A stretch of 64,000 nt of DNA from a bacterium (GTDB lineage Bacteria; Bdellovibrionota_C; UBA2361; RFPC01): assembly GCA_030428205.1 (NCBI GenBank), contig JAUIBK010000003.1:1-64000 (forward strand). The letters run 5' to 3'. Positions within the stretch are counted from its first letter, which is position 1; every line of letters begins with the position of its first letter. Below, piece by piece: positions 1 through 64,000 of the stretch. Both the position numbers and the translations under genes were made by a program. The notes beneath the pieces were generated by a model. That model had not been told where the DNA came from, made no database searches, and worked only from the letters and a program-made list of their open reading frames with translations.

Positions 1-1
1 A

Positions 2-259
2 ACGATAACTTTTAAAAAAGCTTCCACCTTACGAGATACGGTAAAAGCCCTTCCTCTCGAACAAATGATGATTGAAACCGATGCTCCATACCTTGCCCCG
101 GAACCATATCGTGGAAAAAGGTGTGAGAGCGCTTTTGTTGTTGAAACCGCTAAGCGTGTTGCTCAAATCAAAAATGTCCCCCTCTCAGAGGTCGCCCACC
201 AAACAACTCAAACAGCTCGAAATTTTTACCGTTTACCACCTACGGAGAACAAACAATGA
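2..259 (+). CDS. TatD family metal-dependent hydrolase, C-terminal fragment
   Basis: The frame is open from the window edge to a TGA at 257-259, so only the last ~85 residues are present. They carry the TatD signature ETDAPYLAP near the end of the TIM barrel, followed by a conserved RGKR and an E-V-A helix with a closing N-F-Y. TatD proteins are metal-dependent 3'-5' DNases or related amidohydrolase-fold hydrolases in the cytoplasm. The stop overlaps the next start as ATGA, so the two genes are translationally coupled. The 5' part lies outside the window. Confidence 0.9.
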   Translation, partial: TITFKKASTLRDTVKALPLEQMMIETDAPYLAPEPYRGKRCESAFVVETAKRVAQIKNVPLSEVAHQTTQTARNFYRLPPTENKQ

Positions 260-1086
260 AATTCGGCCGCTATGATATATCTCTTCACAACCACGGATTC
301 TTTCGCCTTGATGGTGGTGCGATGTTTGGTGCTGTACCAAAAAACCTCTGGGCACGAAGTCTCCCTGCTGATGCAGAAAACTGTATCCGCCTAGCTACGC
401 GCTCGCTTCTGCTTCAAGACGGCGAAAAAACAATTCTTGTTGATGTTGGCAATGGCAACAAGTGGTCCGAGAAGCTCAAAAAAATCTTTGGCATCGAAAA
501 TACGCCCGAAACAGAGCTCGGGTTTTCTCGTGATGAGATTACCGATATTATCCTCACCCACCTCCACTTTGATCACGCTGGTGGAATCTCACGTTACACA
601 GACTCCGGCGACTTAGTTCTCACCTACCCGGATGCGCGCATGTATCTCCAACGTGCAAACTTTGAAAACGGGAAGAACCCAAATCAACGCGAAAAGGCAA
701 GTTACCTAGCAAATCACATCGATATTCTTGAAACAGGAAATCTTGAGCTCCTCGACGGAGATTGCGAGGTGCTCCCAGATATCTTCGTCAAACGGGTTGA
801 TGGCCACACCGTAGGCCAACAATACCTCGAGATACGTTCTGATGATGACACCATCCTCTATCCTACCGATCTCTGTCCCACTTCTCACCACCTCCCACTT
901 CCTTACAACATGGGATATGACATGTGTACAAAAACCATTCTCGAAGAGAAGGAGGCTTTTCTCTCCTATGCTCTTGAGAAGGATGCGATCGTGGTGTTTG
1001 AGCACGACCCTGAGTTAGCGGCGGCTCGGATACATATCAATGACCGGGGGCATTATGGAGTGAGGGAGGCGGTTTCATTTGAGTAA
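256..1086 (+). CDS. Metallo-beta-lactamase-fold hydrolase (AiiA/YtnP-like)
   Basis: This 276-residue protein has the complete metal-binding set of the metallo-beta-lactamase fold: HLHFDH at residues 102-107, His184 in the G-H-T-V-G-Q motif, Asp205 in PTDL and His250. Length and spacing resemble the lactonase-type branch (AiiA, YtnP) rather than glyoxalase II or RNase Z. No signal peptide is visible, so it is probably cytoplasmic. The start overlaps the TatD stop (ATGA), giving a two-gene operon. The substrate cannot be told from sequence; calling it a quorum-quenching lactonase would go beyond the evidence. Confidence 0.85.
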   Translation: MKFGRYDISLHNHGFFRLDGGAMFGAVPKNLWARSLPADAENCIRLATRSLLLQDGEKTILVDVGNGNKWSEKLKKIFGIENTPETELGFSRDEITDIILTHLHFDHAGGISRYTDSGDLVLTYPDARMYLQRANFENGKNPNQREKASYLANHIDILETGNLELLDGDCEVLPDIFVKRVDGHTVGQQYLEIRSDDDTILYPTDLCPTSHHLPLPYNMGYDMCTKTILEEKEAFLSYALEKDAIVVFEHDPELAAARIHINDRGHYGVREAVSFE

Positions 1087-1136
1087 CTGAGCCCCCTTCT
1101 TGATCTAACGACGTTAATGATTGGAACAGGTCTAGA

Positions 1137-1183
1137 AGGCCTAGGTCAAAGCCTAAGAGTGTATACTTCCTTGACCTAGGCCT
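1137..1183. repeat. Perfect 13-bp inverted repeat upstream of nuoB
   Basis: AGGCCTAGGTCAA at 1137-1149 is exactly mirrored by TTGACCTAGGCCT at 1171-1183, with a 21-nt loop. No T-run follows, so it is not a canonical intrinsic terminator. It lies in the gap between the hydrolase stop and the nuoB start and could be a terminator stem, a dyad operator or an mRNA leader element. Confidence 0.7.
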
Positions 1184-1321
1184 GCTCAAGTCACTAGCGC
1201 AAGAGCAAGAAGGAGAAGAGATTAATAAAAACAACAATATTCCGACCACTTTCATCCCCTACTTGCCCCTCTCGGCAAGATAGGGAAAGATAGAGACTCA
1301 ACTCCCCCAGAGGAATACAAG

Positions 1322-1900
1322 ATGAACACAAACACAACTCCTGCTTCCCCAAAACAAGATGCCGCGGGTTTTTTCCACACGAAGCTTGATGAAGCAATCG
1401 GATGGTGCAGAAAGTATTCTCTTTTCTCCTACCCGTTTGTTACCGCATGCTGTGGGATGGAATTTATGTCGGTGAGTTGCTCGCACTATGACACGGATCG
1501 CTTTGGTGCAGCCCTCCCCCGCTTTACTCCGCGCCAGTCAGATCTCCTCATGGTGGTTGGGACCATCACCCACAAGCTTGCTCCAGTTCTTATGCGAGTC
1601 TACGAGCAAATGGCTGAACCAAAATACGTAGTAGCCTTTGGCGCATGTGCCTCGTCTGGTGGGTTTTACGATAACTACACGACGGTAGCAGGGATTGATA
1701 AACTCATTCCTGTTGATATGTATATCCCTGGGTGTCCTCCTCGACCAGAAACAGTCCTTGATGCTTTGATGCAACTTCAAGCTCAGATCAACCGCTCAAC
1801 CCAACCAATCATCCCTGAACACGGTGGAAAACAACCGCACCCAGAGGTTCCTGATTTTCTTGGGGATGAGATTGATACCGGGCTACATAAACCAGCTTAG
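1322..1900 (+). CDS. nuoB: NADH-quinone oxidoreductase subunit B (orphan copy)
   Basis: The 192-residue protein is a full NuoB/PSST subunit, which holds the N2 [4Fe-4S] cluster of complex I and faces the quinone site. The ligand set is present: the tandem Cys43-Cys44 (TACCGMEFM), Cys109 (GACASSGG) and Cys138 (PGCPPRPE). The conserved RFGxxxxRxxPRQxD segment is present as R60-D74. A ribosome site (AGAGGAA) precedes the ATG. No other nuo gene is adjacent: the upstream operon is unrelated and the next gene is on the opposite strand. The other subunits must lie elsewhere in the genome, or this copy serves another hydrogenase-like complex. Confidence 0.93.
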   Translation: MNTNTTPASPKQDAAGFFHTKLDEAIGWCRKYSLFSYPFVTACCGMEFMSVSCSHYDTDRFGAALPRFTPRQSDLLMVVGTITHKLAPVLMRVYEQMAEPKYVVAFGACASSGGFYDNYTTVAGIDKLIPVDMYIPGCPPRPETVLDALMQLQAQINRSTQPIIPEHGGKQPHPEVPDFLGDEIDTGLHKPA

Positions 1901-1969
1901 TCCCTCTTTCCGTTTCCATTTACACATAGCAACATCTCTTTGACTATAAACACGCTATGCGCTTTTCAA

Positions 1970-2139
1970 GGCGTCCTCGGGGACGCCGCACGGGAAATAT
2001 GCTGCGTTAGCTGCGTATTTCCCTGGGGAAGACAAATATACCCCGTGCAGAAAAAACGCGTGAAAGCGATTAGCTTTCACACCACCATACACGGCACAAG
2101 TATTGAGAGGACACGGCAGGCCCGATCTCACGGGGTATA
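1970..2139. other. Multi-hairpin structured intergenic segment
   Basis: Three consecutive perfect stems are visible: GGCGTCC/GGACGCC (1970-1976/1981-1987, loop TCGG), GGGAAATA/TATTTCCC (1992-1999/2025-2032) and GTGAAAGC/GCTTTCAC (2060-2067/2073-2080). A fourth, wider pair, TATACCCCGTG at 2037-2047 and CACGGGGTATA at 2129-2139, encloses the third hairpin. No convincing ORF covers it. It lies between the convergent ends of nuoB and the proline-rich small gene, so termination is one role; a structured RNA or a degraded palindromic element are alternatives. Confidence 0.5.
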
Positions 2140-2141
2140 TA

Positions 2142-2390
2142 CTATGCCGCTTCAAACCGACAAGGCCCTGGTGTTGGTTTTGTTGGTGTCTTTGGTACCG
2201 GCGTAGGTGCTGGCCCTGGATCTGGCTGACGGTGAGGGGCAGGCTCTCTTGATGGCTCTGTGTCGGGCGCAGGAGCAGGATCGGGTTTTGTTTTCGGCTT
2301 CTCTTTTGGTGGAGCCTCTGGTGCAAGCAGTGGTGAGGGAAATACAAGTTCATCTAAGCTTTGTTCGGTAGCAACAGCAGTATCAATCAT
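2142..2390 (-). CDS. Small proline-rich protein coupled to the 951-aa gene
   Basis: Reading minus strand from the ATG at 2390 gives 82 residues. An acidic N-terminus (MIDTAVATEQSLDELVF) is followed from about residue 20 by a tract rich in Pro, Lys, Glu and Asp with repeated P-A-P, K-P and P-T-P dipeptides, ending G-P-C-R-F-E-A-A. The start has AGGAAAAG directly upstream and lies 8 nt after the stop of the large upstream gene, which argues for translational coupling. A longer open frame reaching 2510 overlaps that gene's coding sequence and is less likely. I recognise no family; the composition suggests a disordered linker or adaptor. Confidence 0.6.
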   Translation of the reverse strand: MIDTAVATEQSLDELVFPSPLLAPEAPPKEKPKTKPDPAPAPDTEPSREPAPHRQPDPGPAPTPVPKTPTKPTPGPCRFEAA

Positions 2391-2398
2391 CTCTTTTC

Positions 2399-5254
2399 CT
2401 ATTCTTTCGCTCCATACTCTCTCATTTGTGGCAGAAAATCGTCTCGAAAGTGAAACCGACCAGTCAGCCATGGGTCGCGCGCGAGGTGGGGATAAACAAC
2501 GTTGTTCCATACCTCTCGGGTTTGCTCAGACGGGACACCGCCCTCGTCTTCGTAAAACTCAGGAGTACCATCCTTATGCCAGATCAGACGATTAGCTGTA
2601 TCGATAACTATAGGTGAGGTTGGTGGCGCAGCCCAATGAAGCACCGGCTGAAGAACAAAGACTGGCCTCATCTCACGAGGCACATCCTTCTCTCGACACT
2701 CAAAGCTCCAGCGACAAACCCACTCAAGCATGCGGTGAGTATTTTCCATCATCTGTCTTGCTTGGAGCTCTCGGTCTTCTTCGTCCATATTGCGAAGCTC
2801 ATCCACATCAATTCGTTGCCCCCTTCCTGGTTCAATCCTTCTCTCTTCTTCTCCTAATTTTCGGTCGAGCGTATTGCCACGCAGATACTGAAGTTCGGCA
2901 ATCTTAAAGAGGTCTAGCCGATTTTGGAGAGAGGTCGTAACCTGCCAAACTTTCTCGTGCGCATCGTGTAACCTTTCAAGCATAAAGCTGTGTTTAGCGA
3001 TGTTCCACTTATGGGCATGCCCAAACGCATCCCAGTAAAGGTAATCACGGGAGTTCTCCCACTCATGCAGCGGAGCAGTATGGGGCACAAACCCATTACA
3101 CAATCCTCCGCCGTAATTCGATCCCCATCCGAGATCAATGGGATCTGGAGCACCCGCTTCAAAACACATCGCACGAATTCGGCGGAGAAGTGGAGGTGTC
3201 TCATTAATATCAGAAGAAAACTTTCCAGTCGGATATGATTCAACTACAGGATTATAATGCTCAAGTGTGGGCTCAATGATATCGAGGAGCACCTGCGTCG
3301 GAACGAGAAACGCTGTACGCACGCCTTGCGCATCAAAATGATGATTAAAAAAGAGATAGCTATAGTGAGTTCCTAAAATCTTATGGAATGGATTATCTGG
3401 GCAAAGACAAGCAACAGCTCCACGTGTGAAAAAAAACTTTGTATTCACAAGATCATCTAAAGCATGCACGTCTCCTGCTTGAGTACCACCTGCAACAGGA
3501 CCATAGTGGGGCAGAATATGCTCCTTCCAGTGGTCAAGAGTCTGTTCTCCTTGGGCACCGAAGAACACTCGCTCAGGAACAATCCCTTCAATGTATCGAC
3601 CTCTTCCAGGAAAACGGTGAATATCATCAGCGTGAACGACGTTGAGCTTCAGACTTAGAGCATTCGCCATCTCATCCATCATGCACATTCCAGAAACTGG
3701 AGTCCTTCGAAACGGATAGGTTAACGCAGCAAAGCCATAGTATCCGTCAAAGGCACGATACATAACCTGTTCGGTTTGTCCCTGAAAACGCTCCTGAACC
3801 TCCACGGGAGTTTTGTCGAGTGAAAATGGGGGATTATCACCATTTGCCACATCAACTCTCATAAAGAAATCTCGAGCGACTTTTCTCCGTTCGGCAGAGG
3901 GATCATACAAGACGTCTATCAATACAGCGTGTGTATAGAGCTCGGTAAGCTCCCGTGAAAGTCTCTCCGGAGAAAGAGTAGCGTCACTCTCACTCAATCC
4001 TTTGCCGTCGAGTATGAGCATCAATTTCTCTAAGTTCTGAGGGCGATGAATCACATATCTCAAACGATCTCTTGAAAACAACATATTGAGTTCTTTTTGA
4101 AGCGAAGCGACCTCAGAATCACTATAAAACTCATTCTGGTCCCGTATTAAGAGGTTTGAGAACGCCTTTACGACGGCAAGAGAACTACTGATCAGCTCTT
4201 CTTTTTGGGGAGAAACCCCCATCCGATCATAAGCGACAAATTGTCGAACAACTTGCTGAGAGAGAAGGTCTATAGGGACCCCTTCGTTACGGAGCTCGTT
4301 GACCACATCACGAAAAACTGTATCTTTTCGCTCCCAAAAGGCCTCTTCCTGAGTTCCTGAACAGAGGCCAAACATAAGCCGCTCAAAAACCTTCCGAGGG
4401 GGAGTGCCAACATTAAGTGAATGCTCTAAGGTTTCTAATACGAAGTCGGCCGTTCCAGGCTTATTATCCGCCAGAAGAGTTCCATAACCATTAAAAAACG
4501 AGACTACTCGTGTTGCAGAATACCCTTCATCAATAAGGTGCAATAGTTTTGAACCACACCGATCAAATTCAGCCACATCGCTCTTGGCACGTGCAGCCAC
4601 AATATCCCCAATCATAGATGGTGGACAGTTGCTCCTTCTATAAAAATCGTAGAGATCTTCTCCAAGCTGAAAGCTATCCGAGTTATGAGCTTGCTCGTGA
4701 AAGAGCTCACCAGCAACACGATAGAAGCGTTCAAATCTTCCTCTTTTTGTTGCACCCTGAGAACACATAACTAGGCCTCTTTCAATCTCTTCTTTTCCCT
4801 CAACAGAAAAAACAAAAGACTTAAGCGCTCCTATATGTCGTTCTAGTACATGCCCTTCTGGAAGCCTCTTCCAGGAGAGCGCTTGACGAAACTGCTTCCA
4901 TTCATGCTCTGTTGGCAGATGCATTTGAAATCGCATAGCAACATCAAAGAAAGAGTGGAGCGTTTGTGTTGACGCAGCATACGGACGAACAAGACTCGTA
5001 AGGGCTTTTGCTCCTGTTTCAGTTATTCCTGCTCGAACGATATGACGCACAAAGGTCTGTATCTCGTCTTTGCCAAGAAGCGGCTGTTCAAAGCGCGAAA
5101 GTCGAGCGTTTGCTGCTTTATTAATCTGTTCAATAAGTAGCTGAGCCCTCTCCAGTGGTAAGAGGGGAAAAGGAGCTTGCTCAGGATGGGAGTAGTTGCC
5201 ATCTCTTCTTGGCAGCGGTCGATTTTTATTGTGATGTGAAGCCCCAAACTCCAT
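2399..5254 (-). CDS. Large uncharacterised protein (951 aa)
   Basis: A single open frame of 951 residues has normal coding character: mixed charge, no long low complexity, no signal peptide and no evident membrane helices, so the product is likely cytoplasmic. I recognise no domain. The N-terminal ~450 residues look mostly helical and repeat-like. The region from about 500 to 800 is richer in Gly, His, Trp and Cys, including stretches such as GTHYSYLFFNHHFDAQG and GWGSNYGGGLCNGF, and might hold an enzymatic domain. The C-terminus has a WHKDGTPEFYEDEGG stretch. It is followed 8 nt later by the proline-rich gene. No Shine-Dalgarno is obvious before the ATG at 5254. Confidence 0.75.
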   Translation of the reverse strand: MEFGASHHNKNRPLPRRDGNYSHPEQAPFPLLPLERAQLLIEQINKAANARLSRFEQPLLGKDEIQTFVRHIVRAGITETGAKALTSLVRPYAASTQTLHSFFDVAMRFQMHLPTEHEWKQFRQALSWKRLPEGHVLERHIGALKSFVFSVEGKEEIERGLVMCSQGATKRGRFERFYRVAGELFHEQAHNSDSFQLGEDLYDFYRRSNCPPSMIGDIVAARAKSDVAEFDRCGSKLLHLIDEGYSATRVVSFFNGYGTLLADNKPGTADFVLETLEHSLNVGTPPRKVFERLMFGLCSGTQEEAFWERKDTVFRDVVNELRNEGVPIDLLSQQVVRQFVAYDRMGVSPQKEELISSSLAVVKAFSNLLIRDQNEFYSDSEVASLQKELNMLFSRDRLRYVIHRPQNLEKLMLILDGKGLSESDATLSPERLSRELTELYTHAVLIDVLYDPSAERRKVARDFFMRVDVANGDNPPFSLDKTPVEVQERFQGQTEQVMYRAFDGYYGFAALTYPFRRTPVSGMCMMDEMANALSLKLNVVHADDIHRFPGRGRYIEGIVPERVFFGAQGEQTLDHWKEHILPHYGPVAGGTQAGDVHALDDLVNTKFFFTRGAVACLCPDNPFHKILGTHYSYLFFNHHFDAQGVRTAFLVPTQVLLDIIEPTLEHYNPVVESYPTGKFSSDINETPPLLRRIRAMCFEAGAPDPIDLGWGSNYGGGLCNGFVPHTAPLHEWENSRDYLYWDAFGHAHKWNIAKHSFMLERLHDAHEKVWQVTTSLQNRLDLFKIAELQYLRGNTLDRKLGEEERRIEPGRGQRIDVDELRNMDEEDRELQARQMMENTHRMLEWVCRWSFECREKDVPREMRPVFVLQPVLHWAAPPTSPIVIDTANRLIWHKDGTPEFYEDEGGVPSEQTREVWNNVVYPHLARDPWLTGRFHFRDDFLPQMREYGAKE

Positions 5255-5551
5255 GAGCTCATACGGAAGTACAACAGTGAAGACCCCTCAGATGAGAGGC
5301 TGGAACCGAATATTACCCGGAAAAAAATAAGATTCAAACAGTGGTTTTAAATATTTATACAAATAGAGTCTCCTGTTCTTGGGTAATGAGGCGACTCATC
5401 AGCATTAAGTCCTGAGAATTCAATGGCCTAGGCAGCCAGACTCCTAAAAGAGCGACACTTGAAAAAAGTGGAAACATCCCCGCTTTATCTCCGTAAAGTA
5501 AAGTATACTACCACCACTGGGGCAAGACGCAGCGCAGGGGAAAAGACTATT

Positions 5552-5779
5552 ATGGCCAAGAATAAGGGGAGTGAACGTCACTTAAGCGATTTAGCAATTC
5601 TCATTCGTGCTGGACACGACGCTCTCTTTGAAGGGGAATTTGTTCGAGCCCTTCACGTTGCCGAAGAAGCCGTGCGCCGTTCTCAAGCAGACCTCTCTCA
5701 AAAAGGAGACGCTCTCCGTCTCATGGCTGCCGTTGGCGAAAAACTCGGTAGAAAAGGTCGCTACTGGCGGCGAGGATAA
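5552..5779 (+). CDS. Small helical protein of unknown function
   Basis: The ATG at 5552 is preceded by GGGGAAAAG at good spacing, so it is preferred over an in-frame codon at 5459 that lacks a ribosome site. The 75-residue product is basic and predicted helical; the pattern A-L-F-E-G-E-F-V-R-A-L-x-x-A-E-E-A resembles a single TPR-type helix pair. A TATACT hexamer at 5504-5509 could be a -10 element. I do not recognise a family. Confidence 0.6.
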   Translation: MAKNKGSERHLSDLAILIRAGHDALFEGEFVRALHVAEEAVRRSQADLSQKGDALRLMAAVGEKLGRKGRYWRRG

Positions 5780-5954
5780 TCTGCTTAAAGAGTTTATCAT
5801 GTAAAGCAAAGTTTTGTCGCTGATGTCAGCTTACATTTCTCTATAATGATCACAGACTTAAAGAGAAAGCTCCCAGCTTTCCTAGCGTGTCCTCATGGCA
5901 AAAAATTGATTAGGAATCAGTTTCGCTTCATAATATAACGGAATTTTAGGGTAT

Positions 5955-6542
5955 ATGGGATTACGCACGATGCTCACTCCAGACAACTCCCCTCGTACCG
6001 GGGGTACACAGCCAGCTTTTTCGAAACTCGAACTCCCGCAAACTGAGGTAAAGCTTCTTCAAGAGATCGCTAGCCAATCTGGCGAAATTTCAATCTCTGA
6101 GGACTCACTACATATTCTTCGCAGTTGTGGCGCTCTACTTGTGGTTTCAGCCGAGCGATACCAAGAGATGGGCTCACAAATCACAGCAGGCCGTAGCAGC
6201 GCCCACTTAATTGAAAAACTCAATGGTCATAGAGAAGAGATGGAAGAAGAGCTACGTGCTCACGAAGAAACAGCTCCCTCAGAGGAAACTCTTTTAAGCC
6301 TCCCAAAAGAAGGGAGAAAAGAGCTGCTCGAGCCTTACAACAGAGAGAGGAATCGCATTCTCGAGGCTCAAGCTAAACTCAATGTCGAGATAGCTTCATA
6401 CGAATCAGCGCGAAGAGAAGCTGAGTCGCTTCGCACAACGTACGACAATTTAGTTTGTGTTGAAGTAAAACAAGGCGATGAGACCTCTTCTACTGTCTAC
6501 GTTCAAGTAACAGAGCAAGGACGACAGCTCTTTTCGCAATAG
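5955..6542 (+). CDS. Unknown protein with coiled-coil middle and winged-helix-like ends
   Basis: The 195-residue product has an N-terminal segment (about 27-65) with L-L-Q-E-I-A and S-L-H-I-L-R-S-C-G-A-L helices like half of a winged helix. A long, strongly charged coiled coil follows (about 80-155, rich in Glu and Arg), and the C-terminus V-Y-V-Q-V-T-E-Q-G-R-Q-L-F resembles the wing and last helix of MarR/ArsR-type domains. No signal or membrane segment is seen. AGGG lies 8 nt before the ATG; an in-frame ATG at 5970 is the alternative start. An intrinsic terminator follows directly. Function unknown; a DNA-binding role is only suggested. Confidence 0.65.
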   Translation: MGLRTMLTPDNSPRTGGTQPAFSKLELPQTEVKLLQEIASQSGEISISEDSLHILRSCGALLVVSAERYQEMGSQITAGRSSAHLIEKLNGHREEMEEELRAHEETAPSEETLLSLPKEGRKELLEPYNRERNRILEAQAKLNVEIASYESARREAESLRTTYDNLVCVEVKQGDETSSTVYVQVTEQGRQLFSQ

Positions 6543-6590
6543 TACCCTGTCCACTAAATTTTTTCACTATACGAGGACGGGGTACTTTTT
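6542..6590 (+). terminator. Intrinsic terminator after the coiled-coil gene
   Basis: GTACCCTGTCC (6542-6552) pairs with GGACGGGGTAC (6575-6585) with one G-U pair, and five T follow at 6586-6590. The stem begins in the stop codon of the upstream gene. An adjacent perfect hairpin, TTTTCGGC/GCCGAAAA (6587-6594/6599-6606, loop GAAG), could act on the opposite strand for the kinase transcript. Confidence 0.7.
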
Positions 6591-6691
6591 CGGCGAAGGC
6601 CGAAAACCCCCGGAGGGATAATACGGCCTGCTAGTACGGAGTTCGATGAATTCTGAAACGAAGTGAAAGAATTTATCGGACGGAGTAATAG

Positions 6692-8602
6692 TTAGGAGTT
6701 CACCCGAACTTTTTCTTCCTCTCTCTCCTCTAAGATAGCATCAAAGAGTGCGACGAGATCACTTGCATCAACGGGCTTTGAAAAAACGTACTGAGCACCA
6801 AGGTCTTTTGCTTCTTGCTCAATCTTTCCATCTCCACTTCCAGAGAGCACGAGGATAAGAGGTGCTGATTCAAGCTCTGTGAGCTTTGGAAGCAACAGAC
6901 GAGCTCCACCTTGTGGCATATGAAAATCGCTGATAACAAAATCAGGAGTTTCATAATTACAGATGCTCAGAGCATCCCTTTCCGTAAGGGCGGTTGATAC
7001 TTCAAAACCATAAGCCTTGAGCGTACGAGCCAGAGAACGAGCAGAATCTGCATCATCATCAACGACAAGTATTCGTGCATCTCGGCAGACGCTTTGCACC
7101 TCTTCTGCTACTGGGGCAAGAGGAACAACATTCGAGACTTCTTGTTGCTCTGGTTCTTCAACAACGAAAGAGGTGTCCCGCGGCACGGAGATAGAGAAAC
7201 TTGAACCGTGCCCCGGCTTACTCGCACAAGAGATCGTTCCCCCATTGAGTTCAGTAAGGATCTTGCTCAAGGTTAGCCCGAGCCCAGCACCTTCGGTGTT
7301 GTGCTCTTGAAAGCGGCTAAATGGGATAAAGAGTCGTTCAATTTGTTCCGGGGTGAGTCCGACACCAGTATCAGCAACAGAGACAACAAGATTCTCGTCG
7401 CCACTCATGGAGCAAGAAACAGTAATGCTTCCGTAGGAGGTATACTTCACGGCATTGCTTACAAGATTGGTAATCACTCGTCGAATCTGTCGCCTATCAG
7501 CTTGAGCCACGAGAGTTTGCTCGCAGGTATACGTAAGGTCAAGCCCACGGAGCCGGGCGGTTACTCGAAACGTCTGAACGATTTCTTCAACAAGCTCGTT
7601 TAAGCAAAACGACTCAGGGCGTGCAATAAGTTTTCCGGCCTTATGGCGAGAATACTCAACAACTCCATCAACAATGTCGTGCAATGAGTGGCAATTTCCT
7701 AGAGCAGTCTCTAAGAACTCTCGCTGAGAGTCTCTCTGCTCATCAGTCACAAGGAGTCGTAAAATTGACTGAATATTATTCAGCGGTGTGCGAATATCGT
7801 GTGAGATATGTGCAATGTAATCTTCTCTCTGCTCGAGCGTTTCTTCTACTCGTGAGACTTTCTGAGAGAGGTGAGAGACTTTAAGAGCGCTACTGAGATA
7901 TTCTCCGAGCTCTGCAGCAACAGCGCGACACCGAGGCACTTCGACTTCAAGCGGAGGCTGCTCTGCACGGTAACCAAGCCAGAGAACAGCGCGCCTTACT
8001 TGCCCCCCCTCACTCCACGAGAGAGGATACGAGATACCGTAACGAATCCCAAAGAGTGAAAAATCTGTATGGAGAGAGCCTCGTTCCCCATCAGAGAGCC
8101 CTTCACACGGGAAAATACCGCTTCGAAAATAGGAGACAAAGAGACTTCGCAGGCGAGACTCGAAGCGAGTCCCTCCAATACCCATACGCACAAAGGCCAG
8201 ATCTCCCTCGTCTTCATAACACAGGACACTTGTCGCTGAGCGAAACATCGCATGTACCGAAGACATTTGCTCAACAAGAATTTCTTGAAAAGATCGTGGA
8301 GCCTCGCTTTCTTCCTTATGAGGTTTTTCTTCTTGTACTCCGACTCCTTGAGAGAGGCGCTCTACCTCCCAAAGAAGGCCTTCGATCTGAGATTCGAGCC
8401 GATCAAGCGAATACTCCTGGTGGTGAGCTCGAGGAGAAAGGTGGCGGATAAGTCGACGAATACGTCGTACATCTCTCTCCCCACTTCGTGCTTGAAGCAC
8501 AAGCAAGAGTCCACCGCACACAACTGTCAATGATACAAGCAACTGACTGCCAGCATCTAAAGTAATGAGTAAGGTCGTAAGTGTTGTAATGACTGCAAAC
8601 AT
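6692..8602 (-). CDS. Hybrid sensor histidine kinase with C-terminal receiver
   Basis: The product (~636 aa) begins with two hydrophobic segments (about 3-17 and 21-38) forming a membrane hairpin. A charged linker and a GAF-like region (about 110-240) follow, then a coiled coil, a HisKA domain with phospho-acceptor His in SHDIRTPL (~268) and an HATPase domain with N-box NLVSNAVKY, DTGVG and GAGLGL. A C-terminal receiver has DDD near 515, phospho-acceptor Asp at ~559 (VISDFHMP) and Lys at ~609 (FSKP). The ATG at 8602 has AGGAGG 7 nt upstream and is preferred over the adjacent GTG at 8605. The gene follows the GspE-N/receiver gene by 12 nt and ends the Tad transcription unit, suggesting control of pilus activity. 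Confidence 0.92.
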   Translation of the reverse strand: MFAVITTLTTLLITLDAGSQLLVSLTVVCGGLLLVLQARSGERDVRRIRRLIRHLSPRAHHQEYSLDRLESQIEGLLWEVERLSQGVGVQEEKPHKEESEAPRSFQEILVEQMSSVHAMFRSATSVLCYEDEGDLAFVRMGIGGTRFESRLRSLFVSYFRSGIFPCEGLSDGERGSLHTDFSLFGIRYGISYPLSWSEGGQVRRAVLWLGYRAEQPPLEVEVPRCRAVAAELGEYLSSALKVSHLSQKVSRVEETLEQREDYIAHISHDIRTPLNNIQSILRLLVTDEQRDSQREFLETALGNCHSLHDIVDGVVEYSRHKAGKLIARPESFCLNELVEEIVQTFRVTARLRGLDLTYTCEQTLVAQADRRQIRRVITNLVSNAVKYTSYGSITVSCSMSGDENLVVSVADTGVGLTPEQIERLFIPFSRFQEHNTEGAGLGLTLSKILTELNGGTISCASKPGHGSSFSISVPRDTSFVVEEPEQQEVSNVVPLAPVAEEVQSVCRDARILVVDDDADSARSLARTLKAYGFEVSTALTERDALSICNYETPDFVISDFHMPQGGARLLLPKLTELESAPLILVLSGSGDGKIEQEAKDLGAQYVFSKPVDASDLVALFDAILEEREEEKVRVNS

Positions 8603-8614
8603 CACTCGCCCTCC

Positions 8615-9880
8615 TTATGCAGCTTTTTGCTCACGCTTTAGAAAACGTGAAACATAGGCGCAGAGCTTTCGCGGGTCTTCGTTTTTCTGCAAGAACGCGT
8701 CTGCTCCTGCTTCAACAGTAGAAAGCTCTGTTTCAACATCATCATCAGAGGTGAGCATGATAAGTGGTGTGCCGGTAAAAGATTCAAGCTTTCGAAAAGC
8801 TTTGATAAACTCATGGCCGTTCATTGAGGGCATATGCACATCACACACCACAACATCTGGGGACTCTTGCTCAAGGAGCTCAAGCGCTTCTTGCCCATTA
8901 GAGGCGTGAAGAGTACGCATGCCTTGGCGCTCAAAGAAACGTTCGAGCACACAGCGAAAAACTTCGTTGTCATCGACAACAAGCACAACAGCAGGTTCGT
9001 CTTGTACGAGGTGGAGTGGTGACTCGTTTTCAATCGTATCGTTAACCAATTTCTTCTTTGAAGAAATTGGTAAGGTATTTGAGTCGATTTTTTCACTGCT
9101 GTCTTCCGTTGGAAGTACTACTTTGAGAGACTCCCCCCACGAAAGTTCATAAAGCTTTGAAGAAGCTATACAATTTATCTGAAGCTTTAGCCCTTTTGGT
9201 GCTCTCTGCTCATCGAGAAGGTGACACAACGTCTCTTGAACTCCAGGGTGAATTTCACCTGAGGCATCACGGTGGTCAGATGTAACAAATCGGTAACGGG
9301 CTCCCTCATCAGAGAAGACAATTCGAGCTTCTTCGACGTTAAACTGAGAGACCTGCTCAACAATAAGCTCTAAGACTTTAAGCGCTGCTTGTTCCATACG
9401 CTCTTGCTCTGCTTGAGCCACCGCCTCTCCTTTTTCACGGTTGAGCCGCTCACTCTCTTCAAGTGCAGATTTAATGGAAGACCATTTGCCGAGATACACA
9501 TTTGAAGCAATAGCCTTTGGGAGAAGCCGTGAGGCAACCGCTGGATCTACACACACGATACCGCTGAGAAATCCCTTTTGGGTGATGGCAATAGATCCGG
9601 TGCGCCGAAACTGTTCTAGGGTAAGATCTGCTGGAAGCGCTTCAAGATCCATCGGTGAAATACGCGACGCTGTTGGAACACCCGTCTCCTCGCTGAGTGA
9701 CTCAAGAAGAACGTCTTCTTCCATCCCGAGAGTTTCGGCTACAAATCCGATCACCTCTCTTCGATCTGGGCAGTGTTCAACGAGGTGTTTGAGTTGCTCA
9801 CGGGGGAGAAACTTTCTCAGCGCTTGAGCAACAGAGGTTTTCTGTGCTTTCTTCTTCCAGGGAAACGATAGTATTTTCAT
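8615..9880 (-). CDS. GspE N-domain-like protein fused to a CheY-type receiver
   Basis: The protein has 421 residues. Residues ~15-140 resemble the N-terminal (N1) domain of type II/IV secretion ATPases: a helix with E-E-D-V-L-L-E-S-L-S-E-E-T-G-V-P, then D-L-E-A-L-P-A-D-L. Residues ~165-260 resemble the ATPase N2 domain (E-E-A-R-I-V-F-S-D-E-G-A-R-Y-R-F) but no Walker A ATPase follows. Residues ~297-415 are a receiver with Asp303-Asp304, phospho-acceptor Asp347 and Lys399 in the unusual context Q-K-N. The start overlaps the tadE stop by 4 nt. I infer a phosphorylation-controlled adaptor for the Tad ATPase, fed by the adjacent kinase. Confidence 0.8.
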   Translation of the reverse strand: MKILSFPWKKKAQKTSVAQALRKFLPREQLKHLVEHCPDRREVIGFVAETLGMEEDVLLESLSEETGVPTASRISPMDLEALPADLTLEQFRRTGSIAITQKGFLSGIVCVDPAVASRLLPKAIASNVYLGKWSSIKSALEESERLNREKGEAVAQAEQERMEQAALKVLELIVEQVSQFNVEEARIVFSDEGARYRFVTSDHRDASGEIHPGVQETLCHLLDEQRAPKGLKLQINCIASSKLYELSWGESLKVVLPTEDSSEKIDSNTLPISSKKKLVNDTIENESPLHLVQDEPAVVLVVDDNEVFRCVLERFFERQGMRTLHASNGQEALELLEQESPDVVVCDVHMPSMNGHEFIKAFRKLESFTGTPLIMLTSDDDVETELSTVEAGADAFLQKNEDPRKLCAYVSRFLKREQKAA

Positions 9881-10581
9881 GCCTCTATTTCTCCTCGAAC
9901 CACGGTGACTTTGGCATCGTAGACATACGGTAAGCCACCGACTTGTTCATAGATATTTCCTGTAAAACTCTCTTCAATACTCCACACAACGCGCAAACCA
10001 ATCATGATAGCGCGTGGAAGAAATCGGTCTTGTGAACCACTCACACCGTAAAGTGCCGTTGGGACAGCAAACGCAGATATGCCATCGGTTGTTGTCATTT
10101 GAGCGAGTGAATCAAAACGGGTATCGAGATCAGATGCTTGTAAGATTTCAGCCGGGACACTCAGCGAACCAAAAGTGTAGTCATAGGCAGCTCCACCTAC
10201 AGCTACAATCCCTTCTGGTGTACCTGAAGATGGGTTAATAGAGAGTTCTACCGAACGCATCTCAAGGAAGTAATCTCCAGCCGAAGTTCCACCAAGAAAG
10301 GTTTCTATCTCTGTTTGTGCTTTAGTAGCCGCCTTATCGAGATACTCAGTAATCGCTACCGTATTGGCAACTAACTGAAAGGTGCCGCCAGTCGTAGTAA
10401 AGGTATAGGGCCGCACCGCGTCATCGAAGATGTACCGATCGGTGAGCCTATCAGCGTGGCCAACTTGACGGAAATAATCAGTCATAGCCAAGCCGCTCAT
10501 AAGAAGAGTGAGGATAACAACAAAGGACACAGCTGCTTCTAATACGGCTATTCCCTGCTCTCTTCTTTGAATCATCTTCAT
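9877..10581 (-). CDS. tadE: TadE-like minor pseudopilin
   Basis: From the ATG at 10581 the 234-residue product has a short basic leader (MKMIQRREQG), then I-A-V-L-E with Glu at +5 and a single ~20-residue hydrophobic helix, the layout of TadE/TadF pseudopilins cut by the prepilin peptidase. The rest is a periplasmic beta-rich domain. The ATG has TAGGG just upstream and starts 4 nt after the stop of the tadG-like gene; a longer frame from 10623 would overlap that gene and lengthen the leader. The protein probably acts in pilus initiation with the tadG-like product. Confidence 0.85.
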   Translation of the reverse strand: MKMIQRREQGIAVLEAAVSFVVILTLLMSGLAMTDYFRQVGHADRLTDRYIFDDAVRPYTFTTTGGTFQLVANTVAITEYLDKAATKAQTEIETFLGGTSAGDYFLEMRSVELSINPSSGTPEGIVAVGGAAYDYTFGSLSVPAEILQASDLDTRFDSLAQMTTTDGISAFAVPTALYGVSGSQDRFLPRAIMIGLRVVWSIEESFTGNIYEQVGGLPYVYDAKVTVVRGEIEA

Positions 10582-10585
10582 CGCC

Positions 10586-12043
10586 CTACCTCGCCAATAC
10601 CGAACCACGTTTATCAAGAGCAATCAGAGAAGTAAGATCGCGGGTAAGCACATCGAGGCTATCGCCGTAGAGAACGTGCAGTGAAAACTTACCACCGTTT
10701 TCTTCGCTCTCGTTATACTCATCAAAGAGGGCTTCGAGCGCAGCTGTACCCTCGCTAAAATAAGACTGATTTCCTGCATGACGAAAGACAACGTAGTAGA
10801 GCACAAGATGCATATCGTAATTGACTGCGTCCGAGCGCAAATTTGCCAACTGCACACGCAAGGCATTGGTTACATTTGCTGAAATTGAGCCGTTAGGAAG
10901 TATAAATCGCTCACTCTCGTACCAGGGGAGATCTCCTGCGAGCAGCACTGCGCTTTTTACTGCGCGATTGACAAGCCCCTTACGCTCCTCTCGAGCTTGA
11001 GCTCCAACAATCTGTGCACGAATTCCTTCAAGTACCCGTGGGGTGTTTGGAGCATAGTTTGTATTTCCACGTGCTACTTGAGACCAGAGGAGCTCTTGTA
11101 TCGAGAGGTACGGTGCGTAATCGGTATTATAGAGATAGGTTACAGGCTCAACGATGCTTGGAGCACCACTTGCTGGTGTCCAAAGCCCTTCCATCCCCGT
11201 TGAACTTGTAGGCACACGATAGGCAGGAAAATTCACTTCGTAATTAGCAGCAGCAGCGCAGTAATCTGGTCGTATGTACCCACCTGCATACTGCGGAAAA
11301 GCAACATCACTCACCTCTCCACTCGTTGGTGAAGCCGCTACAGGACGCACAAGATCAAAGAAGTTTCCACTTGCAGGATACACCGCAACCCCAACTGAAT
11401 TGAGCTGAAAACTAGAGAGATACTCATACGTACGGATAGCTGCTCGTTTGAGCGATGAGAAGATCGGATTAAAACACTGCTGGGTAGCAATCACAGGGTC
11501 AATCAATTCTGGAACACCATCGTCATCGGCATCGTGCTGAATGGGATACACAGTATCAAAGAATTGTGCTGCAGGATCTGAACCCCAAGCTGTACCATAT
11601 GGAATTTGAGGTGAGAGATACGAGGCGGTATCCATCAACAGAAAAACATCGTACGGAGTGCCTTGCGTTCTTGTATACGCATGCATCGGCACATCGATTC
11701 CTGCTCCAAAGTAGCTTGCAAAAGTGAGGTTTACTTCATCGCTATACTGAAGTGCTACCGTGTCAGGAGTAATCTCCATGGCAACGTGCTCAGCGAGTGC
11801 TCCGTACCGAGAAAGATACCCTTCAGCTGCGGATGCAGCAGCTGTCGTGTATGGGAGGTAGCGGTGAGCGTAAAGCGCTGCCTCATCAATAATCATCTGA
11901 GCGTTTCGGCGCTGCGTGAAGTAGTGAGCAATATCAAACGTGAGACTAAAGAGGAAAAAGAGCACAGGTAAGATAACTGCGGCAACAAAAATAATCGTTG
12001 CACCAAACTCACTCTGCAGGTTCCTTACGCGTTCTGTCCTCAT
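10586..12043 (-). CDS. tadG: TadG-like pilus assembly protein with degenerate VWA-like region
   Basis: The 485-residue protein starts with RNLQSEFGATIIFVAAVILP, a TadG-type N-terminal anchor in which the S-E-F-G-A block mimics a pilin-like site, and a single membrane helix. The large periplasmic part begins with a strand-loop D-V-F-L-L-M-D-T-A-S that resembles a von Willebrand A metal site (D-x-S-x-S) with the first Ser replaced, and it contains a D-A-D-D-D-G-V loop. The gene overlaps tadC by 4 nt. TadG proteins anchor or regulate the Flp fibre at the cell surface. Confidence 0.82.
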   Translation of the reverse strand: MRTERVRNLQSEFGATIIFVAAVILPVLFFLFSLTFDIAHYFTQRRNAQMIIDEAALYAHRYLPYTTAAASAAEGYLSRYGALAEHVAMEITPDTVALQYSDEVNLTFASYFGAGIDVPMHAYTRTQGTPYDVFLLMDTASYLSPQIPYGTAWGSDPAAQFFDTVYPIQHDADDDGVPELIDPVIATQQCFNPIFSSLKRAAIRTYEYLSSFQLNSVGVAVYPASGNFFDLVRPVAASPTSGEVSDVAFPQYAGGYIRPDYCAAAANYEVNFPAYRVPTSSTGMEGLWTPASGAPSIVEPVTYLYNTDYAPYLSIQELLWSQVARGNTNYAPNTPRVLEGIRAQIVGAQAREERKGLVNRAVKSAVLLAGDLPWYESERFILPNGSISANVTNALRVQLANLRSDAVNYDMHLVLYYVVFRHAGNQSYFSEGTAALEALFDEYNESEENGGKFSLHVLYGDSLDVLTRDLTSLIALDKRGSVLAR

Positions 12044-12909
12044 TGCGGCATTGCTCCCGTAGTGAGGTTAAGAACTTGTAAAATTGGCGAAGTGATAAAG
12101 AGGATTATGAGCCCCACAAAGGTCACAAGCAGCGGCATGGTGGCTTTTACAGGAAGCTTCGCAATACCGTGTTCAACAGTCTCTTGGTAGTAAAGTTGTG
12201 TTGAGTCGCTCAGCTCTCTTAGGGGATAAATAAGCTCACCACCTTCGCGTTGGGCAAGAGCGAGGTGGATAAAGGCGTGGCGAAGTGGCGCAGAGTCTAC
12301 GGTATCAGCAATAGCTCTGAGCGCATCTTCAAACATAATACCGCGCTCGGTCAAACGGTACGCTCTACCAAGCAGCTCAGTAACCGGGTCTTTCTCAAGC
12401 TCATCTTCTTCAAGCTCTAAGATAACGGCGATACCTGCAAAAACATCGAGCCCTGCTTGAACCGCCATCACCAGACGCTCCATGATGACAGGTAAGAAAA
12501 ACTCTACATCACGCAAAAACTGTGCTTTTTTGTTTACAAGCTTTCTTCTTCCTACGAGATAACCAAGCGCTAGTCCCATTACACAAAATGGAAGGAGGGA
12601 AGCAATCGTGGCTCCTCCAATCAAGAAGCGCAAAAAGGGAAAAAGAAAGAGTCCCGCCACGGGATACACCCGTTGGCGCATAAGAAATGCACGCTTTGCC
12701 TCACGGGTAAAGAGCCCAGCTTCTTCAAGCTCATTATCAATATCTCTTTTCGGCTTCGGTGCGCTATCTTGGTGTAAAGTAGTCTCATCTTCGTCAGCGA
12801 GATCTTCTAAAACATCTGAAGCAGAGCGTCTGCCGCTGAGAACAACGTAGACAACTCCTAGCACAAAGAGCAGCGCAAGAAATGCAACTTCAAGAAGGCT
12901 CTCTTCCAT
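12040..12909 (-). CDS. tadC: Tad pilus inner-membrane platform protein TadC
   Basis: The 289-residue protein is a GspF-type membrane protein: an N-terminal helix, a pair of helices near 85-120, the cytoplasmic GspF domain (F-L-P-V-I-M-E-R-L-V-M-A-V-Q-A-G-L, then A-L-A-Q-R-E-G-G-E-L) and a C-terminal helix. With TadB it forms the platform through which the TadA ATPase drives Flp pilin assembly. The ATG at 12909 follows a GTG at 12912 that could also start translation. It lies directly after tadB and overlaps the tadG-like start by 4 nt. Confidence 0.9.
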   Translation of the reverse strand: MEESLLEVAFLALLFVLGVVYVVLSGRRSASDVLEDLADEDETTLHQDSAPKPKRDIDNELEEAGLFTREAKRAFLMRQRVYPVAGLFLFPFLRFLIGGATIASLLPFCVMGLALGYLVGRRKLVNKKAQFLRDVEFFLPVIMERLVMAVQAGLDVFAGIAVILELEEDELEKDPVTELLGRAYRLTERGIMFEDALRAIADTVDSAPLRHAFIHLALAQREGGELIYPLRELSDSTQLYYQETVEHGIAKLPVKATMPLLVTFVGLIILFITSPILQVLNLTTGAMPQ

Positions 12910-12912
12910 CAC

Positions 12913-13770
12913 TTACATTAACCTCGCTTTTGCCATACGGAGCATCCACACAATGCCGGTAAGAATAAGTACCGCACCTACGGCAAGCATCTTTGAACCC
13001 ATAGGATGTTCAAGAGCTGTTTGAATTGCCTCAGGATTTCCTGTTGCTTGAATGATGCAAATAACAATCGCACAACCACCGATACCAAACGCTGAAAGCT
13101 TTTGCATCGCAACGGCTGAGAGAATCTTGCGGCGAAATGACTGACGTTGACGGGTAACTCGCGCAAGTCGTTGGAGACACTCTGCAAGAGAAGACCCCTC
13201 CTTTCGAGCTAAAACAAATGCGGTACGAAAGAGACGTAGATCGGGGTGAGCGATATCAGCAGCAAACTCACGGATAGCTTCTTCTTCAGATTTTCCACGT
13301 TCAAGCGAATGATTGAGTTTCGTAATACATCCTTGCATCTCACTATCTTTCGTAAAGAGGTGTCCGGCAGTAGTCAGCGCAACAAGCGGATCGAGCCCCG
13401 TCTTTACTCCCGAAGCAAGAGAGAGAAGAAACGCTGTATAATCCTTATCAAAGCTATCAACCCGTTTTTTTGAACGAGACTCGAGCACGCCCTTCTCTAT
13501 CACGAGATGAAGAGCAATGAGCACGAGTGGAAGAAAGGTTTTTAAGAGGAGACTGACACACGCAAGCAAAAGAGCTACGAAAAGAATGCGCTTTTTGATC
13601 TTATCTCCCTCTTCAAGGGTCAGCGCTGCGCTCTGAAGGAGTTTTGTTCCAAAGAGTGAATTCTCGATACTCTCCTTGGGAAACTCCGTTTCTGCTGGAG
13701 CTTCCTCAACGTAGGCTTCCTCACCGATCAGCAGCCGTGCTCTTGAAACTTCGCTCGAGGAGAAAAACAT
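12913..13770 (-). CDS. tadB: Tad pilus inner-membrane platform protein TadB
   Basis: The 285-residue protein has an N-terminal cytoplasmic tail, two helices near 60-95, a GspF domain with L-L-S-L-A-S-G-V-K-T-G and A-R-K-E-G-S-S-L-A-E, and two C-terminal helices. This is the TadB layout. The start overlaps the tadA stop by one base (TAATG), so translation is coupled. It is the partner of TadC in the pilus platform. Confidence 0.9.
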   Translation of the reverse strand: MFFSSSEVSRARLLIGEEAYVEEAPAETEFPKESIENSLFGTKLLQSAALTLEEGDKIKKRILFVALLLACVSLLLKTFLPLVLIALHLVIEKGVLESRSKKRVDSFDKDYTAFLLSLASGVKTGLDPLVALTTAGHLFTKDSEMQGCITKLNHSLERGKSEEEAIREFAADIAHPDLRLFRTAFVLARKEGSSLAECLQRLARVTRQRQSFRRKILSAVAMQKLSAFGIGGCAIVICIIQATGNPEAIQTALEHPMGSKMLAVGAVLILTGIVWMLRMAKARLM

Positions 13771-15161
13771 TATCTCCTCCCTTGCGTAGCTGCTTCACGA
13801 AAAGAGGTAGACTCATCAAGCTCAACAAACGATCCAAGTTGATGAAGGGTACATGTGCCACCTGCTCGCTCAAGCTCTTCTCGAAAAGAGCTGACGCGGT
13901 TTACTACCTTCCAACGGGGTAGTCCATTTGTGGCTTCGTAGCGAAAAATCTCTCTCTGCCTGAGGTTTCCATCAGAAGCACCACCAACTTCTTTTACCTC
14001 CATAATTCTTCTTCGTCCGGTGTGTGGGCAGATATTTACGAATACAAGCACTTGAACAGCAGTGGCAATTTGTTGCTGCACCACGTTTTGCGTCACACCT
14101 TTTTGAGCTCGCCCTAAGAAAAGCTCAAGACGAGTAATTGCTTCCGAGGCGCTTTTAGCGTGAACGGTAGAGAGCCCTGGGTGACCAGAAGAGCACACAT
14201 CAATAAAAGACTCAGCTGCTTCTGCATCACGGATCTCACCAAAGATAATCCTATTCATCGCCATTCTCATTCCCGCTCGGATACACTCAGCAGGCGATAC
14301 GCGACCAGCTCCGTCAGTGTTTGCCTCACGTGTTGTGAGGTAACGCACCTGTGGGTGCTGTAGACGGATTTCAGGAGTATCTTCGATAACGAGAATAGAC
14401 TCGTGTGGTGGAATACTAGAGCAGATAGCACGGGCAAGAGTTGTTTTCCCCGTTCCTACTTCACCAATAATCATCAAGGTGCTCCCCACCTTTACCATCT
14501 GAGCGAGATAATCAAGGATTGATTGTGGAGCAAGTCCAAACTTCACTAAATCTTGAGTGGTAACAGTGCCAAAACGGTTGAGACGAATAGTAAGATACGG
14601 CCCTGTGTCGCAAAGCGATTTATGCACAACGTGAATACGGGCAAAACTTCCTATCATTCCATCTGCGACAGGTTTTTTCGTGGAATACGTTGAGCCTGCT
14701 TTTTGAAGGAGCTTTTCAACAAAGGACTCATACTCCTCTTCACTTGAAAAGCGCACATCTGTTTTAAATGTTTTGCGTCCCTTTTGTACTGCGACAGTAC
14801 CAAAGTCTGAAACAATTATGTCTGAGACGTCTGGGTTATCAACGAGCTCTTGCAGCACTCCAAAGGGGCGAGCATTTTTCTCTAACTGAGCAAGGATTTG
14901 ATCTCGCTCATAGGAGGCGAGCTCAAAACCGAGCTTATCTGCCGTGCGATCAATAATGCGGTTGAGCTCTTGGCTCGAGATAGAATCGCTCTCTTCTTCT
15001 TGAAAGCCGATATCACGTTGTACCGCTTGCAAGATACATCTTAGTGATGGTGGAAGATCTGAGGATGCACCGGATTCATTCGAAGAGTTCGAAGAAGGAA
15101 GTGCTTGCGCAAATCCTCCACTCCCTAAACCACGAAGTTCTTCAAGACTTACCCGTTGCAT
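13770..15161 (-). CDS. tadA: Tad pilus assembly ATPase TadA/CpaF
   Basis: The 463-residue protein belongs to the VirB11/CpaF secretion ATPases. An N-terminal domain (about 60-200) with N-P-D-V-S-D-I-I-V precedes the motor domain. Walker A is GEVGTGKT at 233-240, an Asp box I-E-D-T-P-E-I follows near 259, Walker B R-I-I-F-G-E-I-R lies near 304-311 and the His box is S-T-V-H-A. It powers Flp pilus assembly at the cytoplasmic face. The first Walker Gly-Gly is Gly-Glu, as occurs in CpaF proteins. It sits 6 nt after cpaB and overlaps tadB. Confidence 0.95.
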   Translation of the reverse strand: MQRVSLEELRGLGSGGFAQALPSSNSSNESGASSDLPPSLRCILQAVQRDIGFQEEESDSISSQELNRIIDRTADKLGFELASYERDQILAQLEKNARPFGVLQELVDNPDVSDIIVSDFGTVAVQKGRKTFKTDVRFSSEEEYESFVEKLLQKAGSTYSTKKPVADGMIGSFARIHVVHKSLCDTGPYLTIRLNRFGTVTTQDLVKFGLAPQSILDYLAQMVKVGSTLMIIGEVGTGKTTLARAICSSIPPHESILVIEDTPEIRLQHPQVRYLTTREANTDGAGRVSPAECIRAGMRMAMNRIIFGEIRDAEAAESFIDVCSSGHPGLSTVHAKSASEAITRLELFLGRAQKGVTQNVVQQQIATAVQVLVFVNICPHTGRRRIMEVKEVGGASDGNLRQREIFRYEATNGLPRWKVVNRVSSFREELERAGGTCTLHQLGSFVELDESTSFREAATQGRR

Positions 15162-15167
15162 CCTGCT

Positions 15168-16082
15168 TTAGTCTCCCTGAGATGGTAAAATGCGCTCTTT
15201 TTCTGAAGCTAAAAATCCTTCCGGGATAACTTCAGTTGAAGTCCACTTTCCATCAGTAAGCGCAAAGGACTGGTCCTCTTTGCCCTTGATGGTTACATAT
15301 CCACGGACTTCACTTTGGCGGCGCATTGGCACCCCACCACCTTTTAAGTGCGTTGCACTAAACTCTGTTCTGCCCCAATTCCCACCGTCTTGCGTACTAC
15401 GAAGCGCAAACGCAATCTTGCCAAGTGGAATAGCAGTGTTAATAGCAAGACACTGCTCTTGGGTAACAAGCAGAGTTACGGTGCTTGGCACATTTGGCGA
15501 ATCAACTCCTTGCACAGGACTCACGGAGCGCTCTGCTGAGAGGATTTTTACCTTCTCCGCGACAACGCTTGTCCTGTCTTTTTCAGCAAGCAGCACATCC
15601 ACAACTGCTCCTGAACCAGCCCAACCTTCAACAGCAGAGGTTGCATCAACTCGTATCGTCATCGCACGCATACCGTCTGGAATACGCTCAATAACTGGGT
15701 TCGATGCCCCACCGTTTAAGCTCACATTCTTTCGAAAGAGAGGAAGATCAGCTGGAAGAGGTGCAACAGCAACAGCATCAAGCAGTGGAGTGAGATCACT
15801 TACTGCCCCCTGAGGCACCTGATGCTTTGGAAAGGACACTGTTCGAAACTTCACATCACGAAGCTTTGTTCCTGCAGCCACTGGCTCAACAGGAACTGGT
15901 ACACGGATAGTATCAAACTGTCCGACAACCGGTGTGTTTGTGACCATCTCTGCTTCAAGCCGAGCTGAGTTAGCGCGGCTTAAGAGAAATGCTGCTCCGA
16001 GAATTGAGATGCCAAGAACAACAAAACCTGCCATTTGGCTTTTTTGTTTTCTGCGGCGTATTGGTCCTTTTCGTGTTGCCAT
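15168..16082 (-). CDS. cpaB: Flp pilus assembly protein CpaB/RcpC
   Basis: The 304-residue protein has a basic N-terminus, one membrane helix (about 18-35) and an SAF-type domain (V-P-V-E-P-V-A-A-G-T-K-L, residues ~62-130) followed by an RcpC-like beta domain with M-R-A-M-T-I-R-V-D. CpaB helps the outer-membrane secretin and may bind peptidoglycan or sugars. A GAG site lies before the ATG. The secretin gene (cpaC/rcpA) that usually follows is not in this cluster. Confidence 0.9.
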   Translation of the reverse strand: MATRKGPIRRRKQKSQMAGFVVLGISILGAAFLLSRANSARLEAEMVTNTPVVGQFDTIRVPVPVEPVAAGTKLRDVKFRTVSFPKHQVPQGAVSDLTPLLDAVAVAPLPADLPLFRKNVSLNGGASNPVIERIPDGMRAMTIRVDATSAVEGWAGSGAVVDVLLAEKDRTSVVAEKVKILSAERSVSPVQGVDSPNVPSTVTLLVTQEQCLAINTAIPLGKIAFALRSTQDGGNWGRTEFSATHLKGGGVPMRRQSEVRGYVTIKGKEDQSFALTDGKWTSTEVIPEGFLASEKERILPSQGD

Positions 16083-16120
16083 GGAATTACTCGAATAAAA
16101 ACGATATAGATTGGGGGATG

Positions 16121-16312
16121 CTATCCTTCATAAGTATTGTCAGCTGCCCAGTTTCCAACACCTTCAAAAAAGCCGCCCAACTGTCCACCCATAATATTTA
16201 GGCTTGCGACAACAATTCCTAATAGCACCGCTGCACCAGCTGCATACTCAAGAAGCGTAAACCCTTCTTCGTTCTTTGCTTTACGGAGTGAAAATAATGT
16301 CTGCTTGTTCAT
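16121..16312 (-). CDS. flp: Flp-family major pilin
   Basis: The 63-residue prepilin has a basic leader ending at Gly17. The mature start is F-T-L-L-E-Y, with the diagnostic Glu at +5 and Tyr at +6 of Flp pilins. A hydrophobic helix of ~25 residues and a short C-terminal tail follow. It is cut by a TadV-type prepilin peptidase, whose gene is not in the window. GAGGAAT precedes the ATG. It is the first structural gene after cpaE and is likely the most abundant product of the locus. Confidence 0.93.
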   Translation of the reverse strand: MNKQTLFSLRKAKNEEGFTLLEYAAGAAVLLGIVVASLNIMGGQLGGFFEGVGNWAADNTYEG

Positions 16313-16400
16313 GTTTATTCCTCAATGTTCAATTACAAATTTGAAACCTGAGAAAAAACCAAGGAAGGAAAATGCTGAAAAACCACCCCACGCGAAACAC

Positions 16401-17942
16401 TTATTGAAGTGTCACGCCTGAGATAAGGTTATTAAAATCTGAGTCCTCTTGTGCGCTATGAGCTGGGTTTTTGTCCTCTTTTTTCCCTAATGCTTCTGGG
16501 GTCTTAGAGAGAGAAGGCGTACCTAGCAGCAACTCACTATCACTCTCTCCAAAAGGAATCTCTGCTTGTGGGAGCGAATCGCTCTCTTGTGAGATCTCTT
16601 CATTTGGAAGTGGCGCAGGAAGTTGCTTTTTCGGCCCAATCTTTTGCGAACCAAGGGTAAACTTTTTGTTCTCTTCAAGGAGCTTTTCGTTATCACGCAC
16701 CTTGTTGCGTTTGTTTTTGAGCAATCCACCAACTTTGAGCAGTGTGTGACGAACCACTTCACTACCCCGTTTTGCTTCGGGCTCACAGAGCTCTAATTTT
16801 TCAGCCAACGAACGAAAGACTTTCGGAAGTCCCTGCTTAGAGTTCGTAGCAAGTGTTTCTCCAGAACCTGGCCAACGGGTCCCCTGCTTTGAAAAAGGAA
16901 TTGGCTCTAAGAACCAGTTATCTTCGCTCAGTCGAGCAGCTCGGCTAAACTCTTCAACGAGAATTTTTCGTGGGAGCCCGGCTGTTGAACCGTTTTCTAC
17001 CGCAATAAGCGAGGCGTTTGGAGAGAGCAGATCTCGTACTTTTCCAATTTTATCAACAGAGCCGTAAAGAGTTGCCGGGTCATTATTGAGCACAAAGAGC
17101 ACCTTATCTGCTACGCGATAGAGGCTCTTTTGGAGCGCTCCGCGAATACCGCCAGCATCAACGATAATGCAATCAAAGATTTCATCGAGAAATTCCATGA
17201 TCGAAAGGAGGGTACGTGGATAGTTACTGCCGATCGCATAGAGCGGATCACTTTCAGCAAGTGGTGGCATACAGTAAAGATTTGGCTCATCTTCCCAGAC
17301 TTGTACGAGGCACTGCTCAATATACTCTTGAGTAATAGGCCTACTTCCATCAAAGAGGAGTTGGAGATTTTCGTTTACAAACGGGCGCGCTTGGAGAAAG
17401 CGGCTTAAGTCTTGTGTTTCAACGTCAAAATCAACGAGCAGAGTTTTCTTACCGCTCGCAGCAACGCTTTCAGCAAGAGCCGCACTAAGCGTTGTTGCAC
17501 CAACGCCACCTTTTCCACTATCAACAACAATCAGCTTTCCTGACTCACGTGGCTTTGCTTTTCGTGAGAGAAGCACAAGCTTACGGAGAAACTCAAGGGG
17601 ACCAGCTTCTGAAAAAAGTGTGTCATCAGCACCAAGGCGTGCCATCTGTTCAATCGCAGCAAGCCCTTCGACTTCTGGGATGGTGCAGACAAGAAGTGGA
17701 GTGTGCGGGAGAACTTTTCTAATCTTCCCAATCTCTGTGAGCTCATTTGAGACAAGCTCTGGTCCAAGTACGCACACATCTGGAGCGGCGTGAAACTGCA
17801 ACTCTTCGCGAGCGATAGGTTTTAAGTTGACCCGTGGAATGAGTTCGATTTCTTTCGCTTCAATATCAAGATAACGGTGAAGGCGGTCGAGCAGTTTCGC
17901 TCTTGATTCTGCAGTCGTGTCGAGAACGTATATATGAAGCAT
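16401..17942 (-). CDS. tadZ: CpaE/TadZ pilus localisation ATPase
   Basis: The 513-residue protein has an N-terminal receiver-like domain (~1-125) without the full acidic pocket, then a MinD/ParA ATPase with the deviant Walker A S-G-K-G-G-V-G-A-T-T (142-151). The second Lys is replaced by Ala, as in TadZ proteins. A Walker B-like L-L-V-D-F-D follows (168-173). The last ~130 residues are a Ser/Glu/Pro-rich disordered tail. TadZ places the Tad machine at a cell pole or site. It is divided from flp by 88 nt and is probably the first gene of the pilus operon. Confidence 0.92.
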   Translation of the reverse strand: MLHIYVLDTTAESRAKLLDRLHRYLDIEAKEIELIPRVNLKPIAREELQFHAAPDVCVLGPELVSNELTEIGKIRKVLPHTPLLVCTIPEVEGLAAIEQMARLGADDTLFSEAGPLEFLRKLVLLSRKAKPRESGKLIVVDSGKGGVGATTLSAALAESVAASGKKTLLVDFDVETQDLSRFLQARPFVNENLQLLFDGSRPITQEYIEQCLVQVWEDEPNLYCMPPLAESDPLYAIGSNYPRTLLSIMEFLDEIFDCIIVDAGGIRGALQKSLYRVADKVLFVLNNDPATLYGSVDKIGKVRDLLSPNASLIAVENGSTAGLPRKILVEEFSRAARLSEDNWFLEPIPFSKQGTRWPGSGETLATNSKQGLPKVFRSLAEKLELCEPEAKRGSEVVRHTLLKVGGLLKNKRNKVRDNEKLLEENKKFTLGSQKIGPKKQLPAPLPNEEISQESDSLPQAEIPFGESDSELLLGTPSLSKTPEALGKKEDKNPAHSAQEDSDFNNLISGVTLQ

Positions 17943-18299
17943 GAACTACTCTCTCTTTCAGTGGGCGAGCTCTAACTACGAAATCCTCTTAATCCTCGCC
18001 TTTGAGCAGTTATCGTGCGGTGGCGAGCAAAGTTTCCTAGAAACGAGAATAATTCTCTAAGTGCTCGAATGTATTGAACGAAAGTTATTCTAAGGACTTT
18101 TGAGGGCTTACTCAAATTTTTCTTGCGCCTGACCGAGAGGAGCATTTACGGATAGTTACGGAGCTATCGGAGTATGAAATCTAAAGGTTATATGCGGTGA
18201 AATTCTAACGCGAAGTACGCGAGGTACGCGAGGTACGCGAAGGAGGTTGAGCTTCGCGTACCTCGCGTACTTCGCGTTAGAACATCACAATAGTAAAGA
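17943..18299. other. Intergenic region upstream of cpaE
   Basis: This 357-nt stretch has no credible gene. It holds the palindromic repeat copy at 18205-18280 and presumably the promoter of the Tad operon, but I could not identify a convincing -35/-10 pair. Confidence 0.5.
18205..18280. repeat. CGCGAAGTA-family palindromic repeat, hairpin copy
   Basis: The left arm (18205-18242) consists of CTAA followed by 9-nt units CGCGAAGTA, CGCGAGGTA, CGCGAGGTA and CGCGAAG. The right arm (18252-18280) is its reverse complement lacking one 9-nt unit. The loop is about 9 nt. The same sequence recurs at 25909-25939/26322-26352 and 47358-47426. This copy lies 3' of the TPR gene. The one-unit difference shows that the arms gain or lose whole units. 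Confidence 0.9.
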
Positions 18300-18803
18300 C
18301 TAAGCCGCTTGTGCGTGAGTAGTAGCGAGCCTCCGCAGCAGAGCATACCCTTGCTCAGATTGCCCAAGCTCAAGCGAGCGCAGCGCAGCGCGCTCTGCTT
18401 CTTGAAAGCGTTGAAGATCAAAGAGTACAAGTGCCCGCTCAAGGAGAAGTTCTGATGTCAGCTCTATCTCTCCCTCTGTTAGACGTAGGGCTTCCAGAGG
18501 TCGCTCCATAAGGCGTAAGAGTGAGGAGAGAAGGCAAACTGCTGCAATTTCTGAGGGGTTTTGAGCTAAAACCTCTTCAACAATCCGTTTCGCGTAGCTT
18601 ACTTGCCCTTTTTCACTTGCTGCACGAGCAAAGTCGATCAGTTCAGCAGGAGATTTATCTTTGGGAATTTCGTCTTTTAATTGAGAGAGCTGACTATTGA
18701 GGTGTGCTTGAACCTCTTCTGGTGGAATATGAAAATGCTTCTTTTCATACCAGGTGTGACCGTTGTGTACGTATACTTTACCCTGATACCAAGCTTCTTC
18801 CAT
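18300..18803 (-). CDS. TPR-type protein of unknown function
   Basis: The 167-residue product has an aromatic/His-rich N-terminus (W-Y-Q-G-K-V-Y-V-H-N-G-H-T-W-Y) and then helix pairs matching TPR consensus (A-R-A-A-S-E-K-G-Q-V-S-Y-A-K-R-I-V-E and Q-R-F-Q-E-A-E-R-A-A-L-R-S-L-E). No signal peptide is seen. GAGAGGAATA precedes the ATG. It is transcribed toward the Tad cluster, but a repeat hairpin and ~350 nt separate them, so a pilus role is not established. Confidence 0.75.
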   Translation of the reverse strand: MEEAWYQGKVYVHNGHTWYEKKHFHIPPEEVQAHLNSQLSQLKDEIPKDKSPAELIDFARAASEKGQVSYAKRIVEEVLAQNPSEIAAVCLLSSLLRLMERPLEALRLTEGEIELTSELLLERALVLFDLQRFQEAERAALRSLELGQSEQGYALLRRLATTHAQAA

Positions 18804-18950
18804 TATTCCTCTCTCCCAAAAGAATTGTTAGAAACAGGTGAAATATACCACCCAGGCAAATCGTATTCGAGCAATTTTTGAGCTTTCTTTGGCGTTGTTT
18901 CATTTCCTAAGAGATGCTACGACCTTAAGAGACTTATCCCCAGAATCTCT

Positions 18951-19667
18951 ATGAAATCAGAGCTCAAAGCCAACAAAAGACTCTTTCTCCGTGAATACTC
19001 ACTAGAATATGAGGCTACTTTTGAGATCACCCCCAAGCGAGCTTGTCTCCTAGCAGATACCTGCCTAAGAAAGCTCCTGCCAAAAGAGGTATTTAGAGGA
19101 GAGCCATTTCGAGACCTAAAAGGTAGAGACGCTCAAGTGCTCCTTCTAGACGGCTTTCCAACAACCTCCCTCCCCCACGGTCAAGAGCTAGCCTTTCTTT
19201 CAGGAGAGCTCTACGAGAGTGAAGAAGACCTGAAAAACCCGAGAGAAAAGAGGCCTTCTTTTGAAGTCTCCATTACCAGCCCCTTTGATGAGTTCATAGG
19301 CAACCACCATATCTCTCACCGAGCAACAATGACGAAGAGTGAACTTTTCCCTGAATTCCTCCCTGTAAGACTTACAGGTTTTTGTGCACCACTAAAAATC
19401 AACTCAATGCGCTTTGCGCTTGAAACGTTTGAGAGTAAGGTGAGCTTTGCTTCTATCGGGTATTCACCAGTCGTTACTCAGCGACTCTTGCTCGATCTTA
19501 TTGGAGACACTCTAAAAGTTCTTATAACGGCGGAAGACTACCGGAAGACAAAGTCTCTTCCTTTTGAGGAGACAGGTGAGCTCGGACTTGTGTCACAAGC
19601 TATACAGAAAATAAGTGGGAACGACTTACTCTCCGATTTCTTGAATAAAGTCCAAGAACACTGCTAA
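18951..19667 (+). CDS. Uncharacterised cytoplasmic protein (238 aa)
   Basis: An intact 238-residue frame with balanced composition and no signal or membrane segment. The N-terminal half contains C-L-L-A-D-T-C-L-R-K-L-L and a G-E-P-F-R-D-L-K-G-R-D stretch; the middle contains H-H-I-S-H-R-A-T-M-T. I do not recognise a family. It is divergent from the TPR gene with ~150 nt between the starts and is convergent with the signal-peptide protein gene downstream. Confidence 0.65.
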   Translation: MKSELKANKRLFLREYSLEYEATFEITPKRACLLADTCLRKLLPKEVFRGEPFRDLKGRDAQVLLLDGFPTTSLPHGQELAFLSGELYESEEDLKNPREKRPSFEVSITSPFDEFIGNHHISHRATMTKSELFPEFLPVRLTGFCAPLKINSMRFALETFESKVSFASIGYSPVVTQRLLLDLIGDTLKVLITAEDYRKTKSLPFEETGELGLVSQAIQKISGNDLLSDFLNKVQEHC

Positions 19668-19743
19668 GCTCCTGCTCTTTTCGTTATTACCCGGAGAAAG
19701 AAAACATCAAGCGGCGAAATACTAAACGAGAGAGACTTCGTTC

Positions 19744-20691
19744 CTACTCGAACCTCTCACATCCAGTAGAGCTACTAGCTTTACCGAGTACAGTGATAGT
19801 GCCAACCGCCCCGGCAATTCGAGAGGCTTCGGCCTGAGCTGCCGCCAAGTCACAATGATAATCGGGATCACCAGGAATGCAGAAGTTTGCACCACCTTCA
19901 CCAAAATAATCAGTTCCTGAAACGCCACCAACCGCCAATCCAGAGATGCCAAAGTGCTGTGCAGCGCAGCTATAGTCAGAAAAACGAGCCGGGCAAGGAT
20001 TTACTACAGTGTAGAGTCTTGAAACGCCGGGTTTGTCACCTCGTCGCACACAGAACGATTCTCCTAAAGATACCGTTCTTACAAGATTGTAATAAATACC
20101 AATGTGGTATGAAGTATATGCACCATCGTGAAGGAAACTAGGCCAAGTAACAGTTTGAATCACGAGACCACCAGTAAGTGCTTCCTCTTTTCCACACTGA
20201 ACAACTTGCTTTCGAAGCTGTAGGAGATTTTTCTTCTGCCCAATTACAATTCTTCGAGCCTTTTTCGTGCGTTTAATAGCCTTCTTCAACTTCTTTATTT
20301 TTTTTATTGTCCCAGGCCTTGGAATAAGCTTCGTTTTGATTTCCTTCAGTTCTTGCTTCAGTCTATTAAGCTTTTCACTCAATCTTTTTTTTCTCTTGTT
20401 TGCTCTTTTGATGCTTTTTTGAATACGCTTTTTCGCCTGCTTAATCGTCAAAGAGCTCTCTTGGTTATCAGCATTAATAACAGAGATGGTATTCTGAGCT
20501 ACATCAGTATATCGCACACACTGATAAGCCTCATTCTGACTTGTGTCCATTCCAATCGAATCAACACTTAGTTGGGCATGAGCGCTTGAAAAGGCCCCAA
20601 AGAGAACCGTCGCTCCAAGCAGAAAAGCCACTCGCCTTGTAAAAAAGCATACATAAATGGAAAGAGACTGAAAGAGGTTATGGATGTTCAC
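19744..20691 (-). CDS. Exported protein with Lys-rich coiled coil and Cys-containing C-terminal domain
   Basis: A GTG at 20691 with GGGAG 8 nt upstream is chosen; an open frame reaching 20763 would add 24 residues before the signal peptide. The 315-residue product has a signal peptide with F-F-T-R-R and an A-F-L-L-G-A-T-V-L-F-G-A-F core, cleaved after A-H-A. A very Lys/Arg-rich helical segment follows (about 75-165). The C-terminal domain contains about seven Cys residues, suggesting disulfides in the periplasm or outside the cell. No family recognised. Confidence 0.65.
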   Translation of the reverse strand: MNIHNLFQSLSIYVCFFTRRVAFLLGATVLFGAFSSAHAQLSVDSIGMDTSQNEAYQCVRYTDVAQNTISVINADNQESSLTIKQAKKRIQKSIKRANKRKKRLSEKLNRLKQELKEIKTKLIPRPGTIKKIKKLKKAIKRTKKARRIVIGQKKNLLQLRKQVVQCGKEEALTGGLVIQTVTWPSFLHDGAYTSYHIGIYYNLVRTVSLGESFCVRRGDKPGVSRLYTVVNPCPARFSDYSCAAQHFGISGLAVGGVSGTDYFGEGGANFCIPGDPDYHCDLAAAQAEASRIAGAVGTITVLGKASSSTGCERFE

Positions 20692-21081
20692 GCGCGATCT
20701 CCCATCATGAAGAGAAGTTGTTTGAGGCTCTACGCTAACAGGCATTACGAGGCAGTCAAGCATTGCATGGAATTATTGAGTTGCGACTTCTACGACTCTT
20801 GTAGTATCAGCAGGTTAGCATGACAGCGCAAAGCACTCTCCCCTAGCAGGAACACTAAGCTGATTGATAGCCACTGAAGGAGCCTCAAACGCTCACGAGC
20901 AGTCCTGCCCCTAGCTCTCAAAGAAAGAAATGACTTCTTCTTGATCTCCCCTTCCTTCTAGGCATATCGTGAAAAAACCATGAAGTTGCTAGTCTTGTTA
21001 CTATCGTGCTTCATTTACCGTGCATAAAGGCTGAGACGACCTGGCTGTTCGCACCAAACGTAATGGAAAAGAGTTTTCACC
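20692..21081. other. Intergenic region between divergent genes
   Basis: This 390-nt stretch shows no strong gene. A 15-codon reading frame at 20980-21027 encodes MKLLVLLLSCFIYRA, which looks like a minimal signal peptide with a lipobox-like Cys, but it has no clear ribosome site. I see no confident promoter. Confidence 0.4.
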
Positions 21082-21669
21082 ATGTGGGATGAACGCTATG
21101 CAGCAAACGAGTATGTGTACGGCACAGAACCAAACTCATTTCTCGTAGCTAATACTCACATGTTGCAAGCACCGATCTTATCTCTCGCAGAAGGAGAAGG
21201 GCGAAATGCAGTGTACCTTGCTTCTCAGGGGCTACAGGTACATGGGGTTGACGGCTCAAGAGTAGGCCTAGAAAAAGCCAAAGCCCTTGCGCGATCAAAA
21301 GGAGTTCATATTACAACTGAGGTTGCTGATCTTCGCACCTTTATGCCTGAGTCAAATTCATACGGCTCAGTGGTTTCTATTTTTGCACATTTGCCAAGTG
21401 CCCTGCGCCATCGCCTGTATCCACTCGTTGAACAAGGCCTCAAAGCCGGAGGTACCATCGTTCTTGAGGCATACTCTGAAGATCAGTTAGAACTTGAATC
21501 TGGCGGCCCCAAAGACTTGGACATGCTCATGACCGAAGAAAAGATTCAAAAAGAGTTTCCTCACTGTGAACCAATCATCCTAAGACAGCTCGTGCGCGAG
21601 GTAAATGAAGGCATTTTCCATCATGGAAACGCCTCGGTCATACAGTTTATTGGAAGAAAAAAGGCCTAG
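21082..21669 (+). CDS. Class I SAM-dependent methyltransferase (TehB-like)
   Basis: The 195-residue protein opens with M-W-D-E-R-Y-A-A-N-E-Y-V-Y-G-T-E-P-N, typical of tellurite/thiopurine-type small methyltransferases. The SAM motif I is I-L-S-L-A-E-G-E-G-R-N-A, motif II ends with the acidic residue of V-H-G-V-D-G-S, and motif III is V-A-D-L-R. The usual Gly-rich loop is L-A-E-G-E-G-R. It is cytoplasmic and monomeric-sized. The substrate is not predictable; TehB detoxifies tellurite, but many relatives act elsewhere. Confidence 0.85.
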   Translation: MWDERYAANEYVYGTEPNSFLVANTHMLQAPILSLAEGEGRNAVYLASQGLQVHGVDGSRVGLEKAKALARSKGVHITTEVADLRTFMPESNSYGSVVSIFAHLPSALRHRLYPLVEQGLKAGGTIVLEAYSEDQLELESGGPKDLDMLMTEEKIQKEFPHCEPIILRQLVREVNEGIFHHGNASVIQFIGRKKA

Positions 21670-21682
21670 CCCCTAGACAGCA

Positions 21683-22018
21683 CTACGCCTTTTTCACAAA
21701 TTCAGACTTGAGCTTCATCGCCCCAAAACCATCTATCTTACAGTCGATATTGTGATCACCATCGACAAGGCGAATATTTTTGACCTTGGTACCTACCTTA
21801 AGCATCGACGATGCTCCTTTTACCTTAAGGCCTTTTACTACAACAACTGTGTCACCATCTTGTAAAACATTGCCGTTGGCATCAAGCACAGCATCTTCTT
21901 GAGCAGTTGCGGCCTCAGCAGGATTCCACTGGTGGGCACACTCCGGGCAAACACACATCTGCCTATCTTCATACGTGTATTCACAACGACAGACTGGGCA
22001 TGGAGGAAGAGTAGTCAT
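21683..22018 (-). CDS. yjdM: Zinc-ribbon protein YjdM (PhnA family)
   Basis: The 111-residue protein has an N-terminal zinc ribbon (C-P-V-C and C-V-C-P-E-C within residues 7-27) followed by the PhnA/YjdM domain, including [13 protein letters not shown] and the C-terminal [16 protein letters not shown]. Length and both domains match the family. It was named for the alkylphosphonate region of E. coli, but its role is unclear. It is convergent with the methyltransferase gene, with 13 nt between the ends. Confidence 0.92.
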
Positions 22019-22188
22019 AAGGGATCCTTAATAAAAATCTCACACAATCATGACTGCACGGAACGAAACAAGCAAGGTCTCTCTATAAAGCTGTGTGAAT
22101 TGAGCTTGAAGCAAAGGAACTACATATTTTGAGATAAACATCGTTTTCCAGCTACGCTTCCTCGAGTATCTTAGCTCAAAAAAGCTGA

Positions 22189-22194
22189 TATAAT
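22189..22194 (+). promoter_or_regulatory. -10-like element next to the GT9 start
   Basis: A consensus TATAAT hexamer ends 7 nt before the ATG at 22202. Transcription from it would begin at or next to the start codon, giving a leaderless mRNA. No good -35 is visible at 17 nt. Confidence 0.4.
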
Positions 22195-22201
22195 CGAGGA
22201 G

Positions 22202-23113
22202 ATGGATATTGGGATACAACCTCCTTACAAACTAGGAGACACTACTTGGATGAGCTGGACGGTTACTGGCCTTGCTCAACATATTGAGAACTTACGTGCT
22301 CATAGCCCTCTTCACGAGCCTTACAACGCAATCGTCGATCCAGAGCTAATCAATACAAGTGACGAACGTCCTTCGGTATACGATCTCGGATTAGGTTTTC
22401 ACTGGGATGAGCTTGTCGTACCTCATGCAAGGCAAGTCATTACACCGCCTAATGTACAGTACTGCCGAGATCAACTGGTAGAAAAGGCAGAAGACACTGC
22501 CCATTACCACCAAACTGGAAAAATGCATGTGCTCGAAGCATGGTTTGAAGTACTCAAAGAAAAATTTCCTGAGCTTTCTCAACCACCCCTTCCACGTCTT
22601 GCAGATTTCGAAGAGGCGTGGGCAGAGCTCTCCAAGTTTTTTCAGCCAGAGATTCCCTTGGTAAGCATCAATATTGGTTCAGCTAAGGAATCCACTCGCT
22701 ACCCTTTTGAAAAGTGGGTAATGGTTGCCGAACAGCTTCAAAAAAGAGAGCTCCAAGTTGTCCTGGTTGGACACGAGATAAACGTTGATCAATGGAGCCG
22801 AGCCTCACGAAGATTATCCTCTACACAAGGAGATGTGAGCATCTTCGATCTTACCAACAAACTCAGTCTCCTCTCTCTCGCTGCCCTCATTGCGCATTCA
22901 GATGTGCACACCTCAACAGACACAGGCACAGGTCATCTTGCCGCGGCTACGAATGTTGCAACCGTGAGTTTGTTTGGACTTCACACCATCTCTGAAGTCT
23001 GCCGCCCTTATAGCGAAAATGGAATCGTGCTTCAATCTGACGGGTGGACCCCTAAAGAGCTTTCACCAGAATCCGTGACTCGTGCCATACTAGAGCAGAT
23101 CCGAGGTCGGTAA
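22202..23113 (+). CDS. Glycosyltransferase family 9 (heptosyltransferase-like)
   Basis: The 303-residue protein has the GT9 layout: an N-terminal K-L-G-D-T-T-W-M loop in place of the usual R-x-G-D-V-V-L, and a second half with N-I-G-S-A-K-E-S-T-R-Y-P-F-E-K-W, V-V-L-V-G-H-E and S-D-V-H-T-S-T-D-T-G-T-G-H-L-A-A-A, the nucleotide-sugar binding signature of ADP-heptose transferases. Family members add heptose or other sugars to LPS core at the inner membrane. The Asp near the N-terminus that usually serves as base is kept (K-L-G-D). The start has no proper Shine-Dalgarno spacing. Confidence 0.85.
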   Translation: MDIGIQPPYKLGDTTWMSWTVTGLAQHIENLRAHSPLHEPYNAIVDPELINTSDERPSVYDLGLGFHWDELVVPHARQVITPPNVQYCRDQLVEKAEDTAHYHQTGKMHVLEAWFEVLKEKFPELSQPPLPRLADFEEAWAELSKFFQPEIPLVSINIGSAKESTRYPFEKWVMVAEQLQKRELQVVLVGHEINVDQWSRASRRLSSTQGDVSIFDLTNKLSLLSLAALIAHSDVHTSTDTGTGHLAAATNVATVSLFGLHTISEVCRPYSENGIVLQSDGWTPKELSPESVTRAILEQIRGR

Positions 23114-23125
23114 CCTAGTTGAAGA

Positions 23126-23635
23126 CTACTCTCCCGCCTCTTCTCCAGGCTTTCGTTCTCCAAGCTCGTTGCTCATCATAAGAAGACCATAGCCATTGTC
23201 ACCAATGAGCTTGAGCTTATCACAGACGGTTTGAACAGAAGAAACTTCTTCGACCTGTTCGGTAAGAAACCATTCAAGGAATGTATAGGTAGTATTGTCT
23301 TTGGCGCTGCGTGCTACTTCAGCAAGGTCGTTTAAACGCTCAGAAAGCTTAATCTCATGGGCAAGAGCTATTTCAAAAGCATCCAAGACAGATTCGCAAT
23401 CTCCCTTCGGTTGGGGGAGGGCCGCAAGTACAACTTTAGAGCCACGGTCATTGAGATAGTTATAGATACGCATAGCGTGCTCAATCTCTTCTTGGGCTTG
23501 TACTTTCATCCAAGAGGCAAACCCATCGAGACTTTCACCATCCATGTACGCCGCAAGAGCGAAGTATACATAAGCAGACTCAAGTTCAAAGTTGAGCTGT
23601 TCGTTGAGTTTCTGTTCGAGATCTTTTTGAAGCAT
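23126..23635 (-). CDS. ftnA: Bacterial non-heme ferritin
   Basis: From the ATG at 23635, preceded by AGAGGAAG, the protein has 169 residues. Ferroxidase-centre residues match E. coli FtnA by position: Glu17, Glu50, His53, Glu94, Glu126, Gln127 and Glu130, plus Tyr24. Four-helix bundle heptads run throughout and no heme-binding Met of bacterioferritin stands out. It stores iron as a 24-mer in the cytoplasm. The gene is divergent from the Nudix gene with 70 nt between; no Fur-box-like palindrome was recognised. Confidence 0.95.
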   Translation of the reverse strand: MLQKDLEQKLNEQLNFELESAYVYFALAAYMDGESLDGFASWMKVQAQEEIEHAMRIYNYLNDRGSKVVLAALPQPKGDCESVLDAFEIALAHEIKLSERLNDLAEVARSAKDNTTYTFLEWFLTEQVEEVSSVQTVCDKLKLIGDNGYGLLMMSNELGERKPGEEAGE

Positions 23636-23705
23636 CTGTTTTCTTCCTCTTAGCAAACAATAGAGCTATAGTGCGTGTGTATACCACATTGCCACCAAAG
23701 GTACC

Positions 23706-24239
23706 ATGAGCCCGATACACCCGAAACAAACGGCACGAAAAGAAATTTACTCAGGAAAGATCTTTCAGATGGTTGAAGATGAGCTTGAGCACGAAGGGCG
23801 TTCCTTTGCCCGAGTAACCGTGCTTCACCCTGGAGCCGCTGTCTTCTTGCCACTTGATGAAGACAACAACCTTCTTCTTGTTCGCCAGTATCGCCATCCC
23901 ATCGGGCAGATGCTGCTTGAAGCACCTGCTGGAACTCTCGAACCAAACGAAGAACCTCTTACGTGTGCCAAACGAGAGATTCAAGAGGAAGTCGGTATGA
24001 GCGCTGCAACATGGACACCCCTTGGAACGCTCTATCCTGCGCCTGGATTTTGTTCTGAGCTTCAACACCTTTTTCTCGCACGCGATCTCACACCGGCTCC
24101 AGATGCCGAACAAGATGAGGATGAGTTTATCGAGGTTGTTCCCCTCTCAATAGGTGAGGTTGAAGAGAAAATTCACTCTGGTGAAATCTGTGATGCGAAA
24201 ACGATTGCGCTATACTATCGATACCTTCAGTACATCTAA
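23706..24239 (+). CDS. Nudix hydrolase, ADP-ribose pyrophosphatase type
   Basis: The 177-residue protein holds a complete Nudix box at about 76-98 (G-x5-E-x7-R-E-x2-E-E-x-G) with the upstream L-L-V-R-Q-Y-R and E-A-P-A-G that are typical of ADP-ribose/ADP-sugar pyrophosphatases (NudF/YffH-like). The Pro ~16 residues past the box (Y-P-A-P-G-F) also fits this subgroup. It hydrolyses NDP-sugars to NMP and sugar phosphate in the cytoplasm. The exact substrate is open. Confidence 0.9.
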   Translation: MSPIHPKQTARKEIYSGKIFQMVEDELEHEGRSFARVTVLHPGAAVFLPLDEDNNLLLVRQYRHPIGQMLLEAPAGTLEPNEEPLTCAKREIQEEVGMSAATWTPLGTLYPAPGFCSELQHLFLARDLTPAPDAEQDEDEFIEVVPLSIGEVEEKIHSGEICDAKTIALYYRYLQYI

Positions 24240-24242
24240 GAC

Positions 24243-24365
24243 AAATACCCCCTGCGAAATCAGCAAGGGCCGATCCCTGTTCTTCGAAGCACCCCGAAGG
24301 GGCGTAGGAGAAAGGCCCTCTCCACGGCGCGCTTGATAGTGTTGCAGAGCTTCGAACCGGTATTT
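24243..24365. other. Structured intergenic segment after the Nudix gene
   Basis: AAATACC (24243-24249) is mirrored by GGTATTT (24359-24365), enclosing AGGGCC/GGCCCT (24266-24271/24314-24319), TTCGAAGC/GCTTCGAA (24283-24290/24349-24356) and a small CCCC-GAA-GGGG hairpin. The two middle pairs cross each other and cannot form together except as a pseudoknot. No gene is seen. It sits between the Nudix stop and the doc stop and could terminate either. Confidence 0.4.
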
Positions 24366-24761
24366 TCAAGTGCGGGGAGTATCGATAGCTATCAGATGCG
24401 TTTCTAGCCACTCCGTAATCTCCTGGAGTTGCGCATGTTCAGCGATTAATCTTTTCACGATAAACTCTTCAGCATCTTCAGCTTCAACCTTGAGGACGTA
24501 GCCATTCATTTGAAAGAAAACAGCTGTTAAGGCAAATGCCATACGCTTGTTTCCATCGACAAAGCAGTGATTCATCGCAAGACTATGCAGAAGAGCAGCT
24601 CCCTGCTCACTTAATGATGAGTAATATCCAGAACGAGGCCGGATAAGAGCACTTTCAAGGAGACCGTGATCAATAACACCACGACTCCCTCCAAAATTAT
24701 CAATGAGTTTATCGTAGAGATAAAGAGCTTCTTCTAGAGTTGGAAACAGGAGAGTTTTCAC
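24366..24761 (-). CDS. doc: Death-on-curing family toxin (Doc)
   Basis: The 131-residue protein has the Fic/Doc signature H-C-F-V-D-G-N-K-R at 65-73 and the expected length of Doc toxins, with R-P-R-S-G and H-S-L-A-M-N-H upstream of the motif. Doc phosphorylates and thereby inactivates elongation factor Tu; the catalytic His65 and the Asp/Lys/Arg that bind nucleotide are all present. It starts 6 nt after the antitoxin stop, so the pair is one operon. No truncation is seen. Confidence 0.9.
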   Translation of the reverse strand: MKTLLFPTLEEALYLYDKLIDNFGGSRGVIDHGLLESALIRPRSGYYSSLSEQGAALLHSLAMNHCFVDGNKRMAFALTAVFFQMNGYVLKVEAEDAEEFIVKRLIAEHAQLQEITEWLETHLIAIDTPRT

Positions 24762-24767
24762 AAAGCA

Positions 24768-24980
24768 TTACTTCGCAAGCCGTTTCAGCAGCTCATTATT
24801 ATCTTGTAAAACACGATCAGCAGCATTTCTAAAGACAGGCCGCACCGACACACGATCGAGGTGATCCGAGACAGCTTCACTCAGAACATCAGAGATATTT
24901 CGATTGTTCTGTTTTGCGTAAGAACGCAGCTTTTTGAGCGTGGACTCATCTATCTTGGAGCTAAACTTAACTTTTGCCAT
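24768..24980 (-). CDS. Ribbon-helix-helix antitoxin partner of Doc
   Basis: The 70-residue product starts with M-A-K-V-K-F-S-S-K-I-D, the beta-strand of a ribbon-helix-helix domain, then two helices (D-E-S-T-L-K-K-L-R-S-Y-A-K and N-I-S-D-V-L-S-E-A-V-S-D-H-L). The C-terminal ~20 residues are likely the toxin-neutralising part. The ATG at 24980 is chosen because an upstream in-frame ATG (25007) lies inside the operator palindrome. No Shine-Dalgarno precedes it and a TATCAT -10 lies 4 nt away, suggesting a leaderless message. It probably represses its own operon. Confidence 0.8.
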   Translation of the reverse strand: MAKVKFSSKIDESTLKKLRSYAKQNNRNISDVLSEAVSDHLDRVSVRPVFRNAADRVLQDNNELLKRLAK

Positions 24981-24984
24981 GTAT

Positions 24985-25012
24985 ATGATAATATCACGAC
25001 ACGTCATGACAA
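24985..25012 (-). promoter_or_regulatory. Promoter of the Doc toxin-antitoxin operon
   Basis: On the minus strand a TTGTCA -35 (25007-25012) and a TATCAT -10 (24985-24990) are 16 nt apart. The -35 lies inside the operator palindrome, so a bound repressor would block polymerase. Confidence 0.6.
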
Positions 25013-25030
25013 ATCAAGATTTGTCATGAC
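25003..25030. promoter_or_regulatory. 28-nt perfect palindromic operator of the toxin-antitoxin operon
   Basis: GTCATGACAAATC (25003-25015), a central AA, and GATTTGTCATGAC (25018-25030) form a perfect 13-bp inverted repeat with a 2-nt centre. Its place over the -35 and just upstream of an RHH antitoxin gene is what autoregulation needs. Confidence 0.75.
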
Positions 25031-25045
25031 CAAAGAAGAAGCCTC

Positions 25046-25804
25046 CTATCTAGCTGGATTTTTTGAAATATCTGTCTTGCTTGAAAAGCCTTTGCGAACA
25101 CTCTTTCGCCACTTAATACGTTTATCAACAAGCGAAGGTTGTCCAACACGTGAGAACTTCACGCGACCAGAGCGTAGATCGTAGTCGCCTTGCGCAATAA
25201 GAAGAAGGCGTCTCTTTGCATGACTCTGTAAAATATCAGAGTTCGAGAACAACCACTGAGCAATACGAGATTCCTCGGTCTCTTTGAGCATGTTTTGGTG
25301 ACCTTCGCCTGCTCCAAGCTCCATCATGTTTCCAGAGTATTGCTCTTCAAGGAGCAGGGAAAGCTTGTGAAGCGCTCGGCCTTTGGTGCCTTTTATTCTC
25401 CAATTTTTCGTTGCACAACTTTTACTTCCGAGCACAACAACAAGCCCAATACCAAGCTCTTCAACCGCGTACTCTACTCCGCCAAGCACCGTGTCGTTGA
25501 GAACCAATCCTGGTGTACGGAGAACATAGAGAGAGCCAAATCCTTGGTCGAAGATAATTTCAGGAGCCACTCGTGAATCACTACATGTCACAACGACAGC
25601 GTGTGGTTGGTGGTGCTTGAGGAGATCGGCTCGTCTATCAAAGTCACCGGCGTACTGAGCATTAAGCCCCTGGGCAAAGCGCATATTTCCACGGGTAAGC
25701 TCAGCAAAGGCTTCCCAACCTGAAAGTTGCTTTGCAGGCTCCTTGGCAAAAGCACCAGAGACAGAAGTTATGAGAAGAACGAAGAGGAAGAAAAATCGTG
25801 CCAT
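25046..25804 (-). CDS. Secreted beta-carbonic-anhydrase-like protein with a lost zinc ligand
   Basis: From the ATG at 25804 the 252-residue protein has a signal peptide (R-F-F-F-L-F-V-L-L-I-T-S-V-S-G, cleavage after A-F-A). The beta-class carbonic anhydrase core has Cys74-Ser-Asp76-Ser-Arg78 and V-L-R-T-P-G. The second zinc pair should be His-x-x-Cys, but the sequence is G-S-K-S-C: Cys130 is kept and the His is Ser127. The segment after it also diverges from the usual C-G-A-V. It may bind zinc poorly, use another ligand or be inactive. Two other in-frame starts lie upstream (25819, 25840); they would put extra residues before the signal peptide. Confidence 0.8.
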   Translation of the reverse strand: MARFFFLFVLLITSVSGAFAKEPAKQLSGWEAFAELTRGNMRFAQGLNAQYAGDFDRRADLLKHHQPHAVVVTCSDSRVAPEIIFDQGFGSLYVLRTPGLVLNDTVLGGVEYAVEELGIGLVVVLGSKSCATKNWRIKGTKGRALHKLSLLLEEQYSGNMMELGAGEGHQNMLKETEESRIAQWLFSNSDILQSHAKRRLLLIAQGDYDLRSGRVKFSRVGQPSLVDKRIKWRKSVRKGFSSKTDISKNPAR

Positions 25805-25892
25805 AGTGGGAGCATACATGCATTGAGCAGAATTCGACAATTCAAAAAAACCTAAAGAGACGAGCTATTCTGCCTCTTCTGTCGTTTTCTTG

Positions 25893-26321
25893 TTATTCAT
25901 TTTGAAAATTATAACGCGAAGTACGCGAGGTACGCGAAGGGGGGATGTAGGAGTTTACGACACGTACTATTCCGTCCTTTAGGTGTGGTGTATTGAAGTT
26001 GAGAAGTAATCCAACTCGCTTTTCAGCCAGCTTGAGATAAGTAAGTAGCTGGGCTTTATGAATGGGAACAAGTCGATGAACTGATTTGAGCTCTACAAGA
26101 AGAGAGTCCTCAACAAGTAGATCGATCCTATAGCCCACCCCGAGCTCGATATCATCGTATATCACAGGAACTCCTACTTCGTGGAACACCGAAAGGCCCT
26201 GCTTCTCAAGCTCATACTTAAGACAGACCTTATACACTTCCTCAAACAAGCCCGCTCCAAGCCTAGAGTGAACAGTCATCGCTGCAGCTATTACCTTGCT
26301 ACTTACTTCATCAAATTCCAT
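25893..26321 (-). CDS. GxxExxY protein, PD-(D/E)XK nuclease-like, inside an inverted repeat
   Basis: The 142-residue protein carries Gly24-x-x-Glu27-x-x-Tyr30, the defining motif of the GxxExxY family. It also has G-Y-R-I-Asp67-L-L-V followed by Glu77-Leu-Lys79, the active-site pattern of PD-(D/E)XK nucleases, then P-I-H-K-A-Q-L-L-T-Y-L and G-L-L-L-N-F-N. The ATG lies one base from the inner end of a 31-nt repeat arm at 26322-26352, and the last part of the protein (P-S-R-T-S-R-T-S-R-Y-N) is translated from the mirror arm at 25909-25939. The gene thus fills the loop of a long inverted repeat. The family is widespread and of unknown function; nuclease activity is inferred from the motif. Confidence 0.9.
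   Translation of the reverse strand: MEFDEVSSKVIAAAMTVHSRLGAGLFEEVYKVCLKYELEKQGLSVFHEVGVPVIYDDIELGVGYRIDLLVEDSLLVELKSVHRLVPIHKAQLLTYLKLAEKRVGLLLNFNTPHLKDGIVRVVNSYIPPSRTSRTSRYNFQNE
25909..25939 (+). repeat. Left 31-nt arm of the GxxExxY-bracketing inverted repeat
   Basis: TTATAA followed by CGCGAAGTA, CGCGAGGTA and CGCGAAG. It is the exact reverse complement of 26322-26352 and equals the hairpin arms at 47358-47387. On the minus strand it codes for the C-terminus of the GxxExxY protein. Confidence 0.95.
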
Positions 26322-26352
26322 CTTCGCGTACCTCGCGTACTTCGCGTTATAA
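26322..26352 (-). repeat. Right 31-nt arm of the GxxExxY-bracketing inverted repeat
   Basis: Exact reverse complement of 25909-25939. On the minus strand it is the immediate 5' leader of the GxxExxY gene: it supplies GCGAGG and CGAAG just before the ATG and a TATAAC at its outer end that could act as a -10. Confidence 0.95.
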
Positions 26353-26494
26353 TCATTTCCCTCTTCTATTCGTAGAAACTAATAATAAGTTGCTCCCCTT
26401 TCGCCAAACCCTTAAAATCGCAGAACATCATGAACCTCCGCAGTACACCTACGGGTGAAGCCTAAATATACGAACAAGATCGAACAATCACTCT

Positions 26495-27748
26495 ATGCTC
26501 CGTAACCTTGCCGCCCTCTACAAGCAACACCTCCAGACCTTTATGTTCATCGGGATTATTGGAGGAGCACTCTTTGGCTTTCTTCTCCCAGAGCTCTCTG
26601 TACAAACAGCTCTCATCGGTGAGCTCTTCTTACGACTCTTAAGTCTCCTTGTTGTTCCGGTGATTGTGCTTTCGATGCTCGCTGGGGTGTTTAATCTTAA
26701 GGGCTCTGAGAACATCGCTCGAATCGGTCTAAAGGCGATCTTGTACTACGCTACTACTACAGCTCTTGCGGTTGTCGTGGGACTTACTCTCGTAAATATT
26801 ATTCAACCTGGCACAGGAGACTCTCCTAACCGTGAAAAGGTACTTGCAGAAGTAATCACCACAGATACCATGCAAGAGGCAAAAGCCTCCTTTCGACTAA
26901 GTGATGTTGCACGAAACATTGTTCCCAAAAACATCTTTCAAGCAGCAACAGAGGGCAACGTTCTTGGCTTAATCTTCTTTACAATATTCCTTGGTGTTGC
27001 TCTTCTTCAAATAAAGCATCCAGGAGTAGACGCGGTCATGTCTTCCACAAGTGCGCTTTTCGATGGGGTCTTGTGGATGATTGAACAGATCTTACTCCTT
27101 GCCCCACTCGGATTCTTCTCACTTATTGCAAGTCTTGTTGGAGAATTCGTTTTAGAAGAAAGCCTTCTTCAGCTCGGAGTAGATATCGGCTGGTATACAC
27201 TGACGGTGGTAAGTGGACTCCTTGTGCATGCTCTCATTATCTTACCCGTCCTTGCCTCACTTTTTCGAGTCTCCCCACTCTCGTTTGCTCAAGCAATGTT
27301 TCCTGCTCTTACTACGGCGTTTTCAACCGCGTCTTCTTCAGCAACACTGCCAGTAACACTCGATTCTCTTGAGCATCGCGCCGGGGTTTCTAATAAGATT
27401 GCAAGTTTTGTTGCTCCTCTTGGTGCTACGGTGAATATGGATGGTACCGCTATTTATGAAGCTGTTGCCGTTGTGTTTATAGCAAACATGCTCGGGGTAG
27501 ACCTCTCGGGGACACAACAGCTCATGATCTTTTTAACCGCCACGTTCTCTGCGATTGGTGCGGCTGGCATACCAGGAGCAGGACTCATTATGATGGTACT
27601 TGTGCTTCACTCCGTTGGCCTGCCTGCAGATGGAATCAAGCTTGTTGTTGTCGTAGACAGGGTGCTCGATATGCTCCGTACAAGCATTAATGTGTGGGGA
27701 GATAGCATAGGAGCGGCTATTATTGCACGCACAGAAGAACAGAGGTAA
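26495..27748 (+). CDS. Dicarboxylate/amino acid:cation symporter (DAACS family)
   Basis: The 417-residue protein has the full layout of GltP/DctA transporters: about six hydrophobic helices, then the re-entrant loop with T-T-A-F-S-T-A-S-S-S-A-T-L-P, the N-M-D-G-T-A motif in helix 7, a second re-entrant loop G-A-A-G-I-P-G-A-G and helix 8 with V-V-V-D-R-V-L-D-M-L-R-T. It imports glutamate/aspartate or C4-dicarboxylates with sodium or protons at the inner membrane. The exact substrate is not predictable. It is followed after 11 nt by the GT39 gene. Confidence 0.93.
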   Translation: MLRNLAALYKQHLQTFMFIGIIGGALFGFLLPELSVQTALIGELFLRLLSLLVVPVIVLSMLAGVFNLKGSENIARIGLKAILYYATTTALAVVVGLTLVNIIQPGTGDSPNREKVLAEVITTDTMQEAKASFRLSDVARNIVPKNIFQAATEGNVLGLIFFTIFLGVALLQIKHPGVDAVMSSTSALFDGVLWMIEQILLLAPLGFFSLIASLVGEFVLEESLLQLGVDIGWYTLTVVSGLLVHALIILPVLASLFRVSPLSFAQAMFPALTTAFSTASSSATLPVTLDSLEHRAGVSNKIASFVAPLGATVNMDGTAIYEAVAVVFIANMLGVDLSGTQQLMIFLTATFSAIGAAGIPGAGLIMMVLVLHSVGLPADGIKLVVVVDRVLDMLRTSINVWGDSIGAAIIARTEEQR

Positions 27749-27759
27749 GCTCCGGCCCT

Positions 27760-29826
27760 ATGAATTCTACCACCTCTCAGAGCCATACCTTTTCTCTGCT
27801 CCATGACAAACGGTGGTTTCAACTCTGCCTTCTTACAGCTGCTCTTCTCTTTCTTCTCTGGTTTCGCTTTCCGACAATCACAACAGGCCTTCCTTACTTC
27901 TCCCAAGAAGACGAAGCTCATCACTTTAACCGTGTGGTACGCATGGTTCAAAGCGGTAAGTGGGATCCAGAATACTTCCACAAGCCCTCACTTCACTTTT
28001 ATCTCCGCATGCCAGTTGTAGCTGCTTCGTTCTTATGGAACGTTCGCGAGGGGCACATCCGTAAAATTGAAGAGATCTCAACAAAGGACCCGTACGGCAT
28101 AGCGGGCTATTCGTTTACGGCTTCTCACAGCGGCATCGTGAAGTGGAATAGAGCTTTTTCTGTGCTGCTTATCATGCTCTCTTTGTGGCTGACGTACCTG
28201 CTAGCTTTTGAGCTTACCGGATCGTTCTTTCTTAGCCTTGGCGCTCTGCTTGTTGCAGGAGTCTCACCTGAGCTGCTTCGATACTCTGGTACAATCGGAG
28301 TAGATGTGGTGATGACTTTTTTTTGTATGCTTACCACCTATCTCTCAGTGCGCTACAAGAAAGGAGACTCTCTTTTGTCTCTTGCCGTAATCGGAGTCTG
28401 CGCAGGACTAGCTGTTTCAAGTAAGTACAACGCTCTTCCCATTATGGGGCTGCCCTTTGCGCTCTGCATCCTTCATAAGCGGTTTGATGCTGCAACTCTT
28501 GCTACCTCACTCTTTACTCCTGTGCTCGGTTTTTTCGTTGCAAGCCCTTATATCCTCTCTTCGCTCCCACTGTTTCTTAACCAATTTGCCTATGAAATTT
28601 GGCACTACGGCATTGCAGGTCACGTAGGACACACAGCGGAACCAGGCATGCAGCAAGCTCTCTTTTACGCCTCGTGGTTACGTGGTGATGGGCTGGGAAC
28701 CCTCGGTGCTATATTAGCAGCACTTGGAGTACTTGGAACGCTTAAGAATCCGAGCGTAAAAGTATGGTCTGTACTGTGGTTTCCCTTTCTCTTTTGCCTC
28801 TTGATGATTTTTCAACGAGCCAATTTTACGCGAAACATGATTGCCGTACTCCCCTTTGCTGCATGCTTTGCTACTTATGGCCTCTCTCTGCTCTTAAGCT
28901 TTGTTTCAAAAACCTCCATCCTTAGACCAGCAATCGTGGGAGTCGCTCTTCTCTTTCTTATAGGAGAACCCCTTGTTCGCTCACTTGAGATACGACACGC
29001 TCTTGCAACCCACGTAGACTCTCGAGACGAACTCACTCGGTGGGTTAACGCAGGAAATCTTAAAGGAGAAACCGCTCTTTCTGGAAGACTTTGGGCCTCA
29101 CGAGACTTAGTGAACGTCCCATCTCTGACTCGCTATGAACCGTCAAAAAACTCCTCGCTCGATCTCTATCTTAAGGGATACACAAACATTATCACGGGAC
29201 CAAAGGGGCTTAAAAACAACGAGAACCTCTTTGACGCCTACACATCTACTCTCAAAGAGTTTCCTGGCGAGACCAAGCCACAACGAATTGTACGCAACCC
29301 TTATATTACTGTGCGAACGTTCCTCGATAAACCTTCTCTACGTGAAGAGGCTTTTGATTACGCATTAGATCACCCAGAGTACAACCTCGAGCTTCAAGTC
29401 GGCTACCAGAGACGCTCACTTTACAAACCGTTTACGTGCTTGACGTATAGTGGAGCAACAGAACAAGAAGAAGGACACTGCTGGCTCTCTTCACGAATAA
29501 ACACACTAACGATTTCTAATGTAACTGACCTCAATGCGTATAAAGATAGCGTCAAAACACTCCCGCTTGCTTTTGAGATTATGACTCCGTGGCAAGGACA
29601 AGAAGTGACCTTTCTTCTTGACGACTGGGAAGAAACCTTTGAGCTTACCGGAGCTGCGCCAGGAAGCTGGCAGAAGTTCACACTCGGTTTTCCCCTTCGA
29701 AAACTTCTTGATTCTGATAAGATTCTTGTTACGGTTAAAAGAGTGAGCTCTCCATCTTCTCACGGGGAAAGTCGCGACACTCGCCGACTTGGAGTAGCCT
29801 TGAGAAACGTGCATGTTCCTCTGTAA
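27760..29826 (+). CDS. GT39-type membrane glycosyltransferase (ArnT/PMT-like)
   Basis: The 688-residue protein has a polytopic N-terminal two thirds (about 10-12 helices, residues ~20-420) and a soluble C-terminal part. The first periplasmic loop carries E-D-E-A-H-H, matching the acidic catalytic motif (D-E or E-D) of GT-C fold enzymes that use polyprenyl-phosphate sugars. The H-K-P-S-L-H-F-Y-L segment resembles the H-x-P-L-x-Y of ArnT/PMT enzymes. It probably transfers a sugar onto an envelope lipid or protein on the periplasmic side. It sits 11 nt after the symporter and 14 nt before the cytochrome gene. Confidence 0.82.
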   Translation: MNSTTSQSHTFSLLHDKRWFQLCLLTAALLFLLWFRFPTITTGLPYFSQEDEAHHFNRVVRMVQSGKWDPEYFHKPSLHFYLRMPVVAASFLWNVREGHIRKIEEISTKDPYGIAGYSFTASHSGIVKWNRAFSVLLIMLSLWLTYLLAFELTGSFFLSLGALLVAGVSPELLRYSGTIGVDVVMTFFCMLTTYLSVRYKKGDSLLSLAVIGVCAGLAVSSKYNALPIMGLPFALCILHKRFDAATLATSLFTPVLGFFVASPYILSSLPLFLNQFAYEIWHYGIAGHVGHTAEPGMQQALFYASWLRGDGLGTLGAILAALGVLGTLKNPSVKVWSVLWFPFLFCLLMIFQRANFTRNMIAVLPFAACFATYGLSLLLSFVSKTSILRPAIVGVALLFLIGEPLVRSLEIRHALATHVDSRDELTRWVNAGNLKGETALSGRLWASRDLVNVPSLTRYEPSKNSSLDLYLKGYTNIITGPKGLKNNENLFDAYTSTLKEFPGETKPQRIVRNPYITVRTFLDKPSLREEAFDYALDHPEYNLELQVGYQRRSLYKPFTCLTYSGATEQEEGHCWLSSRINTLTISNVTDLNAYKDSVKTLPLAFEIMTPWQGQEVTFLLDDWEETFELTGAAPGSWQKFTLGFPLRKLLDSDKILVTVKRVSSPSSHGESRDTRRLGVALRNVHVPL

Positions 29827-29840
29827 TGTAGGGATGTCTT

Positions 29841-30245
29841 ATGAAAAAAACCTCTGCCATACTCCTTACCGCCTTGTTTCTTATCAGCTGCTCACACTTT
29901 CGTATGCTCCCTTACATAACCTCAGAGAATCCCTATAAGGGACAAGAAGCGACAGCCGCAACGCTTGGAAAACCACTCTTTGTTGAGCACTGCGTGCGGT
30001 GCCACGGCGTATCAGGTATGGGAGATGGCGACGACTTAACAGTACCGCTCGACAAACAGATAGCTGACCTAACAGATATCTCAAGCGAAAAACCAATAAA
30101 CGTGCTTGCTGCTCGAATTGCGGTAGGAAAAGGCGATGTTATGCCGGCCTTTCGGGGAATCTTTACAGAAGACCAGATCTGGCAGCTTGCTAACTACATC
30201 GTTTCTATCTCAGTGCTCCCTTTTTCTCAGGAAGAAAGCTCCTAG
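29841..30245 (+). CDS. Lipoprotein cytochrome c, single heme
   Basis: The 134-residue protein has a lipoprotein signal peptide with lipobox L-I-S-C17, then one heme motif C51-V-R-C54-H55 and a distal ligand candidate Met101 in G-D-V-M-P-A-F. The size and the L-A-N-Y-I-V end fit a class I cytochrome c anchored in the membrane by lipid. It would carry electrons in the periplasm; the partner is unknown. Heme attachment fits the presence of a CcmH-type gene at 48190. Confidence 0.92.
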   Translation: MKKTSAILLTALFLISCSHFRMLPYITSENPYKGQEATAATLGKPLFVEHCVRCHGVSGMGDGDDLTVPLDKQIADLTDISSEKPINVLAARIAVGKGDVMPAFRGIFTEDQIWQLANYIVSISVLPFSQEESS

Positions 30246-30414
30246 AGATCCATTTAAGTTGGAAAAATATTCATATAGGCCTTTCCTGTGAGTATCTTTC
30301 CAGCTTTACGCACCTTGCTTCTTTTGACGTTGAGTCAGGGATCTCCCTAGCCGACACCACAAGTAGCGTCATCAATAGGTGACTGCCACAAACTCTCAAG
30401 AAGGAGACAGAGAA

Positions 30415-30873
30415 ATGAAACTTGATGGTGTTCGTTCATATATCCGTTCACGGGGCGAAAGACCCGAAGAAGTTACCAGCCGCAGAGACGCTACAAGCGA
30501 AGCCGCTCGGCGACGCTCACAGAGCGCGGGAGAAGATAGCGGCTCCTCCCCGAGAGAGCTGCTCAACCGCCTGAAAGAGGCAGACCTTAATCCAAGAAAA
30601 CGTGCAAAGCTTGGTGCTCGGATTGATAATTTTCTCGGCGACAACGGAGCGAAACGCCCCGAAGGAAAGGGTGTAAACCTCCGCCAGACCGTTAACCGAA
30701 TTGGCCAATCAGACCTCTCTGACGGCGAAAAGAGAGAACTGATTACTCGGATTCACGACCATGTTGCAGGGCAAAAGCCCGAAGCTGGCTCGCGTCCTAA
30801 TTCAAGCGGAGAGACTGGCGGCCCCTCTGGAGCACAAGCTCAAGTGACCAGACCAAGCATCACAATAGCGTAA
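30415..30873 (+). CDS. Basic, largely disordered protein of unknown function
   Basis: The ATG at 30415 has AAGGAGAC at ideal spacing and is preferred over an in-frame codon at 30379. The 152-residue product is rich in Arg, Ser, Glu and Gly, with two related helical segments: P-R-E-L-L-N-R-L-K-E-A-D-L-N-P-R-K-R-A-K and L-R-Q-T-V-N-R-I-G-Q-S-D-L-S-D-G-E-K-R, each ending in a similar I-D-N-F or I-H-D-H. This looks like an internal duplication of ~50 residues. No family is recognised. No signal peptide. Confidence 0.65.
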   Translation: MKLDGVRSYIRSRGERPEEVTSRRDATSEAARRRSQSAGEDSGSSPRELLNRLKEADLNPRKRAKLGARIDNFLGDNGAKRPEGKGVNLRQTVNRIGQSDLSDGEKRELITRIHDHVAGQKPEAGSRPNSSGETGGPSGAQAQVTRPSITIA

Positions 30874-30917
30874 CAATTTCTAGCAAACACGCCCCGTTAG
30901 CTCGATAAACTCCGTAT

Positions 30918-30982
30918 GGTGGAAACCACCTGCTGTTCGTGGCAGACTACAGCAATAGCCGAGCGAGCCTCACTCGCTCGGC
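30918..30982 (+). promoter_or_regulatory. Two hairpins in the leader before hldD
   Basis: GGTGG-AAA-CCACC (30918-30930) and GCCGAGCGAG/CTCGCTCGGC (30958-30967/30973-30982, 5-nt loop) lie between the basic protein gene and hldD. No T-run follows the second stem. They may terminate the upstream transcript or form a 5' leader structure. Confidence 0.45.
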
Positions 30983-31010
30983 GTCTATGCTTCTATGTAG
31001 GACACACGAC

Positions 31011-31982
31011 ATGTTTGTTGTAACCGGCGGAGCCGGATTTATTGGTAGCGCATTTGTCGCCAAACTTAACGAAGAAGATTGCGACGAAATACTGATTGTT
31101 GACGATCTCGGTGAGTCATCAAAGTGGCAAAACCTCGTTGGCAAAGCGTATATGGACTACATCCATAAAGACGCTTTTCTCCCTGCTCTTGCTCAAGGAA
31201 AGTTCAAAGGCACCATTACAGGCATCATTCACATGGGAGCCTGTTCTTCTACAACTGAAACGGATGCTGACTTTCTCTTTCAAAACAACTTTCACTATAC
31301 CCAACAACTTGCTGAGCACTGCCTAGAGCGTAATATTCGATTTATCTATGCAAGCAGTGCTGCTACCTACGGAGATGGCTCTCTTGGATACTCAGATGGC
31401 GATGATGACCAGGCAACGTTTCGCCCACTCAACCGCTACGGCTACTCCAAACAACTTTTTGACCTCTGGGCTATTCGAAATAATGTTCAAGATCAAATTG
31501 TGGGCCTCAAATTCTTTAATGTGTATGGCCCGAACGAGTACCACAAAGGCTCAATGCAAAGCGTTGTCCATAAGGCTTATCACCAGGCGAAAAACGAAGG
31601 TTCTGTAAAGCTCTTTCGCTCGTATAGGCCAGACTATAAGGACGGAGAGCAAAAACGAGACTTTATCTACGTCAAAGACTGCGTAGAAGTCATGTGGTGG
31701 CTGCTCAACCACTCAAACACAAATGGCATTTTTAATCTTGGCACAGGAAAAGCCCGTTCTTGGAACGAGCTTGCTTCTGGCGTGTTCGCTGCTCTTGGTA
31801 AAGAGCCAAAGATTGAATATATCGATATGCCTGAAAATCTTCGTGACCAGTACCAATACTTTACCGAAGCTACAATGACAAAGCTCAAAGAGAGCGGATG
31901 CCCACTTCCAAAGTACTCACTCGAAGACGGAATAAAAGACTACGTTCAAGAACACTTAGAAAAAGAGTGTCCTTACTACTGA
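31011..31982 (+). CDS. hldD: ADP-L-glycero-D-manno-heptose 6-epimerase
   Basis: The ATG at 31011 (AGGAC upstream) gives 323 residues, the usual length of HldD/RfaD; an in-frame codon at 30939 lies over the hairpins and is unlikely. The extended SDR core has the NAD(P)-binding loop G-G-A-G-F-I-G at 6-12, catalytic Tyr143-x-x-x-Lys147, and the family motifs H-M-G-A-C-S-S-T-T-E and N-V-Y-G-P-N-E-Y-H-K. It makes the heptose precursor for LPS inner core in the cytoplasm. With the GT9 gene it indicates heptose-containing LPS. Confidence 0.95.
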   Translation: MFVVTGGAGFIGSAFVAKLNEEDCDEILIVDDLGESSKWQNLVGKAYMDYIHKDAFLPALAQGKFKGTITGIIHMGACSSTTETDADFLFQNNFHYTQQLAEHCLERNIRFIYASSAATYGDGSLGYSDGDDDQATFRPLNRYGYSKQLFDLWAIRNNVQDQIVGLKFFNVYGPNEYHKGSMQSVVHKAYHQAKNEGSVKLFRSYRPDYKDGEQKRDFIYVKDCVEVMWWLLNHSNTNGIFNLGTGKARSWNELASGVFAALGKEPKIEYIDMPENLRDQYQYFTEATMTKLKESGCPLPKYSLEDGIKDYVQEHLEKECPYY

Positions 31983-32179
31983 GCCTTCTCTTTTTCAGAT
32001 GTATCAAGAAATGACTCCGGGCGAGGAACTGAAACCGTCCTTGCTCCGTGCACTTTCAATAAATCATTGTAGTCTGGACTTCGTGACCAACCATTAGCTA
32101 CTGCTGTAACTTGATTTGTTTTTCGATTCCTAGGACACGACCCCCTTCCTAAGGGTGTTTCTCCATTCCCGTTATTCAT
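31976..32179 (-). CDS. Small unknown protein, antisense-overlapping the hldD end
   Basis: The 67-residue frame starts at an ATG preceded by a very strong TAGGAGG at ideal spacing, which argues for a real gene. The product is hydrophilic with N-G-N-G-E-T-P-L-G-R-G-S-C-P-R-N and a C-terminal E-K-E-K-A-Q. Its last 7 nt overlap the hldD stop on the other strand. No domain recognised; it may be a small lineage-specific protein. Confidence 0.55.
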   Translation of the reverse strand: MNNGNGETPLGRGSCPRNRKTNQVTAVANGWSRSPDYNDLLKVHGARTVSVPRPESFLDTSEKEKAQ

Positions 32180-32537
32180 TGCAACCTCCTACGTCGCATC
32201 TCGCTCATCTCACCACGACTAACATTGTAGTTAGTGGTGAAAACCCATACGAGCTAGATACATGGTTGATATTGTAAGAACCGACCAGATTGTCTCATAT
32301 CCACTATATGTCTTTTAAAAACATCTGTAAATTTAATACCATACCTTACTATACTGAAATTAGCCGATCTTACATTATCGATTTAAGCACAACGAAGATT
32401 AATGTTTTTAAACGACATAAATATGCAACGCTCCCTGCCTCTTCATTCATACACCTAATAGAGACTCTCGGGAACAAGCTCTTACGTTAGGCAGTATCGC
32501 GCGAGTCGGTTGTATCATTCGTTTAGGAGAAAGAATA
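32180..32537. other. AT-rich intergenic region
   Basis: A 358-nt stretch clearly richer in A and T than its neighbours. It contains an ACTAAC/GTTAGT hairpin near 32218-32235 extended by CACCAC/GTGGTG. One ~60-codon frame (32308-32490) lacks a ribosome site and is not called. The divergent promoters of the flanking genes are expected here. Confidence 0.45.
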
Positions 32538-33236
32538 ATGAAAGGTTTTACTTCGCTCGAGTCTTTCCGGCTCAAATACTTCATTCACATCCCACTGTCA
32601 GCTTTAATTCTCGTTCTACTTTCAGGAGATTTTCAGAACGCTTCGGCCTCTACCGTCGTACAAAAAATTGAGCACGCAGTTGTCGAGCGAGTGACGGATG
32701 TTGGAGAGCAAATGATTGATAATGTGTTTAACGACGATGATGACGACTCAGACGACGACAACACAAACGATGATGATGCCCCGAACACATCAGATGATAC
32801 AGGAGATGCGACGGCTAGCGATCAAGCTGAAGATCAACAACAAGAAGAAGAGCCTGTAGAAGACAATAATCAAATTGAGATCGGCCTCGAAGATGATGAA
32901 GTGGTTCAGAGCATGAGCTGCAAAAGCGTAGGAAAAGCAAGCGGCCTAGAACGTAGTGGAATCTGTACTATCACTTTTCTTAACGGAACATCCCGTAGGT
33001 TTTCAACCTCAGTAACAAAAAATGATAATCGTACATATTCTCTCTATATTGAAGACTACTACTACCTCCTCTCTGTCATTGGAGACACTCTCTTTGACTC
33101 AGCACCAAGCACTCAAGTCGAGGCACAACACAAAGAGAATCCATCAGCGTTTGACTTGCACATAGCCGAGATTCCGGCCGGAAGTAAAAACCTTCCTAGC
33201 ATTGTGCAATATTTTGACTCACATACTATACGATAA
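32538..33236 (+). CDS. Exported protein with an Asp-rich linker
   Basis: The 232-residue product has a signal peptide (I-P-L-S-A-L-I-L-V-L-L core, likely cleaved after A-S-A). It also has an extremely acidic segment (about 68-122, long runs of Asp, then Glu/Gln) and a C-terminal domain of ~100 residues with two Cys (C-K-S-V-G and S-G-I-C-T) that could form a disulfide. AGGAGAAAG precedes the ATG. The acidic linker might bind calcium or act as a spacer. No family recognised. Confidence 0.7.
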   Translation: MKGFTSLESFRLKYFIHIPLSALILVLLSGDFQNASASTVVQKIEHAVVERVTDVGEQMIDNVFNDDDDDSDDDNTNDDDAPNTSDDTGDATASDQAEDQQQEEEPVEDNNQIEIGLEDDEVVQSMSCKSVGKASGLERSGICTITFLNGTSRRFSTSVTKNDNRTYSLYIEDYYYLLSVIGDTLFDSAPSTQVEAQHKENPSAFDLHIAEIPAGSKNLPSIVQYFDSHTIR

Positions 33237-33307
33237 TGATAAACAGGAGAGCTGCTTGTCCAGGAGCAGCTCTCCCTCTTTCCTTTATTCTTGCTCTTTG
33301 ATCGAAG

Positions 33308-34969
33308 ATGGGGATATCAATGCAACACCCTCATCCTTTTTCCAACAAACAGGATATGCCGGATGTTGAGCCTCCACGCTCATATGATCGTAGGACTCTC
33401 TTGTCTCGCTTGTTGCACTGCCGAACTTCCTTCATTCTCTCTCTCTTCTCAGGCATTCTCGTAGGAGCCGCTTTCCCCCCACTTCAATGGTGGCCACTGT
33501 GCTTTCTTGGTCTCATACTCCTCTCCTACCAACTCCTTCACGACAACCAGACTTCCCCTCTTTCAAGCGCTGTTCACTTTTTTCTTTTTTCGTTCGCTAC
33601 TCTCCTTGTTGGTTTTTACTGGTTGCCAGTACCACTTAACACGATCTTTGGATTACGTTTTCCTGTCGGAATTCCCGCGACAATTCTCTTTGCAAGTCTA
33701 TACGCCCTCCCCTACGGCCTTTCAGGATACTGCTGGTCCCACCTACAAAAGAGAATGAGTGGCGTTGAACAACTCAAATCATTCTCTTTCCTCTTTTTAG
33801 CTACATACCTCATCGGCATTGAGCAGATCATCCCTCGGCCCGGGAATTGGAGTTACGTGATGGCCGTAGGATCTGACCCATACCTTCTAGCCTCAGCATC
33901 AGTTTTTGGCACCCTTGGATGGCAATGTATTTTCAATATCTTCGTTACGTTTATCGCCCAACTCGCTCTTACTTCACCATCAAAAGCTTACTTTCTCAAA
34001 TGCTCTAGTGTGGCGCTCTTGGTGTTCTGTTGCACAACATATGGAGTTGGCTACTCCAGGCTCTCAAGCCTTAAAGAAATCTATCATGGAAGGCAGCCTG
34101 TCGCTCTTATGCAAAACAATATGAACGTCTCTCAACGACTGGTTGTCGAACATGGAAATGCAAAGATGCGGGCGCTCCAATGGAAAGCTCATATGACTCA
34201 AAAAAGACTTGTGGATCAAGTCGCTAAGGCACAAGAGAGAACAACTCGAGATGCTCTGGGAAGGAAACGAGAGCTATGGGTTGTATGGCCAGAGACAGAG
34301 ATGCTCCAGCCAATGTTTCAAGACAGCAAAGTAGAAAATCGAGCAAAGGGGTGGATAACAAAAACTACAGGTTTGCACTTTCTCGGCGGTGGCGAGGAAA
34401 CCTCAATGGAGTTTGGCAACAAAAAGCGAAAGGCATCTTATAATGTTATAGGGTTATTTAATAAAGATGGATATGTTGAACACTACCGAAAAATTATTCG
34501 ATTTCCTTTTGGTGAGTATGTCCCTGGAGATTCTCTCTATCCTGAAATCTATGATCACATCCCCGAAATACCACTTTCGGGACTAAGCACGGACTACAAG
34601 CTTCTTCCTCACCCTGACCCAAATGGCCCTGTATTCATACCTGCAATATGCTACGAGATACTCTTTAGCTCTCACTTGAAGAAGTTTATTCGAAAAGCTC
34701 ATCAGCTCTATCCAACTCGAGAACTTGTTCTTGTAAACCTATCAAGTGATGCATGGTATGGAGACACCTCGGAACCACACCTGCATGCCTTTCTTGCACG
34801 ATGGCAAGCAGCATCACTCGCATTACCTCTATTACGCTCAACGAACACTGGCTTTTCTGAGGTTGTTGCTCCTTGGGGAGAAGTCCTCGCTACAGGCCCA
34901 AGAAATAAGAGAGCTGTTATATATGGGGAGTTGCCAGTAAAGCAGACCTACTACGAAAAGAGTGCTTGA
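33308..34969 (+). CDS. lnt: Apolipoprotein N-acyltransferase
   Basis: The 553-residue protein has ~6-8 N-terminal membrane helices and a C-terminal nitrilase-fold domain with the catalytic triad Glu329 (W-P-E-T-E), Lys395 (Y-R-K-I-I-R-F-P-F-G-E-Y-V-P) and Cys448 (A-I-C-Y-E). It adds the third acyl chain to lipoproteins at the periplasmic face of the inner membrane, a feature of diderms. Two in-frame Met (33320, 33356) are alternative starts; 33320 has GGGG at good spacing. An R-R-G-N-like W-x-x-L-R usually seen at the C-terminus is changed to F-L-A-R-W-Q. Confidence 0.93.
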   Translation: MGISMQHPHPFSNKQDMPDVEPPRSYDRRTLLSRLLHCRTSFILSLFSGILVGAAFPPLQWWPLCFLGLILLSYQLLHDNQTSPLSSAVHFFLFSFATLLVGFYWLPVPLNTIFGLRFPVGIPATILFASLYALPYGLSGYCWSHLQKRMSGVEQLKSFSFLFLATYLIGIEQIIPRPGNWSYVMAVGSDPYLLASASVFGTLGWQCIFNIFVTFIAQLALTSPSKAYFLKCSSVALLVFCCTTYGVGYSRLSSLKEIYHGRQPVALMQNNMNVSQRLVVEHGNAKMRALQWKAHMTQKRLVDQVAKAQERTTRDALGRKRELWVVWPETEMLQPMFQDSKVENRAKGWITKTTGLHFLGGGEETSMEFGNKKRKASYNVIGLFNKDGYVEHYRKIIRFPFGEYVPGDSLYPEIYDHIPEIPLSGLSTDYKLLPHPDPNGPVFIPAICYEILFSSHLKKFIRKAHQLYPTRELVLVNLSSDAWYGDTSEPHLHAFLARWQAASLALPLLRSTNTGFSEVVAPWGEVLATGPRNKRAVIYGELPVKQTYYEKSA

Positions 34970-34974
34970 TACAC

Positions 34975-35493
34975 TCATTTAGCCCTCTTGAGACGACCCT
35001 GTGTAGGTGCTTTTCCAGATGCAAAGAAACGGAGAAACTTTACCCAAACCGACCAAGGTCGAATTCGAGGTTCATTTCCCAGTGCCATATCCACTCTCGT
35101 AAGGGCATCTTCAATCAACGCATCGTGAAGAGGTCGATAAATAAGAGGCCAAAGGATCAGAGCTGAGCTATGAATCCTCATATCAATCGTATGAGTTAAT
35201 GTTGTGGTTTGCTCATCTTTTGAAGTTATTTCGAGGTAGTGAACGCCATCAAACCCTTTTGGTCCTGTAAATCGAAAGACTAACTTTTCGTTTGGAAAAT
35301 ACTCTTCGACGTCATACCGAATCGGCCCGTGCCCGCCACTTGCACCAACGACCAGCCCCTTATCAAAGCGCATCGCCGGCCAAACTTGGTATGGCCAAAC
35401 TTGATCATGTTCACTAGAGAGTTGACCTACAAGATTTCCGAGAGTGGAGCGGTCTGTAGTATAGTCACGCGAGTGGACATTGAGTATCTGCAT
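34975..35493 (-). CDS. SRPBCC (START-like) family protein
   Basis: The 172-residue protein has the pattern of the Bet v1/polyketide-cyclase fold: an N-terminal strand, helices with D-Q-V-W-P, strands Y-D-V-E-E-Y-F-P-N-E-K-L-V-F-R-F and H-Y-L-E-I-T, and a long C-terminal helix (P-L-H-D-A-L-I-E-D-A-L-T-R-V). Such proteins bind small hydrophobic ligands. It is convergent with lnt (5 nt apart) and 9 nt downstream of the lipoprotein gene. The ligand is unknown. Confidence 0.75.
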   Translation of the reverse strand: MQILNVHSRDYTTDRSTLGNLVGQLSSEHDQVWPYQVWPAMRFDKGLVVGASGGHGPIRYDVEEYFPNEKLVFRFTGPKGFDGVHYLEITSKDEQTTTLTHTIDMRIHSSALILWPLIYRPLHDALIEDALTRVDMALGNEPRIRPWSVWVKFLRFFASGKAPTQGRLKRAK

Positions 35494-35502
35494 AAGAACA
35501 GT

Positions 35503-35919
35503 TTATGCACTTGGATGCTTCACGTCCATCTTTAGATCAATAAGACCAGTTTTAGGATGTTGATAACTCGGAATACCTATCTCTAACTGAGAATCGACCA
35601 ACTCGTCTCCATCTTGCCAGGTCTCTTTATCAAAGCTGATCCAACGCTTATAGGCGTAAACATCTCTATCAAGGCGGGCATAGACGGTTTTATCCGCTCC
35701 TTCTGAGAAGAGATCACCTCGAATGAGTACACGAAGCGGTATCGGCTCTCCCTTAGGAAAGAAGAGAACAAACTCTTCCTCCTCTGGTACTTCCTCACCA
35801 AATTGAACAACTTTCATCTCAGCGAACGACTCGCTTGAGGGTTTAAGAACATGGCTACAGCCAGCTTGTAATGCAATAACAAGCGCTAAGAGAACCGCTG
35901 AGGCGATTTTATTTTTCAT
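35503..35919 (-). CDS. Small lipoprotein of unknown function
   Basis: The 138-residue product has a lipoprotein signal peptide: M-K-N-K, a hydrophobic core and the lipobox A-G-C21. The mature part is beta-rich with an acidic stretch (G-E-E-V-P-E-E-E-E-F). It is likely anchored to a membrane facing the periplasm and would be acylated through Lnt. It precedes the SRPBCC gene in the same direction by 9 nt, so they are probably co-transcribed. No family recognised. Confidence 0.78.
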   Translation of the reverse strand: MKNKIASAVLLALVIALQAGCSHVLKPSSESFAEMKVVQFGEEVPEEEEFVLFFPKGEPIPLRVLIRGDLFSEGADKTVYARLDRDVYAYKRWISFDKETWQDGDELVDSQLEIGIPSYQHPKTGLIDLKMDVKHPSA

Positions 35920-35990
35920 ACTTCGTCCTTATAAGATTTTGAAGGCGTTATACGCCACCTACCGCTTAGACGCGCGGTAAAGAGAAGTAT

Positions 35991-36593
35991 TCAAAATCGT
36001 AAACTTTTCGGAGCAAACCGTACAATTTGTTGAGGAATACAGAGAGAGAGGTCAGACAGCCGCATCTTGAGGTAGTCAAGATCGAGATCCGAGATACTCT
36101 CAAAGATTGATTTTAAGTCATCGAGATCTTGAAATCTCTCAGGTGAATTTCTCAGCGCATAACACTTAGCGAGAATAAGATCCTCAGGCGTAATCACAGG
36201 TACTTTCGCAAACTGTAGGTCAATCAGATTGAACTGTGCTCTTTGAACAGCTTCAGAGATCCATGGGAGGTCGGGAAGAAGAACATCTACAATTCCCGTT
36301 GAGGCTCCGACTTCCGGCTTGGAGGTTACAAGACAGATTGAGTTTCGATCTGGTTCACCATCTCCACGTGGAATAAACGCGACAACCGGCTTAAGACCAA
36401 CATCGGAAATACATTGTGAGGCGACATTTTTTGAGTCCTCAAGCCTATGAGCAACAAGTGCAAAATCAACGTCCCGTGTAAAACGCTCCTGGGCTCGGTA
36501 GAGGCTAGCAGCATGACCACCGATGAGACAAAAATCACACTCAGCGCTTGCTAAGGCCTTCACCATTTCTTGTAAAACTTTAAGAGGCGTCAC
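35991..36593 (-). CDS. Nucleotidyltransferase-fold protein (AbiEii/MNT-like)
   Basis: The 200-residue protein has the nucleotidyltransferase signature I-G-G-H-A-A-S-L with Gly25-Gly26, followed by R-D-V-D-F-A-L in which Asp41 and Asp43 form the metal site. C-terminal helices include the E-D-L-I-L-A-K-C-Y-A-L-R segment seen in AbiEii and related substrate-binding domains. Its start overlaps the wHTH gene stop (ATGA). This layout resembles AbiE-type or MNT/HEPN-type toxin-antitoxin modules, in which the transferase is the toxin. The toxin role is inferred from context. Confidence 0.8.
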   Translation of the reverse strand: MTPLKVLQEMVKALASAECDFCLIGGHAASLYRAQERFTRDVDFALVAHRLEDSKNVASQCISDVGLKPVVAFIPRGDGEPDRNSICLVTSKPEVGASTGIVDVLLPDLPWISEAVQRAQFNLIDLQFAKVPVITPEDLILAKCYALRNSPERFQDLDDLKSIFESISDLDLDYLKMRLSDLSLCIPQQIVRFAPKSLRF

Positions 36594-36967
36594 TCCTCCC
36601 CCTCTTTTACTGTCGCATAAAAGGAGAACATCTCATCCATGGCAGAAAGCCGCTCATACGCTCCCTTGCTTAACCGACCTGCTCTCTCCTCGAGAGATCT
36701 TGCTTCATAAACTCGAAAGAATTGGCTAAGGACTTCAGCCTCATCGTCAGGGAGAGAAATGGAAAAACATCTTCGGTTTTTGATCTTCGCTTCCTCCAAA
36801 ACCCCAAGTACACCAAGTCGCCGGAGTATATCTGAGACTCCTGAGGGGGAAAGGGAGTAGTCGGTAGCTAGCTCTCGTAAGTGTCGGGGCTCCTTACTCA
36901 CAAGAAGCCCACGCACTAACTTCATAGCTGGCTGATCTCCCAGCATTTTTACCAATGAGGGGGGCAT
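36590..36967 (-). CDS. Winged-helix regulator paired with the nucleotidyltransferase
   Basis: The 125-residue protein has an ArsR/MarR-like winged helix (L-R-E-L-A-T-D-Y-S-L-S-P-S-G-V-S-D-I-L-R-R-L, residues ~29-50, then a basic wing K-I-K-N-R-R-C-F-S-I). A charged C-terminal helix follows. It overlaps the nucleotidyltransferase by 4 nt and is the first gene of the pair. A strong promoter sits so close to the ATG that the message is probably leaderless. It likely represses its own operon. Confidence 0.78.
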   Translation of the reverse strand: MPPSLVKMLGDQPAMKLVRGLLVSKEPRHLRELATDYSLSPSGVSDILRRLGVLGVLEEAKIKNRRCFSISLPDDEAEVLSQFFRVYEARSLEERAGRLSKGAYERLSAMDEMFSFYATVKEGEE

Positions 36968-36973
36968 ATATAA

Positions 36974-37002
36974 ATTGTACGATTTTTCGAACGTTTTATC
37001 AA
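36974..37002 (-). promoter_or_regulatory. Sigma-70-type promoter of the wHTH/nucleotidyltransferase pair
   Basis: TTGATA (-35, 36997-37002) and TACAAT (-10, 36974-36979) are exactly 17 nt apart on the minus strand. Six nt separate the -10 from the ATG at 36967. A small palindrome (TTCGAA) lies in the spacer. Confidence 0.65.
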
Positions 37003-37094
37003 TGCCTCAACACCTGGCTAGGCGATAAAACATCCTCTCTTAACAGTAGGTTACTCTTGTTTCTCACTCCGCCTGCGCATCTCAGCCCAAAGAA

Positions 37095-37123
37095 TTGATC
37101 TTTACCTCAAGAACCTATATAAA
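37095..37123 (+). promoter_or_regulatory. Sigma-70-type promoter of rpmH-rnpA-yidD-yidC
   Basis: TTGATC (-35, 37095-37100), a 17-nt spacer and TATAAA (-10, 37118-37123) lie 90 nt before the rpmH start. No DnaA boxes were seen here. Confidence 0.65.
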
Positions 37124-37213
37124 ATCACTTCTCAATTTTAATGAGAATATTCAGCAGTGCCCAACAGTTACCCCCTAGAGGGAGGGCGCAATTTAGACTA
37201 GCGGATTTGAACC

Positions 37214-37375
37214 ATGAAACGTACGTATCAACCAAGCAATAAGAGTCGCCACTCGACACACGGGTTCCGCGCACGGATGTCTACAAAAGCAGGACGTAAA
37301 GTTATCAACGCTCGCCGGAAGAAAGGTCGTCGTCGTGTAGCTGTTGTTACTCCTCGCAAAGGACATTATCGCTAG
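37214..37375 (+). CDS. rpmH: 50S ribosomal protein L34
   Basis: A 53-residue frame begins M-K-R-T-Y-Q-P-S, the invariant L34 start, and continues with [17 protein letters not shown] and R-R-K-K-G-R-R-R. The tail [12 protein letters not shown] is slightly longer than in E. coli (46 residues). It is the first gene of the classical rpmH-rnpA-yidD-yidC order, with rnpA starting 9 nt later. dnaA is not upstream here. Confidence 0.98.
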
Positions 37376-37384
37376 GCCACACCT

Positions 37385-37774
37385 GTGCCACAAAGCAAAC
37401 AACCCCCTGATCAAACAAAACGGGATTACTCGTACCCGCCGTCCTGTCGTATTAAACGACGACCAGAGATTCTTGAACTACAACAGAAAGGGAACAAACT
37501 TTTCTCACGTCACTTTGTAATCCTCGTTAGCCCTTCAGAGCGATTTGAGAGTAGGCTTGCCGTTACGATCACAAAGAAAGTCCACAAACGAGCCGTTATG
37601 AGAAACAGTATCAAAAGGAAGGTTCGAGAAGTCTTTCGGCTCTATCGCTCAAAGCTGGCTGGGAGCTTTGACATCCTTGTAATCGCACGTAAGAATGCGT
37701 TCGAAGTAGATTTTTTTAATGTACGAAGAGAGCTTCTCGGTGCATTGCACCACGGAGGGTTCTTGCGTTCGTAA
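37385..37774 (+). CDS. rnpA: Ribonuclease P protein component
   Basis: The 129-residue basic protein shows R-L-A-V-T-I-T-K-K-V-H-K-R-A-V and the signature R-N-S-I-K-R-K-V-R-E-V-F-R, which contacts precursor tRNA and RNase P RNA. Translation starts at a GTG at 37385. A ~20-residue N-terminal extension (rich in Pro, Gln, Tyr) precedes the usual first strand. The C-terminus is normal. It sits between rpmH and yidD. Confidence 0.95.
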   Translation: MPQSKQPPDQTKRDYSYPPSCRIKRRPEILELQQKGNKLFSRHFVILVSPSERFESRLAVTITKKVHKRAVMRNSIKRKVREVFRLYRSKLAGSFDILVIARKNAFEVDFFNVRRELLGALHHGGFLRS

Positions 37775-37799
37775 ATCACGAAGAGAACTTCAATAAGGC

Positions 37800-38063
37800 A
37801 TGTCACTCTACCGAAACGTACTCCACTTTACCGTACGCACCTTACACAAAGCATATAAGGTAGGTATCTCGCCATTCCTTGGAAATCACTGTCGGTTCTA
37901 TCCATCGTGCTCAGACTACACCAAGGAAGCCATCGAAACTCATGGACTCCTCAAGGGGGGAGGTTTGAGTACTTTGAGAATTTTACGTTGTCACCCGTTT
38001 TGTGAAGGAGGCTGCGACCCAGTTCCTCCCTCTACAACACCTCATAAAGAAAGAAGAGTATGA
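37800..38063 (+). CDS. yidD: Membrane protein insertion efficiency factor YidD
   Basis: The 87-residue protein has the family core Y-K-V-G-I-S-P-F-L-G-x-x-C-R-F-Y-P-S-C-S-D-Y and the C-terminal C-H-P-F-C-E-G-G-C-D-P-V-P. YidD aids YidC-dependent insertion at the inner membrane. Its stop overlaps the yidC start (ATGA). Confidence 0.97.
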   Translation: MSLYRNVLHFTVRTLHKAYKVGISPFLGNHCRFYPSCSDYTKEAIETHGLLKGGGLSTLRILRCHPFCEGGCDPVPPSTTPHKERRV

Positions 38064-39817
38064 ACTCAGGAACGAATCCATTTGAAGATCGAAAAACCGT
38101 CTTTGCTGTTTTTCTCTGCCTAGTTGTTGTGATGTGGTACTCCGAGGCATTCCTCAAGGATCCTCGCCCCCTTCTTCAACAAGAACCGCAAACAACAGGG
38201 CAACAACAGGTGCCACAAACACCCGGCACCACTCAACAACAGGTAGTTTCCCAACCTCAACAGCAAGTTGTTCTAAACCAGATTCAACCAATCGCACCAG
38301 GAACAACGAACACGACAGCACCATCACTGAGCGATCTCACTGGGAGCGGAGTGCTCAAAATCAAAAGTCCCAAATATGAAGCTGAGCTTTCGCTGCTCGG
38401 TGGAAGACTCCTTCACTACCGGCTCGTAGAGCACAAAAAAGAGCTCGGTGGCGAAGAGCTCCTCGATCTTATCTCCACCGACGGCAAACTTGGCTACCCC
38501 CTTGGCCTCTCATGGAGTGGGATTTCAGATAACGACATCACATATACTGTCTCTGGTGCAACCACCGGTGTAACGCGGCAAGGAGACCTCTTTACTCTCC
38601 AAAAGGGCAAAGAGCTCCGTCTTATTCTTGAGGGAAGCCACCCTCAGGACCCACGCACGATAACAAAGACATTCGTCTTTCGACCTGACAGCAACATGCT
38701 CGGTGTTGAAGCTCGCTTGAGCGAAGCAACACAAGACGGCTCGAAGCTTGCTCTCTCGTGGACAACAACCATGACAACCGAGGAACTCAACAGCAGCTAC
38801 AACCCTCCCCAAGTCCAGTGGCTCTCAGCTTCTAACGACTTAGAGCGCCTTCCACTCCTTGACCTCGAAAGCGCTGATGATAAGCCCGATAGCACAAAAT
38901 GGATTAGTATCGGAGACAAGTACTTCGCAGCCACGCTTACACGCCAGGAAGAAACAGAGCTTTCTAAGGCAAACTATCAACAAAACGGCGAAAGCTACGT
39001 AATCTCGCTTAACGGGGACCAACAAATTGGTAACTTTGAAATCTATATCGGCCCTAAGAAATACGGCACCCTTGAAAAACTGAAACACGAGCTCCACCGC
39101 ACCGTAGATCTCGGCTTCTTCTCATTCCTCTCTCTACCTCTTCTTACGCTCATTCACTTCTTTTATGACATCATGGGCAACTACGGATTGGCTATTATTC
39201 TACTCACCCTTCTGATCAAGACGGTCTTTTTGCCTCTCAACGTCATTAGCTTTCGCTCGATGAAAGCAATGCAACAGCTCCAACCAGAGATCAAAGCATT
39301 AAGAGAACGAGTAAAAGATCCAACCCAGCTCAATCAAGAGATGATGGCGCTTTACAAAAAGCGCGGCGTAAACCCAATGGGTGGTTGTCTTCCGATGATT
39401 CCTGTCTTTTTTGGTCTCTATACAGCACTCCTTAACTCCGTTGACCTCAGACACGCTCCATTTGCTCTTTGGATTACCGATCTCTCTGCCCCTGAAAATC
39501 TACAGATGTTCGGCATCGGTGTTCCCGTCATGCTGCTTCTCATGGGAGCAAGTATGATGCTCCAACAGCTGCTTACTCCTTCTGCTATGGATCCTCAGCA
39601 AAAGAAGATTATGTTGATGATGCCTGTGGTTTTCACCGTGATGTTTATCATCTTCCCATTTCCATCTGGGCTCGTGCTCTACTGGCTCGTGAACAACACA
39701 ATCTCGATTGTACAACAGGCTTACCTGCGCTCAGACAAAGGTGTTCATCCACTACGCCCAACGGTATTGGCGAGTGTGGGGATATTGGGATTTGGGTGGT
39801 TCTTAACACAAATCTAA
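38060..39817 (+). CDS. yidC: Membrane protein insertase YidC
   Basis: The 585-residue protein has an N-terminal membrane anchor, a Gln/Thr/Pro-rich linker (about 32-85), a large periplasmic beta domain (~95-340) typical of Gram-negative YidC, and the five-helix core with F-R-S-M-K-A-M-Q-Q-L-Q-P-E-I-K, M-G-G-C-L-P-M-I-P-V-F-F-G-L-Y and S-G-L-V-L-Y-W-L-V-N-N. It inserts membrane proteins alone or with SecYEG. The linker is unusually rich in Gln-Gln runs. A terminator-like repeat relic follows 118 nt downstream. Confidence 0.97.
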   Translation: MNSGTNPFEDRKTVFAVFLCLVVVMWYSEAFLKDPRPLLQQEPQTTGQQQVPQTPGTTQQQVVSQPQQQVVLNQIQPIAPGTTNTTAPSLSDLTGSGVLKIKSPKYEAELSLLGGRLLHYRLVEHKKELGGEELLDLISTDGKLGYPLGLSWSGISDNDITYTVSGATTGVTRQGDLFTLQKGKELRLILEGSHPQDPRTITKTFVFRPDSNMLGVEARLSEATQDGSKLALSWTTTMTTEELNSSYNPPQVQWLSASNDLERLPLLDLESADDKPDSTKWISIGDKYFAATLTRQEETELSKANYQQNGESYVISLNGDQQIGNFEIYIGPKKYGTLEKLKHELHRTVDLGFFSFLSLPLLTLIHFFYDIMGNYGLAIILLTLLIKTVFLPLNVISFRSMKAMQQLQPEIKALRERVKDPTQLNQEMMALYKKRGVNPMGGCLPMIPVFFGLYTALLNSVDLRHAPFALWITDLSAPENLQMFGIGVPVMLLLMGASMMLQQLLTPSAMDPQQKKIMLMMPVVFTVMFIIFPFPSGLVLYWLVNNTISIVQQAYLRSDKGVHPLRPTVLASVGILGFGWFLTQI

Positions 39818-39935
39818 AACAACATCGCCGCATGAAAACCACCTGGTCCTAGACCTTGGCATCGAGACCGACCATGAGTCCTCTGGATCGGGTCAATCCC
39901 AAAAGAGTCTACAGATCGTGTGGTTAGAAATTTAC

Positions 39936-39960
39936 AACGCGTACTTCGCGTTATTTTTTT
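39936..39960 (+). terminator. Intrinsic terminator built from a repeat relic
   Basis: AACGCG-TACTT-CGCGTT followed by A and seven T (39954-39960). The stem and loop are the outer end of the CGCGAAGTA repeat family (compare GTACTTCGCGTTAT in the other copies), folded back on itself. It follows the rpmH-yidC operon and would end its transcripts. Confidence 0.7.
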
Positions 39961-40095
39961 CTAAAGCGCCTACAGGAAATGTCCGGTCTAAGTCAAAGTC
40001 CCTCCTTCTCTCAAGTTACGGAGCAGAAACCAAGATCTAAGAGCAGATAGATCCGGTGGTGGTCTTTTTCTTTCAGATTGCTATAGAATAGTACA

Positions 40096-41475
40096 ATGAC
40101 CTCAACCACCATCGCAGCACTTGCTACCTCCCCCGCACCAGCAGGAATCGCTGTGATTCGCGTCAGTGGTCCTGATACAAAACGAGCCCTTTCAGCCCTC
40201 TTTCGAGCAAAGCAAAATCCTGTTCAATCACCGCGTAAAATGATCTATGGACACCTCATTGATTATAAAACAGGAGAGGTGATTGACCATGCCCTAGCCG
40301 TCTATATGCCAAATCCCTACAGTTTTACTGGTGAAGATGTTGCGGAGTTTCAGTTTCACGGAAGCCCACTGCTTGTGCAAAAAATGCTTCGCTCCCTTTT
40401 TGCTTTTGGTGCAAGTCCAGCAGAACCAGGAGAGTTTACAAAACGTGCTTTTCTCAATGGCAAACTCGACCTGGTGCAAGCTGAAGCAATAGCTGATGTG
40501 ATAGAAGCTTCCAGTGAGCGCGCTCTTCAGCTCGCAACCGAACAACTCAAAGGCGCACTGAGTTCGGCGCTCTCTGCTATTGGAGAACCTCTTCGTGACA
40601 CCTTAGCAGAGCTCGAAGCGCATATCGACTTTCCCGAGGAGGACATCACACCTGAGAGTCTTGGAGCAATACAAAGTCAACTTCAAGATGCAAAAAAAGA
40701 AATCTCCTCCCTACTTGGTACCCACTCCTATGGCGCACTTGTCAAAGAGGGTTTTCACATCCTACTCTGCGGTGCTCCAAACGCTGGCAAATCAAGCTTA
40801 CTCAACAAGCTTGTAGGGAAAAAGCGCGCTATTGTTACCGAGATCTCTGGGACAACTCGAGATCTAATTGAAGAATCAGCAACCCTTCATGGATACCGGT
40901 TTGTTTTTTGCGACTCTGCTGGGCTTGTCGATACAGACGATAAAGTCGAACAGATCGGGATCGAGCTAGCAAAAGAGAAGATTCCTTGGGCAGACCTCGT
41001 TCTCCTTGTTGTTGATTCAACGGAAACTGATGGTAAATGGCAAGAAGCTTTAGAACTTATTCGTCCACAAGCAAAAAAGATCTGGATGGTTGTCAATAAG
41101 ATCGATCTTAATCCGAGCGCTATTGGCCAAATTTTCTGCGAGAGTACTATCTGTCACCGCAACTTCTACATATCAGCAGAAACGAACTCTGGGCTTGATG
41201 GATTACGCGAAGCATTCGTTGATGAGGTTGCAAACACGAAAAGCGAGCAATCTGAAGCAAGTGATATCGTTACTCACGAGCGCCACCGAACCTGCCTTGA
41301 GCGCGCACAAGAAGGGCTCTCTCACGCAATAGACGCGATGCAAAACGGCAGCCCAACAGAAGTTGCCTGTGCTGAGATTCGAACAGCGCTTACAGCTCTC
41401 GAAGAAATTATCGGAAAAACATATACTGAGGATATACTCGGAAGAATCTTTGCAAAATTTTGCATAGGAAAGTAA
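40096..41475 (+). CDS. mnmE: tRNA modification GTPase MnmE
   Basis: The 459-residue protein has the N-terminal THF-binding domain (I-A-A-L-A-T-S-P-A-P-A-G-I-A-V-I-R-V-S-G), the helical domain and an inserted G domain with G1 G-A-P-N-A-G-K-S at 226-233, G2 G-T-T-R-D, G3 D-S-A-G and G4 N-K-I-D. It ends with the catalytic C-I-G-K. With MnmG it installs the (c)mnm5 group on wobble U. It has no Shine-Dalgarno and a TATAGA/TAGAAT hexamer 6-8 nt before the ATG, which suggests a leaderless message. Confidence 0.97.
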   Translation: MTSTTIAALATSPAPAGIAVIRVSGPDTKRALSALFRAKQNPVQSPRKMIYGHLIDYKTGEVIDHALAVYMPNPYSFTGEDVAEFQFHGSPLLVQKMLRSLFAFGASPAEPGEFTKRAFLNGKLDLVQAEAIADVIEASSERALQLATEQLKGALSSALSAIGEPLRDTLAELEAHIDFPEEDITPESLGAIQSQLQDAKKEISSLLGTHSYGALVKEGFHILLCGAPNAGKSSLLNKLVGKKRAIVTEISGTTRDLIEESATLHGYRFVFCDSAGLVDTDDKVEQIGIELAKEKIPWADLVLLVVDSTETDGKWQEALELIRPQAKKIWMVVNKIDLNPSAIGQIFCESTICHRNFYISAETNSGLDGLREAFVDEVANTKSEQSEASDIVTHERHRTCLERAQEGLSHAIDAMQNGSPTEVACAEIRTALTALEEIIGKTYTEDILGRIFAKFCIGK

Positions 41476-42734
41476 TGGCACACGATCCGCTCAAATACCC
41501 AAAACTCCGTTGGCCACTCAATATCCGGCTTGAATCTCTCCCCGATCAACACGTACTCCTCATTGAATGCCCAGTAGGAATTACCCCTGAGCCCCTGGGG
41601 CTTGTGCCGTTGGTTTCTCCTCTGCTACATCTCTTTGACGGCAGACACTCTGTAGAAGACATCGCGACTCAGTTTCAGACGCAAGGCGCCACCGTTGATA
41701 TTATTGAACAACTCATTGAGCTACTCGACAAACATTATTTTCTTGATACTCCACGCTATGACCAAGAAAACAAACGGGTACGTGATACTTTTCGCGAAGC
41801 CACCGTTCGTGAGGCAGCACTTGCTGGACGGGGTTACTCAACAAGCGCCACTCTGCTCGGCGCTCAATTAGACGACCTCTTGTTTCACGGGAGTACTCTT
41901 GAAATCCCACTCAAAGGTGGAATGCTCGGGCTTATGGCTCCCCACATCGACTATCACCGCGGTGGAACAGCCTACGGAATATCATACAGCTCGCTTCGAG
42001 ACGAACAGCACGATCTCTACATTCTTATTGGAACTTCTCATCAGTACAGCGATAAGATGTTTCATCTCACCCGCAAAAACTTTGATTCTCCACTTGGAGC
42101 AGCGGTGTGTGACACGGCTTTTATGGACTCGCTAGCCGAGCTCTACGGCCCTGAACGGAGCTACGCTGATGAGTTCCTTCACCGCCGAGAGCACTCACTG
42201 GAGCTGCAGGTACCATTTCTCAAAAGGATGAAAGACACGGCTACGATTGCTCCTATTCTTGTTGGTGGATTTTATCAGATGTTACAAAGTGATAAACCAC
42301 CAAGCGAGTTTGAAGAGTATGAAACCTTCGCATCTGCGCTAGCGGAAGTGATATCTGGGCGGCTCAAGCGAGAACAGAGCGTCTGCTTTATTGCTGGAGT
42401 AGACATGGCCCACGTTGGTCAACAGTTTGGAGATAAAGACAAACTTACGCCCGAGAAGATGCAACATATAGAAGAGAGAGATCAGCAGTACCTCGACTGC
42501 ATTGTGGCTCAAGACAAAGAGGCTCTCTTTGCCCATATCGCAGAAGATATGGATGCGCGTCGCATTTGCGGTTTTCCCACCATGTACACGCTTATCGATG
42601 TCTGTGACAAACTGGGCATTCAGTACACGGCTCAGCTCTTTGATTACCAACAAGCTGTCGATTTCAACACAGAGTGTGCCGTCACTTTTGCGGGAATGGG
42701 TCTCTACTTTTCGCCTATCGAAGCCGCTTCCTAA
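41475..42734 (+). CDS. MEMO1 family protein (AmmeMemoRadiSam B-type)
   Basis: The ATG at 41475 overlaps the mnmE stop (TAATG) with AGGAAAG just upstream, so this start is preferred over an earlier in-frame codon. The 419-residue product has an N-terminal ~130-residue domain with L-F-D-G-R-H-S-V-E-D-I and then the MEMO domain: M-A-P-H-I-D-Y-H-R-G-G, G-T-S-H-Q, R-R-E-H-S-L-E-L-Q-V-P-F-L and A-G-V-D-M-A-H-V-G. The conserved His, Asp and Cys-like positions fit a dioxygenase-like metal pocket. The family's cellular role is unclear; no AMMECR1 or radical SAM partner is adjacent. Confidence 0.88.
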   Translation: MAHDPLKYPKLRWPLNIRLESLPDQHVLLIECPVGITPEPLGLVPLVSPLLHLFDGRHSVEDIATQFQTQGATVDIIEQLIELLDKHYFLDTPRYDQENKRVRDTFREATVREAALAGRGYSTSATLLGAQLDDLLFHGSTLEIPLKGGMLGLMAPHIDYHRGGTAYGISYSSLRDEQHDLYILIGTSHQYSDKMFHLTRKNFDSPLGAAVCDTAFMDSLAELYGPERSYADEFLHRREHSLELQVPFLKRMKDTATIAPILVGGFYQMLQSDKPPSEFEEYETFASALAEVISGRLKREQSVCFIAGVDMAHVGQQFGDKDKLTPEKMQHIEERDQQYLDCIVAQDKEALFAHIAEDMDARRICGFPTMYTLIDVCDKLGIQYTAQLFDYQQAVDFNTECAVTFAGMGLYFSPIEAAS

Positions 42735-42954
42735 CCCCCTAGCCCTGCCCCCTGCACGTAGAAGGGGAATGAGAGTAAAGGGGCTTTGATGGAGTGGTTA
42801 GAGAGATAGGAATATCCACCAAAATCAACTTCCTAATTAGTTTTTTGGGGCTACTTATATGTATATATTCAAGTAGTTACGCTATTAGCGTGAAATTTGA
42901 TAAACTCCTCCCCAATTCCCCCAGAAGCAGCCTCCCGCACTCCCCTGATAGGAG

Positions 42955-42982
42955 TTTGAACAGTATACATTTCCACTATACT
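42955..42982 (+). promoter_or_regulatory. Putative promoter of the 43001 gene
   Basis: TTTGAA (42955-42960) and TATACT (42977-42982) with a 16-nt spacer, followed by GCGAGG and the ATG at 43001. Confidence 0.5.
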
Positions 42983-43000
42983 CAATGAAGGCGAGGAACA

Positions 43001-43327
43001 ATGGATAACGCAAGCAGCAACGAACAAAATTTCTTTGAAAAGTTTGGCCTTGAAGTAGCTTCAGGCGAGGTGGAAATCGGGCAGACCTATCCTATTTACG
43101 GGATGATTACAAAGCTCGTTGATGACACTCCAGGACAAGTTGTTGTCGAAATCAATTTCTCTATTCGCGCTCACATGACTATTCCTGATGAAAAGAAGGT
43201 GAATCTCCTCAAAGAGAGAGCATTCGAGCCTGGTATTTTCGTCTCAACGGTTAAGTCAAAGGATGAGGGCATAGAGGTTGACTGTAGCACTGTTGTGTTC
43301 GGTCGTCGGCAGGATTTCAACGCGTAG
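43001..43327 (+). CDS. Small acidic protein of unknown function
   Basis: The 108-residue protein has a hydrophilic start (M-D-N-A-S-S-N-E-Q-N-F-F-E-K-F-G-L-E) and a beta-rich body (Y-P-I-Y-G-M-I-T-K-L-V-D-D, V-V-V-E-I-N-F-S-I, I-E-V-D-C-S-T-V-V-F-G). No signal peptide. GCGAGG precedes the ATG. It is probably monocistronic between a promoter and a terminator-like stem. No family recognised. Confidence 0.7.
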   Translation: MDNASSNEQNFFEKFGLEVASGEVEIGQTYPIYGMITKLVDDTPGQVVVEINFSIRAHMTIPDEKKVNLLKERAFEPGIFVSTVKSKDEGIEVDCSTVVFGRRQDFNA

Positions 43328-43340
43328 AGGCGTCTCGGGC

Positions 43341-43377
43341 CTACCCCCTCATTCGATGTCAGGCTTATGGGGGGTAG
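43341..43377 (+). terminator. Stem-loop after the 43001 gene
   Basis: CTACCCCC (43341-43348) pairs with GGGGGTAG (43370-43377). The loop is 21 nt and no clean T-run follows, so termination is plausible but not typical. Confidence 0.4.
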
Positions 43378-43492
43378 CCAGCTCTTTCTTGTCCATTCAC
43401 TCCCCTCCTCTTCTCACTACCTCTCACATTCTTGTGTAATTCCAATGAAAACGCTACGCTAAGTCGCACGAATATAGGCAACACTGCGAACT

Positions 43493-44128
43493 ATGAGCGA
43501 CACCCCTTCCCTCGAGCCGGAATCTAAACCTTCAGCGAAAGAAGAGATTCTCTCTTTTGTAAAAACCATTTGCTTCCTCTTTGTGCTCGCCATGCTGCTG
43601 AGAGGCTCTGTTGTTGAGGCCTTCAAAATTCCCTCTGGCTCAATGCTCTCAACGCTGCAAATTGGTGATCATATTCTGGTCAGCAAGTTAAGCTATGGTT
43701 TTCGACTCCCCTTTGTGAAAGAAACGTTGTGGAGATACGATGAGCCCGAACGCGGAGATATTGTTGTATTCACTCGTGTTGATGATCCCTCAACCAAAGA
43801 AGACGAATCAGCAGACAATATTATTAAGCGGGTTATTGGAACACCTGGAGACGTACTTGAAGTCAAGGCTCCGTACGTTTACATCAACGGTGTACGAATT
43901 GAGGAGCCATATGCTCGTTGGGTAGGTCCTAATCCATTTGGTGGTAACTTTGGCCCTGTCACTATTCCAACCGGTAAAGTTCTTCTCCTCGGTGACAATC
44001 GCAATCACTCCAAAGACTCTCGCTTTTGGCACGACCCCTTTCTTCCTCTCGAAAACATTAAAGGCCGTGCTCTCATTGTCTACTTCTCTTGGGCTGATTT
44101 AAAACGCATTGGAAATGTCATCCGCTAA
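43493..44128 (+). CDS. lepB: Signal peptidase I
   Basis: The 211-residue protein has one N-terminal membrane helix (about 22-38) and the catalytic pair Ser50 (I-P-S-G-S-M) and Lys112 (I-I-K-R-V-I-G). It also has box C/D/E motifs G-D-I-V-V-F and G-D-N-R-N-H-S-K-D-S-R. It removes signal peptides from exported proteins at the periplasmic face. One membrane helix rather than two is a common variant. The ygfZ start overlaps its 3' end by 14 nt. Confidence 0.96.
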   Translation: MSDTPSLEPESKPSAKEEILSFVKTICFLFVLAMLLRGSVVEAFKIPSGSMLSTLQIGDHILVSKLSYGFRLPFVKETLWRYDEPERGDIVVFTRVDDPSTKEDESADNIIKRVIGTPGDVLEVKAPYVYINGVRIEEPYARWVGPNPFGGNFGPVTIPTGKVLLLGDNRNHSKDSRFWHDPFLPLENIKGRALIVYFSWADLKRIGNVIR

Positions 44129-45041
44129 CGCTCGCTACCTCAAGCTCTCAAGCGCTCTTTTGTATCGAATACACGGTCGCCATGCTACACGCTACTTACA
44201 CTCCAGGCTTACACAAAATGTTTCAAGCATTCCCGTTGGTGCTGGAAAAAAATCAGCACTGACAGATGCAAGCGCAAAAGTCATCGCTCTGTTTACGATC
44301 CTACGAGAGTCAGAAGACTCTTACCTCTTTCTTTGTGATGGAGGCTCAAGCGATGAGATTGCCGCAGCACTGCTTCAATTTCGAGTTGCCGAGGACGTTA
44401 CTCTCGACATTCTCAGCGATTACCAACTGATTCACGTTGCACCGCTCGATGGAGCTCTTGAGACACCACACCTTGAAGAACCAGGCTCTCCTTCAGAGAT
44501 AACTTGGAATAAGCAGGGTGAACTTGTTCTCGTAAGGTGCCAACGCCTTCAGGCCAAGGGCGTTGATATCCTCGCTCCGCGCTCTACTATCACGGATTAC
44601 ACTGCCAAGCTCGACCAAAACGGTGCGACTCTCCTGACCGATGCCGAGCACACCGCAGAAAGGGTTTTAGCCAACGCACCAATCTTTCCTCTCGATCTTG
44701 TTCCTGGTGCTCTACTCTCCGAAGTAGATCTCGACACATACGCATCGTTCACAAAAGGATGCTACGTCGGGCAGGAAGTATTAGAGAAGATCTCTGCTCG
44801 TGGCAAAGCCCCCCAGAAACTTTTTCCTGTAGTACTCGGTGAACAAGCCGAACTTCATGGTAATGACACCTTAGGACTAGCTAAGACAGAAGAGGAAGAA
44901 AATGCACTGCTCGGAAAGCTCCTTGTGGCGGCTTACGATACTAGCACGGGAAAAACCTACGGCTTTGCACGACTTAAGAACAGAGACAATTTAAGTGGCA
45001 AACCTGTTCTTGTAAACGGCTCTCTTGGGCAGATACTATAA
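44115..45041 (+). CDS. ygfZ: YgfZ/GcvT-like folate-binding protein
   Basis: The ATG at 44115 lies inside the 3' end of lepB; a TTG at 44109 is an alternative. The ~308-residue protein has the GcvT-like fold and the family signature K-G-C-Y-V-G-Q-E, plus L-P-S/D-L-type segments (P-L-D-L-V-P-G-A-L). YgfZ helps synthesis or repair of certain Fe-S cluster enzymes, in a folate-dependent way. The stop codon lies within the edge of a repeat copy (45037-45096). Confidence 0.92.
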   Translation: MSSANARYLKLSSALLYRIHGRHATRYLHSRLTQNVSSIPVGAGKKSALTDASAKVIALFTILRESEDSYLFLCDGGSSDEIAAALLQFRVAEDVTLDILSDYQLIHVAPLDGALETPHLEEPGSPSEITWNKQGELVLVRCQRLQAKGVDILAPRSTITDYTAKLDQNGATLLTDAEHTAERVLANAPIFPLDLVPGALLSEVDLDTYASFTKGCYVGQEVLEKISARGKAPQKLFPVVLGEQAELHGNDTLGLAKTEEEENALLGKLLVAAYDTSTGKTYGFARLKNRDNLSGKPVLVNGSLGQIL

Positions 45042-45047
45042 CGCCCC

Positions 45048-45096
45048 CTTCGCGTACTTCGCGTACTTCGCGTACTTCGCGTACTTCGCGTTATAA
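45048..45096. repeat. One-armed tandem copy of the CGCGAAGTA repeat family
   Basis: Five CTTCGCGTA-type 9-nt units in tandem, all the same variant, ending in CGCGTTATAA. On the left only TATAACG (45037-45043) remains of the other arm, followed by a C-rich spacer. It lies between the convergent stops of ygfZ and the kinase gene. It shows unit expansion in one arm and loss of the other. Confidence 0.88.
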
Positions 45097-45122
45097 ATTT
45101 GGATCAATAAAACCTATAAAAT

Positions 45123-47084
45123 CTATTTCGATTTTGACCGAATATGAGGAGCTATCAATACGAGTACAAAGAGAAAGACCCAATGAGCTCCACCTGTCCA
45201 CCACCCCTCTAACGGAGCTGCGGCAAGCACACGTCCAAGCTTTATCACCTCCCATGTTACCTCGGAAGACATACCAAGAACGGGAAAAAGCAACTGCACA
45301 CACATAAGCTCAAGGACAACAACGGCAGCTGCTCCCGCAAAGAGGCAAAGATGCGCACGTGGCTTATCAAAACGGCCTTTAGGAAGAAGATGATAGGCAA
45401 CTAAGCGAGTTACCATAAAGAGCGTAACAAGAAAAAATCCAAGATGCCCCCATGAAAAGAGTTTTGTTTGATCAGCTCCGTAGAGACGCTTTTCTCCGAT
45501 ATATTGCTCAATTGGCGCACTTCCAAACGGAGAGAGAATAGATGCTTGAAAAGCATTTACTGCAACACTTTTTGAGGCAATCGATGATGCCTTAGCCATC
45601 AAGGAAACTCCTTTGGTGGTGTGCTCCCCTACAAGCGTTGAAGTGCGATAGGCAGTAAAGGCTGCCATAGCAAGACAAAGCGTTAGGAAGAGTGGAAATA
45701 CAATTTGAAAAGCATGCTTTACACTTCGACGAACAAGCGTTAGCGAAAGTGCTGGAAGAGTAAAGATCAAGCCATAGACCACAAGAATCGCTCCTACCAT
45801 TACGAGAGCAAAAAATGGCTCACCAGACTCAAGAGCAGATACTCGAGTACTTGAGAGTAACTTTATTGCGGGGCCACACAGGAGAGCCCCTAGGATCAGA
45901 GGAAGAACTATTGCCGTTCCAATTTGAGTGAGTACCTGTAAAACACCTTGGTGAGCAAATGACTCACGCGGATCAAGAGCTTCAACATAGTGCTGCTTCG
46001 TTCTTTGCGCTCTAAGGACTGCAGGCTCAAGCTCAGCACTTTGGGATCCAACAGTTTCCCCCTCTTCAGGGAATTCCTGGTCGGTAGCTATAAGCATCTC
46101 TTCGCTTAATGGACTTTCTAAGTCATATTCTCCAGTGGAGGTTGTATCGAGAAACTCTCCTGTTTCGCGATGAGGCTGCTCAAATCCGTCTACACCTTCT
46201 CCGTCTAGCGTGGCTGCTTGGAGCACATCAATACCCTCATAGAGCCCAGTACCAGTGTAACTGCGCCGGATAAAGTCTTTTACCTCTGAGGCAAGGGCTG
46301 GGCGCTTATCGTGGTCTTTCTCAAGAAGAGCGAGCACAAGCTGATTTAACCAATCTGGAATATCGACAGAGAGCTCTGCTGGTTGAACTGGTTTTTCTTC
46401 AAGATGTTTCCACATAAGTTCAGCAGGATTATCTGCATCAAATGGCAAACAACCCGTAAGAAGCTCATACGCAAGCACACCAAGTGCATAGATATCAGCT
46501 GGAGTAGAAATATCACGACCAACCCATACTTCTGGCGCCATATAATGGCTACTTCCTACGATCTCATCATGGCCAGTAAGATTTGAAACACCAGGTCGTG
46601 CTACGCCAAAGTCAGTAATCTTAACAGTGCCATCTTCCATCTCAAGCACGTTTCCTGGTTTAAGATCGCGGTGGACGATCTCTTCGTCGTGTATTGCCGT
46701 AAGTCCATCACAAACTTGCATGAGAATACGGCAAACATCATCAACAGAACTTGGGCCGCGTTTAATTCGCTCACCTAGTGGATGCCCTGTCACGTATTCC
46801 ATTGTGAAGTAGAGGTTATTTTTAGCATCAACTCCTACATCAAAGGTGCGTACGATATTTGGATGGGTGACCTTTCGAGTCAGAGACACTTCTCGCAAAA
46901 ATCGTTGAACATGTTTTTCATCTGTTGAAAAATCTGAACGTAGAATTTTGAGCGCCACCTGCTCGTTATCCAAGATGGTATCAAATACGAGGTACACCTC
47001 TCCCATGCCCCCCTGTCCAAGGTGGCGTATAATCTTGTAGCGGCTCGCAAAGAGCTCTTCTTCCGAGAGAGAAAATTCTTTCAC
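45123..47084 (-). CDS. Membrane Ser/Thr protein kinase with polytopic C-terminus
   Basis: The 653-residue protein starts at a GTG with AGGGAAG upstream. The kinase domain (about 16-280) has G-Q-G-G-M-G at 23-28, Lys46, Glu65, H-R-D-L-K-P-G-N with Asp140, D-F-G at 158-160 and A-P-E. An acidic linker follows (~285-365), then a region from ~375 with about six membrane helices to the C-terminus, instead of PASTA repeats. It is likely a sensor or regulator at the inner membrane. The signal and targets are unknown. Confidence 0.93.
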   Translation of the reverse strand: MKEFSLSEEELFASRYKIIRHLGQGGMGEVYLVFDTILDNEQVALKILRSDFSTDEKHVQRFLREVSLTRKVTHPNIVRTFDVGVDAKNNLYFTMEYVTGHPLGERIKRGPSSVDDVCRILMQVCDGLTAIHDEEIVHRDLKPGNVLEMEDGTVKITDFGVARPGVSNLTGHDEIVGSSHYMAPEVWVGRDISTPADIYALGVLAYELLTGCLPFDADNPAELMWKHLEEKPVQPAELSVDIPDWLNQLVLALLEKDHDKRPALASEVKDFIRRSYTGTGLYEGIDVLQAATLDGEGVDGFEQPHRETGEFLDTTSTGEYDLESPLSEEMLIATDQEFPEEGETVGSQSAELEPAVLRAQRTKQHYVEALDPRESFAHQGVLQVLTQIGTAIVLPLILGALLCGPAIKLLSSTRVSALESGEPFFALVMVGAILVVYGLIFTLPALSLTLVRRSVKHAFQIVFPLFLTLCLAMAAFTAYRTSTLVGEHTTKGVSLMAKASSIASKSVAVNAFQASILSPFGSAPIEQYIGEKRLYGADQTKLFSWGHLGFFLVTLFMVTRLVAYHLLPKGRFDKPRAHLCLFAGAAAVVVLELMCVQLLFPVLGMSSEVTWEVIKLGRVLAAAPLEGWWTGGAHWVFLFVLVLIAPHIRSKSK

Positions 47085-47513
47085 TGCTTCCCTAAAGCAA
47101 AGTTCTACTTCACTTCTATAATTCGGCGATTTTGCAGAAGATCTTTACTCCCTAGGGCCTTTCGAGGAACACCTCGGCAAGCATCCCTCTCCGAAACAAA
47201 ACATCCTATAACTTAGGGGGGTTACCGTAGAACTTTCAACTGAGGCACCGCATCAACCTGCTTTTAGATCATGGTCCGAAGACTCTTCTTCGATGAAGTT
47301 CGTCCAGAGTAGAGTCTCAGTGGACTTCTCTTTTCTTGTCGATCCAGAAAGTATTAATATAACGCGAAGTACGCGAGGTACGCGAAGATCCCCCCCCTTC
47401 GCGTACCTCGCGTACTTCGCGTTATAAATTTTTCAATCACAATATCTGCAACTGACCAAAGTGATCACCAAGAATCAGAAGTCGTAAGACCCCTATCAAG
47501 AGAGACGCCACCA
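47085..47513. other. Intergenic region between divergent kinase and pyrE genes
   Basis: A 429-nt stretch without a credible gene. It holds the perfect repeat hairpin at 47358-47426. No confident promoter was identified, although both genes should be transcribed from here. Confidence 0.5.
47358..47426. repeat. CGCGAAGTA-family palindromic repeat, perfect hairpin
   Basis: A 30-bp perfect stem: left arm 47358-47387 (TATAA, CGCGAAGTA, CGCGAGGTA, CGCGAAG) and its exact reverse complement at 47397-47426. The 9-nt loop is C-rich. The arm is the same sequence as the arms flanking the GxxExxY gene, but here the gene is absent. It lies in the divergent kinase/pyrE gap. Confidence 0.95.
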
Positions 47514-48197
47514 ATGAGCAACACCACACTCGCCACCTATCAACAAGACTTCATTCAATTTCTCGTTCAATGTGAAGTCCTGACCTTTGGAGATTTTGTA
47601 ACAAAGTCAGGAAGAAAGACTCCGTACTTTGTCAACACCGGCAGATTTAACAGCGGAGCAAAGATCGCTAAACTCGGAAATTTCTATGCCGAGCATATTC
47701 TTCATCACTCTCTTGAGTCAGCGACCACTATTTTTGGTCCTGCCTATAAAGGAGTACCGCTTTGTGTCACAACGTCTATAGCACTAGCAACAAAGCACAA
47801 CATCGATATCGGTTTTACCTTCAACCGAAAAGAAGCGAAAACTCACGGTGATAAAGGAGTCTTCGTCGGACATCAACTCAGCGAAGGAGATAGTGTGGTG
47901 CTTGTTGAAGACGTTGTAACCGCGGGAACCACACTCAAAGAGATGACTCCGATGCTTCGCGACGAAGCGAAGGTAAACATTTCAGGTGTTATCATATCCG
48001 TGGATAGATGCGAGCGAGGCAGCGGGTCTCAGACAGCTATTGAAGAAGTACAATCACTACTCAATATCGCAGTACATCCCATTGTCACTATTCATGATAT
48101 TCGTGCGTACCTCTCCCAGGAGAACCCTTCAGGGGTTATTCTGTCACGAGAGATGCAAGACAATATTGATCGCTACCTGGAGGAATACGGTGCGTAA
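47514..48197 (+). CDS. pyrE: Orotate phosphoribosyltransferase
   Basis: The 227-residue protein has the PRPP-binding motif V-L-V-E-D-V-V-T-A-G-T-T at 129-140, the catalytic-loop lysines near 106-114 (R-K-E-A-K-T-H-G) and F-G-P-A-Y-K-G. It makes OMP from orotate and PRPP in pyrimidine synthesis, in the cytoplasm. The ccmH-like gene starts inside its 3' end, so they are translationally linked although unrelated in function. Confidence 0.96.
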   Translation: MSNTTLATYQQDFIQFLVQCEVLTFGDFVTKSGRKTPYFVNTGRFNSGAKIAKLGNFYAEHILHHSLESATTIFGPAYKGVPLCVTTSIALATKHNIDIGFTFNRKEAKTHGDKGVFVGHQLSEGDSVVLVEDVVTAGTTLKEMTPMLRDEAKVNISGVIISVDRCERGSGSQTAIEEVQSLLNIAVHPIVTIHDIRAYLSQENPSGVILSREMQDNIDRYLEEYGA

Positions 48198-48654
48198 TCT
48201 CTTTTTCTTCTTTTGCCTCACCTTAGCACTGCCTATATTTGCCCAAGAGCAATCATCACTTTCACACCAAGAGATTGAGCAACGAGCATTTGAGGTCGAG
48301 GGGTATTTAATGAGCCCCTTTTGTCCTGGTAGATTGCTCAGAGATTGTCCAAGCTCGGGGGCGCACGATCTAAAAATCGAGATCCGCGAAGCCGTTGCCA
48401 CCGGCGAAGACCCTCAGATAGTCAGAGATTTGCTCATTGATAAATACGGCGAAGATATCCGCGCTGCTCCACTTGCCCAAGGCTTTGGGCTCCTCGCTTG
48501 GATCACGCCGTTTATCTTCTTACTCTTTGGAACATTACTTTTCTTTTTCGTGGTACGGCCGAAGGGGAAGAGCGAAGTGAAAAACACAAAGACGCCGGAT
48601 GAGCCATTAAGCAAGGAGGCACTCGCCCGCATCGAAGAAGAGCTAAAGGACTAA
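48190..48654 (+). CDS. ccmH: CcmH-type cytochrome c maturation protein
   Basis: A GTG at 48190 with GGAGG six nt upstream is chosen; it overlaps pyrE by 8 nt. The 154-residue product has a signal peptide (N-L-F-F-F-F-C-L-T-L-A-L-P), the CcmH helical domain with M-S-P-F-C45-P-G-R-L-L-R-D-C53-P-S, and a C-terminal membrane helix (~103-124). The two Cys are spaced 7 apart rather than the usual C-x-x-C. CcmH presents reduced apocytochrome c for heme attachment. The other ccm genes are not in the window. Confidence 0.85.
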   Translation: MRNLFFFFCLTLALPIFAQEQSSLSHQEIEQRAFEVEGYLMSPFCPGRLLRDCPSSGAHDLKIEIREAVATGEDPQIVRDLLIDKYGEDIRAAPLAQGFGLLAWITPFIFLLFGTLLFFFVVRPKGKSEVKNTKTPDEPLSKEALARIEEELKD

Positions 48655-48676
48655 CCAAGACTCTAAGAGAAATGAA

Positions 48677-48738
48677 TAACCGCTAAGACGCTAAGGACCA
48701 TCACCAAACTCCTTAGCGACTTTGCGTCTTAGCGGTTA
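48677..48738. repeat. CGCTAAGA-family palindromic repeat, copy 1
   Basis: Left arm 48677-48696 (TAAC, CGCTAAGA, CGCTAAGG) and right arm 48711-48738, whose reverse complement is TAAC, CGCTAAGA, CGCAAAGT, CGCTAAGG. The arms differ by one 8-nt unit. It lies between the convergent ends of ccmH and ctaB. The unit plan (short AT end plus repeated CGC-A-A-G units) parallels the CGCGAAGTA family. Confidence 0.88.
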
Positions 48739-48771
48739 GATCCCAATGCGCACTTCTTATCGAGGAAAGCC

Positions 48772-49638
48772 TCACCCTGCAAAAGCAAATTGCGAATCCG
48801 CCACAACAAGCAATAAAAGAAACGGCAAGTAAACAAGCGAAGCAAAAAGAAGATTACGAGCTTCTTTCGTTGTTTGAGAAATAACAAAAAAGGCACTTGC
48901 CGCCAAGAAAGCCCCTCCAGCGAGAAGGGCACCGTAAAGATAGATTGAACCAGCTACTCCTAGGGTAAAGGGGAGCAGCGAAACCGGAATAAGAAGACTG
49001 GAATAAAAAAGCACCTGGCGAAACGTCCGCCTACCATCGGTATCAACCACGGGAAGCATCTGAAAACCACCTCGGCGATAATCATCACGGTAGATCCACG
49101 CGATAGCATAGAAGTGCGGGTGCTGCCAAAGAAAGAGAATAGCAAACAGAATCCAGGCGGGTAGCTCAAGGTTTCCTGTAGCAGCTGCCCATCCACCAAG
49201 GGGAGGAAGCGCACCCGGAATAGCTCCCACACTCGTATTGAGCCATGTAATTCGTTTTAGAGGAGTATAGACAAGCACATAAAGAAAAGCGGTTAGGAGC
49301 GCGAGAAACCCTGTTAAGAGATTCACATATGAGGCGAGAAGCACCGAGCCAGCTACTGTTGAAATTGTTCCGTAAAGAATGATTGCCGTAGGCGTTAGGG
49401 TGCCTTGAGCAGACGCACGATTTTTCGTGCGCTCCATTTTTTGATCAACTTCGCGCTCTAAGTAAGCATTGAGGGCAGATGCTCCAGCTCCTGAGAGAAA
49501 CGTACCAAGAAGAAGAACAATAAAACGATCAAAGGGAGCAAAGGATCCAGAGGCGAGAAAATAGCCCATCGCCGCAGTCACAGCGACCATGATACCTATC
49601 TTGGGTTTTGAAATTGTTAAGAAATCAGCTATCCGCAC
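48772..49638 (-). CDS. ctaB: Protoheme IX farnesyltransferase (heme O synthase)
   Basis: The 288-residue polytopic UbiA-family protein (about 8-9 helices) has the prenyl-diphosphate motif N-A-Y-L-E-R-E-V-D-Q-K-M-E-R-T starting at residue 57 and the second motif Y-R-D-D-Y-R-R-G-G-F-Q-M-L-P. It farnesylates heme B to heme O for heme-copper terminal oxidases. It implies an aerobic or microaerobic respiratory chain; oxidase genes lie outside the window. Confidence 0.95.
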   Translation of the reverse strand: MRIADFLTISKPKIGIMVAVTAAMGYFLASGSFAPFDRFIVLLLGTFLSGAGASALNAYLEREVDQKMERTKNRASAQGTLTPTAIILYGTISTVAGSVLLASYVNLLTGFLALLTAFLYVLVYTPLKRITWLNTSVGAIPGALPPLGGWAAATGNLELPAWILFAILFLWQHPHFYAIAWIYRDDYRRGGFQMLPVVDTDGRRTFRQVLFYSSLLIPVSLLPFTLGVAGSIYLYGALLAGGAFLAASAFFVISQTTKEARNLLFASLVYLPFLLLLVVADSQFAFAG

Positions 49639-49739
49639 GAAAGCTCTCCGAGACTAATCTCGAAATTTTGGCTGGTTGAGAGGAATTTGTCAATTTTAGA
49701 ATACAATCCTTTCTTCCTCTGTCTATGAATCAATGTCTT

Positions 49740-51146
49740 CTAGATTTTCTTCCACTTCACTCCATCAGGAGTGTCTTTCAGCTCAATACCGCGCTCGAGA
49801 AGCTCATCGCGTATTTCATCAGCACGGGCGAAATCCTTGTTTACGCGTGCAGCCTGGCGCTCTTCGATAAGGGCATCAATTTCACTATCGACATCGCCTT
49901 GCTCGCTCTGATAACCAAAGAAACCAAAGACTGAATCCATGCGAGAAAGCGTTTCTTGGGCACGTACTCCATCTTTTGCGCTCATGGAGTCCATTTCACG
50001 ATTGAGCGTGGTGATAAGCTCATGAAGTGCTGCGAGAGCACCAGAAATATTCAGATCGTTATCAAGAGAGTTTTCAAAACCTTTCTCTGCTTTTGATAGC
50101 GCCTCAGTGAGCCCAGACCAGTCACTTACAGCTGAAGCTTGTTCAAGTTGCACTTGGACTGATTCAAGGCGTTCGAGAAATTTAATATTCTCAGGCATAT
50201 GATCTTCGCGAAAATCCGTGCGCTGCCTATAGTGCGTCTTTAAGAGTTCATAACGGATCGCAAGGGGATGGTAGCCTTTGTCTAGTAGATCTCTAAGCGT
50301 ATAAAAATTGCCAAGCGACTTACTCATCTTCTTGCCATCAACAATAAGATGTTCGTTGTGCATCCAGAAATTTACAAACTGCTTACCACACGCACACTCT
50401 GATTGAGCAATCTCGTTGGTGTGATGAGGAAACGCAAGGTCAATTCCGCCGGTGTGAATATCAAAAGGTTGCCCAAGGTACTTTGTTGACATGACAGAGC
50501 ATTCAAGGTGCCAACCTGGACGTCCTTTTCCAAGCGGAGTTTCCCAGAAAACATCTCCATCTTCTTCGTCCCACGCTTTCCAAAGCGCAAAATCGTTAGC
50601 ATTTTCTTTGTCGTACTCATCAGCATTTGAAAGCCGTCCGGCGGCATTTTCTTTGAGCTTTGTGGGATCAAGATTGACGAGCTTGCCGTACTCATCAAAC
50701 GAAGAGATTTTAAAGTAGATATCACCACTCTCAGTCTTATAGGCATGCCCTTTTTCAAGCAGTCCTTGCACCATCTCAACCATGCCATCAATCTCATCAG
50801 TAGCACGGGGCATTTGCTCTGGGCGCTCAATGTTGAGCGTGTCCAAATCTTCGAGAAATGCAGCTAAATACCGGTCTGTGAATTCCCGAAGCGGGGAGCC
50901 TTCTGCTTTTGCATCTCGGATAGTCTTGTCATCAACATCAGTGATATTCATGACATGCTTTAAGCGATACCCCTTAAACTTGATATAACGCCGCAGAAGA
51001 TCGTTAAAGATGTAGCAGCGCAAGTTTCCGATGTGAACATAATTGTAGACTGTTGGTCCACACGAGTAGAAGCGAACTTCGCCATCATGAATGGGTGTAA
51101 AATCTTCGACTGTGCGGGTCAGGGTGTTGTAGAAGCGGAGTGTCAT
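49740..51146 (-). CDS. cysS: Cysteinyl-tRNA synthetase
   Basis: The 468-residue class I synthetase has the HIGH-type motif H-I-G-N at 38-41, K-M-S-K-S near residue 272 and zinc-site residues Cys29 (S-C-G-P-T-V-Y-N), Cys in L-E-C-S and His in H-H-T-N-E. The C-terminal anticodon domain is present (R-A-D-E-I-R-D-E-L). Length is normal. It charges tRNA-Cys in the cytoplasm. Confidence 0.97.
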   Translation of the reverse strand: MTLRFYNTLTRTVEDFTPIHDGEVRFYSCGPTVYNYVHIGNLRCYIFNDLLRRYIKFKGYRLKHVMNITDVDDKTIRDAKAEGSPLREFTDRYLAAFLEDLDTLNIERPEQMPRATDEIDGMVEMVQGLLEKGHAYKTESGDIYFKISSFDEYGKLVNLDPTKLKENAAGRLSNADEYDKENANDFALWKAWDEEDGDVFWETPLGKGRPGWHLECSVMSTKYLGQPFDIHTGGIDLAFPHHTNEIAQSECACGKQFVNFWMHNEHLIVDGKKMSKSLGNFYTLRDLLDKGYHPLAIRYELLKTHYRQRTDFREDHMPENIKFLERLESVQVQLEQASAVSDWSGLTEALSKAEKGFENSLDNDLNISGALAALHELITTLNREMDSMSAKDGVRAQETLSRMDSVFGFFGYQSEQGDVDSEIDALIEERQAARVNKDFARADEIRDELLERGIELKDTPDGVKWKKI

Positions 51147-51238
51147 AGGAGATTTATATCGAGAGAGGGGATGCTTGTACAGGGGAGAGAGGGATTTCGT
51201 CTGAGCGACCTAGATCTTTGAGCGGTATGAAGAGCCCC

Positions 51239-52390
51239 CTACGAAACATCCTTCACTTTTCTTCCCGCCTGTATCTCCCTCACTCGTGCTGCAAGCCGAG
51301 AGAGGTCTTCTTCCGTAGCTTCTCGTGGCTTTGCATCTTCCATAATCATCCAGACGACTTCTGTCTCGATACTCTTTGAGTCGTTTGTTGAGAGCTTTCC
51401 TGAGGCCCCCTCATAGTCACGAACATTATGAAGATACTTTACGATCGCATCCGTTCGACTAAGGCTCTGTTCTTGAGCAGTCATCGCGCCTTTGGTCAGG
51501 AGTGAGACAATATCGTATGCATGTGGCGCGCGAACGAGAAAATCCTGGCCATACTCAGCGCGAAACTTCTCTTTAAACCACTCACTTGCTCTATACATTC
51601 GCACGAACGGCAACCCCTCAGCGAGATGCTTCTCATTATCGGGAATCTCATTAAAGAGGCCATATCGAAGAAGACGTGTTTTGTACGCTTGAGACTTCCT
51701 GAGTGCAAGCTCAATGTTTGGTGAAAAGAAGTGAAACATAAGAACGTCCGGCTGAGATGCAACGGCGCTGCTCACAATTGAGTTAAAAGAAACATCGATA
51801 CTAGGGACACGCTTAGAGTAAACGACCTCTAGACCCGCCTTCTTCGCCCTCCTTTCAGCTTCATCAGCAGCGATAGCTGGACTCTTACTCTCACTTCCTA
51901 CGACAGCTAGTCGATTGACTCCAATGGATTGAAGGAGATCTATCTGCGAACCAACCACTGATTCGTATGTGCTTTCTAGAGTAAAGGTATAGGTATTCTT
52001 CCTTGCAACCTCTGGATTCCATCGAATAGAAAGATGAGGAATCTTCTTTCGTTCAGCTGTAATAGCAACCAGGTCAGCCATATCCCAGAGACTAACAAAA
52101 GCATCAACATTATCTTGATCTGCCAGCTTTTTTGCTGCACTTACCGTTTTTGTTGCAGTAAACTGATTATCTTCAAAGATAAGCTCTACCACCTGGTTTT
52201 CATTATTCAAGTCAGCTACAGCAAGCTCCATACCCCTACGAATATCATCGCCTACATAAGCGAGGTCACCGCTCAAAGGGATAACAACGCCGATGCGAAA
52301 AGGTTTTTGTTCGGCCAAAGCTGGATGAGTGCAGAGGAGCGAAGTCAGGAAAAAAAGATAGGTGAGAAGCGAGAAAAAGAGTGGTTTCAT
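51239..52390 (-). CDS. Periplasmic substrate-binding protein, branched-chain amino acid type
   Basis: From the ATG at 52390 the 383-residue protein has a signal peptide (K-P-L-F-F-S-L-L-T-Y-L-F-F-L-T-S-L-L, cleavage after A-L-A). It also has the type I periplasmic binding fold: F-R-I-G-V-V-I-P-L-S-G-D-L-A-Y-V-G, A-V-A-D-L-N-N, and a C-terminal domain with P-H-A-Y-D-I-V. These features match LivJ-like ABC receptors. No permease or ATPase gene is nearby, so it is an orphan receptor or feeds a sensor. Upstream in-frame ATGs (52399, 52441) exist; none has a clear ribosome site. Confidence 0.85.
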   Translation of the reverse strand: MKPLFFSLLTYLFFLTSLLCTHPALAEQKPFRIGVVIPLSGDLAYVGDDIRRGMELAVADLNNENQVVELIFEDNQFTATKTVSAAKKLADQDNVDAFVSLWDMADLVAITAERKKIPHLSIRWNPEVARKNTYTFTLESTYESVVGSQIDLLQSIGVNRLAVVGSESKSPAIAADEAERRAKKAGLEVVYSKRVPSIDVSFNSIVSSAVASQPDVLMFHFFSPNIELALRKSQAYKTRLLRYGLFNEIPDNEKHLAEGLPFVRMYRASEWFKEKFRAEYGQDFLVRAPHAYDIVSLLTKGAMTAQEQSLSRTDAIVKYLHNVRDYEGASGKLSTNDSKSIETEVVWMIMEDAKPREATEEDLSRLAARVREIQAGRKVKDVS

Positions 52391-52757
52391 AAAAGCCATC
52401 AAAGGGTACTCGATTTGAGAAGACCTAGGATAGTCGATCATTGTGATTTGTAAAGGAAAGATAAGGAGGGCATGTTACTTCGCGTAAATCTGCTTATACA
52501 ACTTTGATAGTTTGGTTCTCGTCCGGATTCCAACTCCCCAATCTAAGCCCAACTTCCATAGTCCTAGTCCGAGCCCATTTTCCTGGTCCTGGTCTCAGCT
52601 CATACAATCATGGCTGAGGCTGAAGATAGATGAAATTAAAAAACACTAGCCTACGGTGATCAGGATCGAGACCATGGCCAGGAAAATGGACTCGGACTAG
52701 GACTGGGAAATGTGGAATCTGGACGGAGAATGGGAGAGAAGATGGAGCGCAACCTAC
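52391..52757. other. Intergenic region with a long inverted repeat
   Basis: A 367-nt stretch with no gene seen. It is dominated by the inverted repeat at 52516-52730. A single TTACTTCGCGTAA at 52475-52487 may be a relic of the CGCGAAGTA family. Confidence 0.5.
52516..52730. repeat. Long imperfect inverted repeat built on CCTAGTCC-type motifs
   Basis: The inner arms 52560-52596 and 52668-52704 match at 34 of 37 positions and centre on AGTCCTAGTCCGAG and ATTTTCCTGG. The outer arms 52516-52532 and 52713-52730 (TTCTCGTCCGGATTCCA and its mirror) also pair. The whole 215-nt segment can fold into one long hairpin with a ~70-nt loop. It follows the sigma factor gene and precedes the binding-protein gene. 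Confidence 0.8.
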
Positions 52758-53462
52758 TCAGCGCTCAATATGCAAAGACAGCGCCTCTTGCAGCTGCCCA
52801 AGCGCTTTCTTATGCACCTTTGATACCCACCCTTTCGATACATCAAGTTCCTCAGCGATTTGAGGGATGTTTTTGTTTTTAAAATAGTAAAGCTCAACAA
52901 CTTGTCGCTCTAAATCAGGGAGTGTTTTCACACACTGGTGAAGCAATTGTTTTTCTTGCTTTCCAGCAAGGGCTTCCTCTGCGGTTGAGTCAGAGCTTGT
53001 GAGCTGGGGTTCAGACTGAGCATCATCAATACTCATACGAAAGGCGATAGCACCTTGGGCGACATAGTCAAGAGCGCGAGCGATACTTGGTGCCTGTTTT
53101 TCTTTTTGGGGGGATTCTTGATTTTCAACTCGAAGATCGTTGGCAGCTTGCAGGGCCTTGGCGTAACGGTACCCCCTCGCTGACAGGTCACAGTTCTTAC
53201 GGATGGCATCAATGATAGCCCCCCGAACGCGGAGTTGCGCGTAGGCTTCAAAGGTAACCCCACGAGAAGCGTCAAATCGGTCTGCTGCTTCAACAAGGCC
53301 AAGGTAACCAGCACTTACCAGCTCATCGAACTCCTCAGCTGGAATATCCATGCGTCTGATCAGAGTCCCTGCGATAGAACGTACCCAATCAAGATGAGCA
53401 TCCAAAGGCTGTGACGAAACATGAGAAAGCCCCCCTCCTCCTGCTCGAATAGCTCCTGTCAT
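52758..53462 (-). CDS. Alternative sigma factor, sigma-28/FliA-WhiG type
   Basis: From the ATG at 53462 (GGAAGGAG upstream) the 234-residue protein has sigma region 2 (E-F-D-E-L-V-S-A-G-Y-L-G-L-V-E-A-A-D-R-F-D, then F-E-A-Y-A-Q-L-R-V-R-G-A-I-I-D-A-I-R), a short region 3 and region 4 with L-P-D-L-E-R-Q-V-V-E-L-Y-Y-F and I-A-E-E-L-D-V-S-K-G-W-V-S-K. FliA controls flagellar genes, but no flagellar gene is seen here, so the regulon is unknown; pilus or development genes are possible. Confidence 0.9.
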   Translation of the reverse strand: MTGAIRAGGGGLSHVSSQPLDAHLDWVRSIAGTLIRRMDIPAEEFDELVSAGYLGLVEAADRFDASRGVTFEAYAQLRVRGAIIDAIRKNCDLSARGYRYAKALQAANDLRVENQESPQKEKQAPSIARALDYVAQGAIAFRMSIDDAQSEPQLTSSDSTAEEALAGKQEKQLLHQCVKTLPDLERQVVELYYFKNKNIPQIAEELDVSKGWVSKVHKKALGQLQEALSLHIER

Positions 53463-53664
53463 TGCTCCTTCCTCCAACTGCTCTGAGTAATTGTAGCGAG
53501 AATTACGAATACGAGGATGCCCTACTCCTAGAGCTTAATCAAAAAAATCTCTTTCTCACGCCAAGATCCTCTGCATAACCCCTTGTATCAACAGTATTTT
53601 TTCGTTACCCTTGCTCAATGAGCTATACTTCCCACTTTCTTCGCTAAGAGGGACCACAAACACC

Positions 53665-54435
53665 GTGATACATCGAGCAAACCAAGAACTGTCATTTTGG
53701 GCCAAGCACGGGAGGCTCGTCACCCTTATTGTGCTCATTCTGAGTGTCTATGCCGGACTCTACCTCTACAACTACGGCCCATTTAAAAAGTGGGAGCTCA
53801 AAGAGGGATGCCTCTCTCATATCAGCACGATTGCGATCTCCGAAAATGGAAGCCTAGCTATCAAAGAAAAAATAACCGTTCGAGCAGCAGGTAAACTTAT
53901 ACCAAAAGGAATTTCTCGTGCGCTGGCCAATGAATATATCACTTCTACTGGCACTCCTGCTCCACTAACGTACAACGTTCTCAACAAAACAAAGCGCAAC
54001 GGAGAGCCAATAGAACATGTTATAAAGCAACAAGACTGGGGAACAAAAGTTCAACTCTATAAAGAGGGAGCCTCCCTTCCTCCCGGCGATTATACGTACG
54101 AGTTCAACTATCAAGTCTTTGGTCAGTCAAAAATACTGTCGTACGGAGAAGAGATTAAGCGATACCTGACGGGAAAGTGGATCTATCCTATTATGCACGC
54201 AGAAGCCACGATCCTTCTTCCGAAAACAAAAGATCCTCACTTCGTAAAATTTCGAGCCTATATCGTGCGCCAAAAATACAAGAAAGAAGAAGATGGCTCT
54301 TACAAGCTTCTCGATACCAAGAAGTTCCCTGAAGACATTCGCGTAGAAAGACCAGAACCGTACCTCATCCACGTCGAATCAAAACGCCCACTTCTTCCAG
54401 GCGAGGAGATCGTGTTCGATCTGCTCTTTCCTTAA
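53665..54435 (+). CDS. Membrane-anchored DUF2207-like domain protein
   Basis: A GTG at 53665 is chosen with low certainty (GAGGG lies ~13 nt upstream); a TTG at 53611 would add 18 residues. The ~256-residue product has one membrane helix (L-V-T-L-I-V-L-I-L-S-V-Y) and then a domain like the N-terminal part of DUF2207 (YciQ): S-E-N-G-S-L-A-I-K-E-K-I-T-V, I-P-K-G-I-S-R, then P-P-G-D-Y-T-Y-E-F-N-Y. Full-length DUF2207 proteins carry a second membrane part; this one stops after the domain. Function unknown. Confidence 0.65.
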   Translation: MIHRANQELSFWAKHGRLVTLIVLILSVYAGLYLYNYGPFKKWELKEGCLSHISTIAISENGSLAIKEKITVRAAGKLIPKGISRALANEYITSTGTPAPLTYNVLNKTKRNGEPIEHVIKQQDWGTKVQLYKEGASLPPGDYTYEFNYQVFGQSKILSYGEEIKRYLTGKWIYPIMHAEATILLPKTKDPHFVKFRAYIVRQKYKKEEDGSYKLLDTKKFPEDIRVERPEPYLIHVESKRPLLPGEEIVFDLLFP

Positions 54436-54502
54436 GAGAAAACTTGCTTCGCCACCGTGAATTATTTTTTTCAGGACTACGTACACATCCCCCTATAAAA
54501 AA

Positions 54503-54563
54503 GTCTAACCGCTAAGACCCTGAGTCTACATTCCTTTGCGACTTTGCGTCTTAGCGGTTAGAC
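54503..54563. repeat. CGCTAAGA-family palindromic repeat, copy 2
   Basis: GTCTAACCGCTAAGAC (54503-54518) is exactly mirrored by GTCTTAGCGGTTAGAC (54548-54563). Between them are further units on the right side (CTTTGCGA, CTTTGCGT) and degraded sequence on the left. It sits between the convergent ends of the DUF2207-like gene and gpsA, as copy 1 sits between convergent ends. Confidence 0.85.
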
Positions 54564-54651
54564 CCTTTCGACATCTCGCCCCCCATAGAGCTACTTGCCA
54601 ATCACGGATACCGCGAGATCGACGAAAAGCATTCAAAATATTGGAATAAAA

Positions 54652-55638
54652 CTAATCAAACTCCCGCTTCAACGGCCGAGAAAGAAGCGAAGAAGCAAGA
54701 TCCATCGGATCCATCTGCTTCGTGAGGAGAGCTCCAACAGCTTGAGAGATAGGCATCTCAACTTCATATTTTTGAGCAAGTTTTAAAACACGAGGGGTTG
54801 TTTTCACACCTTCAGCAACAGAGCCAAGTGTTTCGATAATATGATCGAGACTCTCTCCTTGTCCAAGCCGTAAACCTACCGTACGGTTTCGGCTTGTGTC
54901 ACATGTTGCGGTCATCACAAGATCACCGAGCCCAGAAAGCCCCGCCAGAGTTTGGCGCTGAGCGCCCATTGCTTCGGCGAGACGCATCATCTCAGCCAGT
55001 CCACGGGTAATAAGGCCTGCCCGAGCAGAGTCACCAAATCCAACGCCATCACACACACCCACGGCTAAAGCGATGACATTTTTTAAGATACCACCAAGCT
55101 CAACACCAAGTGGATCCGTTGAGATGTACGCTTTAAGAGATTCAGAGGAAAAGGTCTCAGCAACAAAACGAGCCGTCTGTTCATCAAGAGAAGCAGAAAC
55201 TACCCCAGCGGGACGCTTTGCAACAATATCTTTTGCAAAACTAGGACCAGAAAGTACGGCAAGCTTTGCTTCTTGGGGTAAGTGCTTTTGCGCATATCCT
55301 AGTGGCGTTTCATTACTCTCCATTTCAAGTCCCTTGATAGCACTCACGAGCACCGAATCTTTTTGGAGGTGGAGCTGAGGAACGACATCAGAGAGAGCAC
55401 TTGAAGGCACGACGAGCACAAGAAAAGTTCTTTTCAAGGCTTGCTTGAGGTCAGCTGTTGCCGTAATACCAGGCTCGAGGAGAATATCAGACTGATAGAG
55501 AGGGTTTCGATGCTCGTTGTTAATACCTTCAACAATGGCAGATTCAATAGACCAGCCGAGCACATCGTGCCCACAGAGAGCTAGGTGATTGGCTAACGCT
55601 GTTCCCCAATTACCTAACCCTAGGACAGAAAGCTTCAT
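54652..55638 (-). CDS. gpsA: Glycerol-3-phosphate dehydrogenase [NAD(P)+]
   Basis: The 328-residue protein has the N-terminal Rossmann motif G-L-G-N-W-G at 7-12, the catalytic Lys in I-L-K-N-V-I-A and S-G-P-S-F-A, and the G-L-G-D-L-V-M-T-A-T motif. It makes sn-glycerol 3-phosphate for phospholipids in the cytoplasm. There is no Shine-Dalgarno; a TATAAA hexamer lies 5 nt before the ATG, so the message may be leaderless. It is 31 nt downstream of gyrA in the... opposite reading order: gyrA ends at 55670 and gpsA begins at 55638 on the same strand. Confidence 0.95.
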   Translation of the reverse strand: MKLSVLGLGNWGTALANHLALCGHDVLGWSIESAIVEGINNEHRNPLYQSDILLEPGITATADLKQALKRTFLVLVVPSSALSDVVPQLHLQKDSVLVSAIKGLEMESNETPLGYAQKHLPQEAKLAVLSGPSFAKDIVAKRPAGVVSASLDEQTARFVAETFSSESLKAYISTDPLGVELGGILKNVIALAVGVCDGVGFGDSARAGLITRGLAEMMRLAEAMGAQRQTLAGLSGLGDLVMTATCDTSRNRTVGLRLGQGESLDHIIETLGSVAEGVKTTPRVLKLAQKYEVEMPISQAVGALLTKQMDPMDLASSLLSRPLKREFD

Positions 55639-55669
55639 ACAGGTTTATACCTACGTTGAAGAAGAGAAC

Positions 55670-58159
55670 TTACTCTTCGATTTCGTCGTTACCGTTATCT
55701 CGTACAGGAGAGATCGCAAGAATTTTTTCACCTTCGTCTAAGGAAACAAGCCGAACACCTTTTGTGTTTCGCCCGATCACGGAGATATCACTCGCTTTCA
55801 TACGAATAACCTTGCCAGAGGAAGTCACAAGCATGACATCACAGCTATCAGAGACCGAGCACATCTTGGCTACCGGACCGTTGCGGTCAACGGTTTGGAT
55901 GTCGATCAATCCCTTCCCACCACGATTTTGGGCTCGATATTCTTCAATCTTTGTTCGCTTTCCATAACCGTTTTCACAAGCGGTTAGGAGTGTGGCTGTG
56001 CTATCAACCCGGTCAACACTTTCTTCATTGTCACCATTGGAGTCAGCCACCACAACCATGCTGACTACTTCGTCATCACCTTCGAGGTTGACGCCACGTA
56101 CTCCTCGCGCGGTTCTGCCCATAGGCCGAACCTTGTCTTCAGAGAAACGGATAGCCATTCCATTTTTCGTAGCAAGGATAATGTCATCACTTCCGTGCGT
56201 GATACGTACTCCAACGAGCGAATCCCCCTCATTAAGAGTACAAGCGACCACACCTCCTCGGCGAGGGTTTGAAAAACTCATCAGATCAACTTTCTTGATG
56301 TATCCTTGCTTGGTAGCCATTACAACGAAGTGGCCTTCTTCGAAACGAGAAACGGCTCGTACAGCAGAGATCTGCTCTCCGTCGCGCATTTGCAGGAGGT
56401 TCACAAGAGCACGCCCGCGAGCGGTGCGACTCATCTCAGGTACCTGGTAGACTTTTTTCCAGTAAAGTCGGCCCATACTGGTAAACACGAGAAGGTCGGC
56501 AATAGTAGAAGCAACAAAGAGGTGCTCGATAAAATCTTCATCTTTTGAAGAAGCACCAGTTACCCCTTTTCCTCCTCGGCCTTGCGCACGATACGTGTCA
56601 ATGGGGAGACGCTTAACGTACCCGCGATGACTCACAGTAACAACAACTTGCTCATCTTCAACAAGATCTTCAAAATCAAGCTCACCATCATCATCTTCAA
56701 TAACGGTCCTTCGCTCATCGCCGTACTGTTCTTTGAGCTCGAGGAGTTCTTCAGAGATAACTCCATCAATTCGTTTTGGATCGGCAAGGAGCGCCTTGAG
56801 GTCTTCGATAATCTTCGAGAGCTCTTCATGCTCTTTTTCGATCGCCAAACGCTCCATTCCTGTTAACTTTTGGAGACGAAGGTCGAGAATGGCCTGGGCT
56901 TGAATCTCTGAAAGCTCATAGCGCTTCATCAACTCTTCCCGAGCGATCTTTGGTGTATCAGATCCCTTGATAAGCTGAATCACTTCGTCGAGGTGTAACA
57001 ACGCGATGCGAAAACCTTCTAAGAGGTGCATTCGCTCTTGCGCTTTTCGGAGCTCAAAAACCGCTCGACGAGTCACTACGTCGCGCCGGTGGTCAAGAAA
57101 GTGCCCAAGAAGCTGCTTGAGCGTACAAATAACCGGTCGTCCCTCAACGAGAGCAAGGTTGATGACACCAAAACTGCTCTGCATCTGAGTCAACTTGAAG
57201 AGCTGATTGAGTACAATCTCTGGGGTAGCATCTTTTTTAATCTCAATAACGATGCGCATGCCCTTACGATCCGACTCATCACGAAGCTTTGAAATTCCTT
57301 CGATGGTACGCTCGTTAACAAGAGAGGCGATCTTCTCAAGGAGGACTGACTTGTTTACCTGATACGGAATCTCTGTGACAACAATCGCTTGAACTTCGCG
57401 AGATCCAGATTTGATTGTTTCAACATCGGTCTTTGCGCGAATTTTTAATACCCCACGACCTCGACCGTAGGCGCTTAAAATCGGTCCTCGCCCCGTAATT
57501 GTACCACCAGTAGGGAAATCTGGCCCTGGTATATGCTCCATCAGGGTAGTGAGATCGATATCAGGATTCTCAAGGTAGGCAATAGCTCCTGAAATCACTT
57601 CTCGTAAATTATGCGGTGGAATATGCGTGGCCATCCCCACAGCGATACCATCTGCACCATTAACAAGTAGGTTGGGAATACCAGAAGGAAGGACAAGAGG
57701 CTCGACGTTTGTCTCATCAAAATTGGAGACAAAATCAACAGTATCTTGGTCGATACCATCGAGCAGACTACTTGCAACGTGGCTCATGCGACACTCGGTA
57801 TATCGGTATGCCGCGGCAGGGTCACCATCAATGGACCCAAAGTTACCTTGGCCATCTACGAGGGGATATCTCAGGCTCCAATTTTGCGCGAGACGCACCA
57901 GAGCATCATACACAGAGGAGTCTCCGTGGGGGTGAAGGCGCTTGAGAACCTCACCAACAACACCAGCACACTTTGAGTGTTTGCGGTTGTGGTACAACCC
58001 TTCACCGAGCATGGCATAGAGAATTCGGCGCTGAACAGGCTTAAGGCCATCTCTCACATCGGGAAGAGCACGTCCGGCGATGACACTCATGGCATAGTCC
58101 ATGTAGGACTGCTGCATCTCTTCTTCGATATGAACGACTTGCTGTGATTCGCCTTCCAT
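55670..58159 (-). CDS. gyrA: DNA gyrase subunit A
   Basis: From the ATG at 58159 (AGAGG upstream) the 829-residue protein has the breakage-reunion domain with catalytic Tyr120 (A-A-Y-R-Y-T-E) and the full C-terminal beta-pinwheel with the GyrA box (Q-G-R-G-G-K-G) near residue 546. The quinolone region is [10 protein letters not shown]: Ser81 and Asp85, matching E. coli Ser83 and Asp87, are both wild type. It introduces negative supercoils with GyrB. gyrB is not adjacent. Confidence 0.97.
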
Positions 58160-58456
58160 GAACACCTCTTGAAACGCTTAAAGAATCTAAAATTTCAAGG
58201 CTTTACTCTAATTCAGAAGCATCTAAAATACAAGCAAAACGGTAATCTTGAGAGCTCTCCCTAACCACCGTTATCTCTGATGAAATCCACCATTTTCGGG
58301 GCATTTTAACTGAGCCGGAACAAAATCTAAGCCTCATACATTGAGCACCTCTGTCAGAGAGTCGATACAATCAGTACTCCACGAAAACCCAATGACGAGA
58401 AAGGAAAGAGTCAGTACAGTACTACGCAAGAGAGACGTTACTTTTCGAGGTTTACT

Positions 58457-59890
58457 TTGAGCAAAGTCCACGACACACTTCTTTACCTTCCCGTTGGAGA
58501 ACTGCCTGCCGGTCTCCCTGAGGCACTTCAAAAAGCCGATTATTCAACGAACATCGTTCACGATATCGCCGATCTGCTTGAGATGGTCGATGTTCTCGAT
58601 CACCCAATTCTCATCACAGAATCTGGAAAAGATGAAGACGAATCTATTGATAGAGTCAAAGCTCTTATTACCCAGCAATCACTCAAAGAAGTTCCCCTTG
58701 TGCTGATCGGAAGGGAAGCTGATGGTTTCGAAGAGATTCTCGACGAGTACTTCAAGCTGTCGGTAACACTGAACACCCCTTGCAACACACAAGATGTTGT
58801 CAATGCCGTCAAGTTCCTCGAGCGTTCATACAGTTGGCCCGCTCCAGAAACCGCGCCTACATCTATCTCAAACATTACTCTCGAAGAACTTACCGAAACA
58901 GAGTCCGTTCCAGAACAAATTTTCCATGAGATAGAGCAATTTGGTGGTGTCGAGCGAAAAATTGGAGGAGCAGACCTCAAGCACCGCTTTACCCTCGACG
59001 AGCTTGATTCGATGGGCATTCTCCCTTCAGATGATACGCTTCGCTCTGGTATTAACGACGTGTATGTAACGGTCCGACCATGGGTACAAGATCATCTCTG
59101 TCGCACAGCCTACATACTCAATAAATTCAACGACGTGCTCGAAGTTTCTCAAGAAGAACATGAAAACGCACGGGCAGCATGCTTTCTTCTCCCTTGTGCA
59201 TTCACAAAATACGCTACAGCTCCCCTTCGAAAGAACTACCTTCAATCTGCCCACGGAGCACGCCAAGAGATCTCAACCAAGCTAAAAGACAGCGCTCTTC
59301 ACATCATGAGCAAGCTCTCAAGTCCACAAGTTGGAGAAATTGTAGCTGGCGCTGCAAAACTTATTGATGGCGAAGGGGATCCAACAAGCGCCGACATTCC
59401 GCTTACGAGCTCATCACTTGTTGCCGCCGAGCTCATCGATCGCGTTTCTTTCCAATCAGGATACTGGAACACCCGTGGCGCGCACTTTCTGTTAAAAGAA
59501 GCAAAAAGTGGGGGGCTTCAAAATCTCATACACCCTAAAGCCATTGCCTGCATGATAAAATTCCTTTCGGAGGCTGTTACCAATTTACCCCTACCATTTC
59601 TCACCCATAGGACGTTTCGAGATGATCCTGATCTGCAACGTGCCGCTCAAGAACATCAAGCCTATGAACCAGAAGAAAACGAAAAGATAGTTCCATTGGA
59701 TTCTCTCGAACCCGGCATGAGGCTCTCAAAACCTATCTATGCATACGATGGAAGAAAAATTCTCTCTGGAGCAGTGATGCTCGATCAAGATCTTATCTGG
59801 AGACTTTGGCAACTCTCTGCGGTTCGTCCGATGAATAGTCCTATGATCGTAGAAAAGGAGAGCAATCAGGGGGAGTCTCAAGACGAATAA
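58457..59890 (+). CDS. Receiver-like / degenerate HD-GYP-like regulator
   Basis: Translation appears to start at a TTG (58457) with CGAGG at good spacing. The 477-residue protein has an N-terminal receiver-like domain (~1-125) lacking a clear acidic pocket. A helical region follows in which A-R-A-A-C-F-L-L-P-C-A-F replaces the usual H-D of HD-GYP proteins. A later segment G-E-G-D-P-T-S-A-D-I-P-L aligns with the GYP loop. The end L-E-P-G-M-R-L-S-K-P-I-Y is typical of HD-GYP/HDOD proteins. Key catalytic residues are missing, so it is probably a non-enzymatic regulator. Confidence 0.7.
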   Translation: MSKVHDTLLYLPVGELPAGLPEALQKADYSTNIVHDIADLLEMVDVLDHPILITESGKDEDESIDRVKALITQQSLKEVPLVLIGREADGFEEILDEYFKLSVTLNTPCNTQDVVNAVKFLERSYSWPAPETAPTSISNITLEELTETESVPEQIFHEIEQFGGVERKIGGADLKHRFTLDELDSMGILPSDDTLRSGINDVYVTVRPWVQDHLCRTAYILNKFNDVLEVSQEEHENARAACFLLPCAFTKYATAPLRKNYLQSAHGARQEISTKLKDSALHIMSKLSSPQVGEIVAGAAKLIDGEGDPTSADIPLTSSSLVAAELIDRVSFQSGYWNTRGAHFLLKEAKSGGLQNLIHPKAIACMIKFLSEAVTNLPLPFLTHRTFRDDPDLQRAAQEHQAYEPEENEKIVPLDSLEPGMRLSKPIYAYDGRKILSGAVMLDQDLIWRLWQLSAVRPMNSPMIVEKESNQGESQDE

Positions 59891-59921
59891 GCTTGAGATA
59901 GTCTGTGTCTGGGTTGAACAG

Positions 59922-60009
59922 CCATTTTCTTTACCTTTTTTCTCTGTGGCAAAGATTCCGGTAGATTGCCAACGACCTTTGCCACGGAGAAAAAAGGTAG
60001 AGAAAATGG
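59922..60009. terminator. 33-bp hairpin between convergent genes (bidirectional terminator)
   Basis: The arms 59922-59954 and 59977-60009 pair over 33 bp with only two G-U pairs and a 22-nt loop. The stem contains a run of six T paired with six A, so a U-tract can follow a shorter sub-stem in either direction. It lies between the HD-like gene and korB, which converge. Confidence 0.65.
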
Positions 60010-60043
60010 TAACGGAAAGGTTGGGGCCCGCTTATATAAGAGG

Positions 60044-61054
60044 CTAAGAAACCTCCCAGGTATCTCCAGAAGAAAGCAATGTATTGAGCGCGCCTTTTGA
60101 CTTTTGGCTTGTTGCTATTTCGATCTGCTCATGAATACCAACATTATATGCAGGTCGTTCTTTACGGTGCATTACCCCCATGGGGACAGGAAATTCAGGG
60201 AATGGAGCTCGTGCAAAGATGTCTACCATTACTGGATTGGTTTCATCGTAGTGCAGGAGTTCCTCTTTACTCACTCCATCACCAAGCGTGACGATCTTGA
60301 GACTAAGCCCATCAAGAACAATTCCCTTGTCATCATTTGCGCCAAAGATGAGTGGCTCGCCATGTCGCAACTGTATCTGGCGCTCTTTACGTACTTTACG
60401 ATCAGCAAAGTCATCAAATGCTCCATCGTTAAAAACGTTACAATTCTGAAAAATTTCGACTAAAGAAGATCCTTTATGTTCGGCAGCCGCAGAGATAACC
60501 TCTTCTAGACCTTTCGGATCTGCCGCGAGTCCTCGTCCAACAAAGCTCGCCTGGGCAGCAAGTGCGAGTGATACTGGATTGACAGGTGACGCAATCGATC
60601 CATAAGGAGTCGATTTGGTAATTTTTCCTGCCTCAGAGGTCGGGGAACACTGACCTTTCGTGAGACCATAAATACGGTTGTTAAAAAGAAGAACATTCAC
60701 ATCAACATTACGCCGAAAGAGGTGCATAAAGTGATTCCCACCAATGCTCAGCGCATCTCCATCTCCAGTGATAACCCAAACGGTGAGATTTGGATTGGCT
60801 ATCTTTGTTCCTGTGGCAACAGCCGGAGCCCTTCCATGAATCGTATGAAAACCGTAGGTGTTCATGTAATACGGAAAGCGGCTTGAGCACCCAATGCCGG
60901 AGATAAAAACGTGTTTTTCTTTTGGCTGACCAAGCTTAGGGAGAAGACGCTGGATGGTGGCAAGAATGGCGTAATCACCGCACCCGGGACACCACCGCAC
61001 TTCCTGATCAGACTCGAAATCTTTTTTGGTTAGCTGTGTCAGTTCTTGTTCCAT
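60044..61054 (-). CDS. korB: 2-oxoglutarate:ferredoxin oxidoreductase beta subunit
   Basis: The 336-residue protein begins R-W-C-P-G-C-G-D-Y-A-I-L with cluster ligand Cys residues, and has G-I-G-C-S-S-R-F-P and the thiamine diphosphate motif G-D-G-D-A-L-S-I-G-G-N-H. It carries TPP and an [4Fe-4S] cluster, and with KorA converts 2-oxoglutarate and CoA to succinyl-CoA with ferredoxin reduction (or the reverse). It follows korA by 11 nt. Pyruvate as substrate is possible, but the N-terminus fits KorB best. Confidence 0.92.
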   Translation of the reverse strand: MEQELTQLTKKDFESDQEVRWCPGCGDYAILATIQRLLPKLGQPKEKHVFISGIGCSSRFPYYMNTYGFHTIHGRAPAVATGTKIANPNLTVWVITGDGDALSIGGNHFMHLFRRNVDVNVLLFNNRIYGLTKGQCSPTSEAGKITKSTPYGSIASPVNPVSLALAAQASFVGRGLAADPKGLEEVISAAAEHKGSSLVEIFQNCNVFNDGAFDDFADRKVRKERQIQLRHGEPLIFGANDDKGIVLDGLSLKIVTLGDGVSKEELLHYDETNPVMVDIFARAPFPEFPVPMGVMHRKERPAYNVGIHEQIEIATSQKSKGALNTLLSSGDTWEVS

Positions 61055-61065
61055 AATTAAACTCG

Positions 61066-62928
61066 CTAATGGACCTGTTCCGCTGAGAGAATCTCTCTTA
61101 TCTTCTCTTTAATTTCTCTGACTTTAAAAGGCTGCCCCTGGACCTTGGAAAGACTCGTCATCTCTCGAAGGAATTTGGCTTGGAGCAAGAGGTGAAGCTG
61201 GCCACAGTTTAACTCAGGTACTAATACATGGTGATAGCCCGACAGTATGTCACCGAGATCGCGCGGCAATGGGTTAAGATGACGCAAGTGTACGTGCGCA
61301 ACCCCAAGGCCCTCTTGGGCTAACTCGGACACCGCACCAGAGACTGCTCCACGGGTACTTCCCCAGGTGAGAACAAGAAGTGGAGAGTCTTTGTCGCCAG
61401 CAATATGAAGAGGAGGAAGGGTATCAGCGATGCGCTCAATATGCTCAGCGCGAAGCGCCGTCATTCGTTCGTGGTTTTCCGGGTCATACGAAATGTTTCC
61501 GAACACATCCTGCTTTTCTAGTCCACCAAGACGATGCTCAAGACCGGGGGTGCCTGGAAGAGCCCAGGAGCGTGCCAGAGTCTTCTCATCTCTCGCAAAA
61601 GGATGATACGTCTCTCCTTCCTTCACGGCGGTGTAATGAGGGCGAATGGGAGCTAACTCTTCTTGCTCTACAATAGCCCAAGGCTGAGATCCATTTCCGA
61701 TATAGCCGTCACTTAACAGCATGACCGGTGTCATATGCTCTAGTGCAATACGACAAGCTTCAACCGTAGTTTCAAAAGCATCATCAGGTTGGCTAATAGC
61801 AATAACAGCAATCGGGCACTCGCCATTTCTTCCAAATAATGCGTTTAGCAGATCTGCTTGCTCTGTTTTCGTGGGCATCCCTGTTGATGGCCCCGCTCGC
61901 TGGACGTTAATAACAACCAACGGAAGTTCTGCCGAAGCAGCCAAACCGATCGTTTCTTGCTTAAGCAAAATCCCTGGGCCACTTGAAGCAGTCACACCGA
62001 GAGAACCTGCATAAGATGCGCCAACAGCAGCACAGCACGCTGCAATCTCATCCTCGGCTTGCAGAGTAATAGCCCCAAAATTCTTATGTCTTGAAACTTC
62101 GTGTAGGATATCACTTGCTGGCGTAATCGGATAACCAGAATAGAAAACTCTCGTACCAGAGAGCTCTCCAGCAGCAATAAGTCCAAAAGCTATACCTTGA
62201 TTCCCTGTAATATTTCGGTACGTTCCCTTTGGGAGTCTCGCTTTCGGGACATCAAATGTTTCAGCGATTACTTCTGAAGCTTCAGCAAATGCCTGACCAG
62301 CACGAAGAGCCTTCATGTTCGCTTCAATGACAAGGGGCGCTTTCACAAACTTAGCTTCAATCCACCGTTTCGTATCTTCAATATTTCGAGAATACATATG
62401 GCAGATAACCCCAAGTGCAAAAAAATTCTTGCACTTCTCAAGCGAGCTCTTTGGGAGATCCACCTCTTCGAGAGCCTCAAAAGTAAGATCGGTGATGGCA
62501 ACCGAAACAAGGTTGTATTTGGTTGAAAGCTCCTCGTCTTCCAACGGATTACTCTCGTAATCTACTTTCTGAAGGTTTCTTTCAGTAAACGCATCAGAGT
62601 TACAAATAAGAGTACCATTTTGTTTAAGATCAGAGAGATTCGCGCGTAGCGCAGCAGGATTCATGGCCACAAGAACGTCAAGCTCATCTCCAGCAGTGTA
62701 AATCTCATCAGATCCAAAATGAATTTGAAACGCGCTCACCCCTCCAATCGTACCAGCCGGTGCTCGAATCTCAGCAGGAAAATCCGGCTTTGTCGCGAGA
62801 TCGTTTCCGGCTCTTGCTGTTTCGTGGGTAAAACGCGCACCAGTTAGTTGCATTCCGTCACCTGAATCACCAGCAAAGCGAATAGCAACAGAGCGCAGAG
62901 GAGAAGTCGTTGTAGTTTGAGAAGACAT
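61066..62928 (-). CDS. korA: 2-oxoglutarate:ferredoxin oxidoreductase, fused gamma-alpha subunit
   Basis: The ATG at 62928 is chosen because the open frame upstream to 63012 codes for a Cys/Phe-rich stretch unlike the family. The 620-residue product has an N-terminal gamma domain (S-V-A-I-R-F-A-G-D-S-G-D-G-M-Q-L-T-G, residues ~12-190). The alpha/pyrimidine-binding domain follows (G-N-Q-G-I-A-F-G-L-I-A-A-G, Y-P-I-T-P-A-S-D-I-L-H) and then a C-terminal domain. Fusion of gamma and alpha is usual for this branch. No delta ferredoxin subunit is adjacent; a free ferredoxin would accept electrons. Confidence 0.92.
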   Translation of the reverse strand: MSSQTTTTSPLRSVAIRFAGDSGDGMQLTGARFTHETARAGNDLATKPDFPAEIRAPAGTIGGVSAFQIHFGSDEIYTAGDELDVLVAMNPAALRANLSDLKQNGTLICNSDAFTERNLQKVDYESNPLEDEELSTKYNLVSVAITDLTFEALEEVDLPKSSLEKCKNFFALGVICHMYSRNIEDTKRWIEAKFVKAPLVIEANMKALRAGQAFAEASEVIAETFDVPKARLPKGTYRNITGNQGIAFGLIAAGELSGTRVFYSGYPITPASDILHEVSRHKNFGAITLQAEDEIAACCAAVGASYAGSLGVTASSGPGILLKQETIGLAASAELPLVVINVQRAGPSTGMPTKTEQADLLNALFGRNGECPIAVIAISQPDDAFETTVEACRIALEHMTPVMLLSDGYIGNGSQPWAIVEQEELAPIRPHYTAVKEGETYHPFARDEKTLARSWALPGTPGLEHRLGGLEKQDVFGNISYDPENHERMTALRAEHIERIADTLPPLHIAGDKDSPLLVLTWGSTRGAVSGAVSELAQEGLGVAHVHLRHLNPLPRDLGDILSGYHHVLVPELNCGQLHLLLQAKFLREMTSLSKVQGQPFKVREIKEKIREILSAEQVH

Positions 62929-63091
62929 AAAAATGTTTACACCAGAGGCCGTTCCAAAAGGCCCACAATTGAACAATGCACAAAAAAGTGCGAAGCACTG
63001 TGGAACGCACAATATAACGTATATTCTGATGAGAACGCTACGTCAGGAGCAAGAAAAAAGTCAAACGAGCTAAGCCGCGACGGAGAAAAGA

Positions 63092-63520
63092 CTAGCCTTC
63101 CTTGGAAGCGGACTGGAGTTGAATATCTGTAATGAGTCCAAGCTCATGAAGTTTACCGAGGAGCTCTTCTCGGTCGATAGGCTTAGTCAGGTATGCCTCG
63201 CACCCCTCTCGAAAAGCGCTTAGGATGCTCTCTTTATCGTCTCGACCAGTAGTCATAATAACCTTTACACCTTCAAGACCACCAATGCCAACGGCCTCCT
63301 CCTTCTCTCTGACCTTCTTGAGGACCTCATGGCCGTCCATTTCTGGCATGACGACATCGAGGCAGATTAAAGTATACGGGGCCTCATTGGAATGCGCTTC
63401 GTCAAAAGCAGCGAGCGCCTCTTGGCCATTTACAGCTACGTCACACTCAAAAAAGTTACCGAGAATCTTTTGCACAATTTTTCTACTTGCAAAATCATCT
63501 TCTACAACAAGCGCCCTCAT
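63092..63520 (-). CDS. Single-domain CheY-like response regulator
   Basis: From the ATG at 63520 (AGGGAG upstream) the 142-residue protein is one receiver domain: M-R-A-L-V-V-E-D-D, phospho-acceptor Asp in L-I-C-L-D-V-V-M-P-E-M-D-G, Thr in M-T-T-G-R and Lys in L-T-K-P-I. There is no output domain. It lies 11 nt after the stop of the cut-off gene upstream and is probably co-transcribed with it. The partner kinase is unknown. Confidence 0.93.
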   Translation of the reverse strand: MRALVVEDDFASRKIVQKILGNFFECDVAVNGQEALAAFDEAHSNEAPYTLICLDVVMPEMDGHEVLKKVREKEEAVGIGGLEGVKVIMTTGRDDKESILSAFREGCEAYLTKPIDREELLGKLHELGLITDIQLQSASKEG

Positions 63521-63531
63521 TCTTTTTCTCC

Positions 63532-64000
63532 CTATACGTCTTGTGAATCTGTCAACCAAATTCGAATCTCTCGGCCCCCTTCCTCAGATTGGAAAAGATC
63601 ACCTGGAGGATAATTCTTTGCCACAGCCTCGTCTACAATCTCTTGTACAGATATACCCCTCTCAACCAAGCGGCTTTTTACCTCTGGAGGCATCACTTCA
63701 TCAAGGTGACGCATCGAGCGTCCAGGAAACGTAAGCTGTACTTTTGCTTTCCCCGCTTCGGTTACTCGAATACGGAGAAAGCGATCAAACCGCTCCAGCT
63801 CCTGCTCAGAAGGAAGCTCAAACGAAGACTCTCCTAGAGTATCAAAGACTCGAGAGAGCTCCAACTTCCAATTGAGATCCACATCAAGAACACGAAGATA
63901 CTGGATTAAGCCAGAAAGCGCACGGATGAAAAGAATCAAAGTAGGAGGACCTGCGAACCGAAAATTCCAGCGATTCTCCCCTAAAGCTTGTTCAATACGA
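63532..64000 (-). CDS. Unknown protein, C-terminal fragment (cut by window edge)
   Basis: The frame is open from the window edge at 64000 to the stop at 63532, about 155 residues, so the start is outside. The visible part has R-W-N-F-R-F-A-G-P-P-T-L-I-L-F-I-R near its beginning and a C-terminal half with V-Q-L-T-F-P-G-R-S-M-R-H-L-D-E and P-P-E-V-K-S-R-L-V-E-R-G-I. No family recognised. Its position 11 nt before a CheY-like gene hints at a signalling role. Confidence 0.65.
   Translation of the reverse strand, partial: RIEQALGENRWNFRFAGPPTLILFIRALSGLIQYLRVLDVDLNWKLELSRVFDTLGESSFELPSEQELERFDRFLRIRVTEAGKAKVQLTFPGRSMRHLDEVMPPEVKSRLVERGISVQEIVDEAVAKNYPPGDLFQSEEGGREIRIWLTDSQDV

Follow-up and report, generated by a model that had tools for sequence, protein, structure and literature searches.

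The window analysed here (the whole stretch of DNA, 64,000 nucleotides long) contains a GxxExxY gene lying between inverted arms, and further copies of the arm sequence that hold no gene. The assignment of the gene to the GxxExxY family, made in an original prediction on this DNA, is borne out by whole-domain matches to TIGR04256 (140 bits, curated cut-off 35) and PF13366 (139 bits, curated cut-off 22), both far above the cut-offs. The locus is flanked by a carbonic-anhydrase-like ORF and a transporter ORF, and no Rfam family matches anywhere in the window. The features are as follows:

25893..26321, minus strand: GxxExxY gene (TIGR04256/PF13366), 142 aa, with catalytic-type residues D67, E77, K79, Q91 and Y95
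25908..25939, no strand: arm 1, 3′ of the gene and translated into its C-terminus, three 9-nt units
26322..26353, no strand: arm 2, 5′ of the gene, reverse-complementary to arm 1 without mismatch and directly next to the ATG
26354..26420 (approximate extent), minus strand: 5′ leader with a GCAACT motif (26388-26393) common to same-order GxxExxY elements
18203..18282 (approximate), no strand: gene-less hairpin, one arm with an extra unit, outer ends TTCT/AGAA
39936..39953, plus strand: short palindrome remnant AACGCGTACTTCGCGTTA, degraded copy
45040..45096, plus strand: degraded or rearranged copy in which TTCGCGTAC units form a single arm
47358..47426, no strand: gene-less hairpin with the same arm sequence as the gene, 30-bp stem

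The two arms are exact reverse complements, as the original prediction had it, but they measure 32 nt each rather than 31, and each consists of three 9-nt units of the CGCGAAGTA type. The start of the ORF directly abuts the inner end of the right arm, whilst the left arm is read through by the ORF and encodes ...SRTSRTSRY; the gene thus begins against one arm and has its C-terminus encoded by the other, as had been described. Folded as single-stranded DNA, the gene-less hairpin at 47358-47426 reaches -39.8 kcal/mol (z -15.6) and that at approximately 18203-18282 reaches -38.7 kcal/mol (z -10.2), with no shuffle equalling either, and both of these previously proposed hairpins are real. Moreover, a search with a 27-nt arm sequence, allowing up to 3 mismatches, returned 10 matches in the window against 0.00 expected, and chance can therefore be excluded for these copies.

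The source genome holds one GxxExxY gene, a single copy, and the extent of the leader is accordingly approximate. At a number of loci (L001, L032-L034, L038, L044, L045, L047, L051) GCAACT lies ~40-90 bp before the start codon and is followed by a variable small hairpin. The conserved GCAACT region upstream of GxxExxY genes may be a promoter, a leader or an end of the element.

The GxxExxY protein

Across 72 aligned proteins D67, K79, Q91 and Y95 are invariant and E77 is nearly so (at least 90%). The two gene copies of genome G027 give a dN/dS of 0.064, and the protein is under purifying selection. A structural model (pLDDT 89, pTM 0.82) found its best matches in Cas4 and LHK-Exo/lambda exonucleases (prob 1.00, E 2e-3 to 1e-1), a resemblance at the superfamily level (best E 2e-3, TM about 0.4-0.5). 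From its D...ExK motif and the alpha/beta nuclease core of the model, the protein is predicted to belong to the PD-(D/E)XK nuclease superfamily, and the model supports a putative DNA nuclease of a minimal Cas4/lambda-exonuclease-like kind. The likeness to Cas4 extends to a weak profile match over the active-site region. However, GxxExxY comprises only ~120 residues, lacks the iron-sulphur or other added domains, and is here not in a CRISPR or recombination operon. Searching by sequence for relatives of solved structure returned nothing meaningful (RelE at E 0.28).

Two other roles were considered and rejected: a defence gene, as PADLOC gave only weak Cas4 profile matches (E 0.002-0.03), and phage cargo, as there were 0 matches in 50,697 phage records; among plasmid records there were seven only.

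Hairpins across the source genome

The source genome assembly spans 3.76 Mb in 81 contigs and is 92% complete. In it a 15-mer from the arm core, one mismatch being allowed, has 98/88 matches, compared with 0/0 for the reversed-pattern control, and a 17-mer of the arm has 48/53, compared with 0-4 in each of 55 other genomes searched. Family-level relatives are without its hairpins. From genome stretches around the arm matches we extracted 46 gene-less hairpins with the arms of the gene; the genome-wide search that had been proposed for the arm with and without its gene therefore ends with one gene and dozens of gene-less hairpins.

These 46 hairpins mostly have two to four units per arm and a loop of roughly 9-20 nt, the usual frame being TTTAT|AACGCG...CGCGTT|ATAAA, with the AT-rich TTTAT and ATAAA ends in the flanks. 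Their midpoints fall within ORFs of at least 100 aa in 5/46 cases, compared with 1353/1500 random window positions. The partner arms of a hairpin are more alike than shuffled partners (0/2000 shuffles), which shows coupling and is not proof of selection on structure, since the copies may share descent. Just beyond the arms, the bases at position 2 of the two ends can pair with each other in 28/36 hairpins (17.3 expected), and the complementary run averages 3.0 against 2.3 (7/5000 shuffles). No direct target-site duplication is evident at the 46 hairpins; instead the outer bases are complementary, as if insertion had occurred into small palindromic sites NT|AN′ or the ends had been copied from each other. 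Two hairpins in unrelated contexts (L148 and L158) have an identical 67-nt core, loop included. One contig, C47 of the source genome (G000), starts within a hairpin (C47:5-58), suggesting that hairpins break the assembly, and hairpin copy numbers are therefore lower bounds.

About a third of the hairpins in the source genome (~18) occupy one constant position within a ~280-bp MITE-like repeat bounded by terminal inverted repeats CCCAGATCCACGGG(T)AAG, and part of the copy number may therefore be owed to that repeat. Empty paralogues were sought among the copies with repeated flanks and none was found, every full ~280-bp copy containing the hairpin. At L136, L148, L156, L163, L166, L167, L172 and others, the MITE-like repeat has terminal inverted repeats CCCAGATCCACGGGTAAG and the hairpin is always interior. 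Further hairpin families, with CACCGAG or CACGGAG as their unit, were observed on G000 contigs C16 and C49-C58 (L314-L321); some have the arm order reversed (ACC-inward), and no cognate GxxExxY gene was found for these families in the source genome.

GxxExxY elements in other genomes

A scan of genome contigs yielded 80 GxxExxY loci in at least ten phyla, and the gene is present in 58 of 214 sampled genera, about a quarter. A search on the phylum of G046 returned that genome alone. Genes and shifted controls were tested for inverted arms with the same geometry, a best score of at least 14 being counted. Tandem-unit inverted arms bracket 51/80 of the genes compared with 5/480 shifted placements, these five being partly other copies of the element, and the suggestion that GxxExxY genes at large be examined for such arms was thus borne out in this sample. 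The arms have a common grammar, often (T)NACC[AG]C[ACG][AG]AG with at least one CRCRRAG unit after it. The units themselves vary from element to element, even inside single genomes (G171, G130, G243). At three loci (L058, L074, L132) the gene lies between two complete hairpins, likewise an arrangement known for RAYTs between REPs.

Genes of PF05635 (23S_rRNA_IVP, a four-helix bundle; L342-L371) had been chosen as a specificity control. Inverted arms were found at 22/30 of them, compared with 3/180 controls; therefore the inverted tandem-unit architecture is common to two unrelated proteins, and GxxExxY elements probably represent a subclass within a wider type of element. The arm period is 7 nt in 17/21 PF05635 arms, against 8-10 nt for GxxExxY.

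Gene and hairpins are also associated between genomes. Within genus g14 (12 genomes), the four genomes that carry a GxxExxY gene or fragments of one have 132, 17, 11 and 4 matches to the genus arm pattern, whereas the other eight have 0-1 each (p 0.002). A wider sample took in 230 genomes, most of them unrelated; ten or more generic-arm matches were present in 17/60 genomes with the gene and in 3/170 without it (p 1e-8). Many gene-bearing genomes have few matches to the generic pattern, in part because arm units differ between elements. Genome G007 has 24 generic-arm matches and at least 19 PF05635 genes, and no GxxExxY gene was detected in it. The association is strong but not absolute, with G007 as the exception. 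Arms occurring irrespective of the gene had been named beforehand as evidence against mobility; what we find is that gene and hairpin abundance track each other across genomes.

Over ~570 bp the gene cassettes of G027 (two copies) and G024 are 86-90% identical; their ends coincide and their surroundings are unrelated. They take in ~120 bp upstream of the arm, including the GCAACT motif that is also present upstream of the window gene. The mobile unit is thus discrete, but in these multi-copy cases it is larger than the gene plus arms that had been supposed. In G182 (C1:785500-829000, L322-L324) we observed GxxExxY cassettes arranged head to tail with a 472-bp period, two gene copies of the array containing the same further insertion.

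The comparison of relatives for empty sites, likewise recommended earlier, revealed one gene site and one hairpin site that are unoccupied. In G017 the orthologous site of one cassette is present and the cassette is absent. Ten congeners hold the orthologous site of one G022 hairpin, and this ACAAAGAG hairpin is absent in the nine whose interval was read; the interval of G027 is too short for it, and that of G025 contains a different palindrome. The sister sites lacking gene or hairpin have diverged, blurring the insertion boundaries, and could in principle reflect loss instead of insertion. Hairpin positions conserved between relatives, the other pattern said to speak against mobility, were not seen at the sites tested. 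For the window gene, the flanks in family-level relatives are too diverged to reveal any empty site.

A candidate nuclease-driven element and its rivals

A mobile, palindrome-based element with gene-bearing and gene-less forms is well supported by these data. The original prediction, partly supported here, regarded gene plus arms as a mobile unit and the gene-less hairpins as its derivatives. Arms with and without the gene, the association of the two and the empty sites all agree with this, whilst the descent of hairpins from gene-bearing units is something we infer. On balance we favour the explanation that gene and arms form an autonomous miniature mobile element, that the gene-less hairpins are its non-autonomous derivatives, and that the GxxExxY nuclease, the likely mover, mobilises both. 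A gene-less hairpin would then consist of the arms and a short loop, the gene having been lost from an autonomous element. The nuclease would recognise the tandem-unit arms once they have been extruded, at replication forks for instance, into a hairpin or cruciform, and would cut this structure at its base. Host replication or repair would then place the freed hairpin or cassette into another small palindromic site rich in AT. Enzyme and hairpins would form a REP/RAYT-like pair, with a PD-(D/E)XK nuclease replacing the HUH tyrosine transposase. To our knowledge, no stand-alone PD-(D/E)XK transposase has been described, which counts against this explanation, as do the lack of any evident target-site duplication, the hairpins of G007, the CACCGAG and CACGGAG families with no cognate gene detected, the many gene-bearing genomes with few generic-pattern matches, and structural matches at the level of the superfamily.

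Alternatively, the hairpins may be moved by another enzyme, such as a RAYT/IS200-type Y1 transposase or, by way of the 280-bp MITE, one of the DDE type, with GxxExxY as a passenger or secondary settler. Candidate enzymes exist, since there are four Y1_Tnp genes in the source genome and such genes in 11/12 g14 genomes; the MITE-like repeat enclosing ~18 copies has terminal inverted repeats of its own, and G007 has hairpins without a GxxExxY gene. However, Y1 genes are as common in g14 genomes that lack hairpins as in those that have them, whereas the presence of GxxExxY does separate the two groups, and the 20 Y1 loci fetched had none of the arms in question (of g14 or of the source genome) apart from one weak match that looks like chance, so that a RAYT as cognate enzyme is not supported. 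Nor do most of the source-genome hairpins lie within the MITE, no full copy of which is without a hairpin. We consider this explanation unlikely. A lower probability still attaches to a process at the RNA level like that of the 23S intervening sequences (IVS), in which the arms would pair in the transcript, RNase III would clip them, spread would proceed via RNA/cDNA (retrohoming) or recombination, and the protein would handle an RNA or cDNA hairpin. PF05635 genes, which have the same architecture, count the 23S IVS proteins among their relatives and show a resemblance to the DGR factor Avd (PMC10053308), and in Coxiella the terminal repeats of the IVS form a 28-bp stem that RNase III cuts, mobility having been proposed for this IVS (PMC4990558). 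The GxxExxY hairpins, however, are here intergenic and outside rRNA, and the protein model resembles DNA nucleases. An ordinary host role for the hairpins (as terminators, mRNA stabilisers or REP-like protein-binding sites), the gene having inserted among them by chance, would accord with their intergenic location and strong folding, but is very improbable in light of the gene-centred bracketing at 51/80 loci, the lineage-private units, the cross-genome association, the absence from close relatives and the want of conserved positions at the sites tested.

The favoured nuclease-driven element resembles REP/REPIN sequences and their RAYT (TnpA-REP) in having few palindrome-flanked enzyme genes and tens to hundreds of dispersed, gene-less intergenic palindromes, enzyme and palindromes matching within a genome. 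It differs in that the enzyme is of the predicted PD-(D/E)XK nuclease type (PF13366) and not HUH Y1, that the arms are tandem 8-10-nt units, and that no GTAG/GGAG foot tetranucleotide was noticed, the hairpin flanks in the source genome showing AT-rich TTTAT/ATAAA ends. The system thus works like REP/RAYT without being a member, its enzyme not being an HUH Y1. The earlier idea of REP/RAYT-like logic with a different fold stands as regards the fold (PF13366, Cas4/LHK-Exo-like model), but the same architecture also serves the unrelated PF05635. The 23S rRNA IVS with S23p/IVP (PF05635) share a small ORF within terminal inverted repeats, but differ in protein fold and unit length (7 nt rather than 8-10 nt), and GxxExxY loci were seen outside rRNA genes; the window locus, between carbonic-anhydrase-like and transporter ORFs, does not have the 23S rRNA location of an IVS. 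MITEs are likewise short non-autonomous inverted-repeat elements, but the hairpin cores here show no evident terminal duplication, and the enzyme that goes with them is of another kind than a DDE transposase.

Recurrence of the gene-arm-hairpin pattern across at least ten phyla suggests a little-noticed miniature mobile DNA family, driven by a nuclease rather than by a known transposase. More tentatively, and with considerable doubt, this could be a categorically new mobility system in which no transposase, recombinase or reverse transcriptase takes part and a stand-alone PD-(D/E)XK nuclease moves both ORF-less hairpins and the hairpin-bracketed gene that encodes it. It would belong to a superclass of inverted-tandem-unit elements that includes the PF05635 elements (7-nt units, including 23S IVS), with the unit period varying in step with the protein family. 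The open-access literature searched contained nothing on GxxExxY arms or hairpins, the papers in it that mention the name being off subject, and searches of it with the arm sequences gave no match. The link to dispersed palindromes provides a testable function for a widespread orphan family and would explain repetitive hairpins in many environmental genomes; it would represent a second REP/RAYT-like system, enzymatically independent of the first. Moreover, how 23S rRNA intervening sequences move is a long-standing question that the PF05635 parallel makes testable.

Lastly, several Acidobacteria have the GxxExxY gene at one constant chromosomal place, and residence of the gene can therefore be long. 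In several Gammaproteobacteria (L076, L100, L108) the element apparently lies, as judged by eye, between RuBisCO large-subunit-like and CbbQ-like genes.
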